Source: Thermanaerothrix sp. (GTDB lineage: Bacteria > Synergistota > Synergistia > Synergistales > Synergistaceae). From it: DNA of 55,664 nucleotides. Positions 1-55,664 of this stretch are shown here, piece after piece. Position 1 is the first letter of the stretch; each line of letters starts with the position of its first letter. The DNA lies in the NCBI GenBank assembly GCA_026417795.1, contig JAOACP010000012.1, forward strand, positions 1-55,664. Direction: 5' to 3'. The translations under genes were made by a program, and so were the position numbers. The notes under the pieces were generated by a model that ran no database searches, was not told the origin of the DNA, and was given only the letters and a program-made list of their open reading frames with translations.

Positions 1-1777
<1,777 letters not shown>

Positions 1778-2620
1778 CTACCCCACCTCCCCCGGGACAA
1801 CCGAAGATCCCTTGGGGATGGCACCGAAAAGCCTCTCCCCGTTGGCCCAAACCTGCAGCCCCAGGGCCTTGGGGTCAACTCCACGGACCTTGGCGGCCTC
1901 ATGATAAACCTCCACCACGTAGGACGGCTCGTTCCTCCTGCCCCTCCTGGACCTTGGGGCAAGATACGGCGAGTCGGTCTCCAAAAGGAGCATGTCCCGG
2001 GGCACGTAAGCGCATACCCGGCGGCTCTCCTCCGACTTGGGATAGGTCAAAGGCCCAGCGAAGGATATCATGAACCCCATGTCCAACCCCCTTCGGGCCT
2101 CCGCTATGCCGCCGGAGAAGCAGTGGAGGACCCCCTTCAGGTCTCCTGCCCCCGCAAAACCCTTCAAAACGTCAAAGGCCAAGGGGAAAGCCCGGTCCTC
2201 CATCTCCTTCCCATCCCTTATGTGCAGGATCACCGGCATTTTGAGCTCCTCCGCCAGCTGGAGCTGGGCCTCGAAACACTCCAGCTGTCTGTCTCTGGGA
2301 GAGTTGTAGTACCAGAAGTCCAGGCCGATCTCCCCCAGGGCTCTGACCTGGGGCATCTTAAGCAACCCCGTAAGGTCCTCCATGACAGCGCGGCTCCACT
2401 GGGACGCGTCATGGGGATGAAGCCCCGCGGAGGCCAACACCGTCACACCTCCAACTCCCTTGCGGACCAGCCCCGCGCCCCTGGCGGAGGATTTCACGTC
2501 AAAACCGGCCACCAAAACCGCCCCCACTGAGGCCTCAACGCAACGCTCCGCCTGACGGAGCACCTCCTGGTCATCAATGGAACCGTCGTTCCAATGACAG
2601 TGGCTATCGAAGAACATCAC
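1778..2620 (-). CDS. tatD: TatD-family metal-dependent hydrolase (DNase)
   Basis: A TIM-barrel metallohydrolase of the amidohydrolase superfamily; TatD members act as 3'-5' exonucleases or DNA-repair nucleases, though the cellular substrate is often uncertain. The N-terminal metal ligands appear as DSHCH (residues 5-9). The family signature ETDSPYLAP sits near residues 212-220, close to the C-terminus as expected. Length 280 aa is slightly above the usual 260. GTG at 2620 or the following ATG at 2617 could be the start; a GGAGG lies about 12 bases before the GTG. First gene of the tatD-tgt-tsaC group, preceded by two hairpins. Confidence 0.9.
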   Translation of the reverse strand: MMFFDSHCHWNDGSIDDQEVLRQAERCVEASVGAVLVAGFDVKSSARGAGLVRKGVGGVTVLASAGLHPHDASQWSRAVMEDLTGLLKMPQVRALGEIGLDFWYYNSPRDRQLECFEAQLQLAEELKMPVILHIRDGKEMEDRAFPLAFDVLKGFAGAGDLKGVLHCFSGGIAEARRGLDMGFMISFAGPLTYPKSEESRRVCAYVPRDMLLLETDSPYLAPRSRRGRRNEPSYVVEVYHEAAKVRGVDPKALGLQVWANGERLFGAIPKGSSVVPGEVG

Positions 2621-2669
2621 CGGGAAGGAACACCTCCATATAACCGTTTAATTTTAAATCCTTTAAACA

Positions 2670-2700
2670 CCACGTGGGGCCATCCAAAGGCCCCACGTGG
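2670..2700. terminator. Perfect 12-bp stem-loop upstream of tatD
   Basis: Arms at 2670-2681 and 2689-2700 are perfectly complementary around a 7-base loop. On the minus strand the stem is followed by TGTTTAAAGG, only moderately T-rich. It lies between metG and tatD and could be a second metG terminator or a leader hairpin of tatD. Confidence 0.4.
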
Positions 2701-2721
2701 GCCGACAGCTAAATTAGAACA

Positions 2722-2752
2722 GGGCCGCCCCCTCATAGAGGGGACCGGCCCC
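2722..2752 (-). terminator. Probable metG transcription terminator
   Basis: GC-rich inverted repeat (a 6-bp outer and 4-bp inner stem with small mismatches) starting 25 bases after the metG stop, followed on the minus strand by TGTTCTAATTT. The U-tract is imperfect, so the call is moderate. Confidence 0.5.
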
Positions 2753-2776
2753 GTTTAGGATCAAACCACCACGGGC

Positions 2777-4744
2777 CTAGTGGATCCGGCTGCCCAGGGG
2801 CACATCCCGATCCACCGTCAAAAGCCCAAGGGTGAAGTTCTTGGTGCTGGGGCTCTCCGCCGCCAGGAGCATCCCGTTGCTCTTTACCCCCCTTATCACC
2901 GAGGGCTTGAGGTTACAGATCACTATTATCCTCTTGCCCACCAGCTCCTCGGGCCGGTAGAACTCCCTTATGCCGGACACGATGGTCCTCTTCTCGTACC
3001 CAAGGTCAAGGTCAAGCTTGTACAGTTTATCCGCCTTGGGAACCGGCTCCACCGCCAGGACTTGGGCCACCCGGAGCTCCACCTTCTTAAAGACATCTAT
3101 GGTGATCTCATCCTCATGGTCGCTGTAGTCCATCTGGTCCTCTTCGGCCCCCTGCCCACCTTGGGCCGCCGCGATCCGCTCGGCAAGCTCCCGTCCCCTG
3201 GTGTCGTCCCACTTAGCAAGGTCAATCCTGGGGAACAGGACGTCCCCCTTTTGAACCGCCACGGGTTCCATCTCGTCGAAGGACCAGGGACGCCTGTGGT
3301 CGCACACACTGCCCGAGAGGCCCAGCTGAGACCATATCCGCGACGCGCTGTTGGGCATGAAGGGATACACCAGCTGCGAAGCCAGCTTGAGAGCCTCGAA
3401 GAGGGTGCGAAGCACCCGGTCAAGCTCCTCCCTCTTGCCTTCGCTACCCAGCTTCCAGGGCATGGTCTCATCTATATACTTGTTGGCCCGGCCCACGAAG
3501 GACCATATGGCCTTAAGGGCCTCGTCAAAGGCAAACCTTTCGAGGAACTGATCCACCTGGGCGGTAACCTCCTCCCCCATCTGTCGAATGGACAGCTCCA
3601 GCTCCGTGGGGGACACCCTGGAGGGCACCACCCCGTCCCGGTACTTCTTCATCATCTGAAGGGTGCGGTTCAGGAGGTTGCCAAGGTCGTTGGCAAGGTC
3701 GGAGTTTATGCGCTGCACCATGGCCCGCTCGGAGAAGTCCCCGTCCAAGCCGAAGGGCACCTCCCGGAGGAGGAAGTAGCGGAAGGGGTCCACGCCGTAT
3801 ATATCCGCCATCTCAAAGGGATCCACCACGTTGCCCTTGGACTTGGACATCTTGTCCCCGTCCACGGTCCACCACCCATGGGCGAAGACCATGCGGGGCG
3901 GCTCAAGGTCCAGGGCCATGAGAAGCGCAGGCCAGACCACCGAGTGGAAACGTATTATGTCCTTCCCAACCAGGTGATGGCAGGCGGGCCAGAAGGTCTT
4001 CCAAAGGCCGTTCTCATCGGGGTAACCAAGGGCGGACAGGTAGTTTATGAGCGCGTCAAACCAAACGTAAACCACGTGCCTCGAATCCCCCGGCACGGGA
4101 ACTCCCCAGGTCAGGGTGGTCCTCGATATGGACTGATCCTTGAGGCCTCCCTTTATGAAGCTAACTATCTCGTTGTAGCGGCTCTTGGGGAGTATGGCCT
4201 CCGGATGGGACTCGTAGTACTCCAAGAGGGGTTTCTCATACTTGGACATGCGGAAAAAGTAGCTCTCCTCGGTCATCTTCTGGAGGGGCCTTCCGCAGTC
4301 GGGACAGGTGTTGCCCTCCCCCATCTGGGCCTCGGGCACGTAGGTCTCACAGGGAACGCAGTACCAACCCTCATAGGAGCCCAGGTATATGTCCCCCTTC
4401 TCCAGGAGCTTGGAGAATATGTGCTGAACCACCCTCTCGTGCCTCTCCTCGGTGGTGCGGATGAAGTCGTCGTTGGTTATGTCAAGGACCCCCCAGAGGC
4501 GGCGGAAGTTCTCCACCGTCTGGTCCGCCAGCTGCTGGGCGGTGAGCCCCTTGGACGCCGCGGCCTGCTGGATCTTCTGCCCGTGCTCGTCGGTGCCGGT
4601 GAGGAAGAAGGTCCTATGCCCCAACATACGGTGATGCCTGGCAAGCACGTCCGCCGCTATGGTGGTGTAGGCGTGCCCTATGTGGGGCACGTCGTTCACG
4701 TAGTATATCGGGGTGGTGATGTAAAAGGTGTTTCTCTCGCTCAC
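2777..4744 (-). CDS. metG: Methionyl-tRNA synthetase with C-terminal tRNA-binding domain
   Basis: Charges tRNA-Met in the cytoplasm. At 655 aa it has the class I catalytic core with the HIGH motif as PHIGH (residues 20-24) and KMSKS near 297-303. Between them is a zinc knuckle with CxxC near 131 and a second CPDC near 148. An acidic linker leads to a C-terminal EMAPII/Trbp111-type tRNA-binding domain of about 105 residues (roughly 550-655), which commonly supports dimerisation. The start is GTG at 4744, eight bases after a GGAGG; a nearby ATG is in another frame. It stands 46 bp downstream of rsmI on the same strand and may be read through from that operon. Confidence 0.97.
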   Translation of the reverse strand: MSERNTFYITTPIYYVNDVPHIGHAYTTIAADVLARHHRMLGHRTFFLTGTDEHGQKIQQAAASKGLTAQQLADQTVENFRRLWGVLDITNDDFIRTTEERHERVVQHIFSKLLEKGDIYLGSYEGWYCVPCETYVPEAQMGEGNTCPDCGRPLQKMTEESYFFRMSKYEKPLLEYYESHPEAILPKSRYNEIVSFIKGGLKDQSISRTTLTWGVPVPGDSRHVVYVWFDALINYLSALGYPDENGLWKTFWPACHHLVGKDIIRFHSVVWPALLMALDLEPPRMVFAHGWWTVDGDKMSKSKGNVVDPFEMADIYGVDPFRYFLLREVPFGLDGDFSERAMVQRINSDLANDLGNLLNRTLQMMKKYRDGVVPSRVSPTELELSIRQMGEEVTAQVDQFLERFAFDEALKAIWSFVGRANKYIDETMPWKLGSEGKREELDRVLRTLFEALKLASQLVYPFMPNSASRIWSQLGLSGSVCDHRRPWSFDEMEPVAVQKGDVLFPRIDLAKWDDTRGRELAERIAAAQGGQGAEEDQMDYSDHEDEITIDVFKKVELRVAQVLAVEPVPKADKLYKLDLDLGYEKRTIVSGIREFYRPEELVGKRIIVICNLKPSVIRGVKSNGMLLAAESPSTKNFTLGLLTVDRDVPLGSRIH

Positions 4745-4790
4745 GGGACATACCTCCCTAGACCTTGGTTATTCGATGTATTCTAATCCC

Positions 4791-5642
4791 TCAACGGGAA
4801 CCTCGCAAAAGCCCCAACAAAAATTCCTTCACCCGGTTCTTGGGCACACCCATCTCCCGGTTGATCCTCTCCGCCGCTTCCTTAACCCCAAGGCCGGCCT
4901 CCAAAAGAGCCTTCGCCGCCTCCTCCCAGCCCTCCGATCCCGCAGCCCCCAGTCCGCCTAAGCCCCCCGAACTGGAATCGGCACCAGACACCACAAGCAC
5001 CATCTCGCCCCTTAAGGGCTCCCGCCCGCAGATCTCCAAAAGCCCCGAGAGGGGCTCCCGGAGCACCTCCTGGTGGAGCTTGCTGATCTCCCGCACCAGG
5101 GCGGCGGGCCTGTCCCCCAGGACCTTCATCATCAAGGACAGGTCATCCTCAAGCCTGTGGGGGGACACGTAGAAAACCAGCGTCTCCTCCCGGTCCCTCA
5201 AAACCCTGAGCCTTGCCTCCTTGGAGGACCTGCGGCCCTCCAGGAATCCCTCAAATGTAAACCGCCTGGCCCCCAAACCGGACATCACCAACGCGGTAAG
5301 GACCGCCGAAGGACCCGGCAGGACGTCCACGGGGAAACCCTCCTCTATGGCCATCTTGACCACCATCTCACCGGGGTCGCTTATACCTGGCATCCCCGCG
5401 TCGGAGACCAAGGCCACCAGAAGACCCTCCGAAAGCATCTCCTTCATCTTCCCAAGCCTCATGACCTCGTTGTGCTCGTGAAGGCTGATCAGGGGCTTCT
5501 TTATCCCATAGTGGTTCAGCAGCTTCAAGGTCCTCCTGGTGTCCTCGCAGGCCACCACGTGGCAGCCCTGAAGGACCTCAAGGGCCCTTAAGGTCATGTC
5601 CTTGAGGTTGCCTATGGGGGTTGGGACCAACACCAGGGGCAT
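4791..5642 (-). CDS. rsmI: 16S rRNA (cytidine-1402-2'-O)-methyltransferase
   Basis: SAM-dependent 2'-O-methylation of C1402 in the ribosomal P site. The 283-residue protein matches family length. It opens with the tetrapyrrole-methylase-like PTPIGNLKD motif (residues 8-16), has CEDTRRT near 33-39, and the SAM-binding SDAGMPGISDPG stretch at about 78-89. Its ATG shares one base with the stop of the trmN-like gene upstream, indicating translational coupling. It is the last gene of the radical SAM-rng-smc operon. Confidence 0.95.
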   Translation of the reverse strand: MPLVLVPTPIGNLKDMTLRALEVLQGCHVVACEDTRRTLKLLNHYGIKKPLISLHEHNEVMRLGKMKEMLSEGLLVALVSDAGMPGISDPGEMVVKMAIEEGFPVDVLPGPSAVLTALVMSGLGARRFTFEGFLEGRRSSKEARLRVLRDREETLVFYVSPHRLEDDLSLMMKVLGDRPAALVREISKLHQEVLREPLSGLLEICGREPLRGEMVLVVSGADSSSGGLGGLGAAGSEGWEEAAKALLEAGLGVKEAAERINREMGVPKNRVKEFLLGLLRGSR

Positions 5643-6394
5643 CAGAGTCCCTCCACGCCGTAGGCCTTAAGAAGCCTTTCGGTGTACTCCCCGTGGGATC
5701 CATAGATGAAAAGGGGGCTCTCCACAACCATCCCGGGCTTAGCGCACTTAACCGCCTCCACCAGGAACACCGAAGCGTCCCTTTGGGGCTTTGGGTGCAC
5801 CGCGGTAAGGCGCTTTGGCTCCAACTTGAAGTCCCTCATCCCGCAGAGGGCCTCCGCCATCCTGTGGGCCCTCATCACCATGAAGAACCTCCCCTTGGGC
5901 TTCAGCACCCTCGAGGCGGCCCGGAAGACATCCTCAAGGCCGCACGCAAGCCCATGGACCGCAAGGGCCACCGGGTCCCTGGAACTGGGCCTGCTCCTAT
6001 TGGGGTCCTCGTAAGGGGGGTTGGCAACCACCACGTCGAAAGGGGCCTCCTCCCATGCGCCGGTTATGTCCCTCATGTCCATCCGGTAGAAGCGAGCATG
6101 CTCCTCAAGGCCGTGGCGATCCCGGTTCCTCAGCGCCATCTCCACCAGCTCCCCCTGGATGTCAACTCCCACCACCTGGACACGCCTGCCGGTCTCAAGC
6201 CCGCGCTTCACCAGCATGAGCGATAAAATCCCGTGGGCGCAGCCAAGCTCCAGGACCCTAATGCCTTTGCGGATCCTCACGTAGGCCCCCAGCAAAACCG
6301 TATCCACCGTAACCCTGGGGCCAAATCCCTCCGCGGGCTGCTCCGCTCTCAGGCTGCCCCAAAGAAGGTCGTCAAGGGTGCTCCTCAATCCCAT
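5642..6394 (-). CDS. tRNA1(Val) (adenine-37-N6)-methyltransferase family protein (TrmN6/YfiC-like)
   Basis: SAM-dependent methyltransferase of the class that N6-methylates adenine in RNA. With the ATG at 6394 it is 250 aa. The open frame extends upstream inside smc, but that region has no family character, and this ATG overlaps the smc stop by 10 bp in a normal coupled arrangement. SAM-binding LELGCAHG lies near residues 50-57, and the catalytic NPPY motif followed by EDP near 124-130 defines an amino-group methyltransferase. The family is firm; the exact tRNA target (A37 of tRNA-Val) is inferred from the best-known members. Confidence 0.82.
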   Translation of the reverse strand: MGLRSTLDDLLWGSLRAEQPAEGFGPRVTVDTVLLGAYVRIRKGIRVLELGCAHGILSLMLVKRGLETGRRVQVVGVDIQGELVEMALRNRDRHGLEEHARFYRMDMRDITGAWEEAPFDVVVANPPYEDPNRSRPSSRDPVALAVHGLACGLEDVFRAASRVLKPKGRFFMVMRAHRMAEALCGMRDFKLEPKRLTAVHPKPQRDASVFLVEAVKCAKPGMVVESPLFIYGSHGEYTERLLKAYGVEGL

Positions 6395-9300
6395 TCCTCC
6401 AGCTTCACGCCCACAACCTGGGAAAGGCCCGGCTCCTTCAGCGTAACCCCGTAGAGAAGCCCCGCCCTCTCCATGGTTATACGCCTGTGGGTCATCACCA
6501 GTATCTGTCTCTCCCCGGAGCTCTCCGCCGCAAGGTCCGCAAAGCGCCTCAGGTTGACCTCGTCCAAGGCCGCGTCCACCTCGTCCAGCACCGCTATGGG
6601 GCATCCAGCCACCTCCAGCGAGGAGAACAAAAGCGCCACCGCCGTCAAGGACTGCTCCCCCCCGGACAGCTGGGCTATGCCCTGGGGCCTCTTCCCCGGC
6701 GGCCTTGCGGTTATCTCCACGCCGGAGTCCCAAAGCCCCCCGGAATCGGTCAGCTCCAGGTGGGCCTCCCCTCCTCCGAAAAGCCGCTTGAACAGGGAGT
6801 CGAACCGGTCGTCTATGTCCTTCAGGGACCTCATGAAAACCGTCTGGGCCCTCTGGTCCGCCTCCGCTATCACCTTCTCAAGCTCCGCCATGGCCCTTCT
6901 GGAGTCGTCTATCTGCCCTTTAAGGAACTCCAAACGCTCATCCAGGGAGCGGGACTCGGAAAGAACCCCCATGTCCACGGGCCCCTTGTCCCTTATGGCC
7001 CTCTCCAGTTCCCGAATCTTACCCCTTAACCCATCGCCCGGGGGGCCTTGGTACACACCGGGATAAGAGTAGACCTCCTCCCAAGCCACCACAAGATCCT
7101 CCAGTTCCTTGGAACAGGATATCTCACGGCGTCTAAGCTCCTCCAGCGCCATGTCCCCCTTCCCCAGGGCTTCCATGGCCCGGGCCATCCTTTCCCTGCA
7201 CCAAAGGCACTTCACGCCAAGGGCCTCCATGGCGCCGCCGGCGGATTCGAGCTCCCCCTGAGCCCTAACCAGCTGTTCCTTAACCTCCAGCCATCGGGCC
7301 CCTATCTGCTTTAGCTCCCCCGTGGCGGAAGCGATCCGCCCCTCCCGGTCCTTCAGTGAACACCTCAAATGCTCCAGCCGGGAAGACAAGCGGTCCACCT
7401 CGGCCTTCACCCGGTCCGACAACGCGGAAGATCCCGCGTACCGTTCCTCCGCCAGGGCAAGCCTGGCTGAGATCTGACGGTGGGACTCCAGGACGGTCTT
7501 GAGCTCCTCCTCGACCCTCGAGAGATCCTCAATGCCCTTAGGCAGATTGGACCTGTCCCTAAGCTCCAGGACCCTTTTTCCCGCCTCCTTAAGGCTCCCG
7601 TCAAGGTCCCTTAAAACCCCCTCCTGGCGGTCCCGGCGGGCCTCCTGGGATCTCAGGGCCGCACGGGCCTCCTCCAGCTCCCTACGCTTCAAAGATACAC
7701 CATGAAGACACTCCTTCTCCAGGGCCGATAGCTCCGCCTCCCGAACCTCGAGCTCCGACAAGGCCTCCTCCATACCGCCTAAGCGCTCCTCAAGCTCCCT
7801 AAGCCTTGCCCTTCCGGCCTCTATCACCTGACGCATCTCCACGGCGCTCCGCTGGGACTTGCTGCGTCCCCCCGAAACCGCCCCGGTGGGCTGGAAGACG
7901 TCCCCCTCAAGGGTTACCACGGGCCCCCGAAATAGGGTCCTTAAGATCTCCTTACCCACCTGGTAGCTCTCCACCACCAGCAAATCCCCCAGGATGTGCT
8001 CCATGGCGGGTCTGTACCTGTCCTCCACCTCTATGAGATCCATGGCGAACCCGACCACGCCGTCACTTCTGGACAGGCTCCTGTCGGGCCTTCTTGGCGC
8101 GCACCTCTCCAAGGGGAGGAAGGTCGCCCTGCCGAGGGACCGGGATTTGAGAAAGTCTATGCAGCGTCCCGACTCCTCCATGTCCTTGACCAAGATCCAA
8201 AACTGACGGCCCCCCAGAAACGCATCAAGGGCCTGGGATATCTCCTTCGGGCAACGGAACACGTCGGCCAAAACCCTAGGCTCCGCGTCCAGCTTGCCAA
8301 GGCGGGCGGCGGACACCACCTGCTGAACAGGCCTCGGCAACACCTCAAGCTCCAAGGTCTCCTCCATCTCCTCCAGGGAGGACCGGAGCTTTAATATCTC
8401 ACGCCTTGCGGTCTGGATCTTCTCCGCCATGGCCTGACACTCACCCAGGACCTTCCGGTGGCGCCCCAGCGACTCCTCCGCCCGGGCCTCCGCGTCCTTG
8501 AGGGCCCCTTCCGCCGTCTCAACGGACCACCTCAGCTCCAAAACGGATTCCTCCAAGGCCCGAAGTTCCTCAAGACCCTTCAAGCGCTCGGCTCCAAGGG
8601 CCTTAAGGGACGCAAGGCATGCCCCCAAGGCCGCCTTGGCCTCCTGGGTCCTCCTAACCGCCGCTTCGGCGGCCTCACGGCCAAGCCTAAGACGCTCACC
8701 AAGGGCCTCGGCGGCGCCGCTTAATGAGGCCTCCTGGTCCTTGAGGTAAAGCACTTCCTTCAAGGACTCCTCCCTCTGGGAAACCGCCTCCCTAAGCTCC
8801 TCTTCCATGCGGGCCTTGGACTCCTCAAGGGACTTGAGCTCCCACGCGGACTCCTCCCCGGAGCGTCTAAGCTCCATAAGCACCGCCCCAAGGGAGGAGC
8901 CGCGGCGCCGAAGTTCCTCCATCTCCCGCATGGCCCGGTCCGCCGCCTCCTGGGACTTCGCCTGCCCGTCCCTTATGGAAGCGCCGGCGGCCTCCAGCCT
9001 GTCCAGGGCGGACCGCCAAACCTTAAGCCACCGGGCCCTGAGGGACCTTTCCGCCTGAATGCACCGAAGTGAGTCGGATAACTCCCGGATCTCCGCCTCA
9101 AGGCCGGATCTCCTCCACCAGTAATAGCAACGCTGGAGTTCCTCCAGCTGGGCCTTGAGCTGCTCCACCTCCTGGGCTGCCTCCACCTCTCGGGATATCT
9201 CCCGCCGGCGGTTTAAAAGCTCCCCGTAAAAGGCCATGAGCCGGCCCAGGTCCTCAGAAACGCCCTTAAGCCTGTCGGAAGACTCGTTCCTTCGGCGGCG

Positions 9301-9789
9301 ATAAAAGTCTATGCCCAACAACGATTCCAACAGCATCCGCCGGGCCATGGGGCGCTGCTGGATCACCTCGGACACCTCTCCTTGGCCTATGAAGGCGAAG
9401 CGGTCCCCCTCCATGTTGATCCGCCGCTTGGCGTCCTCCAGTTCCAAAAGGGTCTTCTTTTGGCCGTCCACCCACACCGAAGTGGTACCGTCCTGCTGGA
9501 CCCTACGGGTGAAAACCGTGGAGGCCGCCTCCTGCCTGAAGAGGATCGACACCTCCGCCTCCTTGGCGGGGGGCATGGACATGGACCCCTGAAACAACAG
9601 GTCGCTCTGCTTGTTTATCCGGAGCTTCGACGGGGCCCCCTCCCCTAAGGTCCACTTTATGGCGTCCAGTATGTTGCTCTTTCCGCTCCCGTTGGGCCCC
9701 ACTATGGCCACCATCCCCATCTCCAGGGGGAGCTGGTGGACGCCGCCAAAGCTCTTGAAACCCTTAAGCTCTATCCGTCCTATGTACAA
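6385..9789 (-). CDS. smc: Chromosome segregation ATPase SMC
   Basis: Forms the condensin-like SMC-ScpAB complex that organises and segregates the chromosome. The 1134-residue protein has Walker A GPNGSGKSN at 31-39, long coiled coils rich in Glu, Arg and Leu, a hinge roughly between 490 and 650 with a conserved Gly-rich TGAVSGGRS segment at its end, then the ABC signature LSGGEQ near 1038 and Walker B AVLDEVDAA near 1063. It is slightly shorter than the roughly 1180 residues common in Firmicutes. The start is TTG at 9789, supported by the typical MYI-RIELKGFKSF beginning and a G-rich stretch upstream; it overlaps rng by 26 bp. Confidence 0.96.
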   Translation of the reverse strand: MYIGRIELKGFKSFGGVHQLPLEMGMVAIVGPNGSGKSNILDAIKWTLGEGAPSKLRINKQSDLLFQGSMSMPPAKEAEVSILFRQEAASTVFTRRVQQDGTTSVWVDGQKKTLLELEDAKRRINMEGDRFAFIGQGEVSEVIQQRPMARRMLLESLLGIDFYRRRRNESSDRLKGVSEDLGRLMAFYGELLNRRREISREVEAAQEVEQLKAQLEELQRCYYWWRRSGLEAEIRELSDSLRCIQAERSLRARWLKVWRSALDRLEAAGASIRDGQAKSQEAADRAMREMEELRRRGSSLGAVLMELRRSGEESAWELKSLEESKARMEEELREAVSQREESLKEVLYLKDQEASLSGAAEALGERLRLGREAAEAAVRRTQEAKAALGACLASLKALGAERLKGLEELRALEESVLELRWSVETAEGALKDAEARAEESLGRHRKVLGECQAMAEKIQTARREILKLRSSLEEMEETLELEVLPRPVQQVVSAARLGKLDAEPRVLADVFRCPKEISQALDAFLGGRQFWILVKDMEESGRCIDFLKSRSLGRATFLPLERCAPRRPDRSLSRSDGVVGFAMDLIEVEDRYRPAMEHILGDLLVVESYQVGKEILRTLFRGPVVTLEGDVFQPTGAVSGGRSKSQRSAVEMRQVIEAGRARLRELEERLGGMEEALSELEVREAELSALEKECLHGVSLKRRELEEARAALRSQEARRDRQEGVLRDLDGSLKEAGKRVLELRDRSNLPKGIEDLSRVEEELKTVLESHRQISARLALAEERYAGSSALSDRVKAEVDRLSSRLEHLRCSLKDREGRIASATGELKQIGARWLEVKEQLVRAQGELESAGGAMEALGVKCLWCRERMARAMEALGKGDMALEELRRREISCSKELEDLVVAWEEVYSYPGVYQGPPGDGLRGKIRELERAIRDKGPVDMGVLSESRSLDERLEFLKGQIDDSRRAMAELEKVIAEADQRAQTVFMRSLKDIDDRFDSLFKRLFGGGEAHLELTDSGGLWDSGVEITARPPGKRPQGIAQLSGGEQSLTAVALLFSSLEVAGCPIAVLDEVDAALDEVNLRRFADLAAESSGERQILVMTHRRITMERAGLLYGVTLKEPGLSQVVGVKLEEWD

Positions 9790-11254
9790 CCCAAGCCACC
9801 CCCGAGGACGGGGCCATGCGATGCTCCGCCTGACGCAGCTGCCCCTGGTACTCCAGCTTGAACTTCCCCCACTGAAGAGAAGGATCCTCCTTCAGAAATA
9901 TGCGGCACCGGAACTCCTCCTCCCAAGAGGGCAGGTACTCCGCACAGTGCCTGGCCCCGTGGGGGTTCATGGCCACCAGGAGGGCCTCCGGGGAGGAGGA
10001 CCCCATCGCCTTGCGGATGGCCCTCTTCAGCTTCATGGCCGACGCCTCCTCCCTCTCCACAAAGCCAGAACCACCGCACATGGGGCATCCCCTGGTGAGG
10101 ATGCTTCGAAGATCGCTCCTGCTCCTCTTGCGGGTCAGCTCCACAAGCCCCAGGGGGGTTATCCCAAAGACCCTGGCCCTGTGCCGGTCGCCCTTGAAGA
10201 GCTCCTTGAGCCTCTCCAGGAGAACCCTCCGGTCCTCCTCGGACTCCATGTCTATGAAGTCCACCACCACTATCCCGCCTATGGCCCTGATCCTGAGCTG
10301 GCGGGCCACCTCCTCCGCCGCTTCCAGGTTGGTCTTCAAAACCGTGTGCCTTAGGTCCTTGGCTCCGGTGTATTTCCCGGTGTTCACGTCTATGACGGTC
10401 AGAGCCTCCGCCTGGTCTATCACCAGGTAGGCCCCGGAGCTTAGCCAAACCTTCTTGTCAAGGGCCAGCTCAAGCTCCTTCTCAACGCCGTAGACCTCAA
10501 AGACCGATCCGCGCCCCCTGTACAACGTCACCTCAGGCCCCCCGGAGGGACCGAAGAACTTAAGACACAGGGAGGCCACCGTATCCAGGTCCTCCGGGTT
10601 GTCAAGGACCACCTCCGCAACGTCCCGGTCCAGCTCGTCCCTAAGCACCCGCTCAAGAAGCCCTCCGTCCCGGTACAGAAGGCATGGGGCCGGGGTGCGC
10701 CGGGCGGCGGAGCTTATCTCATCCCAAAGGCCCATGAGGTCCTCCACGTCGCAGCGCATCTCCTCAAGGCCGCACCCCTCCGCCACGGTCCGCACTATCA
10801 TGCCAAAACCCTCGGGCAGCACCTGCCTGCCCAGCTCCTTGAGCCTCTTCCTCTCCTCCTCATCGGACACCCTTTTGGAGACCCCCACGTCCCTCCCCTC
10901 CGGCACCAGCACCACGTAGCGCCCAGGAAGGGATATCCTGGGGGTCACCCTAGCCCCCTTGCCCTTGCGGGCGGTCTTGGCCACCTGCACCACCAGCTCC
11001 TCACCGGGGCTTGGCTTGCGCCCCAAATCCGCCAGGTACAGGAAGCCGTTCCTCCCGTCCCCAAGGTTGAGGAAGGCGGCGTTCATGCCGGGAAGAACGT
11101 TATCCACCCGGGCCTTGTATATCTCCCCAGCCCGCTGCCTCTCCCACATCCTCTCGAGGTATATATCCAAGAGATGGCCGGAGGGATCCAACACCGCCAC
11201 CCTGGACTCCTCGCTCTCCAACGTGTTGGCCACGATGGCCTTGCCTCGCCTCAA
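9764..11254 (-). CDS. rng: Ribonuclease E/G family endoribonuclease (RNase G type)
   Basis: Single-strand-specific endoribonuclease acting in rRNA maturation and mRNA decay. At 496 aa it is RNase G sized, without the long C-terminal scaffold of RNase E. The S1-like RNA-binding region is near residues 35-125. Catalytic Asp residues lie in VIDVNTGK (about 285) and VVDFIDME (about 330). The Zn-link CPMCGG is near 386-391. The start is TTG at 11254, whose TTGA overlaps the DUF2344 stop. Linkage to the radical SAM and DUF2344 pair is a recurring bacterial arrangement. Confidence 0.94.
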   Translation of the reverse strand: MRRGKAIVANTLESEESRVAVLDPSGHLLDIYLERMWERQRAGEIYKARVDNVLPGMNAAFLNLGDGRNGFLYLADLGRKPSPGEELVVQVAKTARKGKGARVTPRISLPGRYVVLVPEGRDVGVSKRVSDEEERKRLKELGRQVLPEGFGMIVRTVAEGCGLEEMRCDVEDLMGLWDEISSAARRTPAPCLLYRDGGLLERVLRDELDRDVAEVVLDNPEDLDTVASLCLKFFGPSGGPEVTLYRGRGSVFEVYGVEKELELALDKKVWLSSGAYLVIDQAEALTVIDVNTGKYTGAKDLRHTVLKTNLEAAEEVARQLRIRAIGGIVVVDFIDMESEEDRRVLLERLKELFKGDRHRARVFGITPLGLVELTRKRSRSDLRSILTRGCPMCGGSGFVEREEASAMKLKRAIRKAMGSSSPEALLVAMNPHGARHCAEYLPSWEEEFRCRIFLKEDPSLQWGKFKLEYQGQLRQAEHRMAPSSGVAWVVHRTDRA

Positions 11255-11913
11255 ACCGACACCCCCTCCGCGGGACGGGGCAGGAGGTCCACAAAGCCCT
11301 CAGCTCGGTCGAAGCGCCCCAGCCTCACCCTCACCAACTCGATGTCCGACCAGGAAGAAGCCAGCCCGGAGGATATCAGGAACTTGACCATCATCGACGG
11401 CCCCACCTGGTCTGGGTTTAACATTATGAACTTTAGGTGCCCGTCCGAGCCGGCTGGAGACGGATCTATCCCGACGGAAGGCCAATGATCCCAACCGCCC
11501 AGGACTTCCGCCAGCCCCTCCGGCGGCACGCCGCCGTCCTTCAGCTTAAGGAGGTACTCCCCGGCGTTGCAGAGTTTGGAGAGGGAAGGGGCGGATTCCT
11601 CCACCTCCTCCACCGCCTCCAGCGCAAATCCCTCCGGCAGAGCTCGATTAAGGCGCTTAAACCCCTCCAAGGTCCCTCTCTTAACCCAAACCTCCCCCAG
11701 CTCAAAAAGGCCTATCACCCCAACGGGCAGCGGCGGCGCCAGGGTTATCCTGGGATGGGGGGAAAATCCCTGGGTGAGCTCCAGCGTCAATCCCGCCCTC
11801 CTCATCCCCCGGCCGAACAGGGTAGGAAGCTCCTGATGTGGTATGAAGCAGGCCCCCCTCCGCTTGGAGTAGCCAAAGCGCACCCTGGCAAATTCAGTTC
11901 CCACGCGCCGCAC
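11251..11913 (-). CDS. Radical SAM-linked DUF2344 family protein (TIGR03936 type)
   Basis: A 220-residue protein of the family found beside, or fused to, the B12-binding radical SAM protein encoded just upstream. Its start has the typical pattern: a basic stretch, FARVRFGYSKRRG, then IPHQELPTLFGRGMRRAGL and a GFSPHPRITLAPPLPVG motif. No catalytic residues are obvious and the family function is not established. It overlaps the radical SAM gene by 20 bp and rng by 4 bp, so the three are translated as a unit. A role in RNA or ribosome biology is inferred only from the rng linkage. Confidence 0.85.
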   Translation of the reverse strand: MRRVGTEFARVRFGYSKRRGACFIPHQELPTLFGRGMRRAGLTLELTQGFSPHPRITLAPPLPVGVIGLFELGEVWVKRGTLEGFKRLNRALPEGFALEAVEEVEESAPSLSKLCNAGEYLLKLKDGGVPPEGLAEVLGGWDHWPSVGIDPSPAGSDGHLKFIMLNPDQVGPSMMVKFLISSGLASSWSDIELVRVRLGRFDRAEGFVDLLPRPAEGVSV

Positions 11914-13696
11914 CTCCGCTTCTTAAGAGCACGGGACAGGATGCAGGGGGGATACCGCAGCGGTTGCAGCTCCCCTGCCTGCAGTCCGGGGTCACCAGGG
12001 CGCTTAGGGCCCGCTCCCGCTCGGAAAGCAGGAAACCCCTGCTGACGCCGGAGTCTATGTGATCCCAAGGAAGCGGCCCCTCCAGCCTCCTTGGGGCGGT
12101 ATATTCATGGGGGTCCACCCCAACGGCATGGAATGCCTCAAGCCAAAGATCCAGGTTGAACATCTCGGTCCAACCGTCGAACCTGGCCCCCCTGCGCCAA
12201 GCCTCCTCAAGGACGCCCCCAAGGGCCCTGTCCCCCCTGGAGAACACCCCCTCCAGGAAGGTTTGGCCGGGCTCGTGGTAGGACAGCTTCAGCGACCGCT
12301 CCTTGGACATGAGGCCCTTCACGAACCTTCCCCTTTCCCTCAGCTCCTCCATGGATATCTGCCCCTCCCACTGAAACGGGGTGTGGGCCTTGGGCACGAA
12401 GCCGGAAAGGGAAACCGTGACCTCCGGCCTCTTCCCCATGGACCTCCCAATCTTGAGGACACGCCGGCAGATCTCCCATATGCCCTTGAGATCCTCCTCC
12501 GTCTCCGTGGGAAGCCCCATCATGAAGTAAAGCTTGATTCGGTCCCAGCGGTGATCGAAAGCGGCCCTCACGGCGGCGTCTATGTCCTCGTCGCTGACAC
12601 CCTTGTTTATGACGTCCCTAAGCCGCTGGGTCCCCGCCTCGGGGGCGAAGGTAAGGCCGCCTTTCCTCATGGTATCAAGCGACGCCGCAAGGGCCACGGA
12701 GAAGGCGTCCATCCTAAGGCTCGGCAGGCTCAGCTTGACCCCCCGCTGGTTGAGCAAGGGTTTAAGCTTCTCCATCACCTCGCAAAGATGGCTCCAGTCA
12801 CAGGTGGCAAGGGAGAGAAACCCCACCTCCTCCCAACCGGTGAAGTCCAATAGCTCCCTGACCTGCTCAACGATGGAGTCCCCGCTGCGCTCCCTCACCG
12901 GGCGGTCTATCATCCCCGCCTGACAGAACCGACAGCCCCTGGTGCAGCCCCGAAAGACCTGCACCGCCACCCGATCGTGAACGATCCCGCAGGATGGTAC
13001 TATCATCCTCCTGGGATAAAAACCCCCGTCCAGATCCAACAGCACCTGCCGCCTTACCGCCTCACCATTCCAAAGGGATGGCACGTAAACCCCATCTATG
13101 GAGGCAAGGGCCCTAAGGCGCTCTTCCCTCGGCATCCCCATGGCGGCGCTTAAGGCATCCACTGCCTTGGGCCACAGGACCTCCCCGTCCCCAACGAAAA
13201 AGGCGTCCACGTGATCCGCCAGGGGCTCCGCCACAAAGGCCCCGGGGCCTCCCGCCAGGACCAGCGGGTCTTGGTCGGATCTGTCGGAGCTCCTAAGTGG
13301 TATCCCGCCAAGGTCCAACATGGTGAGTATGTTGGTGTACGAAAGCTCGTACTGGAGGGTGAAGGCCACGGCGTGGAAGTCCTTCAGCGGCCGGCCAGTG
13401 TCAAGGGAACCCAAGGGCTCGCCCCGGTCCCGCATGGCCTTCTCCATGTCCACCCAAGGGCAGTAAACCCTCTCGACGTCGGATTTGGGCAGCTCCTTGA
13501 GAAGGCCGTAGAAGATCTGGAACCCAAGGTAGCTCATACCCACCTCGTACACGTCCGGAAAGGCCAGACATATGCGCACTATCCCGTCCCCCTCCTTAGG
13601 GGGAATAAGACCGTACTCCCCGCCAACGTACCTGGCGGGGCGCTTCACCGACGCCCAAAGGGGCCACCGGCGATCCTCCGTATCGATAAAACCCAT
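11894..13696 (-). CDS. B12-binding radical SAM protein (TIGR03960 type)
   Basis: A 600-residue radical SAM enzyme. The N-terminal half resembles the cobalamin-binding domains of this class (phrases such as AFPDVYEVGMSYLGFQ and VLAGGP-GAF-AEPL). The [4Fe-4S] cluster motif is CTRGCRFC near residues 250-257, followed by the TIM-barrel region. A C-terminal Cys cluster (CRQGSCNRCG, about 565-580) may bind zinc or another cluster. The ATG has a clean GGAGG eight bases upstream, and this is the first gene of the operon leading to rng and smc. The reaction and substrate of the family are unknown; an RNA modification is a guess from context. Confidence 0.87.
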   Translation of the reverse strand: MGFIDTEDRRWPLWASVKRPARYVGGEYGLIPPKEGDGIVRICLAFPDVYEVGMSYLGFQIFYGLLKELPKSDVERVYCPWVDMEKAMRDRGEPLGSLDTGRPLKDFHAVAFTLQYELSYTNILTMLDLGGIPLRSSDRSDQDPLVLAGGPGAFVAEPLADHVDAFFVGDGEVLWPKAVDALSAAMGMPREERLRALASIDGVYVPSLWNGEAVRRQVLLDLDGGFYPRRMIVPSCGIVHDRVAVQVFRGCTRGCRFCQAGMIDRPVRERSGDSIVEQVRELLDFTGWEEVGFLSLATCDWSHLCEVMEKLKPLLNQRGVKLSLPSLRMDAFSVALAASLDTMRKGGLTFAPEAGTQRLRDVINKGVSDEDIDAAVRAAFDHRWDRIKLYFMMGLPTETEEDLKGIWEICRRVLKIGRSMGKRPEVTVSLSGFVPKAHTPFQWEGQISMEELRERGRFVKGLMSKERSLKLSYHEPGQTFLEGVFSRGDRALGGVLEEAWRRGARFDGWTEMFNLDLWLEAFHAVGVDPHEYTAPRRLEGPLPWDHIDSGVSRGFLLSERERALSALVTPDCRQGSCNRCGIPPASCPVLLRSGGAARGN

Positions 13697-13863
13697 GTAT
13701 CAATTCCTCCAAAGTCCCTCAAGGGGACGGTTTTTCATTTTTCATTTTTGACTTTTCAACCTCCAAGAAACCCGCCATCGCCCAAGGGCGTCCTTGAGGG
13801 GGCCTTAGCGGATCGGAAGGGCCGCGGCGCGAAGGGGCAAGCCCCAAGGGGATAGGGAATAGC
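13697..13863. other. Intergenic region between rodA and the radical SAM operon
   Basis: No gene seen. An AT-rich run with repeated TTTTTCAT units lies around 13733-13757 and would fall just upstream of the radical SAM gene on the minus strand, a reasonable place for its promoter, but no good -35/-10 pair could be fixed. Only a weak 5-bp stem follows rodA, so rodA termination is unclear. Confidence 0.4.
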
Positions 13864-14973
13864 TCAGTCAAAACGCTCCAAACTGGTCTGGACCGCCACG
13901 CTCTGCACGAGCCCCAGGGCTAAGAACTCCGCCAAAAGGGAGCTTCCGCCGTAGCTGAAGAAGGGAAGGGGAAGTCCCGTCACCGGCGCAAGCCCCATGC
14001 TCATGGCCATGCTCTCGAAGGCCTGAAAGAAGATCCAGGCGGCCACCATGGAGCACAGCACCTTGCCCCTAAGGTCCTTGGCCGCCGCGGCCACGAAGAA
14101 AATCCTCCATATCAGGGCAGCGAAGAGGAGGACCACCAAAAGCCCCCCCAAAAAACCGAACTCCTCGGAGAACACGCTAAAGATGAAGTCCGTGTGGGCC
14201 TCGGGCAGGAAGTGCAGCCTCCCCTGGGTACCCTCCAGGAAGCCCTTTCCCCACAACCCCCCGGACCCCACGGCGATCCTGGACTGGATCACGTTGTAAC
14301 CCGCCCCAAGGGGGTCCACCTTGGGATCTATGAAGACCATGAGCCGCATCTTTTGATAGGGCTTGAGGAAGCCCCACGCCAGGGGAAGCATGGACAGCCC
14401 CAACGCCGTCATGGAGGCCATGTACTTGGGTTTGATCCCCGCCACCCAGAACCCTGCCCCTATCATGACGCAGTAGACAAGGGAACTGCCAAGGTCAGGC
14501 TGCAACAGGAGCAACACCAGCGATATGCCCGAAGCGCCCAGGGCCAACCCCAGGGACTTAAGGTCCTCCGGGGGAAACCTGCAAAGGTGCCTTGACATGA
14601 ACAGCGCCAGCCCTATCTTCCCGAACTCCGAGGGCTGAAGCCTTACTGGACCCAAGGAGAACCAGCTTTGGGCCCCCTTGGCGGTGTGCCCCATCACCAA
14701 CACCAAGAGAAGCAGGAACAGCGTGGCTCCATACACCCTGTGGGACTCCTCAACGGCCTTCCGGTAACCCAAGGCCATCACCCCGAAGTACGCCCCCATT
14801 CCAAGAAGCCCCCATAGGGCCTGCTTCAACGGGAACCCGTAATTGGCCTTCCTTACCCCCAGGGAAGCGCTGAACAGGGCCATTATGCCTAGCCCGAAGA
14901 GGGCCAGCATGATAAACCAAAGGGGCAGGTCCATCCCCTTGCGCATCTCATCCCAACTGGGACCCTTCAGCAT
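13864..14973 (-). CDS. rodA: Peptidoglycan glycosyltransferase RodA (SEDS family)
   Basis: Integral membrane SEDS polymerase that builds glycan strands for the elongasome with PBP2. The 369 residues are mostly hydrophobic, with about ten membrane segments. SEDS hallmarks include SWFSLGPVRLQPSEFGKIG near residues 105-125 and, near the C-terminus, GLPLPFFSYGGSSLL. FtsW is the alternative, but position behind mreBCD-mrdA-minCDE makes RodA the better call. ATG at 14973 overlaps the minE stop by 7 bp. Confidence 0.92.
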   Translation of the reverse strand: MLKGPSWDEMRKGMDLPLWFIMLALFGLGIMALFSASLGVRKANYGFPLKQALWGLLGMGAYFGVMALGYRKAVEESHRVYGATLFLLLLVLVMGHTAKGAQSWFSLGPVRLQPSEFGKIGLALFMSRHLCRFPPEDLKSLGLALGASGISLVLLLLQPDLGSSLVYCVMIGAGFWVAGIKPKYMASMTALGLSMLPLAWGFLKPYQKMRLMVFIDPKVDPLGAGYNVIQSRIAVGSGGLWGKGFLEGTQGRLHFLPEAHTDFIFSVFSEEFGFLGGLLVVLLFAALIWRIFFVAAAAKDLRGKVLCSMVAAWIFFQAFESMAMSMGLAPVTGLPLPFFSYGGSSLLAEFLALGLVQSVAVQTSLERFD

Positions 14974-15248
14974 CTGGCGTTTCCGGTCCTCCCGCAGCGC
15001 CTCACGTTTACCACCGGTATGCTGGCCACCAGCGCCACCGACCGCTCCTCCTTCTCCAGCTCAAGCTCTATCTTGTTCTCGTCGATCTCCATGTACTTGC
15101 TTATCACCGATATCAGATCCCGCCTTAGGTTCTCCATCATCTCCTGGGATATGTCGCTCCTGTCGTGGATGAGAACCAGCTGCAGGCGCTCCTTGGCGGT
15201 GACGCCGGAATTAGAGCTTCCCCTGAAGAGCCTGTCAAGCAATCCCAT
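14967..15248 (-). CDS. minE: Cell division topological specificity factor MinE
   Basis: Stimulates MinD ATPase and drives its movement so that MinCD inhibits division only away from midcell. Starting at the ATG at 15248 gives 93 aa, against 88 in E. coli; an upstream in-frame TTG would add six residues but MGLLDRLF is the normal beginning. The anti-MinCD helix region is TAKERLQLVLIHDR, followed by the dimer domain DLISVISKYMEID. It follows minD with 14 bp between them. Confidence 0.95.
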   Translation of the reverse strand: MGLLDRLFRGSSNSGVTAKERLQLVLIHDRSDISQEMMENLRRDLISVISKYMEIDENKIELELEKEERSVALVASIPVVNVRRCGRTGNARC

Positions 15249-15262
15249 GGCCCACCGCCCCC

Positions 15263-16060
15263 TCAACCCTTGAATATCCTCTTGAACTTGGCTATTATCC
15301 CTTCCCCATGATGATCCTCCAGGGGGGGGAACGGAACCTGCTGCCCCTCCAGCCGCATGGCAAGATCCCTGAAGGCCATGGCGGCGGGGGAACTCTCCCC
15401 CAGTGTAAGGGGCTCTCCCCGGTTGCTGGAGGTTACCACCGACTCATCGTCGGGCACCACCCCGATGAGGTCCACCGCCAAGACCTCCAGGACGTCTTCC
15501 ACGCTCAACATGTCCTTTTTCTTCACCATGTGGGGCCTTATGCGGTTTATTACCAACCTTATGGGGGACTTGCCCATGGACTCCAGGAGTCCTATTATCC
15601 TGTCCGCATCCCGCACCGCCGATACCTCCGGGGTGGTCACCACCAGGGCCTCATCTGCCCCATGGGCGGCGTTCCTGAAACCCGCCTCTATCCCCGCGGG
15701 GCTGTCCACCAGGACGTAATCAAAGTCCTGCCGAAGCTCGGAACATAAGCCCTCCATCTGTTCGGCGCTAACCGCGTCCTTCGTCCTGGTCTGGGCCGCG
15801 GGTATCATGTACAGGTTGTCCACCCGCTTGTCCTTCACCATCGCTTGGTTGAGCCTGCAAGCCCCTTCCACCACATCCACCAGGGTGTAGACTATCCGGT
15901 TCTCAAGCCCCATCACCAGGTCCAGGTTCCTCAACCCTATGTCCCCGTCGATGGCCACCACTCGACGGCCCATCTTGGCCAACGCCACCGCCAGGTTGGC
16001 GGTGGTGGTGGTCTTGCCAACCCCACCCTTGCCCGAGGTAACCACTACCACCTTACCCAA
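15263..16060 (-). CDS. minD: Septum site-determining ATPase MinD
   Basis: Membrane-binding ATPase that recruits MinC. The 265-residue protein has the deviant Walker A KGGVGKTT at residues 11-18, DGDIGLRNLD near 39-48, and DSPAGIE in the Walker B region. The C-terminal membrane-targeting amphipathic helix ends IIAKFKRIFKG. The start is TTG at 16060 with a G-rich ribosome binding site upstream; the ATG just before is out of frame. A 73-bp gap separates it from minC. Confidence 0.96.
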   Translation of the reverse strand: MGKVVVVTSGKGGVGKTTTTANLAVALAKMGRRVVAIDGDIGLRNLDLVMGLENRIVYTLVDVVEGACRLNQAMVKDKRVDNLYMIPAAQTRTKDAVSAEQMEGLCSELRQDFDYVLVDSPAGIEAGFRNAAHGADEALVVTTPEVSAVRDADRIIGLLESMGKSPIRLVINRIRPHMVKKKDMLSVEDVLEVLAVDLIGVVPDDESVVTSSNRGEPLTLGESSPAAMAFRDLAMRLEGQQVPFPPLEDHHGEGIIAKFKRIFKG

Positions 16061-16133
16061 TTCTCATTCCCCCCCAACAAATCTATAAAGCCTTAAGGGG
16101 ACCCATTCCCCGCCAAGGAGGGAACGGCCCCGG

Positions 16134-16793
16134 CTAAACCTGCGGCCAGTCGGACACCACCACCGCCCCGTCCTCCAGGAACACCACCGCTGGCTTGCCC
16201 CACCAGGGATTATCCCTGTCAATGGATCCCACCTTGAAGCACACCCGCACCTGAGGGGCCTCGAAGACCCTGGCGTAAACCGCGGCTTCCTCGTCTCCTC
16301 CCACCCCGGCGTGCACCAGCCCCTGGAGGCGGCCCAACACCATCACGCTTCCCTCCGCCAAAACCTCGGCCCCGTCGTTAACGTTGCCCTCCACTATCAC
16401 GTCTCCCCGGTGCTCCACCCGCTGGCCCGAGCGTAGGGACCGTCTAAGCCTCATGGCGGGAAGCTGTCCAAACTGGGGCTGCCTATTCTGGAGGCTGAAA
16501 CGGGGCTCCTCCACCGGAAGCCCGGCGCCCTTCAGAAGGTCCAGGCTTTCCCCGTGAAGGGACCTCCATGCCGCCACCCTCATCCCCATGGGCCATATGA
16601 GCCGCTTCATGATAAGACACAAGAGATCCCCGTCCACCCTCCGGCCCTCGAAGTCCACCACCACCTCCGCCCCTTTGAGCATCTGTTCCCCATGGGACAC
16701 CAGCTCATCCAGGGCCGATGGTATGTCCTTGTCCGGAAGCCCCTCGGGGATTATGCAGCGCAACCCCCCGCTCATGCCCTTAAGTTGGATCAC
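16134..16793 (-). CDS. minC: Septum site-determining protein MinC
   Basis: FtsZ inhibitor delivered to the membrane by MinD. At 219 aa it has the normal two-domain layout: an N-terminal FtsZ-inhibiting domain (about 1-105), a linker, and a C-terminal beta-helix beginning RSLRSGQRVEHRGDVIVEG-N with repeated Gly turns and GLVHAGVGGDE. GTG at 16793 overlaps the mrdA stop as GTGA, coupling division-site control to the elongasome genes. Confidence 0.92.
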   Translation of the reverse strand: MIQLKGMSGGLRCIIPEGLPDKDIPSALDELVSHGEQMLKGAEVVVDFEGRRVDGDLLCLIMKRLIWPMGMRVAAWRSLHGESLDLLKGAGLPVEEPRFSLQNRQPQFGQLPAMRLRRSLRSGQRVEHRGDVIVEGNVNDGAEVLAEGSVMVLGRLQGLVHAGVGGDEEAAVYARVFEAPQVRVCFKVGSIDRDNPWWGKPAVVFLEDGAVVVSDWPQV

Positions 16794-18547
16794 CGAGACG
16801 CCCCCCTTAAAGGATTTTCGTTCTTGACCAGGTAAGCTAAAACCTGCCCCACCAGCGGAGCCGCGGCGGAGGAACCGTGCCCCCCGGCCTCCACTATGGC
16901 TATGGCCACGTACCTGGGGTTCTCCCTTGGAGCGTAGCCCACAAACCAGGCGTGATCGTCCCCATGGGGGTTCTGGGCGGTGCCGGTCTTTCCCGCCACT
17001 GACACCCCAAAGGCGGCGGCGCGCCTTCCGGTACCGCTGTTGACCACCTCTTCAAGCCCCCTTCGCATGGCCTCCAACCCAAAACGCGGTATCCTAAGGT
17101 CCTTCTCCACGTGGGGGGCTTCGGAATTGAGGTGCGGGGTCACCAGATAGCCCCCGTTGGCTATGGCGGCGTATATCCTTAAGACCTGAAGGGGGGTCAT
17201 CAACAGGAATCCCTGGCCTATGGAGTAGTTTACCGTATCCCCCTTGTACCAGGGCTCCTTAAACCGGGCCCTCTTCCACTTAGGCCCCGCTATGTTGCCC
17301 TCCGCTTCCCCGGTTATGTCTATGCCGGTCTTGGAACCCACCCCAAGGAGGGACGCCCACTTCAAAAGCCGGTCTATGCCAAGCCACACCCCCACCTGGT
17401 AGAAATACACGTCGCACGAGTCGCGAAGCGCCCTGGTGAGGTCCTCGGTGCCGTGTCCGCTCTTCTTCCAACAGTTGAAGGTCCTGTTGCCCAACGTGAA
17501 GTGGCCTGGACAGTACACGGTGGTAGAGCGGCTTACCACCCCCTCCTCCAACGCGGCTATGGCGGTCACCACCTTGAAGGTGGAGGCGGGGGGGTAAGTC
17601 CCGCTCACCGCCCGGTTCATCATGGGCCTGTCCCTGTCGGTAATGAGGACCCTCCATTCCTTGGAGGATATGCCCCAGGTAAGGGGATTGGGATCAAAGG
17701 TGGGGGACGAAAAAAGCACCTTCACGCTGCCGTCCCTCACGTCCATGGCGATGAGAGCGCCCCTCTGCCCCTTCATGAGGTCCGCCGCGAGCCGCTGAGC
17801 CCCTAGGTCCAGCGTAAGCTTGACGTCCTTTCCTCGAACCGGCTCCACGTGGGACACGTCCTTCAGCCTTCGGCCCCTGGCGTCCACCTCCACCGCGTCC
17901 TCACCCACTTCGCCCCGGAGCTCCTGCTCATACCAGGCCTCTATGCCGTTCTTCCCGATCACGTCCCCCCCCTGGTATCTGGGGTCCTCAAGCTCCTCAA
18001 GCTCCTCCCTGGTCACCTCTCCCACGTAACCAACCACGTGGGCCACCAGGTCGCCGGCGGGGTAAACCCTCCTCCACACCGGAAATGGGAAGAGCAACCC
18101 ACGAAACTCCTCCTCCCCCATAAGGTCCGCCACCTGGGCCAGGGTTAGGTTGCTAGCCACGCTCACCGCCCTGTAAGGGGCCACGTACTGTTTCTCCACC
18201 GACTCCGCCAGGGACGCGGGATCCATGGGTATGCCCTTCCTCTGGAAAAGCGCGGCCACCCTTTCCAGGTTGCCGTCCTTCTGAAGGTCCATGGGATAAG
18301 CCTTAACGTCGAAGGTCCTCACGTTGACCGCAAGGGGCACCCCGTTAGCATCCCTTATGACCCCCCTTGGGGGGGAGAGCCTCACCACCCGGAGACGGTT
18401 CCTGGAGGCCAGCTCCACGTACTGGTCCCCCTTAAGGATCTGAAAGTACGCAAGCCCTCCTATGAGCATCAGGAGCAACGCCACCATCAGGGCCCTAAGG
18501 TGCTGCAGGCGCCGGTCCATGTAGAACCGCTCAAAACCCTTAGTCAT
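16790..18547 (-). CDS. mrdA: Penicillin-binding protein 2 (elongasome transpeptidase)
   Basis: Class B transpeptidase cross-linking peptidoglycan during elongation, anchored by one N-terminal membrane segment (about residues 19-38). The PBP dimerisation region follows. Active-site motifs are STFK near 313-316 with the nucleophilic Ser, the second motif as SCD near 378 (PBP2 proteins often have S-x-D here), and KTGTAQ near 519. Length 585 fits. ATG at 18547 overlaps mreD by 8 bp. Confidence 0.94.
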
Positions 18548-18998
18548 AGGCCCTCCCCCGGAAGAGCACCGCCAAGGCGTAAACCAGCACCAAGGGCATG
18601 GCGGTCAGCTGCTGAATCAACAGCATCCTGAACGCCGCAAGGCTTGAATCACCCCAAAGCATAAGCCTTACCACCCCAAGGGCGAGCTGGGAGGAGCAGG
18701 CAAGGACCACCCAAAGAAGCGGGGTCCTGCCCGGCGAAGGGGTCCTGTCCCACAACGCCCTTGCGATGGTGAGCACCAAGGCCTGCATGGCCCCGGTAAG
18801 CCCCACCACGCTGGTCCACCTCAGATCCCAAAGAACCCCTCCCAACAGGGCGGCCCAAATGGGCCACTGGAAGGGCACTTCCCTCCGGCCTATGGACAGC
18901 TTCAGAAGCCCTATGAAGAACAGGTCCGGCACCAGGAAAAATCCCATGAAGAGCACCTGAAGCATGTCCTGAAGCAGCCACAGAAGAACCACCGTCAT
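18540..18998 (-). CDS. mreD: Rod shape-determining protein MreD
   Basis: Small integral membrane elongasome protein. The chosen ATG at 18998 gives 152 aa and overlaps the mreC stop as ATGA; a longer frame upstream lacks family character. The sequence is hydrophobic with about five membrane segments and a conserved GLLWDL-like turn (here [10 protein letters not shown]). Identification rests on size, topology and position between mreC and mrdA. Confidence 0.88.
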
Positions 18999-19765
18999 CG
19001 GGAACCACCGTCTATCATCACGTCCACCCAATATAGCTGGGTCATATGGGCCATGAGGGCAACGTTATATACCACAAATCCCCCGGACTCCCGGTCCTTG
19101 GAGAGCACCTTGCCCACCGGTATGCCCGGCGGCATCCTGTCCCCCATGAGGGCGGTGGATATGGTCATGTCCCTGGTTATCTCCCGGTCCGGTGGAAGGT
19201 ACTGCAGGTACATCCTGCCCATGCCGTCGCCGCCCAAAACCCCAAGGTCCCTGGTCTGGTCCACCACCACCGCCACCATGGACTCTTGGGAGGTCAAAAG
19301 CCTAACCCAGGAACTGTGGCTCTCCACGGAGGACACCACCCCTACCAGATACCCGTCCGACAGCACCGGCAAACCCGGCACAACCCCATGGGAGCTGCCC
19401 TTGTCTATCCTGATCTCAGACCACCAGGCCTCCGGGTAGCGGAGCGTCACCAGGGCTGGCAAAAGGCCCGGCAGGGCCGCAGGACGCCCACCATGGGGGA
19501 CGCTGAGCATCCTTCTCATGGCCAGGTTCTCCGCCTCCAGCTCCCTAAGGCGGTCCTTCAGGTCCTTCCTCTCTATCAGCCACCCCGTAAAGGCCTGCAG
19601 CACCAGCCGCCCCTGAAGGGCAGGGCTCTCGGGCCAGCTCAACAGGTTCGCAAAGGGACCCCCAAACACCTTGGCCACCGGGAAGTTGAGGCTCCAAAGG
19701 AGCAGCAACAGCCCCGCCAGCGTGGCGCTAAGTCCGTGCAGCCAGAGGGGCTCAAAGCGTCTCAT
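18995..19765 (-). CDS. mreC: Rod shape-determining protein MreC
   Basis: Periplasmic elongasome scaffold with one N-terminal membrane anchor (about residues 10-30). A coiled coil rich in Leu and Glu (about 68-90, [20 protein letters not shown]) precedes the beta-rich domain with INKGSSHGV-like ([15 protein letters not shown]) and [13 protein letters not shown] motifs typical of MreC. The 256-aa length fits. It follows mreB by 15 bp. Confidence 0.93.
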
Positions 19766-19780
19766 CTAAGACCACGGCCC

Positions 19781-20830
19781 CTATAAGGAGCTTACCTCCG
19801 CGGATAAGACCTTCCTGGAAAAATCCCGGTCCTTAAGCATCCTTCCAAGGCCAAGGGCCACGGAAAAAAGCGGCTGCTCCGCCAGGTGCACCGGGACGTT
19901 CAAGGAGTCCGCGAGGCGTATGTTGAGCCCCCTTAGGTTCGCCCCTCCGCCGGTAAGCACCAACCCTTGGTCCACTATGTCCTTCACCAGCTCCGGAGGG
20001 GTCCTCTCCAAAACGTTCCTCAGGATCTCCTCTATACCCTCTATGATAGGCGACAGGGCCTCCCTCACCTCCGTGGAGGTGACCCTTATGACCTTTGGAA
20101 GGCCGTCCATCAGGTCCCTGCCCTTGACCTCCATCTCCAGCTCCTGCTCCAGGGGCACCGCAGACCCCAAGGCAAACTTTATCTCCTCCGCGGTGGTCTG
20201 GCCTATGGAGAGGGCGTAGTTCTGCTTCATCATCTCCACTATGGCGTTGTCCATCTCGTCCCCCGCCATGCGGATCGAATCCTTCACCACTATTCCACCT
20301 AAGGACAACACCGCCACCTCGCTGGTGCCGCCGCCGATGTCCACTATCATGTTGCCCCTAGGCTCGTTTATTGGAAGCCCAGCTCCCAGGGCCGCCACCA
20401 ACGGCTCCTCAACCACCATGGCCTCCCGGGCCCCGGCCCTTAAGGTGGCGTCCACCACCGCCTTCTTCTCCACCTCGGTAACGCAGGCTGGAACCGATAC
20501 TATGGCCCTTGGGTGGGAGAAAAGCCGACGGCCCCCTAAGGCCTTATCCATGGCGTGCCTTATCAGGAGCTCCGTCATCTCAAAATCCGCTATTACGCCG
20601 TGCTGGAGAGGCCTTATGGTGTCCACGCCGGCGGGGGTCTTGCCGATCATGCACTTGGCCTCGGACCCCACCGCCAGCACCTCCTTCTGCCCCTTCCGGC
20701 CGGTCCTCCTGGTGGCCAACACGGAGGGTTGGTTGAACACGATCCCCCTCTTGGAGGCGTACACCACCATGTTGGCGGTACCAAGATCTATTCCAAGGTC
20801 ATCGCTCAAGAAACCAAGAAATCTAAACAC
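19781..20830 (-). CDS. mreB: Rod shape-determining actin homologue MreB
   Basis: Cytoplasmic actin-like filament protein that positions cell-wall synthesis. The likely start is GTG at 20830, giving 349 aa beginning MFRFLGFLSDDLGIDLGTAN; a GGAGGGG lies at 20836-20842, five bases upstream. A 15-residue longer frame lacks a ribosome binding site. The nucleotide-binding phosphate motifs are DLGTAN and DIGGGTSEVA. It is first in the eight-gene mreBCD-mrdA-minCDE-rodA operon. Confidence 0.95.
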   Translation of the reverse strand: MFRFLGFLSDDLGIDLGTANMVVYASKRGIVFNQPSVLATRRTGRKGQKEVLAVGSEAKCMIGKTPAGVDTIRPLQHGVIADFEMTELLIRHAMDKALGGRRLFSHPRAIVSVPACVTEVEKKAVVDATLRAGAREAMVVEEPLVAALGAGLPINEPRGNMIVDIGGGTSEVAVLSLGGIVVKDSIRMAGDEMDNAIVEMMKQNYALSIGQTTAEEIKFALGSAVPLEQELEMEVKGRDLMDGLPKVIRVTSTEVREALSPIIEGIEEILRNVLERTPPELVKDIVDQGLVLTGGGANLRGLNIRLADSLNVPVHLAEQPLFSVALGLGRMLKDRDFSRKVLSAEVSSL

Positions 20831-20949
20831 AAAAACCCCTCCAAAGATCATATCCAAGTCCCCATCAAAGGGCACAAAAGAACCGGGGAAACCTCCTTGG
20901 ATTCCCCCGATGATGAGAATACCTCATAGGTGGTGGAAGCACAACGGCC

Positions 20950-21585
20950 CTATCGAGGCCAGAAGGGGTTCTTAGCGCGCTCCTCCCCTATGGTGGTCTC
21001 CGGGCCGTGCCCTGGGTAGACCTTGAGCGAGTCCTCCAGTCGGGCAAGACGCGCCAGCGATTCCCGCAAGGCCCCGTCATCCCCCCCGGGCAGGTCGGTC
21101 CTGCCTATGCTCCTGGCGAACAGGGTGTCCCCGGAGAACAGGGCCCTGGAGTTTCCAGACTCAACCAGGAAGCAGCAGCTGCCGGGGGTGTGCCCTGGGG
21201 TGTGAAGAACCCTTATGCTCATGTAACCTACTGAGAGCTCGTCCCCATCCTCCAGGAGCCGCTCCGCAGGGTCGAAGGCCCCCTGGGAGCCCAAGTATTG
21301 CGACAGGTTTACGGCGGGATCCGTGAGAGCCCTGCCGTCCAACCTATGCACCGCAAGGCCTTCGACGGCGGCCTTCCTAAGACAGCCCAACCCCTCCATG
21401 TGGTCCCAATGGCCGTGGGTCAGCATTATCCAATGAAGCCGAAGCCCGGTCTCCTCCATGAAATCCAACACCTCCGGACAGTCCCCTCCGGGATCTATCC
21501 CCACCGCAAGGCCTTCGGCATCGAAAACCAGGTAGAAGTTGGTCCACAGCTCCCCCAAGGGGAACCGCCTAACCGTAAAGCTCAT
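20950..21585 (-). CDS. MBL-fold metallo-hydrolase (glyoxalase II-like)
   Basis: Metallo-beta-lactamase fold hydrolase of 211 aa with the binuclear metal site THGHWDH (residues 56-62), HTPGHTPGS further on, and a C-terminal PGHGPETT with the third His. The whole pattern is that of small hydroxyacylglutathione-hydrolase-like proteins such as YcbL, but substrate specificity cannot be read from sequence. ATG overlaps the dtd stop by 4 bp, so it is the last gene of the lapA-recJ-relA-dtd group. Confidence 0.85.
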   Translation of the reverse strand: MSFTVRRFPLGELWTNFYLVFDAEGLAVGIDPGGDCPEVLDFMEETGLRLHWIMLTHGHWDHMEGLGCLRKAAVEGLAVHRLDGRALTDPAVNLSQYLGSQGAFDPAERLLEDGDELSVGYMSIRVLHTPGHTPGSCCFLVESGNSRALFSGDTLFARSIGRTDLPGGDDGALRESLARLARLEDSLKVYPGHGPETTIGEERAKNPFWPR

Positions 21586-22040
21586 CGGGAAGAACCCCTC
21601 CTATCGGAATCTATTATCAACGTAACGGGCCCGTCGTTCACAAGCTCCACCGCCATGTGGGCCTGAAAAACCCCGGTTCGAACCAATGGATGCCGGCTCC
21701 TTAGGGCGCCGACGAAGCGGTCGTAAAGCTCCACCGCCAGGTTCGGAGGAGCCACCTCGGAGAAGGAGGGCCTTCGGCCCTTCACGCAATCCCCATAGAG
21801 GGTGAACTGGGACACCACCAGGATCCCGTGATCCGATTCGGACAGCGGCAGGTTGAGCTTCCCGCTGGAATCCTCGAATATCCTGAGGTTCACCACCTTA
21901 TCCGCCATCCAATCAACGTCCTCCTGGGAGTCCCTGGGGGAAAAACCCACCAGCAGGCATACCCCAGGCCCTATCTCCCCCACCACCTGGCCATCCACCC
22001 TTACCCTGGCCATGGACACCCTCTGAAGAACAACCCTCAA
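21582..22040 (-). CDS. dtd: D-aminoacyl-tRNA deacylase
   Basis: Removes D-amino acids and glycine mischarged on tRNA. The 152-residue protein shows the active-site SQFTLYGD (77-84) and the cis-proline loop within NDGPVT (135-140). The start is TTG at 22040, preceded by GGGGGTGA, which includes the relA stop. dtd beside relA/spoT is a common bacterial pairing. Confidence 0.94.
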   Translation of the reverse strand: MRVVLQRVSMARVRVDGQVVGEIGPGVCLLVGFSPRDSQEDVDWMADKVVNLRIFEDSSGKLNLPLSESDHGILVVSQFTLYGDCVKGRRPSFSEVAPPNLAVELYDRFVGALRSRHPLVRTGVFQAHMAVELVNDGPVTLIIDSDRRGSSR

Positions 22041-22044
22041 CAGA

Positions 22045-24327
22045 TCACCCCCGCTGAACTCCCGAGATGCCGTTAACCAACCCCACCTTGCCCATTATCC
22101 TGTACAGGTGCTCAAGGTCGTTCACCATGACCTCCAGTATCATCCTCGCCTTGGCGTTGCCTATCACGTTGGCCTTTACACCCACAAGGGAGCCGTCCAT
22201 AACCGATATGGCGGACGTGACGTCCGAGAACAGGCCGGGCCTGTCAAAGCCCTCCGCCAGGATCCGGGCCACGTATTTGGTCTTTGGCTTACCCCAATAC
22301 ACGGCCACCAGCTTCTCCTGGTCCTTGGACTTCACGTTCGGGCAGTCGGACCGGTGCACCGTTATGCCCCGGCTCTTGGTCACGCTTCCGGTTATGGGAT
22401 CCCCCGGCACGGGCCTGCAGCACTGGGCCAGGGACACAAGCACCCCCTCGGCCCCCTCCACCACTATCTCCGCGTCCACTTCCTTCCGAAGGGGCTGGGC
22501 GGGAACTATGGTGACCTCCTGAAGGTTCTCCCTCTCCTCGGGCTTCTCCCGCTCGAACTTATCAAGGGACACCCTGGAAAGCACCCCCGACGGGGTCTGG
22601 TTGCCGGAGCCCACCGCCAGGATCAGGTCCTCCCCTGATGAGTATCCAATGTCGTGGGCCAGCTGGTTGAGCTGGGGCATTATCATGTCCAGGGTAACCG
22701 ACGAAGAGGGAGCCCGCCGGAGCAGCTCCTTCTGCAGCAGGTCCTTTCCCCTCTCAAGCCGCTCCTCCCTCTCCGCCCGGTCCTGCTGGCGGAAGTAGGA
22801 CTTTATCTTGTTCCTGGTACGGTTGCTCCTGGCTATCTTAAGCCAATCCCTGGAGGGCTTCCCCTGCGGGGAGGTGAGCACCCTCACTATGTCCCCGTTG
22901 GACAGCTTGTAGTCCATGGGCACGATGCGGCCGTTGACCATGGCGCCAACGCATTTGTGCCCCACCTCCGTGTGGATGGCGTACGCGAAGTCTATGGGGG
23001 TGGAGCCGTTGGGGAGGGACACCACGTCCCCCTTCGGGGTGAAAACCAACACCTCTGAGGTGAGCACGTCGGTCTTAAGGTTATCCAAAAACTCCGACGG
23101 GGACCCCTCCTGTTGAGACTCCAAGACCTGCCTTATCCAGGAAAGCTTCTGGTCTATCTGGTCCACCCGCCGCTTGCCCTCTTTGTAGTGCCAGTGGGCG
23201 GCTATGCCGTACTCCGCAAGCCAATGCATCTCCCAGGTCCTTATCTGCACCTCCAAGGGCTCCCCGCTGGGGCCCAAGACGGTGGTGTGAAGGGACTGGT
23301 ACATGTTGCTCTTGGGGTTCGCTATGTAGTCATCGAACTGGCCCGGTATTGGCTTCCATATGGTGTGCACAAGGCCCAACACCTGGTAGCACTCCGCAAC
23401 GGTGCCCACCACAACCCTCAAGGCCAAAAGGTCGTAGAGCTGCTCCAGGGACAGGTTCTTACGACGCATCTTCTCGTATATACTGTAAAAGTGCTTGGGC
23501 CTTCCGCTCAAGGAGGCCTCGATGCCCTCCTCCTTCAGCTTCTGCTGAAGCACGTCCAAAGCCTGCTTTATTATGGCCTCCCGCTCGGGCAGCTTCTTCC
23601 GCACCCGGCGGCGGATCTCGTAGTAGACCTCGGGCTCCAGGATCTTAAAACACAGGTCCTCCAGTTCCCGCTTGACGTTGTATATCCCAAGCCGATGGGC
23701 CAAGGGGGCGTATATCTCCAGGGTCTCCTTGGCTATGGTTATCTGCTTGTCCCTCCGGTGGGCCTGAAGGGTCCTCATGTTGTGGAGCCGGTCCGCCAGC
23801 TTTATGAGGACCACCCTTATGTCCTTTGCCATCACCAGGAACATCTTCCGCAGGTTCTCCGCCTGGTAGTCCTCCATGGACTTGAAGGCAAGCTTCCCCA
23901 GCTTGGTGACCCCGTCCACCATGGTCACCACGTCCTCGCCGAAGCGGCTCTGCATCTCATCCTTGCCTATGTCCGTGTCCTCCAGCACGTCATGGAGAAG
24001 GGCGGCGCACAACGTGTCCACGTCAAGCTCCATGTCCGCAAGGATGGCCGCCACACTTATTGAGTGCACCACATATGGCTCACCGCTGTGCCTTTTCTGA
24101 TCCCTGTGGGCGTTGGCGGCGAAGACCAGCGCCTCCCCCAGCTTCATCAGGTCCTGGCGATCCATGTACTTCGACGCCTTGCTCCAAAGCTCCTGCAGGG
24201 GGATCCTGACGGAGCCCACTCGGTGGTCCTCCGGCATCCTGCCTATGAACCCCTCCATGAGGGCCCTTATGCCCCTCTCCTGGGCCATGGGCTGGGATGA
24301 ACTGCCATATTGATGGGACGGTTTCAA
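22045..24327 (-). CDS. Bifunctional (p)ppGpp synthetase/hydrolase (RelA/SpoT long form)
   Basis: Makes and degrades the stringent-response alarmone. At 760 aa it has an HD hydrolase domain with HD at residues 112-113 (LLHDVLEDT), a synthetase domain with the SGRPKHFYSIYEK region, a TGS domain near 420-480 (VFTPKGDVVSLPNGSTPIDFAY), a zinc-finger/helical region with AQCCRPVPGD, and a C-terminal ACT domain of about 75 residues. The HD residues are intact, so both activities are expected. TTG at 24327 overlaps the recJ stop; the ATG 13 codons in is an alternative. Confidence 0.95.
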   Translation of the reverse strand: MKPSHQYGSSSQPMAQERGIRALMEGFIGRMPEDHRVGSVRIPLQELWSKASKYMDRQDLMKLGEALVFAANAHRDQKRHSGEPYVVHSISVAAILADMELDVDTLCAALLHDVLEDTDIGKDEMQSRFGEDVVTMVDGVTKLGKLAFKSMEDYQAENLRKMFLVMAKDIRVVLIKLADRLHNMRTLQAHRRDKQITIAKETLEIYAPLAHRLGIYNVKRELEDLCFKILEPEVYYEIRRRVRKKLPEREAIIKQALDVLQQKLKEEGIEASLSGRPKHFYSIYEKMRRKNLSLEQLYDLLALRVVVGTVAECYQVLGLVHTIWKPIPGQFDDYIANPKSNMYQSLHTTVLGPSGEPLEVQIRTWEMHWLAEYGIAAHWHYKEGKRRVDQIDQKLSWIRQVLESQQEGSPSEFLDNLKTDVLTSEVLVFTPKGDVVSLPNGSTPIDFAYAIHTEVGHKCVGAMVNGRIVPMDYKLSNGDIVRVLTSPQGKPSRDWLKIARSNRTRNKIKSYFRQQDRAEREERLERGKDLLQKELLRRAPSSSVTLDMIMPQLNQLAHDIGYSSGEDLILAVGSGNQTPSGVLSRVSLDKFEREKPEERENLQEVTIVPAQPLRKEVDAEIVVEGAEGVLVSLAQCCRPVPGDPITGSVTKSRGITVHRSDCPNVKSKDQEKLVAVYWGKPKTKYVARILAEGFDRPGLFSDVTSAISVMDGSLVGVKANVIGNAKARMILEVMVNDLEHLYRIMGKVGLVNGISGVQRG

Positions 24328-25967
24328 CGGACTCCCCCCCCCGGGCCCTCGAGGACGGCCCGCTCAAGGTACAGCTTGAGGCGCCTCCTGCCCCTCCAGT
24401 ACTCAAGCTTGGGACGATACACAAACCCCACGACGTCCAGCCCCTCTAGTTCCGCGGGAGGCGCGAAGGCCACCAGCTCTCGGCCTGAGGCGACGAGGCG
24501 GCTAACCCGGCCGGTCTTGCCCATGGGCTCCACCGAAAACCCCCCCCGGTGGAACAGCAGGGGGGAGGGGTTGCCCATCCCAAAGGGCTTGAGCCTGGCG
24601 ATGTCCTCCTCCATCTCCTGCCCCACCATGGCAAGGGGCCAGTCGAGGGCCTCTATCCGCCGATCCTCGGAGGGGATCTCCCTCAACAACCCCTCCAGCT
24701 TATCCCTCACAAAGTCCCAGTTCTCCACCTCCACGGAAAAACCCGCGGCGTACCTGTGTCCGCCAAAGGCGCTAAGGTGGTTCGATATGCGGGAAAGCAG
24801 CCCCACCGCGTCCCCGGATCCGTTGGGTATCCTCAAGGTGCCCCTAAGGCCTCCGTCCGTTGGGGCAACCAGCGCCACGGGCCGGCCCCTCTCACAGCAC
24901 AGGCGGCTTGCCACGCTGCTGAGCACCCCCACCGGCCAGTTAGGTCCGTGGTAAACGTGCCTGTTGGCATCCTCCTGGGTGTCCTTCATTATCATGGAAG
25001 AGAGGCGACGCCTCTCCTCGTTCATCGACACCACCCGATCCGCAAGGCCCTCCACCGGGTCGCGGCCGGGGTAAAGGAGCCGCACCGCGTCCTCCGCCAG
25101 CCCCAGCCGGCCCGGTGCGTTAAGGCAGGGTATGACCTTCATGGAGAGGACTTCCTCGTCAATACCTTCCCTGTCCACCCCAAGCTTGGACAAAAGAACC
25201 CCTATCCCCCTGCGGGCGGACCTTCTTATAACCTCAAGCCCCTCTCGGACGATGCAGCGGTTTAGGGGCACCGACAGGTCCATGCAGTCCGCCACCGTGG
25301 CAAGACACGCCAGATCAAGCCTTCCCATGACCCAGGACCGATCCAGGATGGAGGTCCTCCATATCCAAGCCCAGAGCACCCCGGTGGCACAGAGGGCGGA
25401 AAGCTGAGACGGCTCATCAAAACAGTGGGGATTCACCAGCACGCCTTGGGGCAACGCTTCGCCGGGAAGATGGTGGTCAAATACCACCGTAGGTATGCCT
25501 GCGGAAGCTATTGCGTCAAGGGCTTCCACATCCTTGGTCCCGCAGTCCACCACCAACAAAAGGTCACAGCCCTTCATCGCTATGCGCCTTGCGGTGGACA
25601 GGTGGAAGCCGTACCCCTCATGACATCGATGGGGTATGAAGTAGCGTACCGCAGCTCCCCGCTCCAACATCATCTCCAACGCCAAGGTGGTGGCGGACAG
25701 TCCGTCCACGTCGTAATCGCCGTATATGATGACCCTGTCGCCGGGCCTGACCTTGGATATCAGGTCAAAGGCCCTGCGCTCCTGCTCGTTAAGGGGAATC
25801 CCCTTAAGCTGGTCCTCCAGGTCGGAGCACAGCCATCGAAGAAACCCCTCCTCATCTACGCCACGCATGGCAGCTATGGAGCCCAACAAAGGACCAAGGT
25901 TCCCCGATGGGGCCCGATCTCCGCTTCGGGGAACCAGCTTTATCTTATCCATTCCACACAGAACCAT
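24324..25967 (-). CDS. recJ: Single-stranded-DNA-specific exonuclease RecJ
   Basis: 5'-3' exonuclease of the DHH superfamily used in recombination and repair. The 547-residue protein carries YGDYDVDG at 82-89, VVDCGTKD near 139-146, and DHH at 164-166, followed by the DHHA1 region with GGHRYAAGFSV and a C-terminal OB-like part. The first ATG shares one base with the lapA-like stop; a second ATG five codons in (MDKIKLVPR) is also possible. Confidence 0.94.
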   Translation of the reverse strand: MVLCGMDKIKLVPRSGDRAPSGNLGPLLGSIAAMRGVDEEGFLRWLCSDLEDQLKGIPLNEQERRAFDLISKVRPGDRVIIYGDYDVDGLSATTLALEMMLERGAAVRYFIPHRCHEGYGFHLSTARRIAMKGCDLLLVVDCGTKDVEALDAIASAGIPTVVFDHHLPGEALPQGVLVNPHCFDEPSQLSALCATGVLWAWIWRTSILDRSWVMGRLDLACLATVADCMDLSVPLNRCIVREGLEVIRRSARRGIGVLLSKLGVDREGIDEEVLSMKVIPCLNAPGRLGLAEDAVRLLYPGRDPVEGLADRVVSMNEERRRLSSMIMKDTQEDANRHVYHGPNWPVGVLSSVASRLCCERGRPVALVAPTDGGLRGTLRIPNGSGDAVGLLSRISNHLSAFGGHRYAAGFSVEVENWDFVRDKLEGLLREIPSEDRRIEALDWPLAMVGQEMEEDIARLKPFGMGNPSPLLFHRGGFSVEPMGKTGRVSRLVASGRELVAFAPPAELEGLDVVGFVYRPKLEYWRGRRRLKLYLERAVLEGPGGGVR

Positions 25968-26347
25968 TATTCTATCTCTGTCTTCCCTTCTTCCCCGTCT
26001 CTTTGGCCGTAAGGGGCCTCGTCCAATGCCTGGGCGGAGGGCCTGTTGGCCCCGCCGGACCTTCCCAGGGCCTCCAGAAGAGACCTCTTCTCCTCCTCAA
26101 GCCCCCGGACCTTATCCTCCAGGTCCTTTATCCTGCCCTTCAGCTTTCCCCTCATCTCCAGCATCGCCACAAGGGAGAACACCCACATGAGCACCACCCC
26201 GGCGGAGAACAGAAGGACCTCCCATATGCCCTGGGGGAGCGATCTCTCCAAGAACAGGAACCTGACCGTGACGGACGAAGCGTTCTGGAATGCATATACC
26301 GCCGAAAGGAGCATTGAAATCGCTATGGCCAAGGTGTAGCTCTTCAT
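25967..26347 (-). CDS. LapA-type (DUF1049) membrane protein
   Basis: Small inner-membrane protein of 126 aa from the ATG at 26347, where a GGGGAGGGG lies four bases upstream; the longer open frame is ignored. Two membrane segments (about residues 3-22 and 43-65) flank an FQNASSVTVRFLF motif typical of the LapA/YciS family. A charged coiled coil follows (MRGKLKGRIKDLEDKVRGLEEE). Relatives assist LPS assembly in Proteobacteria; the role here is inferred only from family. Confidence 0.75.
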   Translation of the reverse strand: MKSYTLAIAISMLLSAVYAFQNASSVTVRFLFLERSLPQGIWEVLLFSAGVVLMWVFSLVAMLEMRGKLKGRIKDLEDKVRGLEEEKRSLLEALGRSGGANRPSAQALDEAPYGQRDGEEGKTEIE

Positions 26348-26445
26348 AAAACCCCTCCCCATGAAACATGGTAATCCCATAATCCTTTGGGATCCTATGA
26401 TAAACCAACTTCGGGGGTAAGGAAACATTCAAGGATAAAACGCAA

Positions 26446-26479
26446 GGGGTCCGGACCCCAAACGGTTTTCCGGACCCCC
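26446..26479 (-). terminator. Probable secDF transcription terminator
   Basis: Two copies of the CCGGACCCC element, one within a perfect 14-base palindrome at 26446-26459, form a 9-bp stem about 25-60 bases after the secF stop. The minus strand then reads TTGCGTTTTATCC, a weak U-tract. Confidence 0.5.
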
Positions 26480-26503
26480 AATGAACGCTTTAAACCGCCA
26501 CGC

Positions 26504-27385
26504 TTAGTCCTTGGCGGGGGACTTGAGATACCACTCCGCCAGTATGGCGCCGGCTATGTAGATGGAGCTGTAGGTACCCACTCCGATGCCCACCAGGAAG
26601 GCAAAGGCGAAGTTGGAGATCACGTCTCCTCCCAGGAAGAACATGGCTAGCACCGGCAAAAGGGTGGTAAGCGACGTGTTTATGGTGCGAGACAGGGTCT
26701 GGTTTATGGAGTCATCTATGACCTGGAGTACTCCCCTGCGGGAGACGTCCTTCCAGTTCTCCCTCACCCGGTCGAGGACCACTATGGAGTCGTTAAGGGA
26801 GTAACCAACCACGGTCAGCACCGCGGCTATGAAGGAAACCGACACCTCACGGCCCGTCAGGCTGTACACTCCGAGCATTATGGCCACATCGTGCACCAGC
26901 GACAGCACCGCCGCCACGCCGAAGCGGAACTTGAAGCGGAAGGCCATGTAAAGCAGAATGCCCCCAAGCGCCAGGGCCAGGGCTATAATGGCCTGTCCTT
27001 TGAGCTCGGAGCCCACCACGGGGCCCACAGTCTCAAGCTTGAGAACCTTCACTTCTCCGAACCTATCCCTCATAACCTCCAGTGCCGCCCTCCTCTCCGA
27101 ATCGGAGACGCTCTTAAGTCGGATGAGGAAGTCCTTAGGGCCGAAGGCCTGGATTATGGGCTCCCCGCTCACCTTGGAGGAAACCGCGGACCTTATCTCC
27201 CCGACTTCCGCGGGTTTCGGGGTCTCAACCTGCATCAGCACGCCGCCGGTGTAGTCCACCCCAAGGTTAAGCCCCTTGATGGCCACCAGGAAGAGGCTCA
27301 GCAGGACCGCGATGAGGCTCACGCCAAGGGCCACGCGCCTTAGCCCCATGAAGGGTATCTTTAAATCGTGGGTCTTGATAGTCAT
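26504..27385 (-). CDS. secF: Protein translocase subunit SecF
   Basis: RND-type membrane partner of SecD that uses the ion gradient to aid protein export through SecYEG. The 293 residues include an N-terminal membrane segment, a periplasmic domain beginning GLNLGVDYTGGVLMQV, and five C-terminal membrane segments with TVVGYSLNDSIVVLDRVREN, the SecF signature. ATG at 27385 has a GGAGG upstream and lies 19 bp after secD. Confidence 0.96.
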   Translation of the reverse strand: MTIKTHDLKIPFMGLRRVALGVSLIAVLLSLFLVAIKGLNLGVDYTGGVLMQVETPKPAEVGEIRSAVSSKVSGEPIIQAFGPKDFLIRLKSVSDSERRAALEVMRDRFGEVKVLKLETVGPVVGSELKGQAIIALALALGGILLYMAFRFKFRFGVAAVLSLVHDVAIMLGVYSLTGREVSVSFIAAVLTVVGYSLNDSIVVLDRVRENWKDVSRRGVLQVIDDSINQTLSRTINTSLTTLLPVLAMFFLGGDVISNFAFAFLVGIGVGTYSSIYIAGAILAEWYLKSPAKD

Positions 27386-27404
27386 GGAAGAAACCTCCGT
27401 TCCC

Positions 27405-28778
27405 TTACGCGGCGGCCCTTCGCCGGCCCATCATGAACTGCAGGATGGCCCTTGTGACCACCACGTTGCAGAACACCGACGACACAACGCCGATGCTGAG
27501 GGTCACAGCAAATCCCCGTATGGGTCCGGTGCCGAAGTAGAACAGCACCGCCGCTGCTATCAGGGTGGTTATGTTGGAGTCCAGGATGACCGTAAGGGCC
27601 TTCCGGAACCCCGCGTCCAAGGAGGCCATCAGGGTCTTACCGGACCTCTGCTCCTCCTTTATCCTCTCGTATATGAGGATGTTGCCGTCCACCGCCATGC
27701 CTATGGTCAGGATGATGCCTCCGATTCCGGGAAGGGTCAGGGTGGACTTGAGAAGCACCATGGCGGCAAGCAGCATCGTTATGGCAACCCCAAGGGCCAC
27801 ATCGGCGGCTAAGCCCAAAAGACCGTAGTAGACCAGCATGAAGGCCGCCACCAAACCGGCCCCTATGAGCCCCGCCCTTATACCCTGTCTTATGGAGTCG
27901 GCCCCCAGGGTGGGACCCACAGAGCGGTTCTCCATGACCTCAACCCCAACCGGAAGGGCTCCTGCCCTTAGCATTATGGCCAGCCTCTTGGCCTCCGCCT
28001 CGGTGAATCGGCCAGATATCTGGGCCTCCCCGCCGCGGATCCGCTCCTGGACCACCGGGGCGGAAACCACCACGCCGTCCAGCACTATGGCTATCTGCTT
28101 GCCAACGTTCTGGGCGGTGGCCTCGTCGAAGAGCTTGGTGCCCCGGTCGTTGAACTTCAGCGACACCACGGGCCTTCCAAACTGGTCGAAGTTGGTTCGG
28201 GAGTCCTTGAGCTCCTTGCCGGTTAGATAGGGCCTTCCCAACAGGTACACCCTGCCGTCCTCGCCCCTGGCCACCAGGCTGCCCTCGGGAGCGGACTTCT
28301 TGAGCTCCTCCGCCGCCTTATCCGCCTGGGCCTTTATGGCCTCCCATCTGGCCTTGGCGGCGTTGTAGGCCTCGTCGCTCTCGTAGTTCTTACGCTCCGG
28401 CCCAGGGGGAAGCTCCTCCGACGCCCCAAGCACCGGCCGGAACTCCAAGAGGGCGGTCTTGCCTATCAGGTCCAACGCCGCCTCCGGATCCTCCACGCCG
28501 GGCAGGAGCACCAGTATCCTGTCGCTGCCCTGCCGCTGTATCTGAGGTTCCACCACCCCGTACTGGTCTATACGGTTCCTAAGCACAGCCAGAAGCCGCT
28601 GGACCCCGTCCTCCGTAAGGGGGTTATCTGGGGTTCCCTTTGCCCTCAGCAGTATCTGAGACCCGCCCTTCAGGTCCAACCCCAGCCGTATCCTTCCATC
28701 CAGCGGAAAGGCCACCAGCGCGGCAGCCACGGCCACCAGCACCACCAGGCCCAACCGCCAGAAGTCCCTCTTCATCAT
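27405..28778 (-). CDS. secD: Protein translocase subunit SecD
   Basis: Large periplasmic-domain partner of SecF. The 457-residue protein begins with one membrane segment, then LGLDLKGGSQILLRA, the P1 head with GSDRILVLLPGVEDPE, and the C-terminal membrane bundle including IGMAVDGNILIYERIKEE, the conserved ion-path signature. Two ATGs in tandem can serve as start. It is part of yajC-secD-secF. Confidence 0.96.
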   Translation of the reverse strand: MMKRDFWRLGLVVLVAVAAALVAFPLDGRIRLGLDLKGGSQILLRAKGTPDNPLTEDGVQRLLAVLRNRIDQYGVVEPQIQRQGSDRILVLLPGVEDPEAALDLIGKTALLEFRPVLGASEELPPGPERKNYESDEAYNAAKARWEAIKAQADKAAEELKKSAPEGSLVARGEDGRVYLLGRPYLTGKELKDSRTNFDQFGRPVVSLKFNDRGTKLFDEATAQNVGKQIAIVLDGVVVSAPVVQERIRGGEAQISGRFTEAEAKRLAIMLRAGALPVGVEVMENRSVGPTLGADSIRQGIRAGLIGAGLVAAFMLVYYGLLGLAADVALGVAITMLLAAMVLLKSTLTLPGIGGIILTIGMAVDGNILIYERIKEEQRSGKTLMASLDAGFRKALTVILDSNITTLIAAAVLFYFGTGPIRGFAVTLSIGVVSSVFCNVVVTRAILQFMMGRRRAAA

Positions 28779-28831
28779 CTTCCCTCGTCCTCCTTAAAGC
28801 TCTCGGCCCCTTGCTTTTAAAAGGCCGGGGA

Positions 28832-29167
28832 TCAGTCCTTGTCCTTCTGCTCCGCCTGGGAAGCGGCGTCCTGCTTCTTGGGCTTCTCCCCTTCGGGGGT
28901 CCTCTTGTAGGATATGGATCCCTTGAGGATCCTCATCTTAACCCCGTCGGCCACCTCTATTATGAAGCTGTCGTCCAGGATGTCCCTCACGGTTCCGAAG
29001 AAACCGCCGGCGGTTACAACCTTATCGCCCCGGCTTATGGAGGCCAGCATCTCCTCGTGGGCCTTCTGCTTCTTCTTCTGGGGACGGATGATGAGGAAAT
29101 AAAATATCACCACAAATAGCGCCAAAGGCATCAACATACCCAAAAGACCCTGCTGCTGGTTACCCAA
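28832..29167 (-). CDS. yajC: Preprotein translocase accessory subunit YajC
   Basis: Small single-span membrane protein of the SecDF-YajC complex, 111 aa. The membrane segment (about residues 9-28) is followed by the family phrase RPQKKKQKAHEEMLASISRG and a small SH3-like domain with GDKVVTAGGFFGTV. The start is TTG at 29167 after a GGGAGGGG site. The C-terminal tail is charged and variable, as usual. Confidence 0.94.
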   Translation of the reverse strand: MGNQQQGLLGMLMPLALFVVIFYFLIIRPQKKKQKAHEEMLASISRGDKVVTAGGFFGTVRDILDDSFIIEVADGVKMRILKGSISYKRTPEGEKPKKQDAASQAEQKDKD

Positions 29168-29187
29168 AGGATACCCCTCCCAAAGTC

Positions 29188-29224
29188 AAAAAATTTTGCG
29201 TGCGCCCCGCGCTGGAGCGCACGC
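29188..29224 (-). terminator. Rho-independent terminator after rex
   Basis: Eleven-bp stem with one G-U pair (arms 29198-29208 and 29214-29224, 5-base loop), followed on the minus strand by AAAATTTTTT. It lies between the rex stop and yajC and ends the ridA-rex transcript. Confidence 0.8.
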
Positions 29225-29253
29225 GAAAGATTTTACCACGACCGGGTTCGGCC

Positions 29254-29880
29254 TCAAACACCGCCGCCCTTAAGGAAGAACAGCAGCTTCTCCAACTCCA
29301 CCGATATGTCCACCCGGTAGACCAGGATGTGGTCCGGGGCCACCAGGGCGGTGGGGGCAAAGGAGAGTATCCCCCTTATGACGCCGCTGTTCACCGCCAT
29401 GTCGACGCAGGCCTGGGCGGAGGAGCCGGGCACCGTGAGGATGAGGACCTTGATGTCCTTATCCCGGGCCACCTGAGGCATCTCATTCAGGTGATAGCAC
29501 TCAACCCCGTTTATCACCTGCCCCACCTTGGAGGGGTCAACGTCAAAAAGGGCCTCTATCCTGAACTTCTCGCTCCGGAAGGCGGAATGCCCCAGAAGGG
29601 CGTAGCCCAGGTGCCCCACCCCCACAAGGCCTATACGCCAAACCCCGGGGGACGAAAGGATGCCGCTCACGTGGTCGTAGAGACGATCCACGTGGTAACC
29701 CACCCCCCGCTTGCCTATCTCGCCGAAGTAGGACAGGTCCTTTCTAACCTGGCTGGCCTTTATCCCCAGCATCTCACCCATCTGCTGGGAAGACACCACC
29801 AACCGCCCCTCCTCCCTGAGCTGCCCCAGGAGGCGGTAATATTGGACAAGCCTTTCTACCGTAGGCTCCGCAACCCTCAT
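29254..29880 (-). CDS. rex: Redox-sensing transcriptional repressor Rex
   Basis: NADH/NAD+-responsive dimeric repressor of fermentation and respiration genes. The 208-residue protein has a winged-helix DNA-binding domain (about 1-75, with SSQQMGEMLGIKASQVRKDLSYFGE) and a Rossmann domain with GVGHLG at 87-92. It starts with ATG 7 bp after ridA. A Rex operator was not found by eye near the gene. Confidence 0.95.
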   Translation of the reverse strand: MRVAEPTVERLVQYYRLLGQLREEGRLVVSSQQMGEMLGIKASQVRKDLSYFGEIGKRGVGYHVDRLYDHVSGILSSPGVWRIGLVGVGHLGYALLGHSAFRSEKFRIEALFDVDPSKVGQVINGVECYHLNEMPQVARDKDIKVLILTVPGSSAQACVDMAVNSGVIRGILSFAPTALVAPDHILVYRVDISVELEKLLFFLKGGGV

Positions 29881-29887
29881 GGACCGA

Positions 29888-30268
29888 TCAGCCCTTGTAG
29901 GCTATCACCTCGATCTCCACCAGCGCACCCTTGGGCAGCGCAGCCACCGCCACGCAAGACCTGGCAGGATGGTCCTCGGTGAAGTAACGGGAGTAGACCT
30001 CGTTGACCGCCGCGAAGTTGGCCATGTCGGTGATGAAAACGGTGCTCTTCACCACGTCCTTGAAGCTCAGCCCCTGGGACTCCAAAAGGGCCTTCACGTT
30101 CTCAAGCACCCTCTCCGCCTGAGAGGCCGCATCGGAACCCACCATCTCGCCGGTTACGGGATCCAAAGGGATCTGACCGGAGAAGAAGAAAAACTGGCCG
30201 GCGCAGATGCCCTGGCTGTAGGGACCTATGGCACCGGGAGCCTTGTCGGTGTTGATTATCTTCTTCAA
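29888..30268 (-). CDS. ridA: Reactive intermediate/imine deaminase RidA
   Basis: Hydrolyses reactive enamine/imine intermediates from PLP enzymes, protecting the cell. The 126-residue protein has [10 protein letters not shown] near 12-21, [11 protein letters not shown], and the C-terminal [21 protein letters not shown] with the conserved Arg and Glu of the active site. TTG at 30268 lies nine bases after a GGAGG. It is cotranscribed with rex. Confidence 0.94.
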
Positions 30269-30323
30269 CTAAAAGCACCTCCAAGTACAAGTATTTGTTT
30301 TTTACGGACAGCTAAAAGGAAGG

Positions 30324-30593
30324 TCACCAGGGCTCCTCCCTGGCAACCTTCCTGTCCTCCAAGACCTCAAAGGGCGCCGCCTTCCTCTTAAGCTGGGCCT
30401 CATCGGCGGTCAACACCCTGACCTTGAGGAAACGGGAGGGGAAATCCACCTCCAACAGGTCTCCATCCTTAACCTCCGTGGAGGGCTTGGCAACCCTGCC
30501 GGCAACCCGAACCGCGCCGGCCTCCGCCATCTCCTGGGCCACGGTCCTTCTCTTAACTATCCTGGACAGCTTCAGGAACTTATCGACCCGCAA
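30324..30593 (-). CDS. rqcP: S4-domain RNA-binding protein RqcP (YabO-like)
   Basis: In Bacillus subtilis the homologue binds stalled 50S-peptidyl-tRNA complexes and works with RqcH to add alanine tails in ribosome-associated quality control. The chosen TTG at 30593 has a GGAGG eight bases upstream and gives 89 aa, beginning MRVDKFLKLSRIVKRRTVAQ, which matches the S4 domain pattern almost from the first residue; the longer open frame lacks support. The C-terminal tail is charged. It has its own promoter (30625-30653), and the upstream neighbour is an eRF1-like gene. Confidence 0.85.
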   Translation of the reverse strand: MRVDKFLKLSRIVKRRTVAQEMAEAGAVRVAGRVAKPSTEVKDGDLLEVDFPSRFLKVRVLTADEAQLKRKAAPFEVLEDRKVAREEPW

Positions 30594-30624
30594 GGCTTGT
30601 ACCTCCACTAACAATCTTCGATGG

Positions 30625-30653
30625 AGTATATCAAATCCGCGGAGGCTTTACAA
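30625..30653 (-). promoter_or_regulatory. Sigma-70 type promoter of rqcP
   Basis: On the minus strand TTGTAA (30648-30653) and TATACT (30625-30630) are separated by exactly 17 bases, placing transcription start about 25 bases before the ribosome binding site of rqcP. Confidence 0.75.
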
Positions 30654-30675
30654 CTTTACAAACTTCCCCAACTCC

Positions 30676-31752
30676 TCAACGGGGGTTTCTGAGCAGTCCA
30701 CCTATCCCCTGGTGTTCCCGGATGGCCGACGGCCTTCCAAGCACCACCACGTTGACGCCTCCCCGGATGGCCCGTCGGGCTATGGCCTCCTGCAGGTTCT
30801 CCTCCTCCCCCATGGCCCCGCCGCAGAGGGGGCATTGGGGCTCGTCAATCCCCAAGGCCCCGCAGGAGCCGCACCTCACACCCCTTAGGTCCTCCAGGTC
30901 CTCTATCACCAGCTTCATGAGCTCCCGGCGGTTCACGGCGTCTATGACCTGCCTAAGCCCCAGGGCGGAACGGATGGGCCCCTCCAATATCCTCTCCACC
31001 AGTTCCTCGGACTCCTGGAAGAACCGTCTCTCCATGGCCTCCCGGAGGTCTTCTTCCAGGCGGTGAAGGTCGTCGTCCCCCCTGAGCTTTATGGGACGCA
31101 CCGGAAGTCCCGTCTCCTGAAGTGCAGCCAAAGCCTCGGGCAGAAGCTCCTCTGAGGCGGAAAGCCAAACCTCCCGGCTGGGAAACTCCATGTCCAGCTC
31201 CTTTATCCGCCACTTGAGGTCCTTGAGGAACCGCCCCAGCGACGTCTCGGACCTGCGCTCTATCCGACGCTCCTCACCTCCCCTGAACCCCGCGTCCCTC
31301 ACGGGCCTTACTATCTCCTCCGAAATCCTATCGGCCTCGGAAAGGCGATGTCCAAAGCGGAATATCCTGGCATCCCCCCTGCGGAGGAGCACCATCCAGG
31401 CATCCCGGAAGGGCGAGAAGGCCTTCACGGCGGGCAGGATGGCCGGGGCATCCATGACGTACTCCCCATTGACGGGGTTGGGCAGCTCCAAAGCCGCGAA
31501 AGCCCCATCCCGGGCGGTGAAGAGGGCCACCCCCCTAGGGGCCCTCGGGTCCTTAAAGGTCCCAAACCTGTCGCTGAACTCATCCAGAGCCCTCGAAAGT
31601 CCCTGCTGGAACTCCCGGTCCACGCCGCGGGACCGATTCTTGAGCTCTATGGAGGCCTGCTTGGCGCTCATCCCCTGGAAGGACATGTAAAGGGAAAGCA
31701 CCCGGTCCTCCCCATCAAAGTCCTCAAGGATCTTCAACGCTGTCCGGGTCAT
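30676..31752 (-). CDS. eRF1-like bacterial release-factor homologue (baeRF/Vms1-like)
   Basis: A 358-residue protein with the layout of archaeal/eukaryotic release factor eRF1. Residues 73-135 resemble the eRF1 stretch entering domain 2 (RGVALFTARDGAFAALELP, then MVLLRRGDARIFRFG). The tripeptide that is GGQ in eRF1 appears here as GGE at 158-160, inside GFRGGEERRIERR, followed by the usual basic and amphipathic helix. Residues 256-355 match eRF1 domain 3: a RQVIDAVNRRELMKLVI helix-strand, a zinc ribbon CGSC/CPLC (C294, C297, C307, C310), and a closing EHQGIGGLLRN. The codon-reading NIKS domain is absent. It sits 53 bp downstream of rpoD with a GGAGG site and upstream of rqcP. Ribosome rescue or quality control is the likely sphere; catalysis is doubtful because of the GGE. 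Confidence 0.8.
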   Translation of the reverse strand: MTRTALKILEDFDGEDRVLSLYMSFQGMSAKQASIELKNRSRGVDREFQQGLSRALDEFSDRFGTFKDPRAPRGVALFTARDGAFAALELPNPVNGEYVMDAPAILPAVKAFSPFRDAWMVLLRRGDARIFRFGHRLSEADRISEEIVRPVRDAGFRGGEERRIERRSETSLGRFLKDLKWRIKELDMEFPSREVWLSASEELLPEALAALQETGLPVRPIKLRGDDDLHRLEEDLREAMERRFFQESEELVERILEGPIRSALGLRQVIDAVNRRELMKLVIEDLEDLRGVRCGSCGALGIDEPQCPLCGGAMGEEENLQEAIARRAIRGGVNVVVLGRPSAIREHQGIGGLLRNPR

Positions 31753-31805
31753 GGGGATCCCTCCTTCTCGACCTCTGACTTTAGCGGGGCACCCCTGAGA
31801 CTTGG

Positions 31806-32978
31806 TTAGTCCAGAAAGTCCCTCAGCCGCTTGCTCCTGCTGGGGTGCCTCAGCTTCCTCAACGCCTTGGCCTCTATCTGCCTTATCCTCTCCCTGGTAA
31901 CCCCGAAGCGCTTCCCCACCTCCTCAAGGGTATGGGAATGGCCGTCCTCAAGGCCGAACCGAAGCCTTAAGACCTCCCTCTCCCTGTCCGTGAGATCCTC
32001 AAGCATCTCCTCCAGTTGCTCCCGCAGTATCTGGTTCGCCGCCGCCTCATCGGGGCTTGGAAGGTCCTTGTCCTCCAGGAAGTCCCCCAGCTGGCTGTCC
32101 TCCTCCTCCCCTATGGGGGTCTCCAAGGACACGGGCTCCTGAGCTATCTTCTGGATCTCCTCCACCCGGTCGGCGGTAACCCCCATCTCCGCGGCTATCT
32201 CCTCCACCGATGGCTCCCGGCCAAGCCGCATCACCAATGAACGGGATACCCTTATGAGCTTGTTTATGGTCTCCACCATGTGCACCGGTATCCTTATGGT
32301 GCGGGCCTGGTCCGCTATGGCCCTGGTTATGGCCTGCCTTATCCACCAGGTGGCGTAGGTGCTGAACTTATAGCCCTTCCGGTAGTCGAACTTCTCCACC
32401 GCCCGTATAAGCCCCATGTTGCCCTCCTGGATCAGGTCCAGAAAGAGCATGCCCCGGCCTATGTACTTCTTGGCTATGCTCACCACCAGGCGAAGGTTGG
32501 CCTCCACAAGCTTGCTCTTGGCCGCCTCGTCCCCCGCCTCGACACCCTTGGCAAGCTCAACCTCCTCCTCCGGGGACAATAGGGGTATCCTGCCTATCTC
32601 CCTAAGGTACATCCTGACGGGGTCGGACAGGGGCAGATCCTCAAGGTCCCCCAGGTCGTCGGAGGCCAGGGTCATCTGGGGCAGCACGTCCTCCGCCAAC
32701 CCCTCCTGCGCCCTGGACTTGCTCTCGTCCACCACGTCTATCCCAAGCTCCATAAGGGTAAAGTAAAGGTTGTCCAGCACGTCTGCTGACAGGAGCTCCT
32801 TGGGCAGGTGCTTCTCTATGTCATCGTAGGTGACGGACCCCTTCTCCCTGGCGTCGTGAAGAAGGTCCCTCACGTTCTCTATGTAGTCCATCATGTTCTC
32901 CGAGGCTGCGGAGTCCTCGGTCACCATGACCTCACCATCGTCTCTGACGTCCCCGTTGCCTTCAAGCTTTTCCACCAT
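31806..32978 (-). CDS. rpoD: RNA polymerase primary sigma factor
   Basis: Housekeeping sigma-70 factor. The 390-residue protein has a region 1.1-like start, the region 1.2 stretch [17 protein letters not shown], region 2 with [41 protein letters not shown] in outline, region 3, and region 4 with the -35-binding helix [19 protein letters not shown]. The promoters proposed here (TTGACA/TATAAT types) match its specificity. It follows dnaG by 11 bp, the classic macromolecular-synthesis pairing. Confidence 0.97.
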
Positions 32979-32989
32979 GTCGGACGCCC

Positions 32990-34735
32990 CTACCCCCTTC
33001 CCTTTATCTTCCTTGCCAGGTTGAAGAACTCCTCCATCTCATGGTTTTCCAAGGACTCTCCCCTGGCCATGCGTTCCTTAAGATATCTGTAACGTCTCAT
33101 CTGGTGATTCCTCTCTAGCCCCGCCAGGATCTCCCCCACCGGGTCGTCCACCATCAGCTGGTCTAAAAACGCCCCCCCCTTGGCTATTATGGCGGGATAA
33201 ACCCTGTCCCCCATCACGGCCCACCGGGACTCCATCTCCCCCGGGTCCTCCCCGCAAAGGAGCGCAAAGGCCAAGGTCCTGGCCTCATCCCTCCTGAGCA
33301 GGGGTATCACCCGCTCCGGAGGCAGAACCCCACGAAGCTCCCGGCGGTACCAAAGGGCGGCGCACAGCCCCCACTCCCAAAGGTCATCCTTGTCCTCCTG
33401 GGGAGAGTCCCCCGGAACACCCGCAGAAGACCCATTGCCCGACGCCCTGCCGGGCGGCTCTCCTACAGCGGCAGGTCCTAGGGACCCACCCCTGCCCCGG
33501 CCAACTCGATCCAACTCCCTTTCCAACTGGTGGGGCAACACCCCAAGCACCTCCGCCACCTTCGGTATGTGTTCCTTAAGATACAGGGGCGAAAGGCTCG
33601 CAAGACCCTCCAAGAGCTCCCGCTGCCCCTTAAGATCCATCCCCAAGGCGCCGGACCCCACCCTGGAGGCGGCGTGAAAGACCGGCAGGGGCAACGCGGA
33701 TTCCAGGGCTGCCTTGAACTTCGATACCCCATCGGGGGCGGACAGCAACTCGTCTGGATCCTTCCCGGAAGGGATCCGCACCACCGCCACCTCAACGCCC
33801 ATTCGATGCAGCATGTACATCCCCCGTACCGCCGCCTCCTGACCCGCCAGGTCCGAGTCGAAACACACGGCGCAGCGGTCCGAGTGCCGGGCTATCATGG
33901 CGCACTGCTCCTCCGTGAGGGACGTGCCAAGGCACGCCACCGTCTCGTTGAACCCCTTGAGATGGCAGCGGATGGCGTCCATGTAGCCCTCCACCAGTAT
34001 CACCCTTCCCCGCTCCCTTATGGCCTGTTTGGCCATGTTCAAAAGATACAGGAACTTCCTCTTCTCGAACAGGGGGCCCTCGGGGCTGTTGACGTACTTG
34101 GCCCCTTCACCGTCCACCAAACGGCCTCCAAACCCCACAAGCCGTCCGGTCTCGTTCCTCAAGGGGAATATAACCCTTCCCCGGAACCTGTCATAGGGCC
34201 CCCGCTGTCCCTCCACCAAAAGCCCCGCGTCAAGAGCGTCTTTCACGCTGAACCCCCTGGAGGCCAGATGATCCCTTAGGGCCCCCCAGGACATGGGGGC
34301 CCAGCCCAGCTCAAAGAGCTCAAAGGCCCGTGGGTCCAGACCCCTTCGGCTGAGGTATCCCTGGGCCGCGGCACCCTCCTTAGAGTTAAGCCTGTCACGG
34401 AAGAACCGCAGCGCCTCCTCCAGGATAGGAAGGCGGGAGGAAACCCTCTTATCTACCTGCACCCCCGCCATCTGGGCCAGCTTCTCCAGCGCCTCCGGGA
34501 AGGACAGGTTCTCCATGGCCATGACGAAGGAGAATATGTCTCCCCCCTTGCCGCATCCGAAGCAGTGATATGTTTGGCGTTCCTGGGATACCGTAAACGA
34601 GGGTGTCTTCTCGGAGTGGAAGGGACACAGGGCCACGTAGTGTTTACCCCTCTTGCGCAGGGGCAAATAGGCGGACACCACGTCCACGATATCCAGTCTT
34701 TCCTTTATGAGGCGCACGTGGTCGTTCAAAGCCAC
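32990..34735 (-). CDS. dnaG: DNA primase
   Basis: Makes RNA primers at the replication fork. From GTG at 34735 it is 581 aa; TTG at 34729 is an equal candidate because GGGGGTG lies closer to an ideal distance from it. The open frame extends 39 codons further up, but those residues derive from leader hairpin DNA. The CHC2-type zinc finger is CPFH at 37-40 with CFGC at 58-61. The Toprim motif is [10 protein letters not shown] near 247-256. The C-terminal third should bind DnaB helicase. Cotranscribed with rpoD. Confidence 0.95.
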
Positions 34736-34752
34736 ACCCCCGGCAAACCAAG

Positions 34753-34792
34753 GATCCGCAGGGGGTTTCCCACCGCCCCTGCGGATCTTTTT
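34753..34792 (+). terminator. Plus-strand terminator-like hairpin in the dnaG leader
   Basis: Arms 34753-34764 and 34776-34787 form a perfect 12-bp stem, followed on the plus strand by five Ts. No plus-strand gene precedes it. On the minus strand it is a hairpin just before the dnaG start, preceded by AAAAA. Confidence 0.55.
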
Positions 34793-34816
34793 ACGCTGAA
34801 ACGTCCCAAAGGGCCC

Positions 34817-34845
34817 AAAAGCCCCCTGGGAGAATCCCAGGGGGC
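34817..34845 (-). terminator. Rho-independent terminator of hppA
   Basis: Perfect 11-bp stem (34821-34831 with 34835-34845, loop of 3) followed on the minus strand by TTTT, 29 bases after the hppA stop. Confidence 0.8.
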
Positions 34846-34873
34846 CGCGCATTTCTCGCTCAACGGTTCAAGC

Positions 34874-36835
34874 TTAGAGGAAGAGGGGAGCCAAGACCAG
34901 GGCCACCACGGACATGAGCTTGATTAGTATGTTGAGGCTCGGACCGGCGGTATCCTTGAAGGGGTCTCCGACGGTGTCCCCCACCACCGCCGCGGCGTGG
35001 GCAGGGGTGCCCTTGCCGCCATGGTGCCCCTCTTCGATGTACTTCTTGGCGTTGTCCCAAGCGCCGCCGGCGTTGGACATGAAGATGGCCATCATGACGC
35101 CGGTGACTATGGATCCGCCAAGGAGCCCGCCAAGGGCCTGAACTCCCAGGAAGTAACCCACCAGCACCGGCACCGCCACCGCCATGAGGCCGGGCACCAC
35201 CATCTCCCGAAGGGCTGCGGCGGTGGATATGTCCACGCACCTCTCGTACTGGGGCTCCGCGGTGCCCTCCATTATGCCCGGGATCTCCCGGAACTGGCGG
35301 CGCACCTCGTCTATCATCCTCTGAGCCGCCCGGCCCACCGCCTGGATGGAGAGGGCGCTGAAGATGAAGGGCAGAAGACCGCCGATGAAGAGCCCCACCA
35401 TCACCTTGGGGTCCTTAAGGTCTATGGCGGAGAGCTTGACCGCCTGGCCATAGGTCACGAAGAGCGCCAGGGCGGTAAGGGCGGCGGAACCGATGGCAAG
35501 CCCCTTGCCTATGGCGGCGGTGGTGTTGCCCACGGCGTCCAGCTTGTCGGTGATGTTCCTTACTTCCTTGGGGAGCCCGCTCATCTCGGCGATTCCACCC
35601 GCGTTGTCGGCGATGGGGCCGTAGGCGTCCACCGACAGGGCCATGCCGGTTATGGCCAGCATGCCCACCGCGGAACAGGCGATCCCATAGAGTCCGCCGA
35701 ACTTGACGCCCGCCAGGGTGGCGGCGCAGATGAAGACCACCGGCCATCCGGTGGACTTCATGCCCACTCCGATGCCCGCCAGCACGTTGGTGGCGTAGCC
35801 CGTGTTGGAGGCGTCAGCTATCTCCTGGACGGGCTTGTAGCTGGCGGAGGTGTATATCTCGGTCACGTAGCCGATGGCCACGCCGGCGGCCACGCCGGCC
35901 ACCACCGCCCAGAAGAGGGTAAGATCCTGGAAGATCCAACGGGTGACGAAGAAGGTGCCTAGGATCATGAACACCCCGGTGGAGATAAGCCCCATCCGAA
36001 GGGCAAGCTGCGGATCTCCACCCTCCTTGACCCTCACGAAGAAGGTGCCGAGTATGGAGGCCACTATGCCAACCGCGGCGAGGAACAGCGGATAAGCCAC
36101 CCCGGCGGTGCCGAAGACCATGGCCCCCACGGACATGGCGGCTATGATGGAGTTGACGTAGGACTCGAAGAGGTCGGCGCCCATGCCGGCGATGTCGCCC
36201 ACGTTGTCACCCACGTTGTCCGCGATGACCGCCGGGTTCCTGGGGTCGTCCTCCGGTATGCCCGCCTCCACCTTGCCCACCAGGTCGGCGCCCACGTCGG
36301 CGGCCTTGGTGTAAATGCCGCCCCCCACCCTGGCGAACAGGGCTATGGAGCTGGCGCCGAATCCGAAGCTGGCTATCACGTTGGGGTCGCCAAAGAGCAC
36401 GTACATGGCCACGATGCCGATCACGCCCACACCCACCACGGTCATGCCCATGACGCTGCCGCCCTGGAAGGCCAGCTTCAGGGCGGAGTTCATGCCCATG
36501 GTGGCGGCGAAGGCGGTCTTACCGTTGGACTTGGTGGCCACCTTCATGCCCGCGTAGCCCGTGGAGGCGCTGCATACGGCGCCTATCACGAAGCACACCG
36601 CGCTGGGCACCCCTATCTTGTAAGCCAAAAGGGCTCCAACCACCGCCACAAAGGGGATGAGCGCCTTGTACTCCCTGTAGAGAAACGCCATAGCGCCCCT
36701 CTGGATGATGCCGGAGAGGCGAACCACGTTCTCGTTTTCCACCTTGAAGGCGTTGATGCGCCCCGTGGCCACCAACGCGAACAGGATGGCCAGAACGCCG
36801 GTTCCGCCCACCACTCCTAACCACGAGTAACCCAT
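34874..36835 (-). CDS. hppA: Membrane-bound pyrophosphatase (K+-dependent, probably Na+-pumping)
   Basis: Couples pyrophosphate hydrolysis to ion export across the inner membrane. From ATG at 36835 it is 653 aa; a GAGGAGG lies eight bases upstream, so a longer start is rejected. About sixteen membrane segments are expected. Substrate motifs include [32 protein letters not shown] and [12 protein letters not shown]. The stretch [10 protein letters not shown] carries Ala at the position that marks K+-dependent enzymes (Lys in K+-independent ones), and GADLFESYV resembles Na+-pumping members such as that of Thermotoga maritima. Ion specificity is inference. It stands alone with its own promoter and terminator. 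Confidence 0.93.
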
Positions 36836-36875
36836 GACCCAGACCTCCTCGAACAAAAAAGTGAAATAGAAACAC

Positions 36876-36897
36876 TACCCCCCTCATGAGGGGGGTA
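36876..36897. repeat. 22-bp perfect palindrome in the hppA leader
   Basis: A TA-C6-TCATGA-G6-TA palindrome about 9 bases downstream of the predicted hppA transcription start. On the minus strand it is followed after a short spacer by a T-rich stretch ending TTTTTTG just before the ribosome binding site. It may stabilise the mRNA or act as an attenuator. Confidence 0.6.
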
Positions 36898-36912
36898 CCA
36901 AAGCCGACGTTG

Positions 36913-36941
36913 ATTATATCCATCCTTAACCCCCAAGACAA
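36913..36941 (-). promoter_or_regulatory. Strong sigma-70 promoter of hppA
   Basis: Minus-strand TTGTCT (36936-36941) and a perfect TATAAT (36913-36918) with 17-base spacing. An inverted repeat with 7-bp arms (36950-36967) lies nine bases upstream of the -35 and could be an operator or the end of the mobB transcript. Confidence 0.75.
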
Positions 36942-36976
36942 GGGAGCCCCGGAATTGACAAATTCCGAAAAATCTA

Positions 36977-37582
36977 TTAGGAATCCTCTCCCTCCCCTTC
37001 GTCCCATACATAGGCCCTGACCCATCCCCTCTTAAAACGAACCCCCTTGAGCTCTCTGACCATGCCCAGAAGCCCTCCACGGACGAAGTCCGCCACGAAG
37101 TCCTTCATGGGAACCTCCCCGGCGGGGGTGAAGACCCGGCTCCTTTTATGCCCCCTTCTTGCCATGTCAAGGAGCTTCTCACACAGCTCCTCGAGCTCCT
37201 CCTCTCCACCCCAGTAGGTGAAGAAGACTCCATCCACACCCTTAGGAGCGTCCTTGCCCACCCAAACCTTCGGGAACCGCAGGGACTTGCCCCCCTCCAC
37301 CAAAACCAGGTCCTTGGTGGGGAAAAGGCGCATGGCAAGCTCCCCAACCTCCCATTGACCCACCATGTCAAACCTGGCTCCGTCGGGACCTAAAAGCACT
37401 GCGGATCCCACCGCCCCAAGGGCCTTGCCGGTATCGGTGGAAGCCGGCGAGAGGACCTCTTCGCTGGTCCTCTTTATAAAACCCACGTGACACCCCCTCT
37501 GGGTCAACATATCCAATATCTTGACGCAAAGGGTGGTCTTGCCGCTGTCCTTGAGTCCGCAGACACACACTATGGGCAACAT
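36977..37582 (-). CDS. mobB: Molybdopterin-guanine dinucleotide biosynthesis protein MobB
   Basis: GTP-binding accessory protein of molybdenum (or tungsten) cofactor maturation. From ATG at 37582 (GGAGG seven bases upstream) it is 201 aa. The P-loop is GLKDSGKT at 9-16, and ALGAVGSAVLLGPDG and LVLVEGGKS fit the MobB core. A C-terminal segment with VPMKDFVADFVRGGLLGMVRELKGV is not part of the minimal P-loop domain. No molybdoenzyme lies in the window. It diverges from the HD-GYP gene. Confidence 0.8.
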   Translation of the reverse strand: MLPIVCVCGLKDSGKTTLCVKILDMLTQRGCHVGFIKRTSEEVLSPASTDTGKALGAVGSAVLLGPDGARFDMVGQWEVGELAMRLFPTKDLVLVEGGKSLRFPKVWVGKDAPKGVDGVFFTYWGGEEELEELCEKLLDMARRGHKRSRVFTPAGEVPMKDFVADFVRGGLLGMVRELKGVRFKRGWVRAYVWDEGEGEDS

Positions 37583-37623
37583 CAAAACACCTCCGCAGCT
37601 TGGGTCACCTTCAAGAATGATAC

Positions 37624-37638
37624 ATCAACCGGGTTGAT
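37624..37638. promoter_or_regulatory. Palindrome in the mobB/HD-GYP divergent region
   Basis: Seven-bp arms around one central base (ATCAACC, G, GGTTGAT). On the minus strand it falls between a possible -35 (TTGGAT) and -10 (TATCAT) of mobB, where a repressor site would block transcription. A candidate operator only. Confidence 0.4.
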
Positions 37639-37671
37639 ATCCAAAAATCCACAATGTTTCCGTCAAAATGA

Positions 37672-37677
37672 TATAAT
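37672..37677 (+). promoter_or_regulatory. -10 element of the HD-GYP gene promoter
   Basis: Perfect TATAAT with no good -35 at 16-18 bases upstream. Transcription would start near 37684, leaving a very short leader before the first possible start codon. Confidence 0.5.
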
Positions 37678-37694
37678 TAACCACATGCTGTTAA

Positions 37695-38864
37695 TTGAAA
37701 ACGGGGGAGGTGGCGGATCTGAGCGGGGATATCTTCAAAGTGCCGGTGCAGGACCTCATAAGCTTCGGCGGCATCGTGGCCGAGGACGTCATGTCCGTGA
37801 GGGGTTCCGTCATCATCCCCAAGGGAACTAGGCTTGCCATGCTGGGGGACTCCATGCTGGTGCTGATGAGGCGGCTTCTGGACGAGGGCATCTGCTACAT
37901 CCACGTCCGCCGGGAGGACCACGTGGAGCAGGACGCCCTGGACTCCTTCATAGACCAGGTGATGAGCTCCAACGTGATAATAGACCCGGAGGTGGCCAAC
38001 AGGTCCATAACGGAGGTTAAGAGCCTGTTCGAGTCCATAAGAACCCAGCGGATAACCCCGGAGCTTATGGGCCCCATCTCAGAGGTGGCGAAGGAGCTGT
38101 TGGAGCAGATACTTACGAAGCCCAAGATATTGTTCTCCGTGGCCAAGGTGCGCCATTGGGACGAGTACACCTTCGTGCACTCCTTCAACACCGCCGCCAT
38201 ATCGGGCTTCCTTGCCCACCGGATGGCTTCGGAGTTCGCGGAGATCGCGGTGCTTGGGGGGCTTTTGCACGACCTTGGGAAGGCCCGGATACCCCTTGAG
38301 ATCCTCAACAAGCCAGGCCCCTTGACGGAAGAGGAGTTCAACCTCATGAAAACCCATCCCCTCCTGGGGGAACAGCTGGCCAGGGAGCTTGGCATAGACA
38401 ACCCCCACATCCTGGCGATAATAAGGAGCCACCACGAACGCTGGTCCGGCGCGGGCTACCCGGACGGCAAGCGCGGGGAGGACATAAACTTCCTGTCCCG
38501 CATCGTGGCGGTGGCGGACGCCTTCGACGCCATGACATCCGAGCGGAGCTACAAACAAGCGGTCCCATTCAGGGAGGCGGTGAACACCATCATCCTGGAC
38601 GGGGGCACCCATTTCGACCCCAAGGTGAGCAGGCTCCTGCTCACCTCCTTCGGCATGTACCCCCCGGGATCGGTGGTGGAGCTGTCGGACAAGTCCATAG
38701 GGGTGGTGGTCTCGTCGGGGGGGGAAGACCTGCTGCGGCCGGTGGTCATGATCAAGGTAAACCCCGACGGTAGCCTCAACGAATCCCTGCACCTAATGGA
38801 CCTTAAGCGGTCGGACCTTAGGATACGGCGGTACCTGGGATGGGAGGGGAAGAGGGCCCTGTAA
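37695..38864 (+). CDS. HD-GYP domain protein, probable cyclic-di-GMP phosphodiesterase
   Basis: Cytoplasmic protein of up to 389 aa. The C-terminal HD-GYP domain has its full metal set: H162, HD at 192-193 (LHDLGKARIP), H221, HH at 246-247, GYP at 254-256 and a later VADAFDAMTSER Asp. Intact residues predict c-di-GMP hydrolysis. The N-terminal 120 residues include a VPVQDLISFGGIVAEDV segment and no membrane span. The start is uncertain: TTG at 37695 has no room for a ribosome binding site, whereas GGGGGAGG at 37703-37710 would serve a rare CTG at 37719. It is the only plus-strand gene between 1 and 52.8 kb. Confidence 0.85.
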   Translation: MKTGEVADLSGDIFKVPVQDLISFGGIVAEDVMSVRGSVIIPKGTRLAMLGDSMLVLMRRLLDEGICYIHVRREDHVEQDALDSFIDQVMSSNVIIDPEVANRSITEVKSLFESIRTQRITPELMGPISEVAKELLEQILTKPKILFSVAKVRHWDEYTFVHSFNTAAISGFLAHRMASEFAEIAVLGGLLHDLGKARIPLEILNKPGPLTEEEFNLMKTHPLLGEQLARELGIDNPHILAIIRSHHERWSGAGYPDGKRGEDINFLSRIVAVADAFDAMTSERSYKQAVPFREAVNTIILDGGTHFDPKVSRLLLTSFGMYPPGSVVELSDKSIGVVVSSGGEDLLRPVVMIKVNPDGSLNESLHLMDLKRSDLRIRRYLGWEGKRAL

Positions 38865-38891
38865 GGGGCCCCCTATAGATCACGACCGGGC

Positions 38892-40439
38892 CTACTCCCA
38901 CTCGATGGTGGCCGGCGGCTTGCCGGTTATGTCAAGGACCACCCGGTTTATACCACGCACCTCGTTGCATATGCGGCGGCTCACCCGGTCCAGGAGCTCG
39001 TAGGGAAGCCTCGCCCAGTCGGCGGTCATGCCGTCCTGGGACTCCACCGCCCTTATAACCGCGGTCTCCGCGTAGGTTCTCACATCCCCCATCACCCCCA
39101 CGGACCTGACCGGCAGCAGCACGCAGAAACACTGCCAAAGGGAGTCGTACAGGCGGAAGTTGGAGATCTCCTCCTGCAGTATGTGATCCGCCTCCCTAAG
39201 CACGTCAAGCCGCTCCTTGGCTACCTCCCCAAGGCACCTAACCGCAAGGCCGGGTCCCGGGAAGGGATGCCGCTTGAGGAACCCGTCGGGGACCCCAAGT
39301 ATGGCTCCTATCCTCCTCACCTCGTCCTTGAAGAGGTCCCTCAGGGGCTCCAGCACCTTGAGCTTCATGAAGTCCGGAAGCCCCCCCACGTTGTGGTGGG
39401 ACTTTATCACCGCCGCCCCCTTGCCCTGGTGCCCGCTCTCGATCACGTCGGGATACAGAGTTCCCTGAAGAAGCCACTTGGCCCCCTCCACCAGGGCGGA
39501 CTCCTCCTCGAAGACCCTAACGAACACCTCTCCTATTACCTTCCTCTTGGCCTCCGGCTCCTCCACCCCCTTGAGGGCCCCAAGGAAGCGGTCCGACGCG
39601 TCCACCATCTTCACGTTAAGATCCAGTTTGGCGTAGGTGTCCATCACCTGCCGGGCCTCGTCCTTTCGAAGAAGCCCGTTGTCCACGAATATGCAGCGGA
39701 GCCTATCCCCTATGGCCCTGGAGGTCAGCACCGCCGCCACCGTGGAGTCCACCCCGCCGGAAAGGCCGCAGATAACCCGGTCCTCCCCAACCTGCCGTCG
39801 GATGCTCTGGACCATCTGTTCCACCCAATCGGTGAGCACCCAGCTCCTCTCGCAGCGGCATACCTGGAACAGGAAGTTGGAAAGCGCCAGGGTGCCGTTC
39901 TCCGTGTGGGCCACCTCCGGATGGAACTGAAGGGCGGAAATCCTGCCCCCCTCCAGCTCAAAGGCCGCCACGGCGCCGGACTCGCTCCTGGCTAAGACCT
40001 TGGCGCCCGGCGGCACCTGCTCCACCTGGTCCCAGTGGCTCATCCAAACGGTGAACTCCTGTGGGAAGCCGCCGAGCAGCGTGCCCTGGCACTCCACCCG
40101 GACCTTGCAGCGGCCGTACTCCGCGCTTGGGGCCTTGACCACCTGCCCTCCCATCTGATGGGCCAGCATCTGCATGCCGTAGCATATGCCCAAAATGGGG
40201 ATGCCCGACTTGAGGAGCCTTTCGGGAAGCTTTGGGGCTCCCTCTTCCACGCAGCTCCTAGGACCCCCGGAGACTATGATCCCCTTGGGGGATCTGGACA
40301 GGATCTCCTCTGGCTCCGCGTCCCAAGGGAGTATCTCGCTGTAAACCTCAAGCTCCCTGACCCGGCGGGCTATCAACTGGGTATACTGGGATCCGCAGTC
40401 CAGCACCACCACCATGTCCTTGACTTCCATCGAAAACAC
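38892..40439 (-). CDS. guaA: GMP synthase (glutamine-hydrolysing)
   Basis: Converts XMP to GMP using glutamine. The 515-residue protein has the class I amidotransferase domain with nucleophile Cys86 in GICYGM and a later FHPEVAHTE with the His-Glu pair. The ATP-pyrophosphatase domain has SGGVDST near 227-233, and the C-terminal dimerisation domain closes with TIEWE. GTG at 40439 or the ATG three codons in can start. It converges with the HD-GYP gene with 27 bp between stops, where only a GC hairpin without a T-run is seen. Confidence 0.97.
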   Translation of the reverse strand: MFSMEVKDMVVVLDCGSQYTQLIARRVRELEVYSEILPWDAEPEEILSRSPKGIIVSGGPRSCVEEGAPKLPERLLKSGIPILGICYGMQMLAHQMGGQVVKAPSAEYGRCKVRVECQGTLLGGFPQEFTVWMSHWDQVEQVPPGAKVLARSESGAVAAFELEGGRISALQFHPEVAHTENGTLALSNFLFQVCRCERSWVLTDWVEQMVQSIRRQVGEDRVICGLSGGVDSTVAAVLTSRAIGDRLRCIFVDNGLLRKDEARQVMDTYAKLDLNVKMVDASDRFLGALKGVEEPEAKRKVIGEVFVRVFEEESALVEGAKWLLQGTLYPDVIESGHQGKGAAVIKSHHNVGGLPDFMKLKVLEPLRDLFKDEVRRIGAILGVPDGFLKRHPFPGPGLAVRCLGEVAKERLDVLREADHILQEEISNFRLYDSLWQCFCVLLPVRSVGVMGDVRTYAETAVIRAVESQDGMTADWARLPYELLDRVSRRICNEVRGINRVVLDITGKPPATIEWE

Positions 40440-40497
40440 GTCCTTCCTTTGGGGCTTAACTAAAAACTCCTCGTGGTCGGTAAAGTAAACACCGAAG

Positions 40498-40526
40498 AGT
40501 ATGCCACACCTTTGGGATCAGGCCAA
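40498..40526 (-). promoter_or_regulatory. Sigma-70 type promoter of guaA
   Basis: Minus-strand TTGGCC (40521-40526) and CATACT (40498-40503) with 17-base spacing, just downstream of the groEL terminator. Confidence 0.55.
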
Positions 40527-40531
40527 GGCAT

Positions 40532-40559
40532 AAAAAAAGGAGGGGCGAAAGCCCCCCCT
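40532..40559 (-). terminator. Rho-independent terminator of groES-groEL
   Basis: Nine-bp stem with one G-U pair (40538-40546 with 40551-40559) and a 4-base loop, followed on the minus strand by seven Ts. It lies about 20 bases after the groEL stop. Confidence 0.9.
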
Positions 40560-40578
40560 GCAGATCTAATGGGTCGAC

Positions 40579-42231
<1,653 letters not shown>

Positions 42232-42245
42232 CTATGTTGCCTGGT

Positions 42246-42536
42246 TTACTTCTCCACTATGGCGAGCACGTCCCGCTCGCTGAGGATGAGGTACTCCTGG
42301 CCGTCGAACTTGACCTCGGTTCCGGAGTACTTGCTGTAGATCACCCGGTTGCCCACCTTAACCTCCATGGGAAGCCGCTGACCGTTGTCAAGCACCCTGC
42401 CGGTGCCCACCGCCACAACCTCGCCCTCCACGGGCTTCTCCTTGACGGTGTCGGGAAGCACTATGCCACCCTTGGTCATCTCCTCCTTCTCCACCGCCTT
42501 CACCACGAGACGGTCGCCTAGAGGCCTAAGCTGCAT
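42246..42536 (-). CDS. groS: Co-chaperonin GroES (10 kDa)
   Basis: Seven-fold lid for GroEL. The 96-residue protein begins [13 protein letters not shown] and has the mobile loop region [18 protein letters not shown], then [19 protein letters not shown] at 42536 is preceded by a GGAGG. It is the first gene of the heat-shock operon downstream of CIRCE. Confidence 0.97.
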
Positions 42537-42577
42537 CTAAATCCCTCCTCCTTGGAGTTTGTTACCCGGATTCCGTG

Positions 42578-42604
42578 TTAGCACTCCTAGGAGCCGAGTG
42601 CTAA
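42578..42604. promoter_or_regulatory. CIRCE operator (HrcA binding site)
   Basis: Exact TTAGCACTC and GAGTGCTAA arms separated by nine bases, between the groES promoter and start. HrcA repression with heat-shock relief is expected from the well-known system; hrcA itself is not in the window. Confidence 0.95.
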
Positions 42605-42617
42605 CCTCACGGCTGAA

Positions 42618-42646
42618 AGTCTATTCAAAGTCCCCGTTTTCCTCAA
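42618..42646 (-). promoter_or_regulatory. Sigma-70 promoter of groES-groEL
   Basis: Minus-strand TTGAGG (42641-42646) and TAGACT (42618-42623), 17 bases apart. The predicted start falls beside CIRCE. Confidence 0.7.
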
Positions 42647-42661
42647 GAACCGTTATCGCCA

Positions 42662-42702
42662 AATAAAACCGGATAGAGGCGAATAAACCCGCTCTATCCG
42701 GT
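42662..42702 (-). terminator. Rho-independent terminator of tsaD
   Basis: Perfect 11-bp stem (42668-42678 with 42692-42702, 13-base loop) followed on the minus strand by TTTTATTT. It separates tsaD from the groES promoter. Confidence 0.85.
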
Positions 42703-42731
42703 CAAAACCGCTTTTTTTGATGTTTTTTGAC

Positions 42732-43751
42732 TTACCGGGCCATCTCCCAAGAAGGATCCGCCCTTAGGGTAAGGTCGTCCCGGATGCCCCTCATAAAGGC
42801 CCACCACCCAGCGGCGGCTATCATGGCCCCGTTGTCGGTACAAAGATCCTTAGGGGGCAGGAAAACCCGGATCCCCCTGTTCGTGAGGCCCATAAGACGC
42901 CTCCTGAGCTCCGAGTTCGCCGCCACGCCGCCGGAGGCCGCCACGGTCCTCACCCCCGTAAGACGCACCGCCAGCTCCAGCTTCTCAAGCAGCGAGTCCA
43001 CCGCCGCCCTCTGGAATGAAGCGCAAAGGTCCGGCACCGACAGGGACTCTCCTTCCTTTCGGACAAGCCACAACACCGCGGTCTTAAGGCCGCTGAAGCT
43101 GAACTCCACCTGGTCCGCCCCCCGCAATGGCACCGGCAGCTGATACCTCGCGGGATCCCCCTGCAAGGCAAGGCGGTCTATCACGGGGCCGCCGGGGTAG
43201 CCCAAACCCAACAGCTTCGCCACCTTGTCGTAGGCCTCCCCAACAGCGTCGTCCCTGGTGCCCCCAAGAAAACGGTAGTCCCCAAAGGAGCGCACCAGTT
43301 GGATCTCCGTGTGCCCCCCGGAGACTATAAGGCATAGAAACGGAGGCTCCAGGTCATGGTGGGCTATCACGTTTGCGAACACGTGACCCTCCATGTGGTT
43401 CACCCCTATTATGGGTACATCCCAACCATGGGACAGCCCCTTGGCGGCCATGAGGCCCACCAAGAGGGATCCCATAAGCCCCGGGCCCGCGGTGACCGCT
43501 ATCAGGGACAGCTCCCTCATGGGATTAAAAACCCCCGCATCAGCAAGGCAGCGCCTCACCAGCCCAACCACAGCCTCCTGATGCCTTCGGCTGGCAAGCT
43601 CCGGCACCACGCCGCCGTGGGGGGCATGCTCCTCCACCTGGCTCATCACCAGCGAAGCTTTTATACGACGAGGGGCCTCCAGGACCGCAACCCCCGTGTC
43701 GTCACAGCTGCTCTCTATGCCAAGCACAAGGCCCCTTGGGACAGCGCTCAT
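42732..43751 (-). CDS. tsaD: tRNA N6-adenosine threonylcarbamoyltransferase
   Basis: Catalytic subunit of the t6A complex, transferring threonylcarbamoyl from the TsaC product to A37. From ATG at 43751 (ATGA overlap with the zinc-ribbon stop) it is 339 aa. It begins with VLGIESSCDDTGVAV, has the metal-binding HMEGHV near 118-123, and IVSGGHTEIQLV. The open frame extends further up, but that part overlaps the neighbour. Confidence 0.96.
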   Translation of the reverse strand: MSAVPRGLVLGIESSCDDTGVAVLEAPRRIKASLVMSQVEEHAPHGGVVPELASRRHQEAVVGLVRRCLADAGVFNPMRELSLIAVTAGPGLMGSLLVGLMAAKGLSHGWDVPIIGVNHMEGHVFANVIAHHDLEPPFLCLIVSGGHTEIQLVRSFGDYRFLGGTRDDAVGEAYDKVAKLLGLGYPGGPVIDRLALQGDPARYQLPVPLRGADQVEFSFSGLKTAVLWLVRKEGESLSVPDLCASFQRAAVDSLLEKLELAVRLTGVRTVAASGGVAANSELRRRLMGLTNRGIRVFLPPKDLCTDNGAMIAAAGWWAFMRGIRDDLTLRADPSWEMAR

Positions 43752-43921
43752 CGGCAGGTGCAACTCCCGCAGGTACCGCACTTGGAACCGCCGCAGGAGC
43801 AGGACTTGCGCCGCTCCCCCTTCTCATGTATCAACACCTTACACCGGCAGTGAGGGCAGGAAGCTATGTGCCCCTCGGTCTCAATCCTCCTGCCGCACTC
43901 CACGCAACGGTAAACGTGCAA
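43748..43921 (-). CDS. Small FmdB-like zinc-ribbon protein with Cys-rich tail
   Basis: Predicted 57-residue protein from TTG at 43921, eight bases after a GGAGG. It opens MHVYRCVECGRRIE, the usual FmdB-type beginning, and has a second CPHC pair, so four Cys likely hold one zinc. The C-terminal tail is unusual: SCSCGGSKCGTCGSCTCR carries seven Cys in 18 residues and may bind a second metal. An ATG at 43999 would give an 83-residue form but without a clear ribosome binding site. It overlaps tsaD by 4 bp. Function unknown. Confidence 0.7.
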   Translation of the reverse strand: MHVYRCVECGRRIETEGHIASCPHCRCKVLIHEKGERRKSCSCGGSKCGTCGSCTCR

Positions 43922-43988
43922 CCCCAACACCTCCTCGCCGCCTTTGCAATTGCAATCCGCGACCAAAGCCTCCAACCTCCATCCAACG

Positions 43989-44534
43989 TCACTTGGCAAC
44001 CTTCATATCCACCAGGTCATCGCCGTAACCCACCTTAACCACAGAGCCTCTGCTTATCCTAGCCGGGGAAATCACCCCAAAAAAGCTCTCATCCCCAGAA
44101 GAGAGCTGGAACAGCATCCGGTCCTTTGGGGTCATAAGCAGGCCCTCGCTCAACCTCTCCCCCACCACAAGCTTGTCCACCTCCAGGTCAAAGGGCTTAT
44201 GGGCCCTCACCGCCACCGCCACGAGGCTGTGCCCCTTGGGCACCGAGTCCAGCTTATGGGCCTGCTCCACAAGCCACTGTGGCGGGAACTGGGCGGACCT
44301 CAACGCATCCGCAAGCCTCTGATCCACCAACACGAACTCAACGGTGCAGCGGGCGCCGATCACCAAATCCCCCAGGACCTGGCCCTCAACATAGCACTTG
44401 GCGCTCTGTCCCTCTATGACCTTTGCCAGCTTCTCGTCCATACCCAAAGAAACACCCGGCAAAAGGGCCAATATCACCGCCGCCGCCACACCCCGGATGA
44501 CCGATGAAAAGCAGGCTTTCAAGGACTTAAACAC
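43989..44534 (-). CDS. Predicted secreted protein of unknown function
   Basis: A 181-residue protein with a clear signal peptide: basic start, hydrophobic stretch GVAAAVILALLPGVSLG, likely cleaved near residue 31. The mature part is about 150 residues with two Cys (in KCYVEG and ARCTVEF), alternating hydrophobic residues that suggest beta strands, and no recognised domain. GTG at 44534 overlaps the murJ stop by 8 bp after a good GGAGGG site, so it is translated with the envelope genes murJ, lptB and lptA-like. An exported envelope role is inferred from this. Confidence 0.65.
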   Translation of the reverse strand: MFKSLKACFSSVIRGVAAAVILALLPGVSLGMDEKLAKVIEGQSAKCYVEGQVLGDLVIGARCTVEFVLVDQRLADALRSAQFPPQWLVEQAHKLDSVPKGHSLVAVAVRAHKPFDLEVDKLVVGERLSEGLLMTPKDRMLFQLSSGDESFFGVISPARISRGSVVKVGYGDDLVDMKVAK

Positions 44535-46116
44535 CGCCCCTCACCCTCCTTCCCCTAACCTTAAGCCACTTAAGCTCCTCCATACCCATCGCCGCCGCCA
44601 CACCCAGGTAAACCCCAAGGGCCAAAAGGCCGCAAAGGGTAAACCAACAAAGCCGCCCCACCAAGGCGCCGTGGTAAGGATAACCCCATACGCTGGAGTA
44701 TCCCGCCAGGGCCGCGCCCATGGCCGCCAAGGGAATACCCTGCCTTACGGCCCACCGGACCTCAAAAAGCCCAAGGGAAATTCCAAGATCCCTGGACACC
44801 ATGGCCACGCCGGTTAAAGAGGCGACTAAAAACGCCAGGGACGTCCCAAGGGCAAGGCCGGAGTAAGAGAACCGGGCCATGAGAAGATACCCGAACAACA
44901 GGTTGCACAGCACAGTAACGGCGGTCACCCACATGGCCCCCTTGGCCATGCCCCTGGCGTAGAGGGCCCTCATGACTATGGCGTTGCAGCTCATGAAGGC
45001 AAGGCCCACCCCGTACATCCGAAGGGCCCCGGAGGTGGCCGAGAGGGCCCACTGGCCGAAGGCGCCGCGGAAGAATATTAGGTGCGTAACGGGCCTTGCA
45101 AACATCACAAGCCCCAGCGAAACGGGCAGCACCGCAAAGAGGTTGAACCTCAAGGAATCCCGGAGGAAGACGCTGAATCCCTCCCTGTCCCAAGGTTCCA
45201 GGCGGGACAGGGCGGGTAGTACCGCCTGGGCTATGGCCACCACGAACAACCCCAACGGCAGCTGGAGCACCCGATCCGCGTAGTTGAGGGCCGATATGGC
45301 CCCTCCCTCCAGGTACGACGCGAGAAACCGGCTTATCACCGGGTTAAGCTGGTTCAGCGACAGCCCCGCCGCGTAGGGAAGGAATAGCCTCATCATCCTC
45401 CTTAACTCCGGATCCGCCCGGTCGGGCCTTGAGGGGCTCAAGGGGACCCCGCAGCGGTAACACCACACCCACTGGAGGAGCATCTGGGAAAAACCGCCCA
45501 TGAACACCGCCGCCACCACGTGCCACACCGTCACCTTCGGGTAAAAGGACCACACCAAGAGGATGAACACCAGGTTGCTCAACGCCGGCGCCACCGCTGG
45601 CACGAAGAACCGATCCAGGCTGTTGAGCACCCCCATGGCGAGGGCCCCCATGGACATGAACATGAGGAACGGGAACAGGGCGGCGGTGAGCCTTGAGGCG
45701 ATCAATCGGTCCTCAGGGGAAAAGCCCGGGGCCATAATCCTCACTAGCCATCCGGCCCCCGCCATCCCCAACAACACCACCAAAAGGGTTCCCAACAGGA
45801 GCACCGCCGAGGCCTGCCTTGCAAGCCGCTCCGCCTCCTTAGGGCCCCGGTCCTTCAGCACCCGGCTGAAGACCGGCACGAAGGCGGCGGAGAGGGCCCC
45901 CTCCGCCAGAAGCTGTCTTGCCAGGTTTGCCAGCGTGTAGGCCACGTAAAAGGCGTCCAGCTGCCTGGTGGCCCCGAAAACCGCGGCGGTTATCATCTCC
46001 CGCACCAGCCCCAAAACCCGGCTCGCTAGGGTCCCTACGGTCATCCTCAAGGCGTTGCGCACCATGGAGGACATGGCGGAACCGCCTCCACCGGAGGCCC
46101 TATTAAGGCTTACCAC
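44527..46116 (-). CDS. murJ: Lipid II flippase MurJ
   Basis: MOP-superfamily exporter that flips lipid II for peptidoglycan synthesis. The 529-residue protein is highly hydrophobic with about fourteen membrane segments; the N-terminal SRVLGLVREMITAAVFGAT and FVPVFSRVL motifs are typical MviN/MurJ. GTG at 46116 has a strong GGGGGAGGAG five bases upstream and overlaps the lptB stop; an ATG 14 codons in is a second choice. Confidence 0.94.
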   Translation of the reverse strand: MVSLNRASGGGGSAMSSMVRNALRMTVGTLASRVLGLVREMITAAVFGATRQLDAFYVAYTLANLARQLLAEGALSAAFVPVFSRVLKDRGPKEAERLARQASAVLLLGTLLVVLLGMAGAGWLVRIMAPGFSPEDRLIASRLTAALFPFLMFMSMGALAMGVLNSLDRFFVPAVAPALSNLVFILLVWSFYPKVTVWHVVAAVFMGGFSQMLLQWVWCYRCGVPLSPSRPDRADPELRRMMRLFLPYAAGLSLNQLNPVISRFLASYLEGGAISALNYADRVLQLPLGLFVVAIAQAVLPALSRLEPWDREGFSVFLRDSLRFNLFAVLPVSLGLVMFARPVTHLIFFRGAFGQWALSATSGALRMYGVGLAFMSCNAIVMRALYARGMAKGAMWVTAVTVLCNLLFGYLLMARFSYSGLALGTSLAFLVASLTGVAMVSRDLGISLGLFEVRWAVRQGIPLAAMGAALAGYSSVWGYPYHGALVGRLCWFTLCGLLALGVYLGVAAAMGMEELKWLKVRGRRVRGGV

Positions 46117-46847
46117 CTAAACTCCTCCCCCAGGTAGAACTTGCGGGCCTCTTCGCTCTCCGCCACTTCCTCAGGGGCACCCTGGACCACCACCCGGCCC
46201 TGGTGGATCAGGTAGGTCACGTCGGTTATGGACAAGGTCTCCCTCACGTTGTGGTCCGTAAGGAGTATCCCAAACCCCTTTTCCTTGAGGCTTCTTATCA
46301 TCTGCTGTATGTCGTAGACCGCTATGGGGTCTATGCCGCTGAAGGGCTCGTCCAGAAGCAGAAACGACGGCTTTAGCGCCACGCACCGGGCTATCTCCAC
46401 CCTGCGCCTCTCCCCTCCGCTCAGCGCATAACCCTTGGTGTCCCTTATGACGCCTATGTTGAACTCCTCTATGAGCCTGTCCACCTGAGGCCCGTAATCC
46501 CTCTCGTGCCATCCAAGCTCCTGATAGACAAGCTCCAGGTTCTCCCTCACCGTAAGGTTCCTGAATATGGAGGCCTCCTGGGGGAGGTAGCCAAGCCCCC
46601 GCCGGGCCCTGAGGTACATTGGAAGGCCAGTCACGTCCTCGCCGTTAAGTATCACCGACCCCTCGTCGGGCCTTATGCGCCCCACGGTCATGTAGAACGT
46701 GGTGCTCTTTCCCGCGCCGTTGGGGCCCAAAAGACCGGTAACGCAGCCTCGGCGGACCGTGAAGGAAACGCCGTCCACCACCCTTCGGCCCCGGTAGCTC
46801 TTGGCCACATTCACCACCTCAAGGGACCCGGACTGAACGGCGGTCAC
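46110..46847 (-). CDS. lptB: LPS export ABC transporter ATP-binding protein LptB
   Basis: Cytoplasmic ATPase driving lipopolysaccharide extraction by LptFGC. The 245-residue protein has Walker A GPNGAGKST at 41-49, an ALSGGERRRVEIAR signature, and LLLDEPFSGIDPIAV as Walker B. The QEASIFRNLTVREN stretch is characteristic of LptB. GTG at 46847 overlaps the lptA-like stop by 4 bp. It implies an LPS-bearing outer membrane. Confidence 0.94.
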   Translation of the reverse strand: MTAVQSGSLEVVNVAKSYRGRRVVDGVSFTVRRGCVTGLLGPNGAGKSTTFYMTVGRIRPDEGSVILNGEDVTGLPMYLRARRGLGYLPQEASIFRNLTVRENLELVYQELGWHERDYGPQVDRLIEEFNIGVIRDTKGYALSGGERRRVEIARCVALKPSFLLLDEPFSGIDPIAVYDIQQMIRSLKEKGFGILLTDHNVRETLSITDVTYLIHQGRVVVQGAPEEVAESEEARKFYLGEEFRW

Positions 46848-47698
46848 CTCTTTTCCTCCTCCCCGCCCTTGGGACCCTTCACGGGGAACGTCACCTGGGT
46901 GGAGCCATAGGCCTCAAGGCGCCTTAAGTTGGTCTTGTAAACTATCCTGTCCGCAGTCAAGGTCCTTCCCCCCCGCTGCACCGCCTTGGCGGAACCGGTG
47001 ACCTCCAGCACCCCCGATACGCCGTCGTAAGAGGCCCTATCGCCGGTCATGACTATGTCGGACCCGCTCTTGTCCTTGGCTATGCAGGTGACGCCTCCTG
47101 AGGCCTCCGCGGATTCAACCTCCCCGGAGCGCTTAAGACGTCCCTTCACCGAAGGGGCTCTAAGTTCAAATCCCTCCTTGAGATCCCGGTACCTTCGAAC
47201 GTTTAGACCGCTGAACTCGAAGCGGTTCCGCTCCACCCGGTCCGCGTCGATCATCTTCCCCATGAAGGTCCCCCTTACGGCCCCCTCCAGGGTGTACCTA
47301 AGGCCGTCGGAGGTCCATCGGGCCACGGAACAGGTGAGGTTATCGCCTCCCCTAACCGCCCTAACCCCTCCCCTGGCCACGGCCTCGTAGACGTCGCCCC
47401 CCTGGGACTTAACGTCCAGGGTCTTGGAGAACACCTTAACCCCTTCCTTCCTAAAGAAGGCCTCCACGTTCCCGCTAAGGGAGAAGGTCTCCCCGGACAC
47501 GCTGCCCTCCCCAACGTCGCCCAGGGCCTCCAGCTGATCCCGTTGCACCTTGACGTTGCCCTCGGCCCTGAAACGCTCGGTGGCGCCGTCATATACCAGC
47601 CGCTGGGCGGTAAGCCTGGCAACCCCGCCCTGGGCGCTGGAGGCGGCGGCAACCGACAAGAGCGCCAGCCCGGCGGCAAAAGCAAAAAAACGTCTCAT
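46844..47698 (-). CDS. LptA/OstA-like periplasmic LPS transport protein
   Basis: Exported 284-residue protein with a signal peptide (hydrophobic FFAFAAGLALLSVAAASSA, cleavage near 23). The mature part is built of beta-jellyroll OstA-type repeats with phrases such as LTAQRLVYDGATERFRAEGNVKV and DRASYDGVSGVLEVTGSAK, as in LptA bridge proteins. It is longer than E. coli LptA (185 aa), so it may combine two OstA units. No separate lptC is adjacent. Function is strongly suggested by the overlap with lptB. Confidence 0.82.
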   Translation of the reverse strand: MRRFFAFAAGLALLSVAAASSAQGGVARLTAQRLVYDGATERFRAEGNVKVQRDQLEALGDVGEGSVSGETFSLSGNVEAFFRKEGVKVFSKTLDVKSQGGDVYEAVARGGVRAVRGGDNLTCSVARWTSDGLRYTLEGAVRGTFMGKMIDADRVERNRFEFSGLNVRRYRDLKEGFELRAPSVKGRLKRSGEVESAEASGGVTCIAKDKSGSDIVMTGDRASYDGVSGVLEVTGSAKAVQRGGRTLTADRIVYKTNLRRLEAYGSTQVTFPVKGPKGGEEEKR

Positions 47699-47724
47699 TA
47701 ACCCATACCCCCCACGGAGGATCT

Positions 47725-47758
47725 AAAAAATGAAAAGGGCGTCCCCAAAGGAACGCCC
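47725..47758 (-). terminator. Rho-independent terminator of the thr operon after asd
   Basis: Nine-bp stem with one G-U pair (47737-47745 with 47750-47758) followed on the minus strand by TTTTCATTTTTT. Ends the thrC-thrB-lysC-asd transcript and lies before lptA-like. Confidence 0.85.
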
Positions 47759-47798
47759 CATATTCTACCATCATCGCCGCCCGGAGGGTGGGCAGGGA

Positions 47799-48800
47799 TC
47801 ATCGACCGCCGCGGAACAGGGCCTCCCCTATCTGCACCGCGTTAAGCGCCGCCCCCTTAAGTAGGTTGTCCGACACCAACCACATGGCAAGGCCGTTCTC
47901 AAGGCCCGTGTCAGGCCTTATGCGCCCCACCAGCACCTCTCCACGGCCCGCCCCGTCGTGAGGGGTGGGATAAAGGGCCCCCTTGGGGTCGTCCATCACC
48001 ACCACCCCCTTAAAATCCGCGAGGATCCTACGGGCCTCGTTGGCATCGGGCCTCTCCTTAAAGGAGGCGGATATGGCCTCCCCGTGGCAGTTGAAGGTGG
48101 GAACCCTAACGGTGGCGGAGCTCACCTTAAGGTTCGGCATACCCAGTATCTTCCGGGACTCCCGAACCATCTTCCACTCCTCATCGGATATGCCCTGGTC
48201 ATCGAAGTCCCCTATGTGGGGCAGCAGGTTGAAGGCGATGTCCCGTGGATAAACGGAGTTCCTCCAGGTCTCGCCGGAGAGAAAGGCCTTCGATGCCCCT
48301 TTGAGCTCCTCCACCGCCTTCCAGCCCGTTCCCGAAACGGACTGGTAGGTAACCGCGGAGAAGTACACAAGGCCGTAACGCCTGTGGAGGGGGTAAAGGG
48401 CCATGAGGGCCCCTATGGTGGCGCAGTTTGGGTTGGCCACTATGCCCCTATGCCAGGCCAGGTCTTCGGCGTTTATCTCCGGAACCACCAGCGGCACGTC
48501 AGGATCCATCCTCCAGGCGGAGCTGTTGTCCACCACCACCGCCCCCTTGGAAACCGCCACCGGGGCCCAGGTCCTGGAAGGGCCGGATCCGGCGGAGAAG
48601 AGGGCAAGGGACACGCCGTCGAAGTGGCGCTCCTCCACCGGCAGCACCTCCAGCTCCTCCCCCCGGAACGTGACGGTCCTGCCCTTGGACCTCTCGGAGC
48701 CCAAGGGCACCACCTGATCCACCGGGAGGGAACTTCTCTCAAGGCACTCAAGCATGCGGCCACCCACCAGCCCGGTGGTCCCCAGAACCGCTACCTTCAT
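47799..48800 (-). CDS. asd: Aspartate-semialdehyde dehydrogenase
   Basis: Reduces aspartyl phosphate to the semialdehyde, feeding threonine, methionine, lysine and diaminopimelate synthesis. The 333-residue protein has the NADP-binding VLGTTGLVGG at 5-14, the catalytic Cys126 in NPNCATIG, and a NCHGEA-type His motif. ATG shares one base with the lysC stop. Confidence 0.95.
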   Translation of the reverse strand: MKVAVLGTTGLVGGRMLECLERSSLPVDQVVPLGSERSKGRTVTFRGEELEVLPVEERHFDGVSLALFSAGSGPSRTWAPVAVSKGAVVVDNSSAWRMDPDVPLVVPEINAEDLAWHRGIVANPNCATIGALMALYPLHRRYGLVYFSAVTYQSVSGTGWKAVEELKGASKAFLSGETWRNSVYPRDIAFNLLPHIGDFDDQGISDEEWKMVRESRKILGMPNLKVSSATVRVPTFNCHGEAISASFKERPDANEARRILADFKGVVVMDDPKGALYPTPHDGAGRGEVLVGRIRPDTGLENGLAMWLVSDNLLKGAALNAVQIGEALFRGGR

Positions 48801-50038
48801 CAGAAAGACGCCTCCTCTATAAAGACCTCGTGAAGGGCCCTTACGGCCTCATCACACCGATTGGCGGGCACCACGCAGGTGAGCGACAGGGAGTTGGAGG
48901 ATATCATGTCTATGTTTATGCCCTCCTCCGCCAGGGCCTGGAACATGCGGACCGGCAGCTCCGGGTGGTTCGCTATCCCCGCCCCAACCACGGACACCCG
49001 GGCTATCTCGGAGTCAAACCCCACCCCCTGGGCCTCCACCTCCTGGCAGAAGTCCCTGGTTATGTCTATGGCCTCGTCCAGACAGGTCTTCTTCACCAGG
49101 AAGGTTATGTCGTTAAGGCCTCCCCTCATGGTGTTCTGGATTATCATCTCCGCGCCGATGCCCCTTTCCGCCAGGCTCCGGAAGAGCCTAAGCGCCACGC
49201 CGGGCATGTCCGGCACCCCTATGACGGTTATCTTGGCCACCTTGGTGTCGTGGACCACCGCCTTTATGACAAGACCTTCGCTCACCGGGTTAGTCATCAC
49301 CCAAGTTCCCTCCTCTTCGGTGAAGCTGGAGCCCACATAAAGGGGCACCTGGTACCTCATGGCCATCTCGACGCTCCAGGCCTGAAGCATCTTGGCCCCC
49401 AGGGCGGACATCTCCATGCACTCCTCGTAGCTTATGCCCTTGAGCTTCACCGCCCCCTTCACCACCTTTGGATCCGCGGACATGATGCCCGCCACGTCCT
49501 TCAATATCTGGCAGCTATGGGCCTTAAGGGCGGCGGCCAGGGCCACGGCTGAGAGATCCGACCCTCCCCTCCCAAGGGTTATCACGTCCCCAGAGTCGGT
49601 CACCGCCTGGAAGCCGGTAACCACCGGCACAAGGCCTCTGTCCAGGGCCTCCTCCACCGCTGAGGCCTCCACCCGGTATATGCGGCCCTCGGTGGGGAAC
49701 CCCACCGCCTTGAACCCCGCCTGGGCGGCGGTGAAGGACACAGCCCCCACCCCCTCCCCCTGAAGGGCCAGGGCGAGCAGCGCCACGCTCTGCTGTTCGC
49801 CGGTGGCCAAGAGCTGATCCAGCTCCCGGCCGTCACACCTAAGGGAGACGTCCCGGGCCAAGGACAGAAGCCTGTCGGTGGTGCTTCCCATGGCGGACAC
49901 CACCACCGCCACCCGGAACCCCTGATCCTTGACGGACTTTATACGGCGGGCCACCGCCCTCATCCTCTCGGGGTCCGCCACGGAGCTTCCACCGAACTTG
50001 AGAACCGTCAAGGGCAGATCCGTCATCCTCTCAGCCAA
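48800..50038 (-). CDS. lysC: Aspartate kinase
   Basis: First step of the aspartate family pathway. The 412-residue protein starts with KFGGSSVAD (14-22), has the TLGRGGSDLSAVALAAAL substrate motif, and two C-terminal ACT domains (about 265-412) that usually give end-product inhibition. TTG at 50038 lies six bases after GGGGGTG; thrB ends immediately before. It is monofunctional: no homoserine dehydrogenase is fused or adjacent. Confidence 0.94.
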   Translation of the reverse strand: MAERMTDLPLTVLKFGGSSVADPERMRAVARRIKSVKDQGFRVAVVVSAMGSTTDRLLSLARDVSLRCDGRELDQLLATGEQQSVALLALALQGEGVGAVSFTAAQAGFKAVGFPTEGRIYRVEASAVEEALDRGLVPVVTGFQAVTDSGDVITLGRGGSDLSAVALAAALKAHSCQILKDVAGIMSADPKVVKGAVKLKGISYEECMEMSALGAKMLQAWSVEMAMRYQVPLYVGSSFTEEEGTWVMTNPVSEGLVIKAVVHDTKVAKITVIGVPDMPGVALRLFRSLAERGIGAEMIIQNTMRGGLNDITFLVKKTCLDEAIDITRDFCQEVEAQGVGFDSEIARVSVVGAGIANHPELPVRMFQALAEEGINIDMISSNSLSLTCVVPANRCDEAVRALHEVFIEEASF

Positions 50039-50043
50039 TTAAA

Positions 50044-50982
50044 TCACCCCCCCGCAAGGCGTCTTACCTCGGCGCCTGAGGCCGGACAGTGGAGGACGAA
50101 GAACCGGGACCTCACCCCATGCTCCATGAAGGTGCCACACATGGCCTGGGCCACCAGGCTGGGGGAGCCCTTCACAAGGGCTATCACGCTGGGCCCAGAT
50201 CCGCTTATGGCCACCCCAAGACAGCCCGGCACGGACTTCACCCGCTCCATTATCACCTCTCCGCCGGGGAACAGCTTGGACCTGTAGGGTTGATGCAGCC
50301 GGTCATCCATGCCAAAGGCCAAGAGGTCGAACCTTCCCATGGACCAGGCGGCGGCCAGAAGCGCCGCCCTGCCCAGGTTGAACACCGCGTCCTCGAAGCT
50401 GACCATCTTGGGCAGGGCGCTTCGGGCCTCGTGGGTGTTGACCATTACATCAGGGACCGCCACCACCGCCATGAGGTCCTTAGGCGGCTGCGGCAGCTTC
50501 AGGAACTTAAGCCCCTGCTCGCCCATGCAGCTTACCACCACCCCGCCGAGAAGGCAGGGGACCACGTTGTCCGGGTGCCCCTCCAGCAAGACCATCAACC
50601 GAAGCAGTTCCTCCTGGGACACCTTCATCCCCGACACCTCCGCCGCCAGGAGCACCCCCGCCACCACCGCCGTGGCGGAGCTGCCAAGTCCCCGGCTCAA
50701 GGGTATGGCGTTGTGGCACCTAAGCCAAAGGCCGTGGCTTTTAACTCCCATGGCGTCACAGGCCGCCAGGTAGCTTTTCACCACCCCGTTCTCCTCCAAA
50801 GAGGCGGGATCCATGGACCCTACCCCCTCTCCTATGACCTCCACCTTGAACTCCCCTTCCGGGAGCAGCTCCATGAGGTCGAACACGTTGTACAGGGAAA
50901 GGGCCATACCCATGGCGTCGAAGCCGGAACCCAGGTTTGCGCTGGTGGCGGGGGCCTTCACGGAGAGCATGGGGCGCCTCAT
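50044..50982 (-). CDS. thrB: Homoserine kinase
   Basis: GHMP-family kinase making O-phosphohomoserine for ThrC. The 312-residue protein begins APATSANLGSGFDAMG and carries the ATP-binding PLSRGLGSSATA at 94-105 and a C-terminal GVAISGSGPSVIAL. ATG overlaps the thrC stop as ATGA. Confidence 0.95.
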   Translation of the reverse strand: MRRPMLSVKAPATSANLGSGFDAMGMALSLYNVFDLMELLPEGEFKVEVIGEGVGSMDPASLEENGVVKSYLAACDAMGVKSHGLWLRCHNAIPLSRGLGSSATAVVAGVLLAAEVSGMKVSQEELLRLMVLLEGHPDNVVPCLLGGVVVSCMGEQGLKFLKLPQPPKDLMAVVAVPDVMVNTHEARSALPKMVSFEDAVFNLGRAALLAAAWSMGRFDLLAFGMDDRLHQPYRSKLFPGGEVIMERVKSVPGCLGVAISGSGPSVIALVKGSPSLVAQAMCGTFMEHGVRSRFFVLHCPASGAEVRRLAGG

Positions 50983-52013
50983 GCCAGCACCTCCCTTATG
51001 GCATGCCAGGAGGCGTCCACCTCCACGGGATCTGCCGCCATCCCAAGGGGCGTCTCCAGGTCTTTAAGGCCGTTGCCGGTGAGGACCATGACCACCTTTA
51101 TCCCCTTGGGAAGCCTTCCAAGGGACTTGAGCTTGAAGAGCCCCGCCAGGGGCACACAGGATGCGGGCTCCGCGAAGATGCCGCACCGGGCGAGCTTCAT
51201 CTGGGCTTCCAGTATCTCCTGATCCGAAACCGACTCGAAAAAACCGCCGCTCATCTTGACCGCCCAGCGGGCCTTTGGGGCGTTGACGGGCTTGCCTATC
51301 CTTATGGCGGTGGCCACGGTGCTGGGGTTTTCCACGAACTCCCCCCGCACCATGGGGGACGCCCCTTCCGCCTGGAAGCCCGCCATCACCGGCACCTTGG
51401 GGATGAGCCCCTCCCGCCGGTAACGAACAAACCCCGCCCAATAGGCGGTTATGTTGCCCGCGTTCCCCACCGGGATGGCCAGCCAGTCGGGGGCTCCCTT
51501 CAGCTGATCGCATATCTCGAAGGCGCCGGACATCTGTCCCTTAAGCCTCATGGGGTTCACGGAGTTGACCACCTTCAGCCCAAGCTCAGGGGCTATCTCC
51601 CGCACCAGCTTCAGGGCATCGTCGAAGCTTCCCCTGACCGCCACCACCTTGGCGCCGTAGATGAGCGCCTGGGCCACCTTGCCCTTGGCGACCTTGCCGC
51701 TGGGGAGCAGCACAGAACAGGAAAGCCCCCCCGCGGAGGCGTAAGCGGCGGCGGATGCGGAGGTGTTCCCCGTGGAGGCGCAGATGACGCCCCGGGCCCC
51801 CTCCTCCATGGCCTTGGACACCGCCAGCACCATGCCCCGATCCTTGAAGGAGCCCGTGGGGTTCGCCCCCTCCACCTTTGCCCACAGCTGAACTTCCAGC
51901 GCCTCCTCCAACCGCTCCAACCTCACCAGCGGCGTGTTCCCCTCCCCCAGGTCAAGGCACGGAGTCCTTGACGAAATGGGGAAAAACCTTCCGTAGCGAC
52001 CAAGAATGCCCAA
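50979..52013 (-). CDS. thrC: Threonine synthase
   Basis: PLP enzyme converting O-phosphohomoserine to threonine. From TTG at 52013 it is 344 aa, aligning with the usual GLIEKY-F-P start (here GILGRYGRFFPIS). The PLP lysine is K57 in NPTGSFKDRG; LGEGNTPLV precedes it and the glycine-rich VGNAGN loop follows. The GTG three codons upstream abuts the GGAGGGG ribosome binding site and cannot be the start. First gene of the T-box operon. Confidence 0.93.
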   Translation of the reverse strand: MGILGRYGRFFPISSRTPCLDLGEGNTPLVRLERLEEALEVQLWAKVEGANPTGSFKDRGMVLAVSKAMEEGARGVICASTGNTSASAAAYASAGGLSCSVLLPSGKVAKGKVAQALIYGAKVVAVRGSFDDALKLVREIAPELGLKVVNSVNPMRLKGQMSGAFEICDQLKGAPDWLAIPVGNAGNITAYWAGFVRYRREGLIPKVPVMAGFQAEGASPMVRGEFVENPSTVATAIRIGKPVNAPKARWAVKMSGGFFESVSDQEILEAQMKLARCGIFAEPASCVPLAGLFKLKSLGRLPKGIKVVMVLTGNGLKDLETPLGMAADPVEVDASWHAIREVLA

Positions 52014-52375
52014 AGAAGCCACCCCCTCCGTATATGAGCAAGGCGGCCCCGTCGTCAGGAGACGGGGCCGCCGCGGTTCCACTCCAGTTCCCAGGCCCCC
52101 TCAACGGTTATCAAGGGTCGGCCCAGGCCCTCAAAGCCCTCTGTCGGGGGGCACCCGTGCGCCTTGCCCCCATGGGTCCTTAGACTCACAAGTTCAACAC
52201 CGGAACCCATGGAGTTTTTTCGGCGCCCGCTCCGGGACGGTCTTCCCGGCGGGACCGCGGGAGCCCTCTCAGCCTTCGGGGCCCCCTCTCTGGGGCGGTG
52301 AAACGCCGGTACTCTTCCCTTCATGGCGTTAACTATTCATCTGTAGACCCAAGGTCGCCAAAGGACCTTAAATTG
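52014..52375 (-). promoter_or_regulatory. Threonine-specific T-box leader of thrC-thrB-lysC-asd
   Basis: On the minus strand a roughly 360-base leader carries T-box hallmarks in order. Stem I has AGAGTA (52310-52315), helix CCGGCG/CGCCGG (52304-52309 with 52246-52251), a CAGAGAG bulge and GGCTGAGAG distal loop. The specifier side reads GAAG-ACC-G (52238-52245), ACC being a Thr codon at 52239-52241. An 8-bp stem II/III (CCATGGGT/ACCCATGG) follows, then the T-box AGTGGAACCGCGG (52071-52083), whose TGGA should pair with a UCCA acceptor end. Uncharged tRNA-Thr(GGU) is therefore the expected ligand, switching on threonine synthesis. Confidence 0.87.
52042..52072 (-). terminator. T-box terminator-like hairpin without U-tract
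   Basis: Perfect 12-bp stem (52042-52053 with 52061-52072, 7-base loop) whose 5' arm overlaps the end of the T-box sequence, as competing terminators do. What follows on the minus strand is TTGCTC, not a U-run, so termination may be weak or control may act otherwise. Confidence 0.65.
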
Positions 52376-52381
52376 GGAGGT

Positions 52382-52410
52382 TTTATACAATATGCCGCCT
52401 TCCTTGTCAA
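52382..52410 (-). promoter_or_regulatory. Consensus promoter of the thr operon
   Basis: Minus-strand perfect TTGACA (52405-52410) and TATAAA (52382-52387) with 17-base spacing, starting the T-box leader near 52375. Confidence 0.85.
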
Positions 52411-52425
52411 CCATGCCTCATAACT

Positions 52426-52479
52426 TTGTAACCGGCCAGAGATACTGTCACCCTATAAGGGGGCGGAGAAAATGTCACC
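52426..52479. repeat. Two abutting imperfect 27-bp repeats, possible IS-end relic
   Basis: Copies at 52426-52452 and 52453-52479 are directly joined. On the minus strand both begin GGTGACA and share TCTC, CC and TTA at matching positions. Repeated TGACA-TTTTC-like units are typical of transposase-binding ends of some insertion sequences. No transposase remains nearby. Confidence 0.5.
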
Positions 52480-52535
52480 ATGAGAAGGGATGACGTTTTC
52501 TTGAGTGAAAAGGGATCAAGGCGGGTATATTTTAT

Positions 52536-52736
52536 GGCGCGGTGCTTGCTTTTGGAGAAAAGGGTAAGCTGACAGCAGCCAAAGAAACCCGGGTTACCCG
52601 TCGGCGGAAGCTTGAGGCCCCTATACCCAAGGCCGTCTGGACAGGGCGGGGGCTTGGGGAGGAAGCCCTGGGATCTAGGCTTCATGGGGCCGTTAAACAC
52701 AAAAAGCTTACCGCTGGAAGGGGTATTTACCGCCGG
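52536..52736 (+). ncRNA. Candidate structured non-coding RNA
   Basis: About 200 bases with nested complementary segments by eye: GCGGT/ACCGC near the ends, GGTAAGCT (52563-52570)/AGCTTACC (52705-52712), GGCCCC/GGGGCC, CCCAAGGCC/GGGCTTGGG, and GAAGCC/GGCTTC. A TATATT (52526-52531) with TTGAGT 19 bases upstream could be its promoter. A closing stem, an unpaired bubble and an inner stem recall 6S RNA, but the inner part is branched and no family motif was identified. Not protein coding as far as can be seen. Confidence 0.3.
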
Positions 52737-52764
52737 AGGGCTTTTAAAAGGAACCTGCTTATGG

Positions 52765-52770
52765 TATATT
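52765..52770 (+). promoter_or_regulatory. Possible -10 element of greA
   Basis: TATATT about 95 bases before the greA start; the -35 position holds only TTTTAA, so the promoter is tentative. Confidence 0.35.
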
Positions 52771-52863
52771 TCAGCGTCTGATGGATCCTAAATCGCCTTG
52801 AGGGCAGGGGCGGCCCCTTCCTCCAAGGCAAAAAACACATAAGAGTCTTCGGAGGTATGGTTG

Positions 52864-53358
52864 ATGGCCATTCAGCGTTCCGGCGAGGATCAGGTGATAA
52901 TGACCCGTGAGGGTTACGAGAAGCTAAAGCAGGAGTTGGCCTCCCTTCGGGGGGACGGCAGGTCCGAGATAGCCTCCAAGCTGGAGGAGGCCAGGGCCTT
53001 CGGGGATTTGAGCGAAAACGCGGAGTACCACGCCGCCAAGGAAGAGCAGGAGAAGCTGGAGAGCCGCATCATGTGGCTCGAGTACCAGCTCAGCAAGGCC
53101 AAGGTGGTGGAGGCCTCGGACATAGACGCCAGCATAGTGAGCCTGGGCACCAAGGTGGTTTTAAGGGACCTTGATACAAACCAAACCTTCACCTACGTTT
53201 TGGTCGGCTCCGAAGAGGCGGATCCAAAGGCCAACAGGATATCCGCCCAGAGTCCTGTGGGGAAGGCCATAATAGGCAAGTCCGCCGGCGAGGACGTGCT
53301 GGTCCGGGTGCCCAAGGGAACCAGACATCTCAAGATAGAGGCCATATCCATAGACTAA
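52864..53358 (+). CDS. greA: Transcription elongation factor GreA
   Basis: Stimulates transcript cleavage in backtracked RNA polymerase. From ATG at 52864 (GGAGG eight bases upstream) it is 164 aa. The N-terminal coiled coil includes MTREGYEKLKQELASLR and the acidic tip region ARAFGDLSENAEYHAAKEEQ; the C-terminal FKBP-like domain includes ISAQSPVGKAIIGKSAGEDV. Ten of its twelve Ile codons are AUA. Confidence 0.97.
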   Translation: MAIQRSGEDQVIMTREGYEKLKQELASLRGDGRSEIASKLEEARAFGDLSENAEYHAAKEEQEKLESRIMWLEYQLSKAKVVEASDIDASIVSLGTKVVLRDLDTNQTFTYVLVGSEEADPKANRISAQSPVGKAIIGKSAGEDVLVRVPKGTRHLKIEAISID

Positions 53359-53392
53359 GGGGCCTTAAGCGCCCCGGCGAAGGACCGATGAA

Positions 53393-53415
53393 GGGCCCCC
53401 AAGGGGTCCTTTTTT
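53393..53415 (+). terminator. Rho-independent terminator of greA
   Basis: Seven-bp stem with one G-U pair (53393-53399 with 53403-53409, loop of 3) followed by six Ts, 35 bases after the greA stop. Confidence 0.85.
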
Positions 53416-53552
53416 GCTTAACCTTCATCCTAAAACGCCGCCGCTCACTCCGCCTCATCGGCCCTTGTGGACTTTGCGGACAGCATCAGGTCATCCTAAA
53501 AACGGTGATCCCGTCGTCTTAAACAATATCTGCCAAGGGGTGAAATTTTCGG

Positions 53553-54827
53553 ATGGAGATGGCAAATCCACAGTGGATGGGGCTGGCGGTGTTTGCAGCC
53601 ACCTACGCGCTCATAGTATCGGAGAAGGTTGACAGGGTTGCGGCCGCCATGGGCGGCATATGCGCGGTCCTGCTGCTTCGCCTGGTCGATCAGGAGCGGG
53701 CCTTTTCGTTCATAGACTTCAACACCATAGGACTCCTCATGGGGATGATGATCCTGGTGGGGGTGGTGAAGAAGACGGGGCTCATAGAGCTGGCGGCGGT
53801 GAAGGCCATCGCCATGAGTTCCGGCAGCCCCTTGAGGCTCATAGTACTGCTCTCGGTGCTCACAGCGGTGGTGTCCGCGTTCCTGGACAACGTTACGACG
53901 GTCCTCATAACCGGCCCGATCGTGATGGCGGTGTGCGACGTTTTGGACCTAAACCCAATGCCCTTCGCCCTTTCCATGATCTTCTCCTCCAACATAGGGG
54001 GCACCGCCACCCTCATAGGGGATCCACCTAACATCCTCATAGGTTCCGCCGCAAAGCTCAGCTTCAACGACTTCATAGCCAACATGGCGCTACCAAGCGC
54101 CATCTCCCTTGTGGCATCCATCATCACGGTGATAATCATCTACCGCAAGGACCTTTCGGAGCCCCCAAGGAGCTCCGTGAGCTTCCAACAGGAGCGCCAG
54201 CGCCTGGATCCGGTCATAACCCCCCGGGTGCTGGTGATCCTGGGGCTGGTCATGGGGGCCTTCCTGCTTCACCACCTTTTGCACCTGGAAGCTGCCACCA
54301 TCGCCCTTACCGGGGCGGCGGCGGCCCTCATAACCTGCAAGGTGGACGTGGAGGAGGTTATAATGCACGAGGTTGACTGGGTGACACTGGTCTTCTTCTC
54401 CGCCCTCTTCATGCTGGTGGGAACGGTGGACCACCTGGGCATAATATCAAAGGGGGCGAAGCTCATGGTGAGCCAGGTGGGGGAAAACCCCAAGGTCATG
54501 GCAATGGTCATCGTCTGGGGATCCGGCATCATATCAGGAGTGGTGGACAACGTGCCCTACGCCGCCGCCATGATACCCATGGTCAGGGACCTAGCCCATT
54601 TGACCGGGGCCAACGTAACCCCCCTTTGGTGGTCCCTGGCGCTGGGATCGTGCCTTGGAGGCAACAGCACCCTGGTGGGGGCCTCCGCCAACATAGTGAC
54701 CGCCAGGATCGCGGAGAGAAGCGGATGCAACATCACGTTCAAGGGCTTTCTCAAAGCCGGAATTCCGGTATCCGTATCGACCCTTTTGATCTCCTCCGCT
54801 TACGTGCTAATCCGATATTACTGGTAG
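53553..54827 (+). CDS. ArsB/NhaD-superfamily membrane permease
   Basis: Polytopic ion transporter of 424 aa with about eleven membrane segments. The inverted-repeat signatures of the family are visible: FLDNVTTVLITGP and SNIGGTATLIGDPPNILIG in the first half, then VDNVPYAAAMIPMV and GGNSTLVGASANIVTA in the second. Such proteins include arsenite, Na+/H+ and anion carriers; substrate cannot be fixed. The ATG lies ten bases after GGGGTG. A Na+-linked role would suit the pyrophosphatase but is a guess. Confidence 0.85.
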   Translation: MEMANPQWMGLAVFAATYALIVSEKVDRVAAAMGGICAVLLLRLVDQERAFSFIDFNTIGLLMGMMILVGVVKKTGLIELAAVKAIAMSSGSPLRLIVLLSVLTAVVSAFLDNVTTVLITGPIVMAVCDVLDLNPMPFALSMIFSSNIGGTATLIGDPPNILIGSAAKLSFNDFIANMALPSAISLVASIITVIIIYRKDLSEPPRSSVSFQQERQRLDPVITPRVLVILGLVMGAFLLHHLLHLEAATIALTGAAAALITCKVDVEEVIMHEVDWVTLVFFSALFMLVGTVDHLGIISKGAKLMVSQVGENPKVMAMVIVWGSGIISGVVDNVPYAAAMIPMVRDLAHLTGANVTPLWWSLALGSCLGGNSTLVGASANIVTARIAERSGCNITFKGFLKAGIPVSVSTLLISSAYVLIRYYW

Positions 54828-54862
54828 CGGAAAGCACCGCGCCGGCCCCCAAACAGAACAAA

Positions 54863-54896
54863 AGCGGGCGGAGCCGTCCACGGCCTTCCGCCCGCT
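54863..54896. terminator. Bidirectional terminator between the permease gene and ddl
   Basis: Ten-bp perfect outer stem (54863-54872 with 54887-54896) with an inner 5-bp stem. The plus strand continues CGTTTTAT and the minus strand TTTTGTTC, so it can serve both converging genes. Confidence 0.85.
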
Positions 54897-54918
54897 CGTT
54901 TTATCCCCGGCAGGGATC

Positions 54919-55645
54919 TTAAGGCCCGATGGATGCCTCGCATATGCGGCGAAGCATCTCCTCAAAGGACCATCCGAAGGCCTTGGCGGACTTAGGCACC
55001 AAGCTTGTGGCGGTCATGCCCGGCGCGGTGTTCACCTCCAACACGTAGGCCCTGCCGGTACCCTCCTCCAACCGCAGATCCACCCGGGAGTACACCGAAC
55101 AGCCCATGGCGTTGTAGGCCTTCACCGCCGCTTGGGACACTTCCCGAAGCTCCTCTTCCGTCAGTGGTGCGGGACAAAGGTACTCGGTCATGCCGGGGGT
55201 GTACTTGCTGTCGTAATCGTAGAAGCCCCCAAGGGGCCTTATCTCCACCGGCGGAAGCGGCATGGCCCCGTCCTCGCCGTCGAAGACCGCCACGGTGAGC
55301 TCCCTGCCAGCTATGAACCTCTCCGCCACCACCTTAGGGTCGTAGCGCCTGGCCTCCACCAGAGCCCCTTCAATCTGACGGTGATCGTCCACAATGCCTA
55401 TTCCCACGGTGCTTCCGCACCGGCAAGGTTTGACCACCATCTTGCCCCACCTATCAAGGGCCCCGGCGAGAAGGTCCATGGGGGATCCGCCCTCATCAAC
55501 CACGACTCCCGGCGGTATCAAAACCCCCCGGGACTCAAGGACCGCCCTTGTCACGTCCTTGTCCATGCAAGCCCAGCAAGCCCCCCACCTAGGGCCGGTG
55601 TGAGGTATCCCATGGGCCTCCAACAGACACTGCAGGGTTCCATCC
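54919..55645 (-). CDS. ddl: D-alanine-D-alanine ligase, 5' end cut
   Basis: ATP-grasp ligase making the D-Ala-D-Ala dipeptide for peptidoglycan. About 241 genomic codons remain; the N-terminal part is lost. Visible are DGTLQCLLEAHGIPHTG, the ATP-binding loop KPCRCGSTVGI with the catalytic Ser, an omega loop FYDYDSKY with Tyr (Phe would suggest D-lactate), and EVNTAPGMTATSLVPKSA near the C-terminus. The apparent ATG at 55662 lies in the adapter and is not a real start. Confidence 0.92.
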
Positions 55646-55664
55646 CTGTCGCTTATACACATCT
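55646..55664. other. Nextera mosaic-end adapter, one mismatch (artefact)
   Basis: The last 19 bases match the reverse complement of the mosaic end except for G instead of T at 55651. It creates a false start codon for ddl. Confidence 0.93.

Follow-up and report, generated by a model that had tools for sequence, protein, structure and literature searches.

Three Balon proteins, those of P. urativorans, Msmeg1130 and Rv2629, have all been solved on ribosomes, where they lie in the A site, and A-site binding by Msmeg1130 and Rv2629 is accompanied by a reduction in translation of about 15-fold (PMC10901736). The loop of Balon forms a lasso around A2602, outside the catalytic centre, and Balon genes have been reported in stress contexts (PMC10901736). 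Among the baeRF families, family 10 has been singled out for its well-conserved Gln, and the loop is poorly conserved in the families presumed to be inactive (PMC6514570).

The window, by which we mean the whole stretch of 55,664 nucleotides analysed here, encodes a protein that sequence comparison and structure prediction place in baeRF family 10. It shares with the Balon family (P. urativorans Balon, Msmeg1130 and Rv2629) the predicted aeRF1 fold, the lack of GGQ and NIKS, and an acidic residue at the column of Glu161. It differs from the family 10 description in that the column of the conserved Gln holds this Glu161, with a three-residue insertion beside it. We refer to its loop as EE-type, and to the loop with the conserved Gln as Q-type. 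Neither PMC6514570 nor PMC10901736 describes the EE-type loop in its main text, and we provisionally regard it as new. Gln versus Glu or Asp in a single loop column, together with the insertion, provides a simple marker that may split releasing from silencing members inside one bacterial aeRF1-like family, and with such a marker it becomes directly testable which baeRF proteins are active. The protein is likely of the Balon-like kind, which is here zinc-ribbon-bearing and extended to Synergistota.

Family assignment and predicted fold

The coordinates first given for the protein do contain an open reading frame, of 358 codons; the strand, which had not been given, is the minus strand (Table 1). 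The gene is present as a single copy in its genome. Comparison with its nearest relative (L002, 84% identical) yields a dN of 0.085 and a dS of 0.50, and the gene is therefore under purifying selection. A set of 16 Synergistota orthologues was assembled by full-length similarity alone, and the gene is carried by 16 of 188 Synergistota genomes in one survey and 16 of 151 in another.

Pfam PF18854 (baeRF_family10) matches all 16 orthologues (best E = 1.8e-16), 13 of them above the cut-off, and matches the window protein by itself weakly (20.6 bits, cut-off 27.1). The single protein gives a full-length match to the NCBIfam Msmeg1130 (Balon) model (E = 1.9e-13), but its scores lie far below the NCBIfam Balon equivalog cut-offs (50.2 against 480, and 23.9 against 320). 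When a profile built from the 16 orthologues was compared with PDB sequences, significant hits were obtained for Msmeg1130 (E = 5.3e-24), Rv2629 (E = 1.5e-7), aRF1 (3agk, E = 1.8e-6) and P. urativorans Balon (E = 4.3e-4). The acVLRF1 profile matches weakly, with 19.6 bits against a cut-off of 125, over the middle domain and the last part of domain 1, and the GGxSQ motif of these peptidyl-tRNA hydrolases is absent from the window protein.

The AlphaFold model (mean pLDDT 86, pTM 0.84) predicts a three-domain aeRF1 fold. A fold search with this model returned Msmeg1130 (Balon) as the best hit (E = 1.6e-22, TM = 0.77), followed by aRF1 (4af1, E = 2.0e-16). The likeness to eRF1, first described as running from the end of domain 1 through domain 3, is thus significant by sequence and by fold, and it reaches further than described, since the similarity includes domain 1 (residues 6–355). 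Pfam eRF1_3 is matched by 13 of the 16 orthologues. The zinc ribbon and the closing GIGGLLR, both noticed at the outset, hold up well: none of the 16 Synergistota orthologues departs from the four Cys residues or from the G-x-G-x-x-x-R pattern. The domain order and the zinc ribbon are those of the Q-type members of PF18854. Msmeg1130 resembles the window protein over its full length, but lacks the four-Cys zinc ribbon, which is intact here, and the GxEE loop of the window protein is longer. Neither NIKS nor GGQ occurs in the translation of the window protein, whose loop reads GFRGGEERR. Fold and the following helix with its conserved Arg residues are nevertheless shared with aRF1/eRF1.

Table 1. 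Positions of the features discussed, numbered along the window.
Feature	Position	Strand	Basis and remarks
CDS eRF1-like (baeRF family 10, EE-type)	30676..31752	minus	358 aa; ATG at 31752, stop at 30676 included
N-terminal domain, ~residues 1-112	31417..31752	minus	Secondary structure and full-length matches; limits approximate
Middle RNase H-like domain, ~residues 113-225	31078..31416	minus	Profile, model and fold matches; limits approximate
C-terminal eRF1 domain 3-like part, ~residues 226-358	30679..31077	minus	Limits approximate
Loop 145-158, PTC-reaching in the aeRF1 fold	31279..31320	minus	Model; residues 152-157 with pLDDT <50
Gly158-Gly159-Glu160 (GGE)	31273..31281	minus	Gly159 varies, Gly158 does not; within or next to the three-residue insertion
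Glu161, Gln column of Q-type members	31270..31272	minus	Alignments and helix register
Zinc ribbon Cys294-x2-Cys297 ... Cys307-x2-Cys310	30823..30873	minus	Orthologue alignment
GIGGLLR, residues 349-355, within C-terminal G-x-G-x-x-x-R	30688..30708	minus	Orthologue alignment
Single S4-domain protein, 96 aa, RqcP/Hsp15-like	30324..30614	minus	Next gene downstream, 15/15 relatives
rpoD primary sigma factor	31806..32978	minus	Next gene upstream; same place in 14/15 relatives, fifteenth contig ends earlier
dnaG primase	32990..34852	minus	Upstream of rpoD

Register and conservation of the loop

Family 10 members were sampled from Desulfobacterota, Planctomycetota, Calditrichota/KSB1, Atribacterota and Synergistota with the Pfam profile, whose selection does not depend solely on the loop. 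The loops in this sample are of the Q-type, GGW[SA]Q-x-R-[YF]-[QEA]-R (26 rows), of the EE-type, [GA]GW-YGL-EE-RRIER, or of a few other kinds. Relative to the 26 Q-type members, the aligned loop of the window lineage carries acidic residues and a three-residue insertion. A profile-profile alignment of the two types places Glu161 opposite the Gln and the insertion at residues 158–160, and a HMMER alignment with aRF1 puts the insertion at 157–159 and pairs Glu161 with the second Gln of GGQSQ. The helix in the predicted structure of the Q-type protein L076 (pLDDT 90) starts at Trp173, which makes Gln175 its third residue; the corresponding helix of the window model starts at Gly159 and has Glu161 in third place. 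None of the alignments supports Glu160 as the equivalent of the Gln. The aRF1 motif VPGKHKMGGQSQRRYER aligns without a gap to the Q-type VPGRHDQGGWAQMRYQR, and therefore the catalytic Gln of GGQ faces the Trp in Q-type members and, in the window protein, Phe156 (Gly159 by helix register) rather than a Glu. Because aRF1 matches the Q-type loop without a gap, we infer that the change ran from Gln to Glu.

These results bear on the proposal that Gly-Gly-Glu at residues 158–160 is an altered GGQ at the tip of the loop. Residues and codons (GGA GGT GAG) are as described, one base away from the position first given, but the equivalence with GGQ does not survive, as Glu161 is placed in the Gln column by the alignments and, in two AlphaFold models, by the register of the helix. 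For the same reason the accompanying point that one base separates Gln from Glu is irrelevant, Glu160 not being the residue in that column. Nor does the model put residues 158–160 at the tip: the loop residues of low confidence are 152–157, and 159–161 already form the first turn of the next helix, so that 158–160 are predicted to lie at the loop’s end.

The consensus of the 16 Synergistota orthologues is G-x-x-G-[GLM]-E-E-x-R-[IL]-[EK]-R, in which Gly155, Gly158, Glu160, Glu161, Arg163 and Arg166 are invariant (16/16), and a second Gly precedes the Glu in only four. The wider comparison covers 36 EE-type proteins (L140 and L141 left out) that no loop pattern had fetched but whose EE-type label came from a loop regular expression, so that columns 155, 158 and 161 are partly rule-chosen outside Synergistota; in this set Gly158 and Arg166 are invariant, and the Glu161 column holds Glu in 35 proteins and Gln in one. 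Residue 160 is Glu in 32 of the 36, whereas residue 159 is Gly in only four. The stretch 144–163 is 20 residues long in all 36, and loop length is therefore constant. With Gly158 and Glu161 kept and Gly159 mostly replaced, the loop is constrained, but not as GGE. A search of genome contigs with the protein by itself retrieved no relatives. An alignment query did retrieve some, but because its patterns contained the loop itself, the 13 distant loci obtained in this way do not enter these counts.

Outside Synergistota, the GxEE loop is found in Atribacterota, Calditrichota/KSB1, some Desulfobacterota and Planctomycetota. In a quick tree from which odd and long rows were removed and in which the loop columns were kept, a single branch separates the EE rows from the others (SH-aLRT 96); the EE-type needs two changes when the loop columns are dropped and long outgroups included, and four with the fullest set. 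A single origin of the EE-type loop is likely. Msmeg1130 stands beside the Synergistota clade in the quick trees (84 and 92), a placement that rests on long branches.

Some loops in the sample deserve separate mention. In the Q-type members (L072-L076, L078, L082-L084, L116, L123-L139), a Trp lies opposite the catalytic Gln of aRF1, and their conserved Gln sits two places past that column, which leaves their own activity uncertain. The one protein with Gln in the Glu161 column (L147:239-1384, EQARIARH, from the Planctomycetota sample) keeps the three-residue insertion, GGWSGYEQARIARH, and may be an intermediate. L140 and L141 carry a long Gly/Ala/Pro/Arg-rich stretch within the loop, ahead of GGYHGLDERRIERH.

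Likeness to ribosome-silencing factors

It had been suggested at first sight that a bacterial eRF1-family protein without the catalytic Gln may act in hibernation, and the closest solved relatives of the window protein are indeed hibernation factors. We consider it reasonably probable that it is a Balon-like ribosome-silencing factor, occupying the A site without peptidyl-tRNA hydrolysis. A baeRF family 10 member with the three-domain aeRF1 fold, it would enter the ribosomal A site and place the loop of its middle domain beside the peptidyl-transferase centre, where, hydrolysing no peptidyl-tRNA, it would hold ribosomes idle or protected during stress. It may contact EF-Tu and, by analogy, the EE-type loop may play the part of the Balon lasso around A2602.

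Several observations favour such a Balon-like role. Msmeg1130 scores better with the EE-type than with the Q-type profile (107 vs 95 bits), as does P. urativorans Balon (34 vs 23 bits), and archaeal aRF1 prefers the Q-type profile (63 vs 49 bits). The residue in the Glu161 column is Glu in Msmeg1130 (alignment confidence fair), Asp in Rv2629, within AGWNGYGD (confidence good for most of the string), and Asp in P. urativorans Balon, within NGLYTTGD (confidence low). The purifying selection on the gene and the presence of an HPF gene elsewhere in the genome point the same way. One EE-type gene (L044) follows dnaK-grpE-clpB, which also counts for this role because a stress context has been reported for Balon genes (PMC10901736). 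Other observations speak against it. Rv2629 slightly favours the Q-type over the EE-type profile (60 vs 55), the Balon loops align at the Glu161 column with no more than moderate confidence overall, and the gene context in Synergistota is of housekeeping kind, with no stress operon and HPF not adjacent. The loop is strictly conserved in sequence and length, unlike in the inactive baeRF families of PMC6514570. The HP motif and the bL27 trap of Balon could not be located in the window protein; no His-Pro dipeptide occurs in its N-terminal domain, the exact definitions of the Balon features not being to hand. As regards the EF-Tu-binding beta-hairpin of Balon, domain 3 of the window protein carries a zinc ribbon.

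Gene neighbourhood and alternative functions

The Synergistota gene order is hppA-dnaG-rpoD-eRF1L-S4-(eno or ridA)-rex-yajC-secD-secF. In 12 Synergistota relatives without the eRF1-like gene (L163-L174), the S4 gene is present throughout and directly follows rpoD in 10, and we read this as a clean presence or absence of the eRF1-like gene at a single site of the operon (window 30324–31806), by loss or by a single gain. As the gene sits between rpoD and the RqcP-like S4 gene, it may have a part in quality control. Outside Synergistota, the neighbours of EE-type genes include a sigma-70-like gene (L040), a galT-like gene and, in Atribacterota, MtnA-like and PNP genes; BLAST with the window’s own S4 protein found no S4 neighbour there.

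This arrangement invites the reading that the protein is a peptidyl-tRNA-releasing factor that would use Glu161 (or Glu160) in place of Gln, perhaps at the release step of bacterial RQC, which is the least well understood (PMC11317155). The S4 gene adjoins it in all 15 Synergistota relatives, RqcH is encoded elsewhere in the genome, and the loop is strictly kept in sequence and length over several phyla, a kind of conservation that PMC6514570 takes as the sign of an active loop; L147, moreover, has Gln in the same inserted loop. We nevertheless regard such a release function as quite unlikely. Acidic residues occupy the Glu161 column in three Balon proteins, and the S4 gene persists, mostly directly after rpoD, in relatives that lack the eRF1-like gene and was not found by BLAST with the window’s own S4 protein beside EE-type genes outside Synergistota. 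Furthermore, the gene is found in only 16 of 188 Synergistota genomes, yet RqcH-RqcP occur in most of the phylum (PMC11317155). That the GxEE loop would be an active site in itself and make the protein a Glu-based peptidyl-tRNA hydrolase, freeing nascent chains from 50S complexes on which RqcH and the neighbouring S4 protein act, and thereby supply the missing bacterial RQC release step, seems to us very improbable.

A Pelota/Dom34-like rescue factor would likewise enter the A site and hydrolyse nothing, but would do so on stalled ribosomes, helping to split or clear them with EF-Tu or another GTPase. The fold, the absent catalytic Gln and the adjoining S4 gene, whose class binds stalled 50S subunits (PMC11317155), are consistent with this. 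It appears unlikely, however, given that Balon is by far the closer of the two in sequence and fold and that no partner GTPase gene is found among the identified neighbours. To an eRF1-type protein in which GGQ has become GGE at residues 158–160 we give hardly any credence, and this reading was rejected on register. The string does sit in the right loop, and Glu160 is widely kept, but the Gly-Gly pair is found in only 4 of the 36 relatives (and in 4 of the 16 Synergistota orthologues), and unsupervised alignments assign the three residues to the insertion or its flank, the helix register agreeing on Glu161 as the Gln column. A literature search on GGE or Q185E release-factor mutants yielded no usable mutant study.

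A phage search gave no match, and a plasmid search gave one, at 28% identity. Both ends of the contig (window 1–19 and 55646–55664) carry the Nextera transposase adapter AGATGTGTATAAGAGACAG, with one base differing at the right end, which is an assembly artefact. The last open reading frame (54919–55662) begins inside the right-end adapter.
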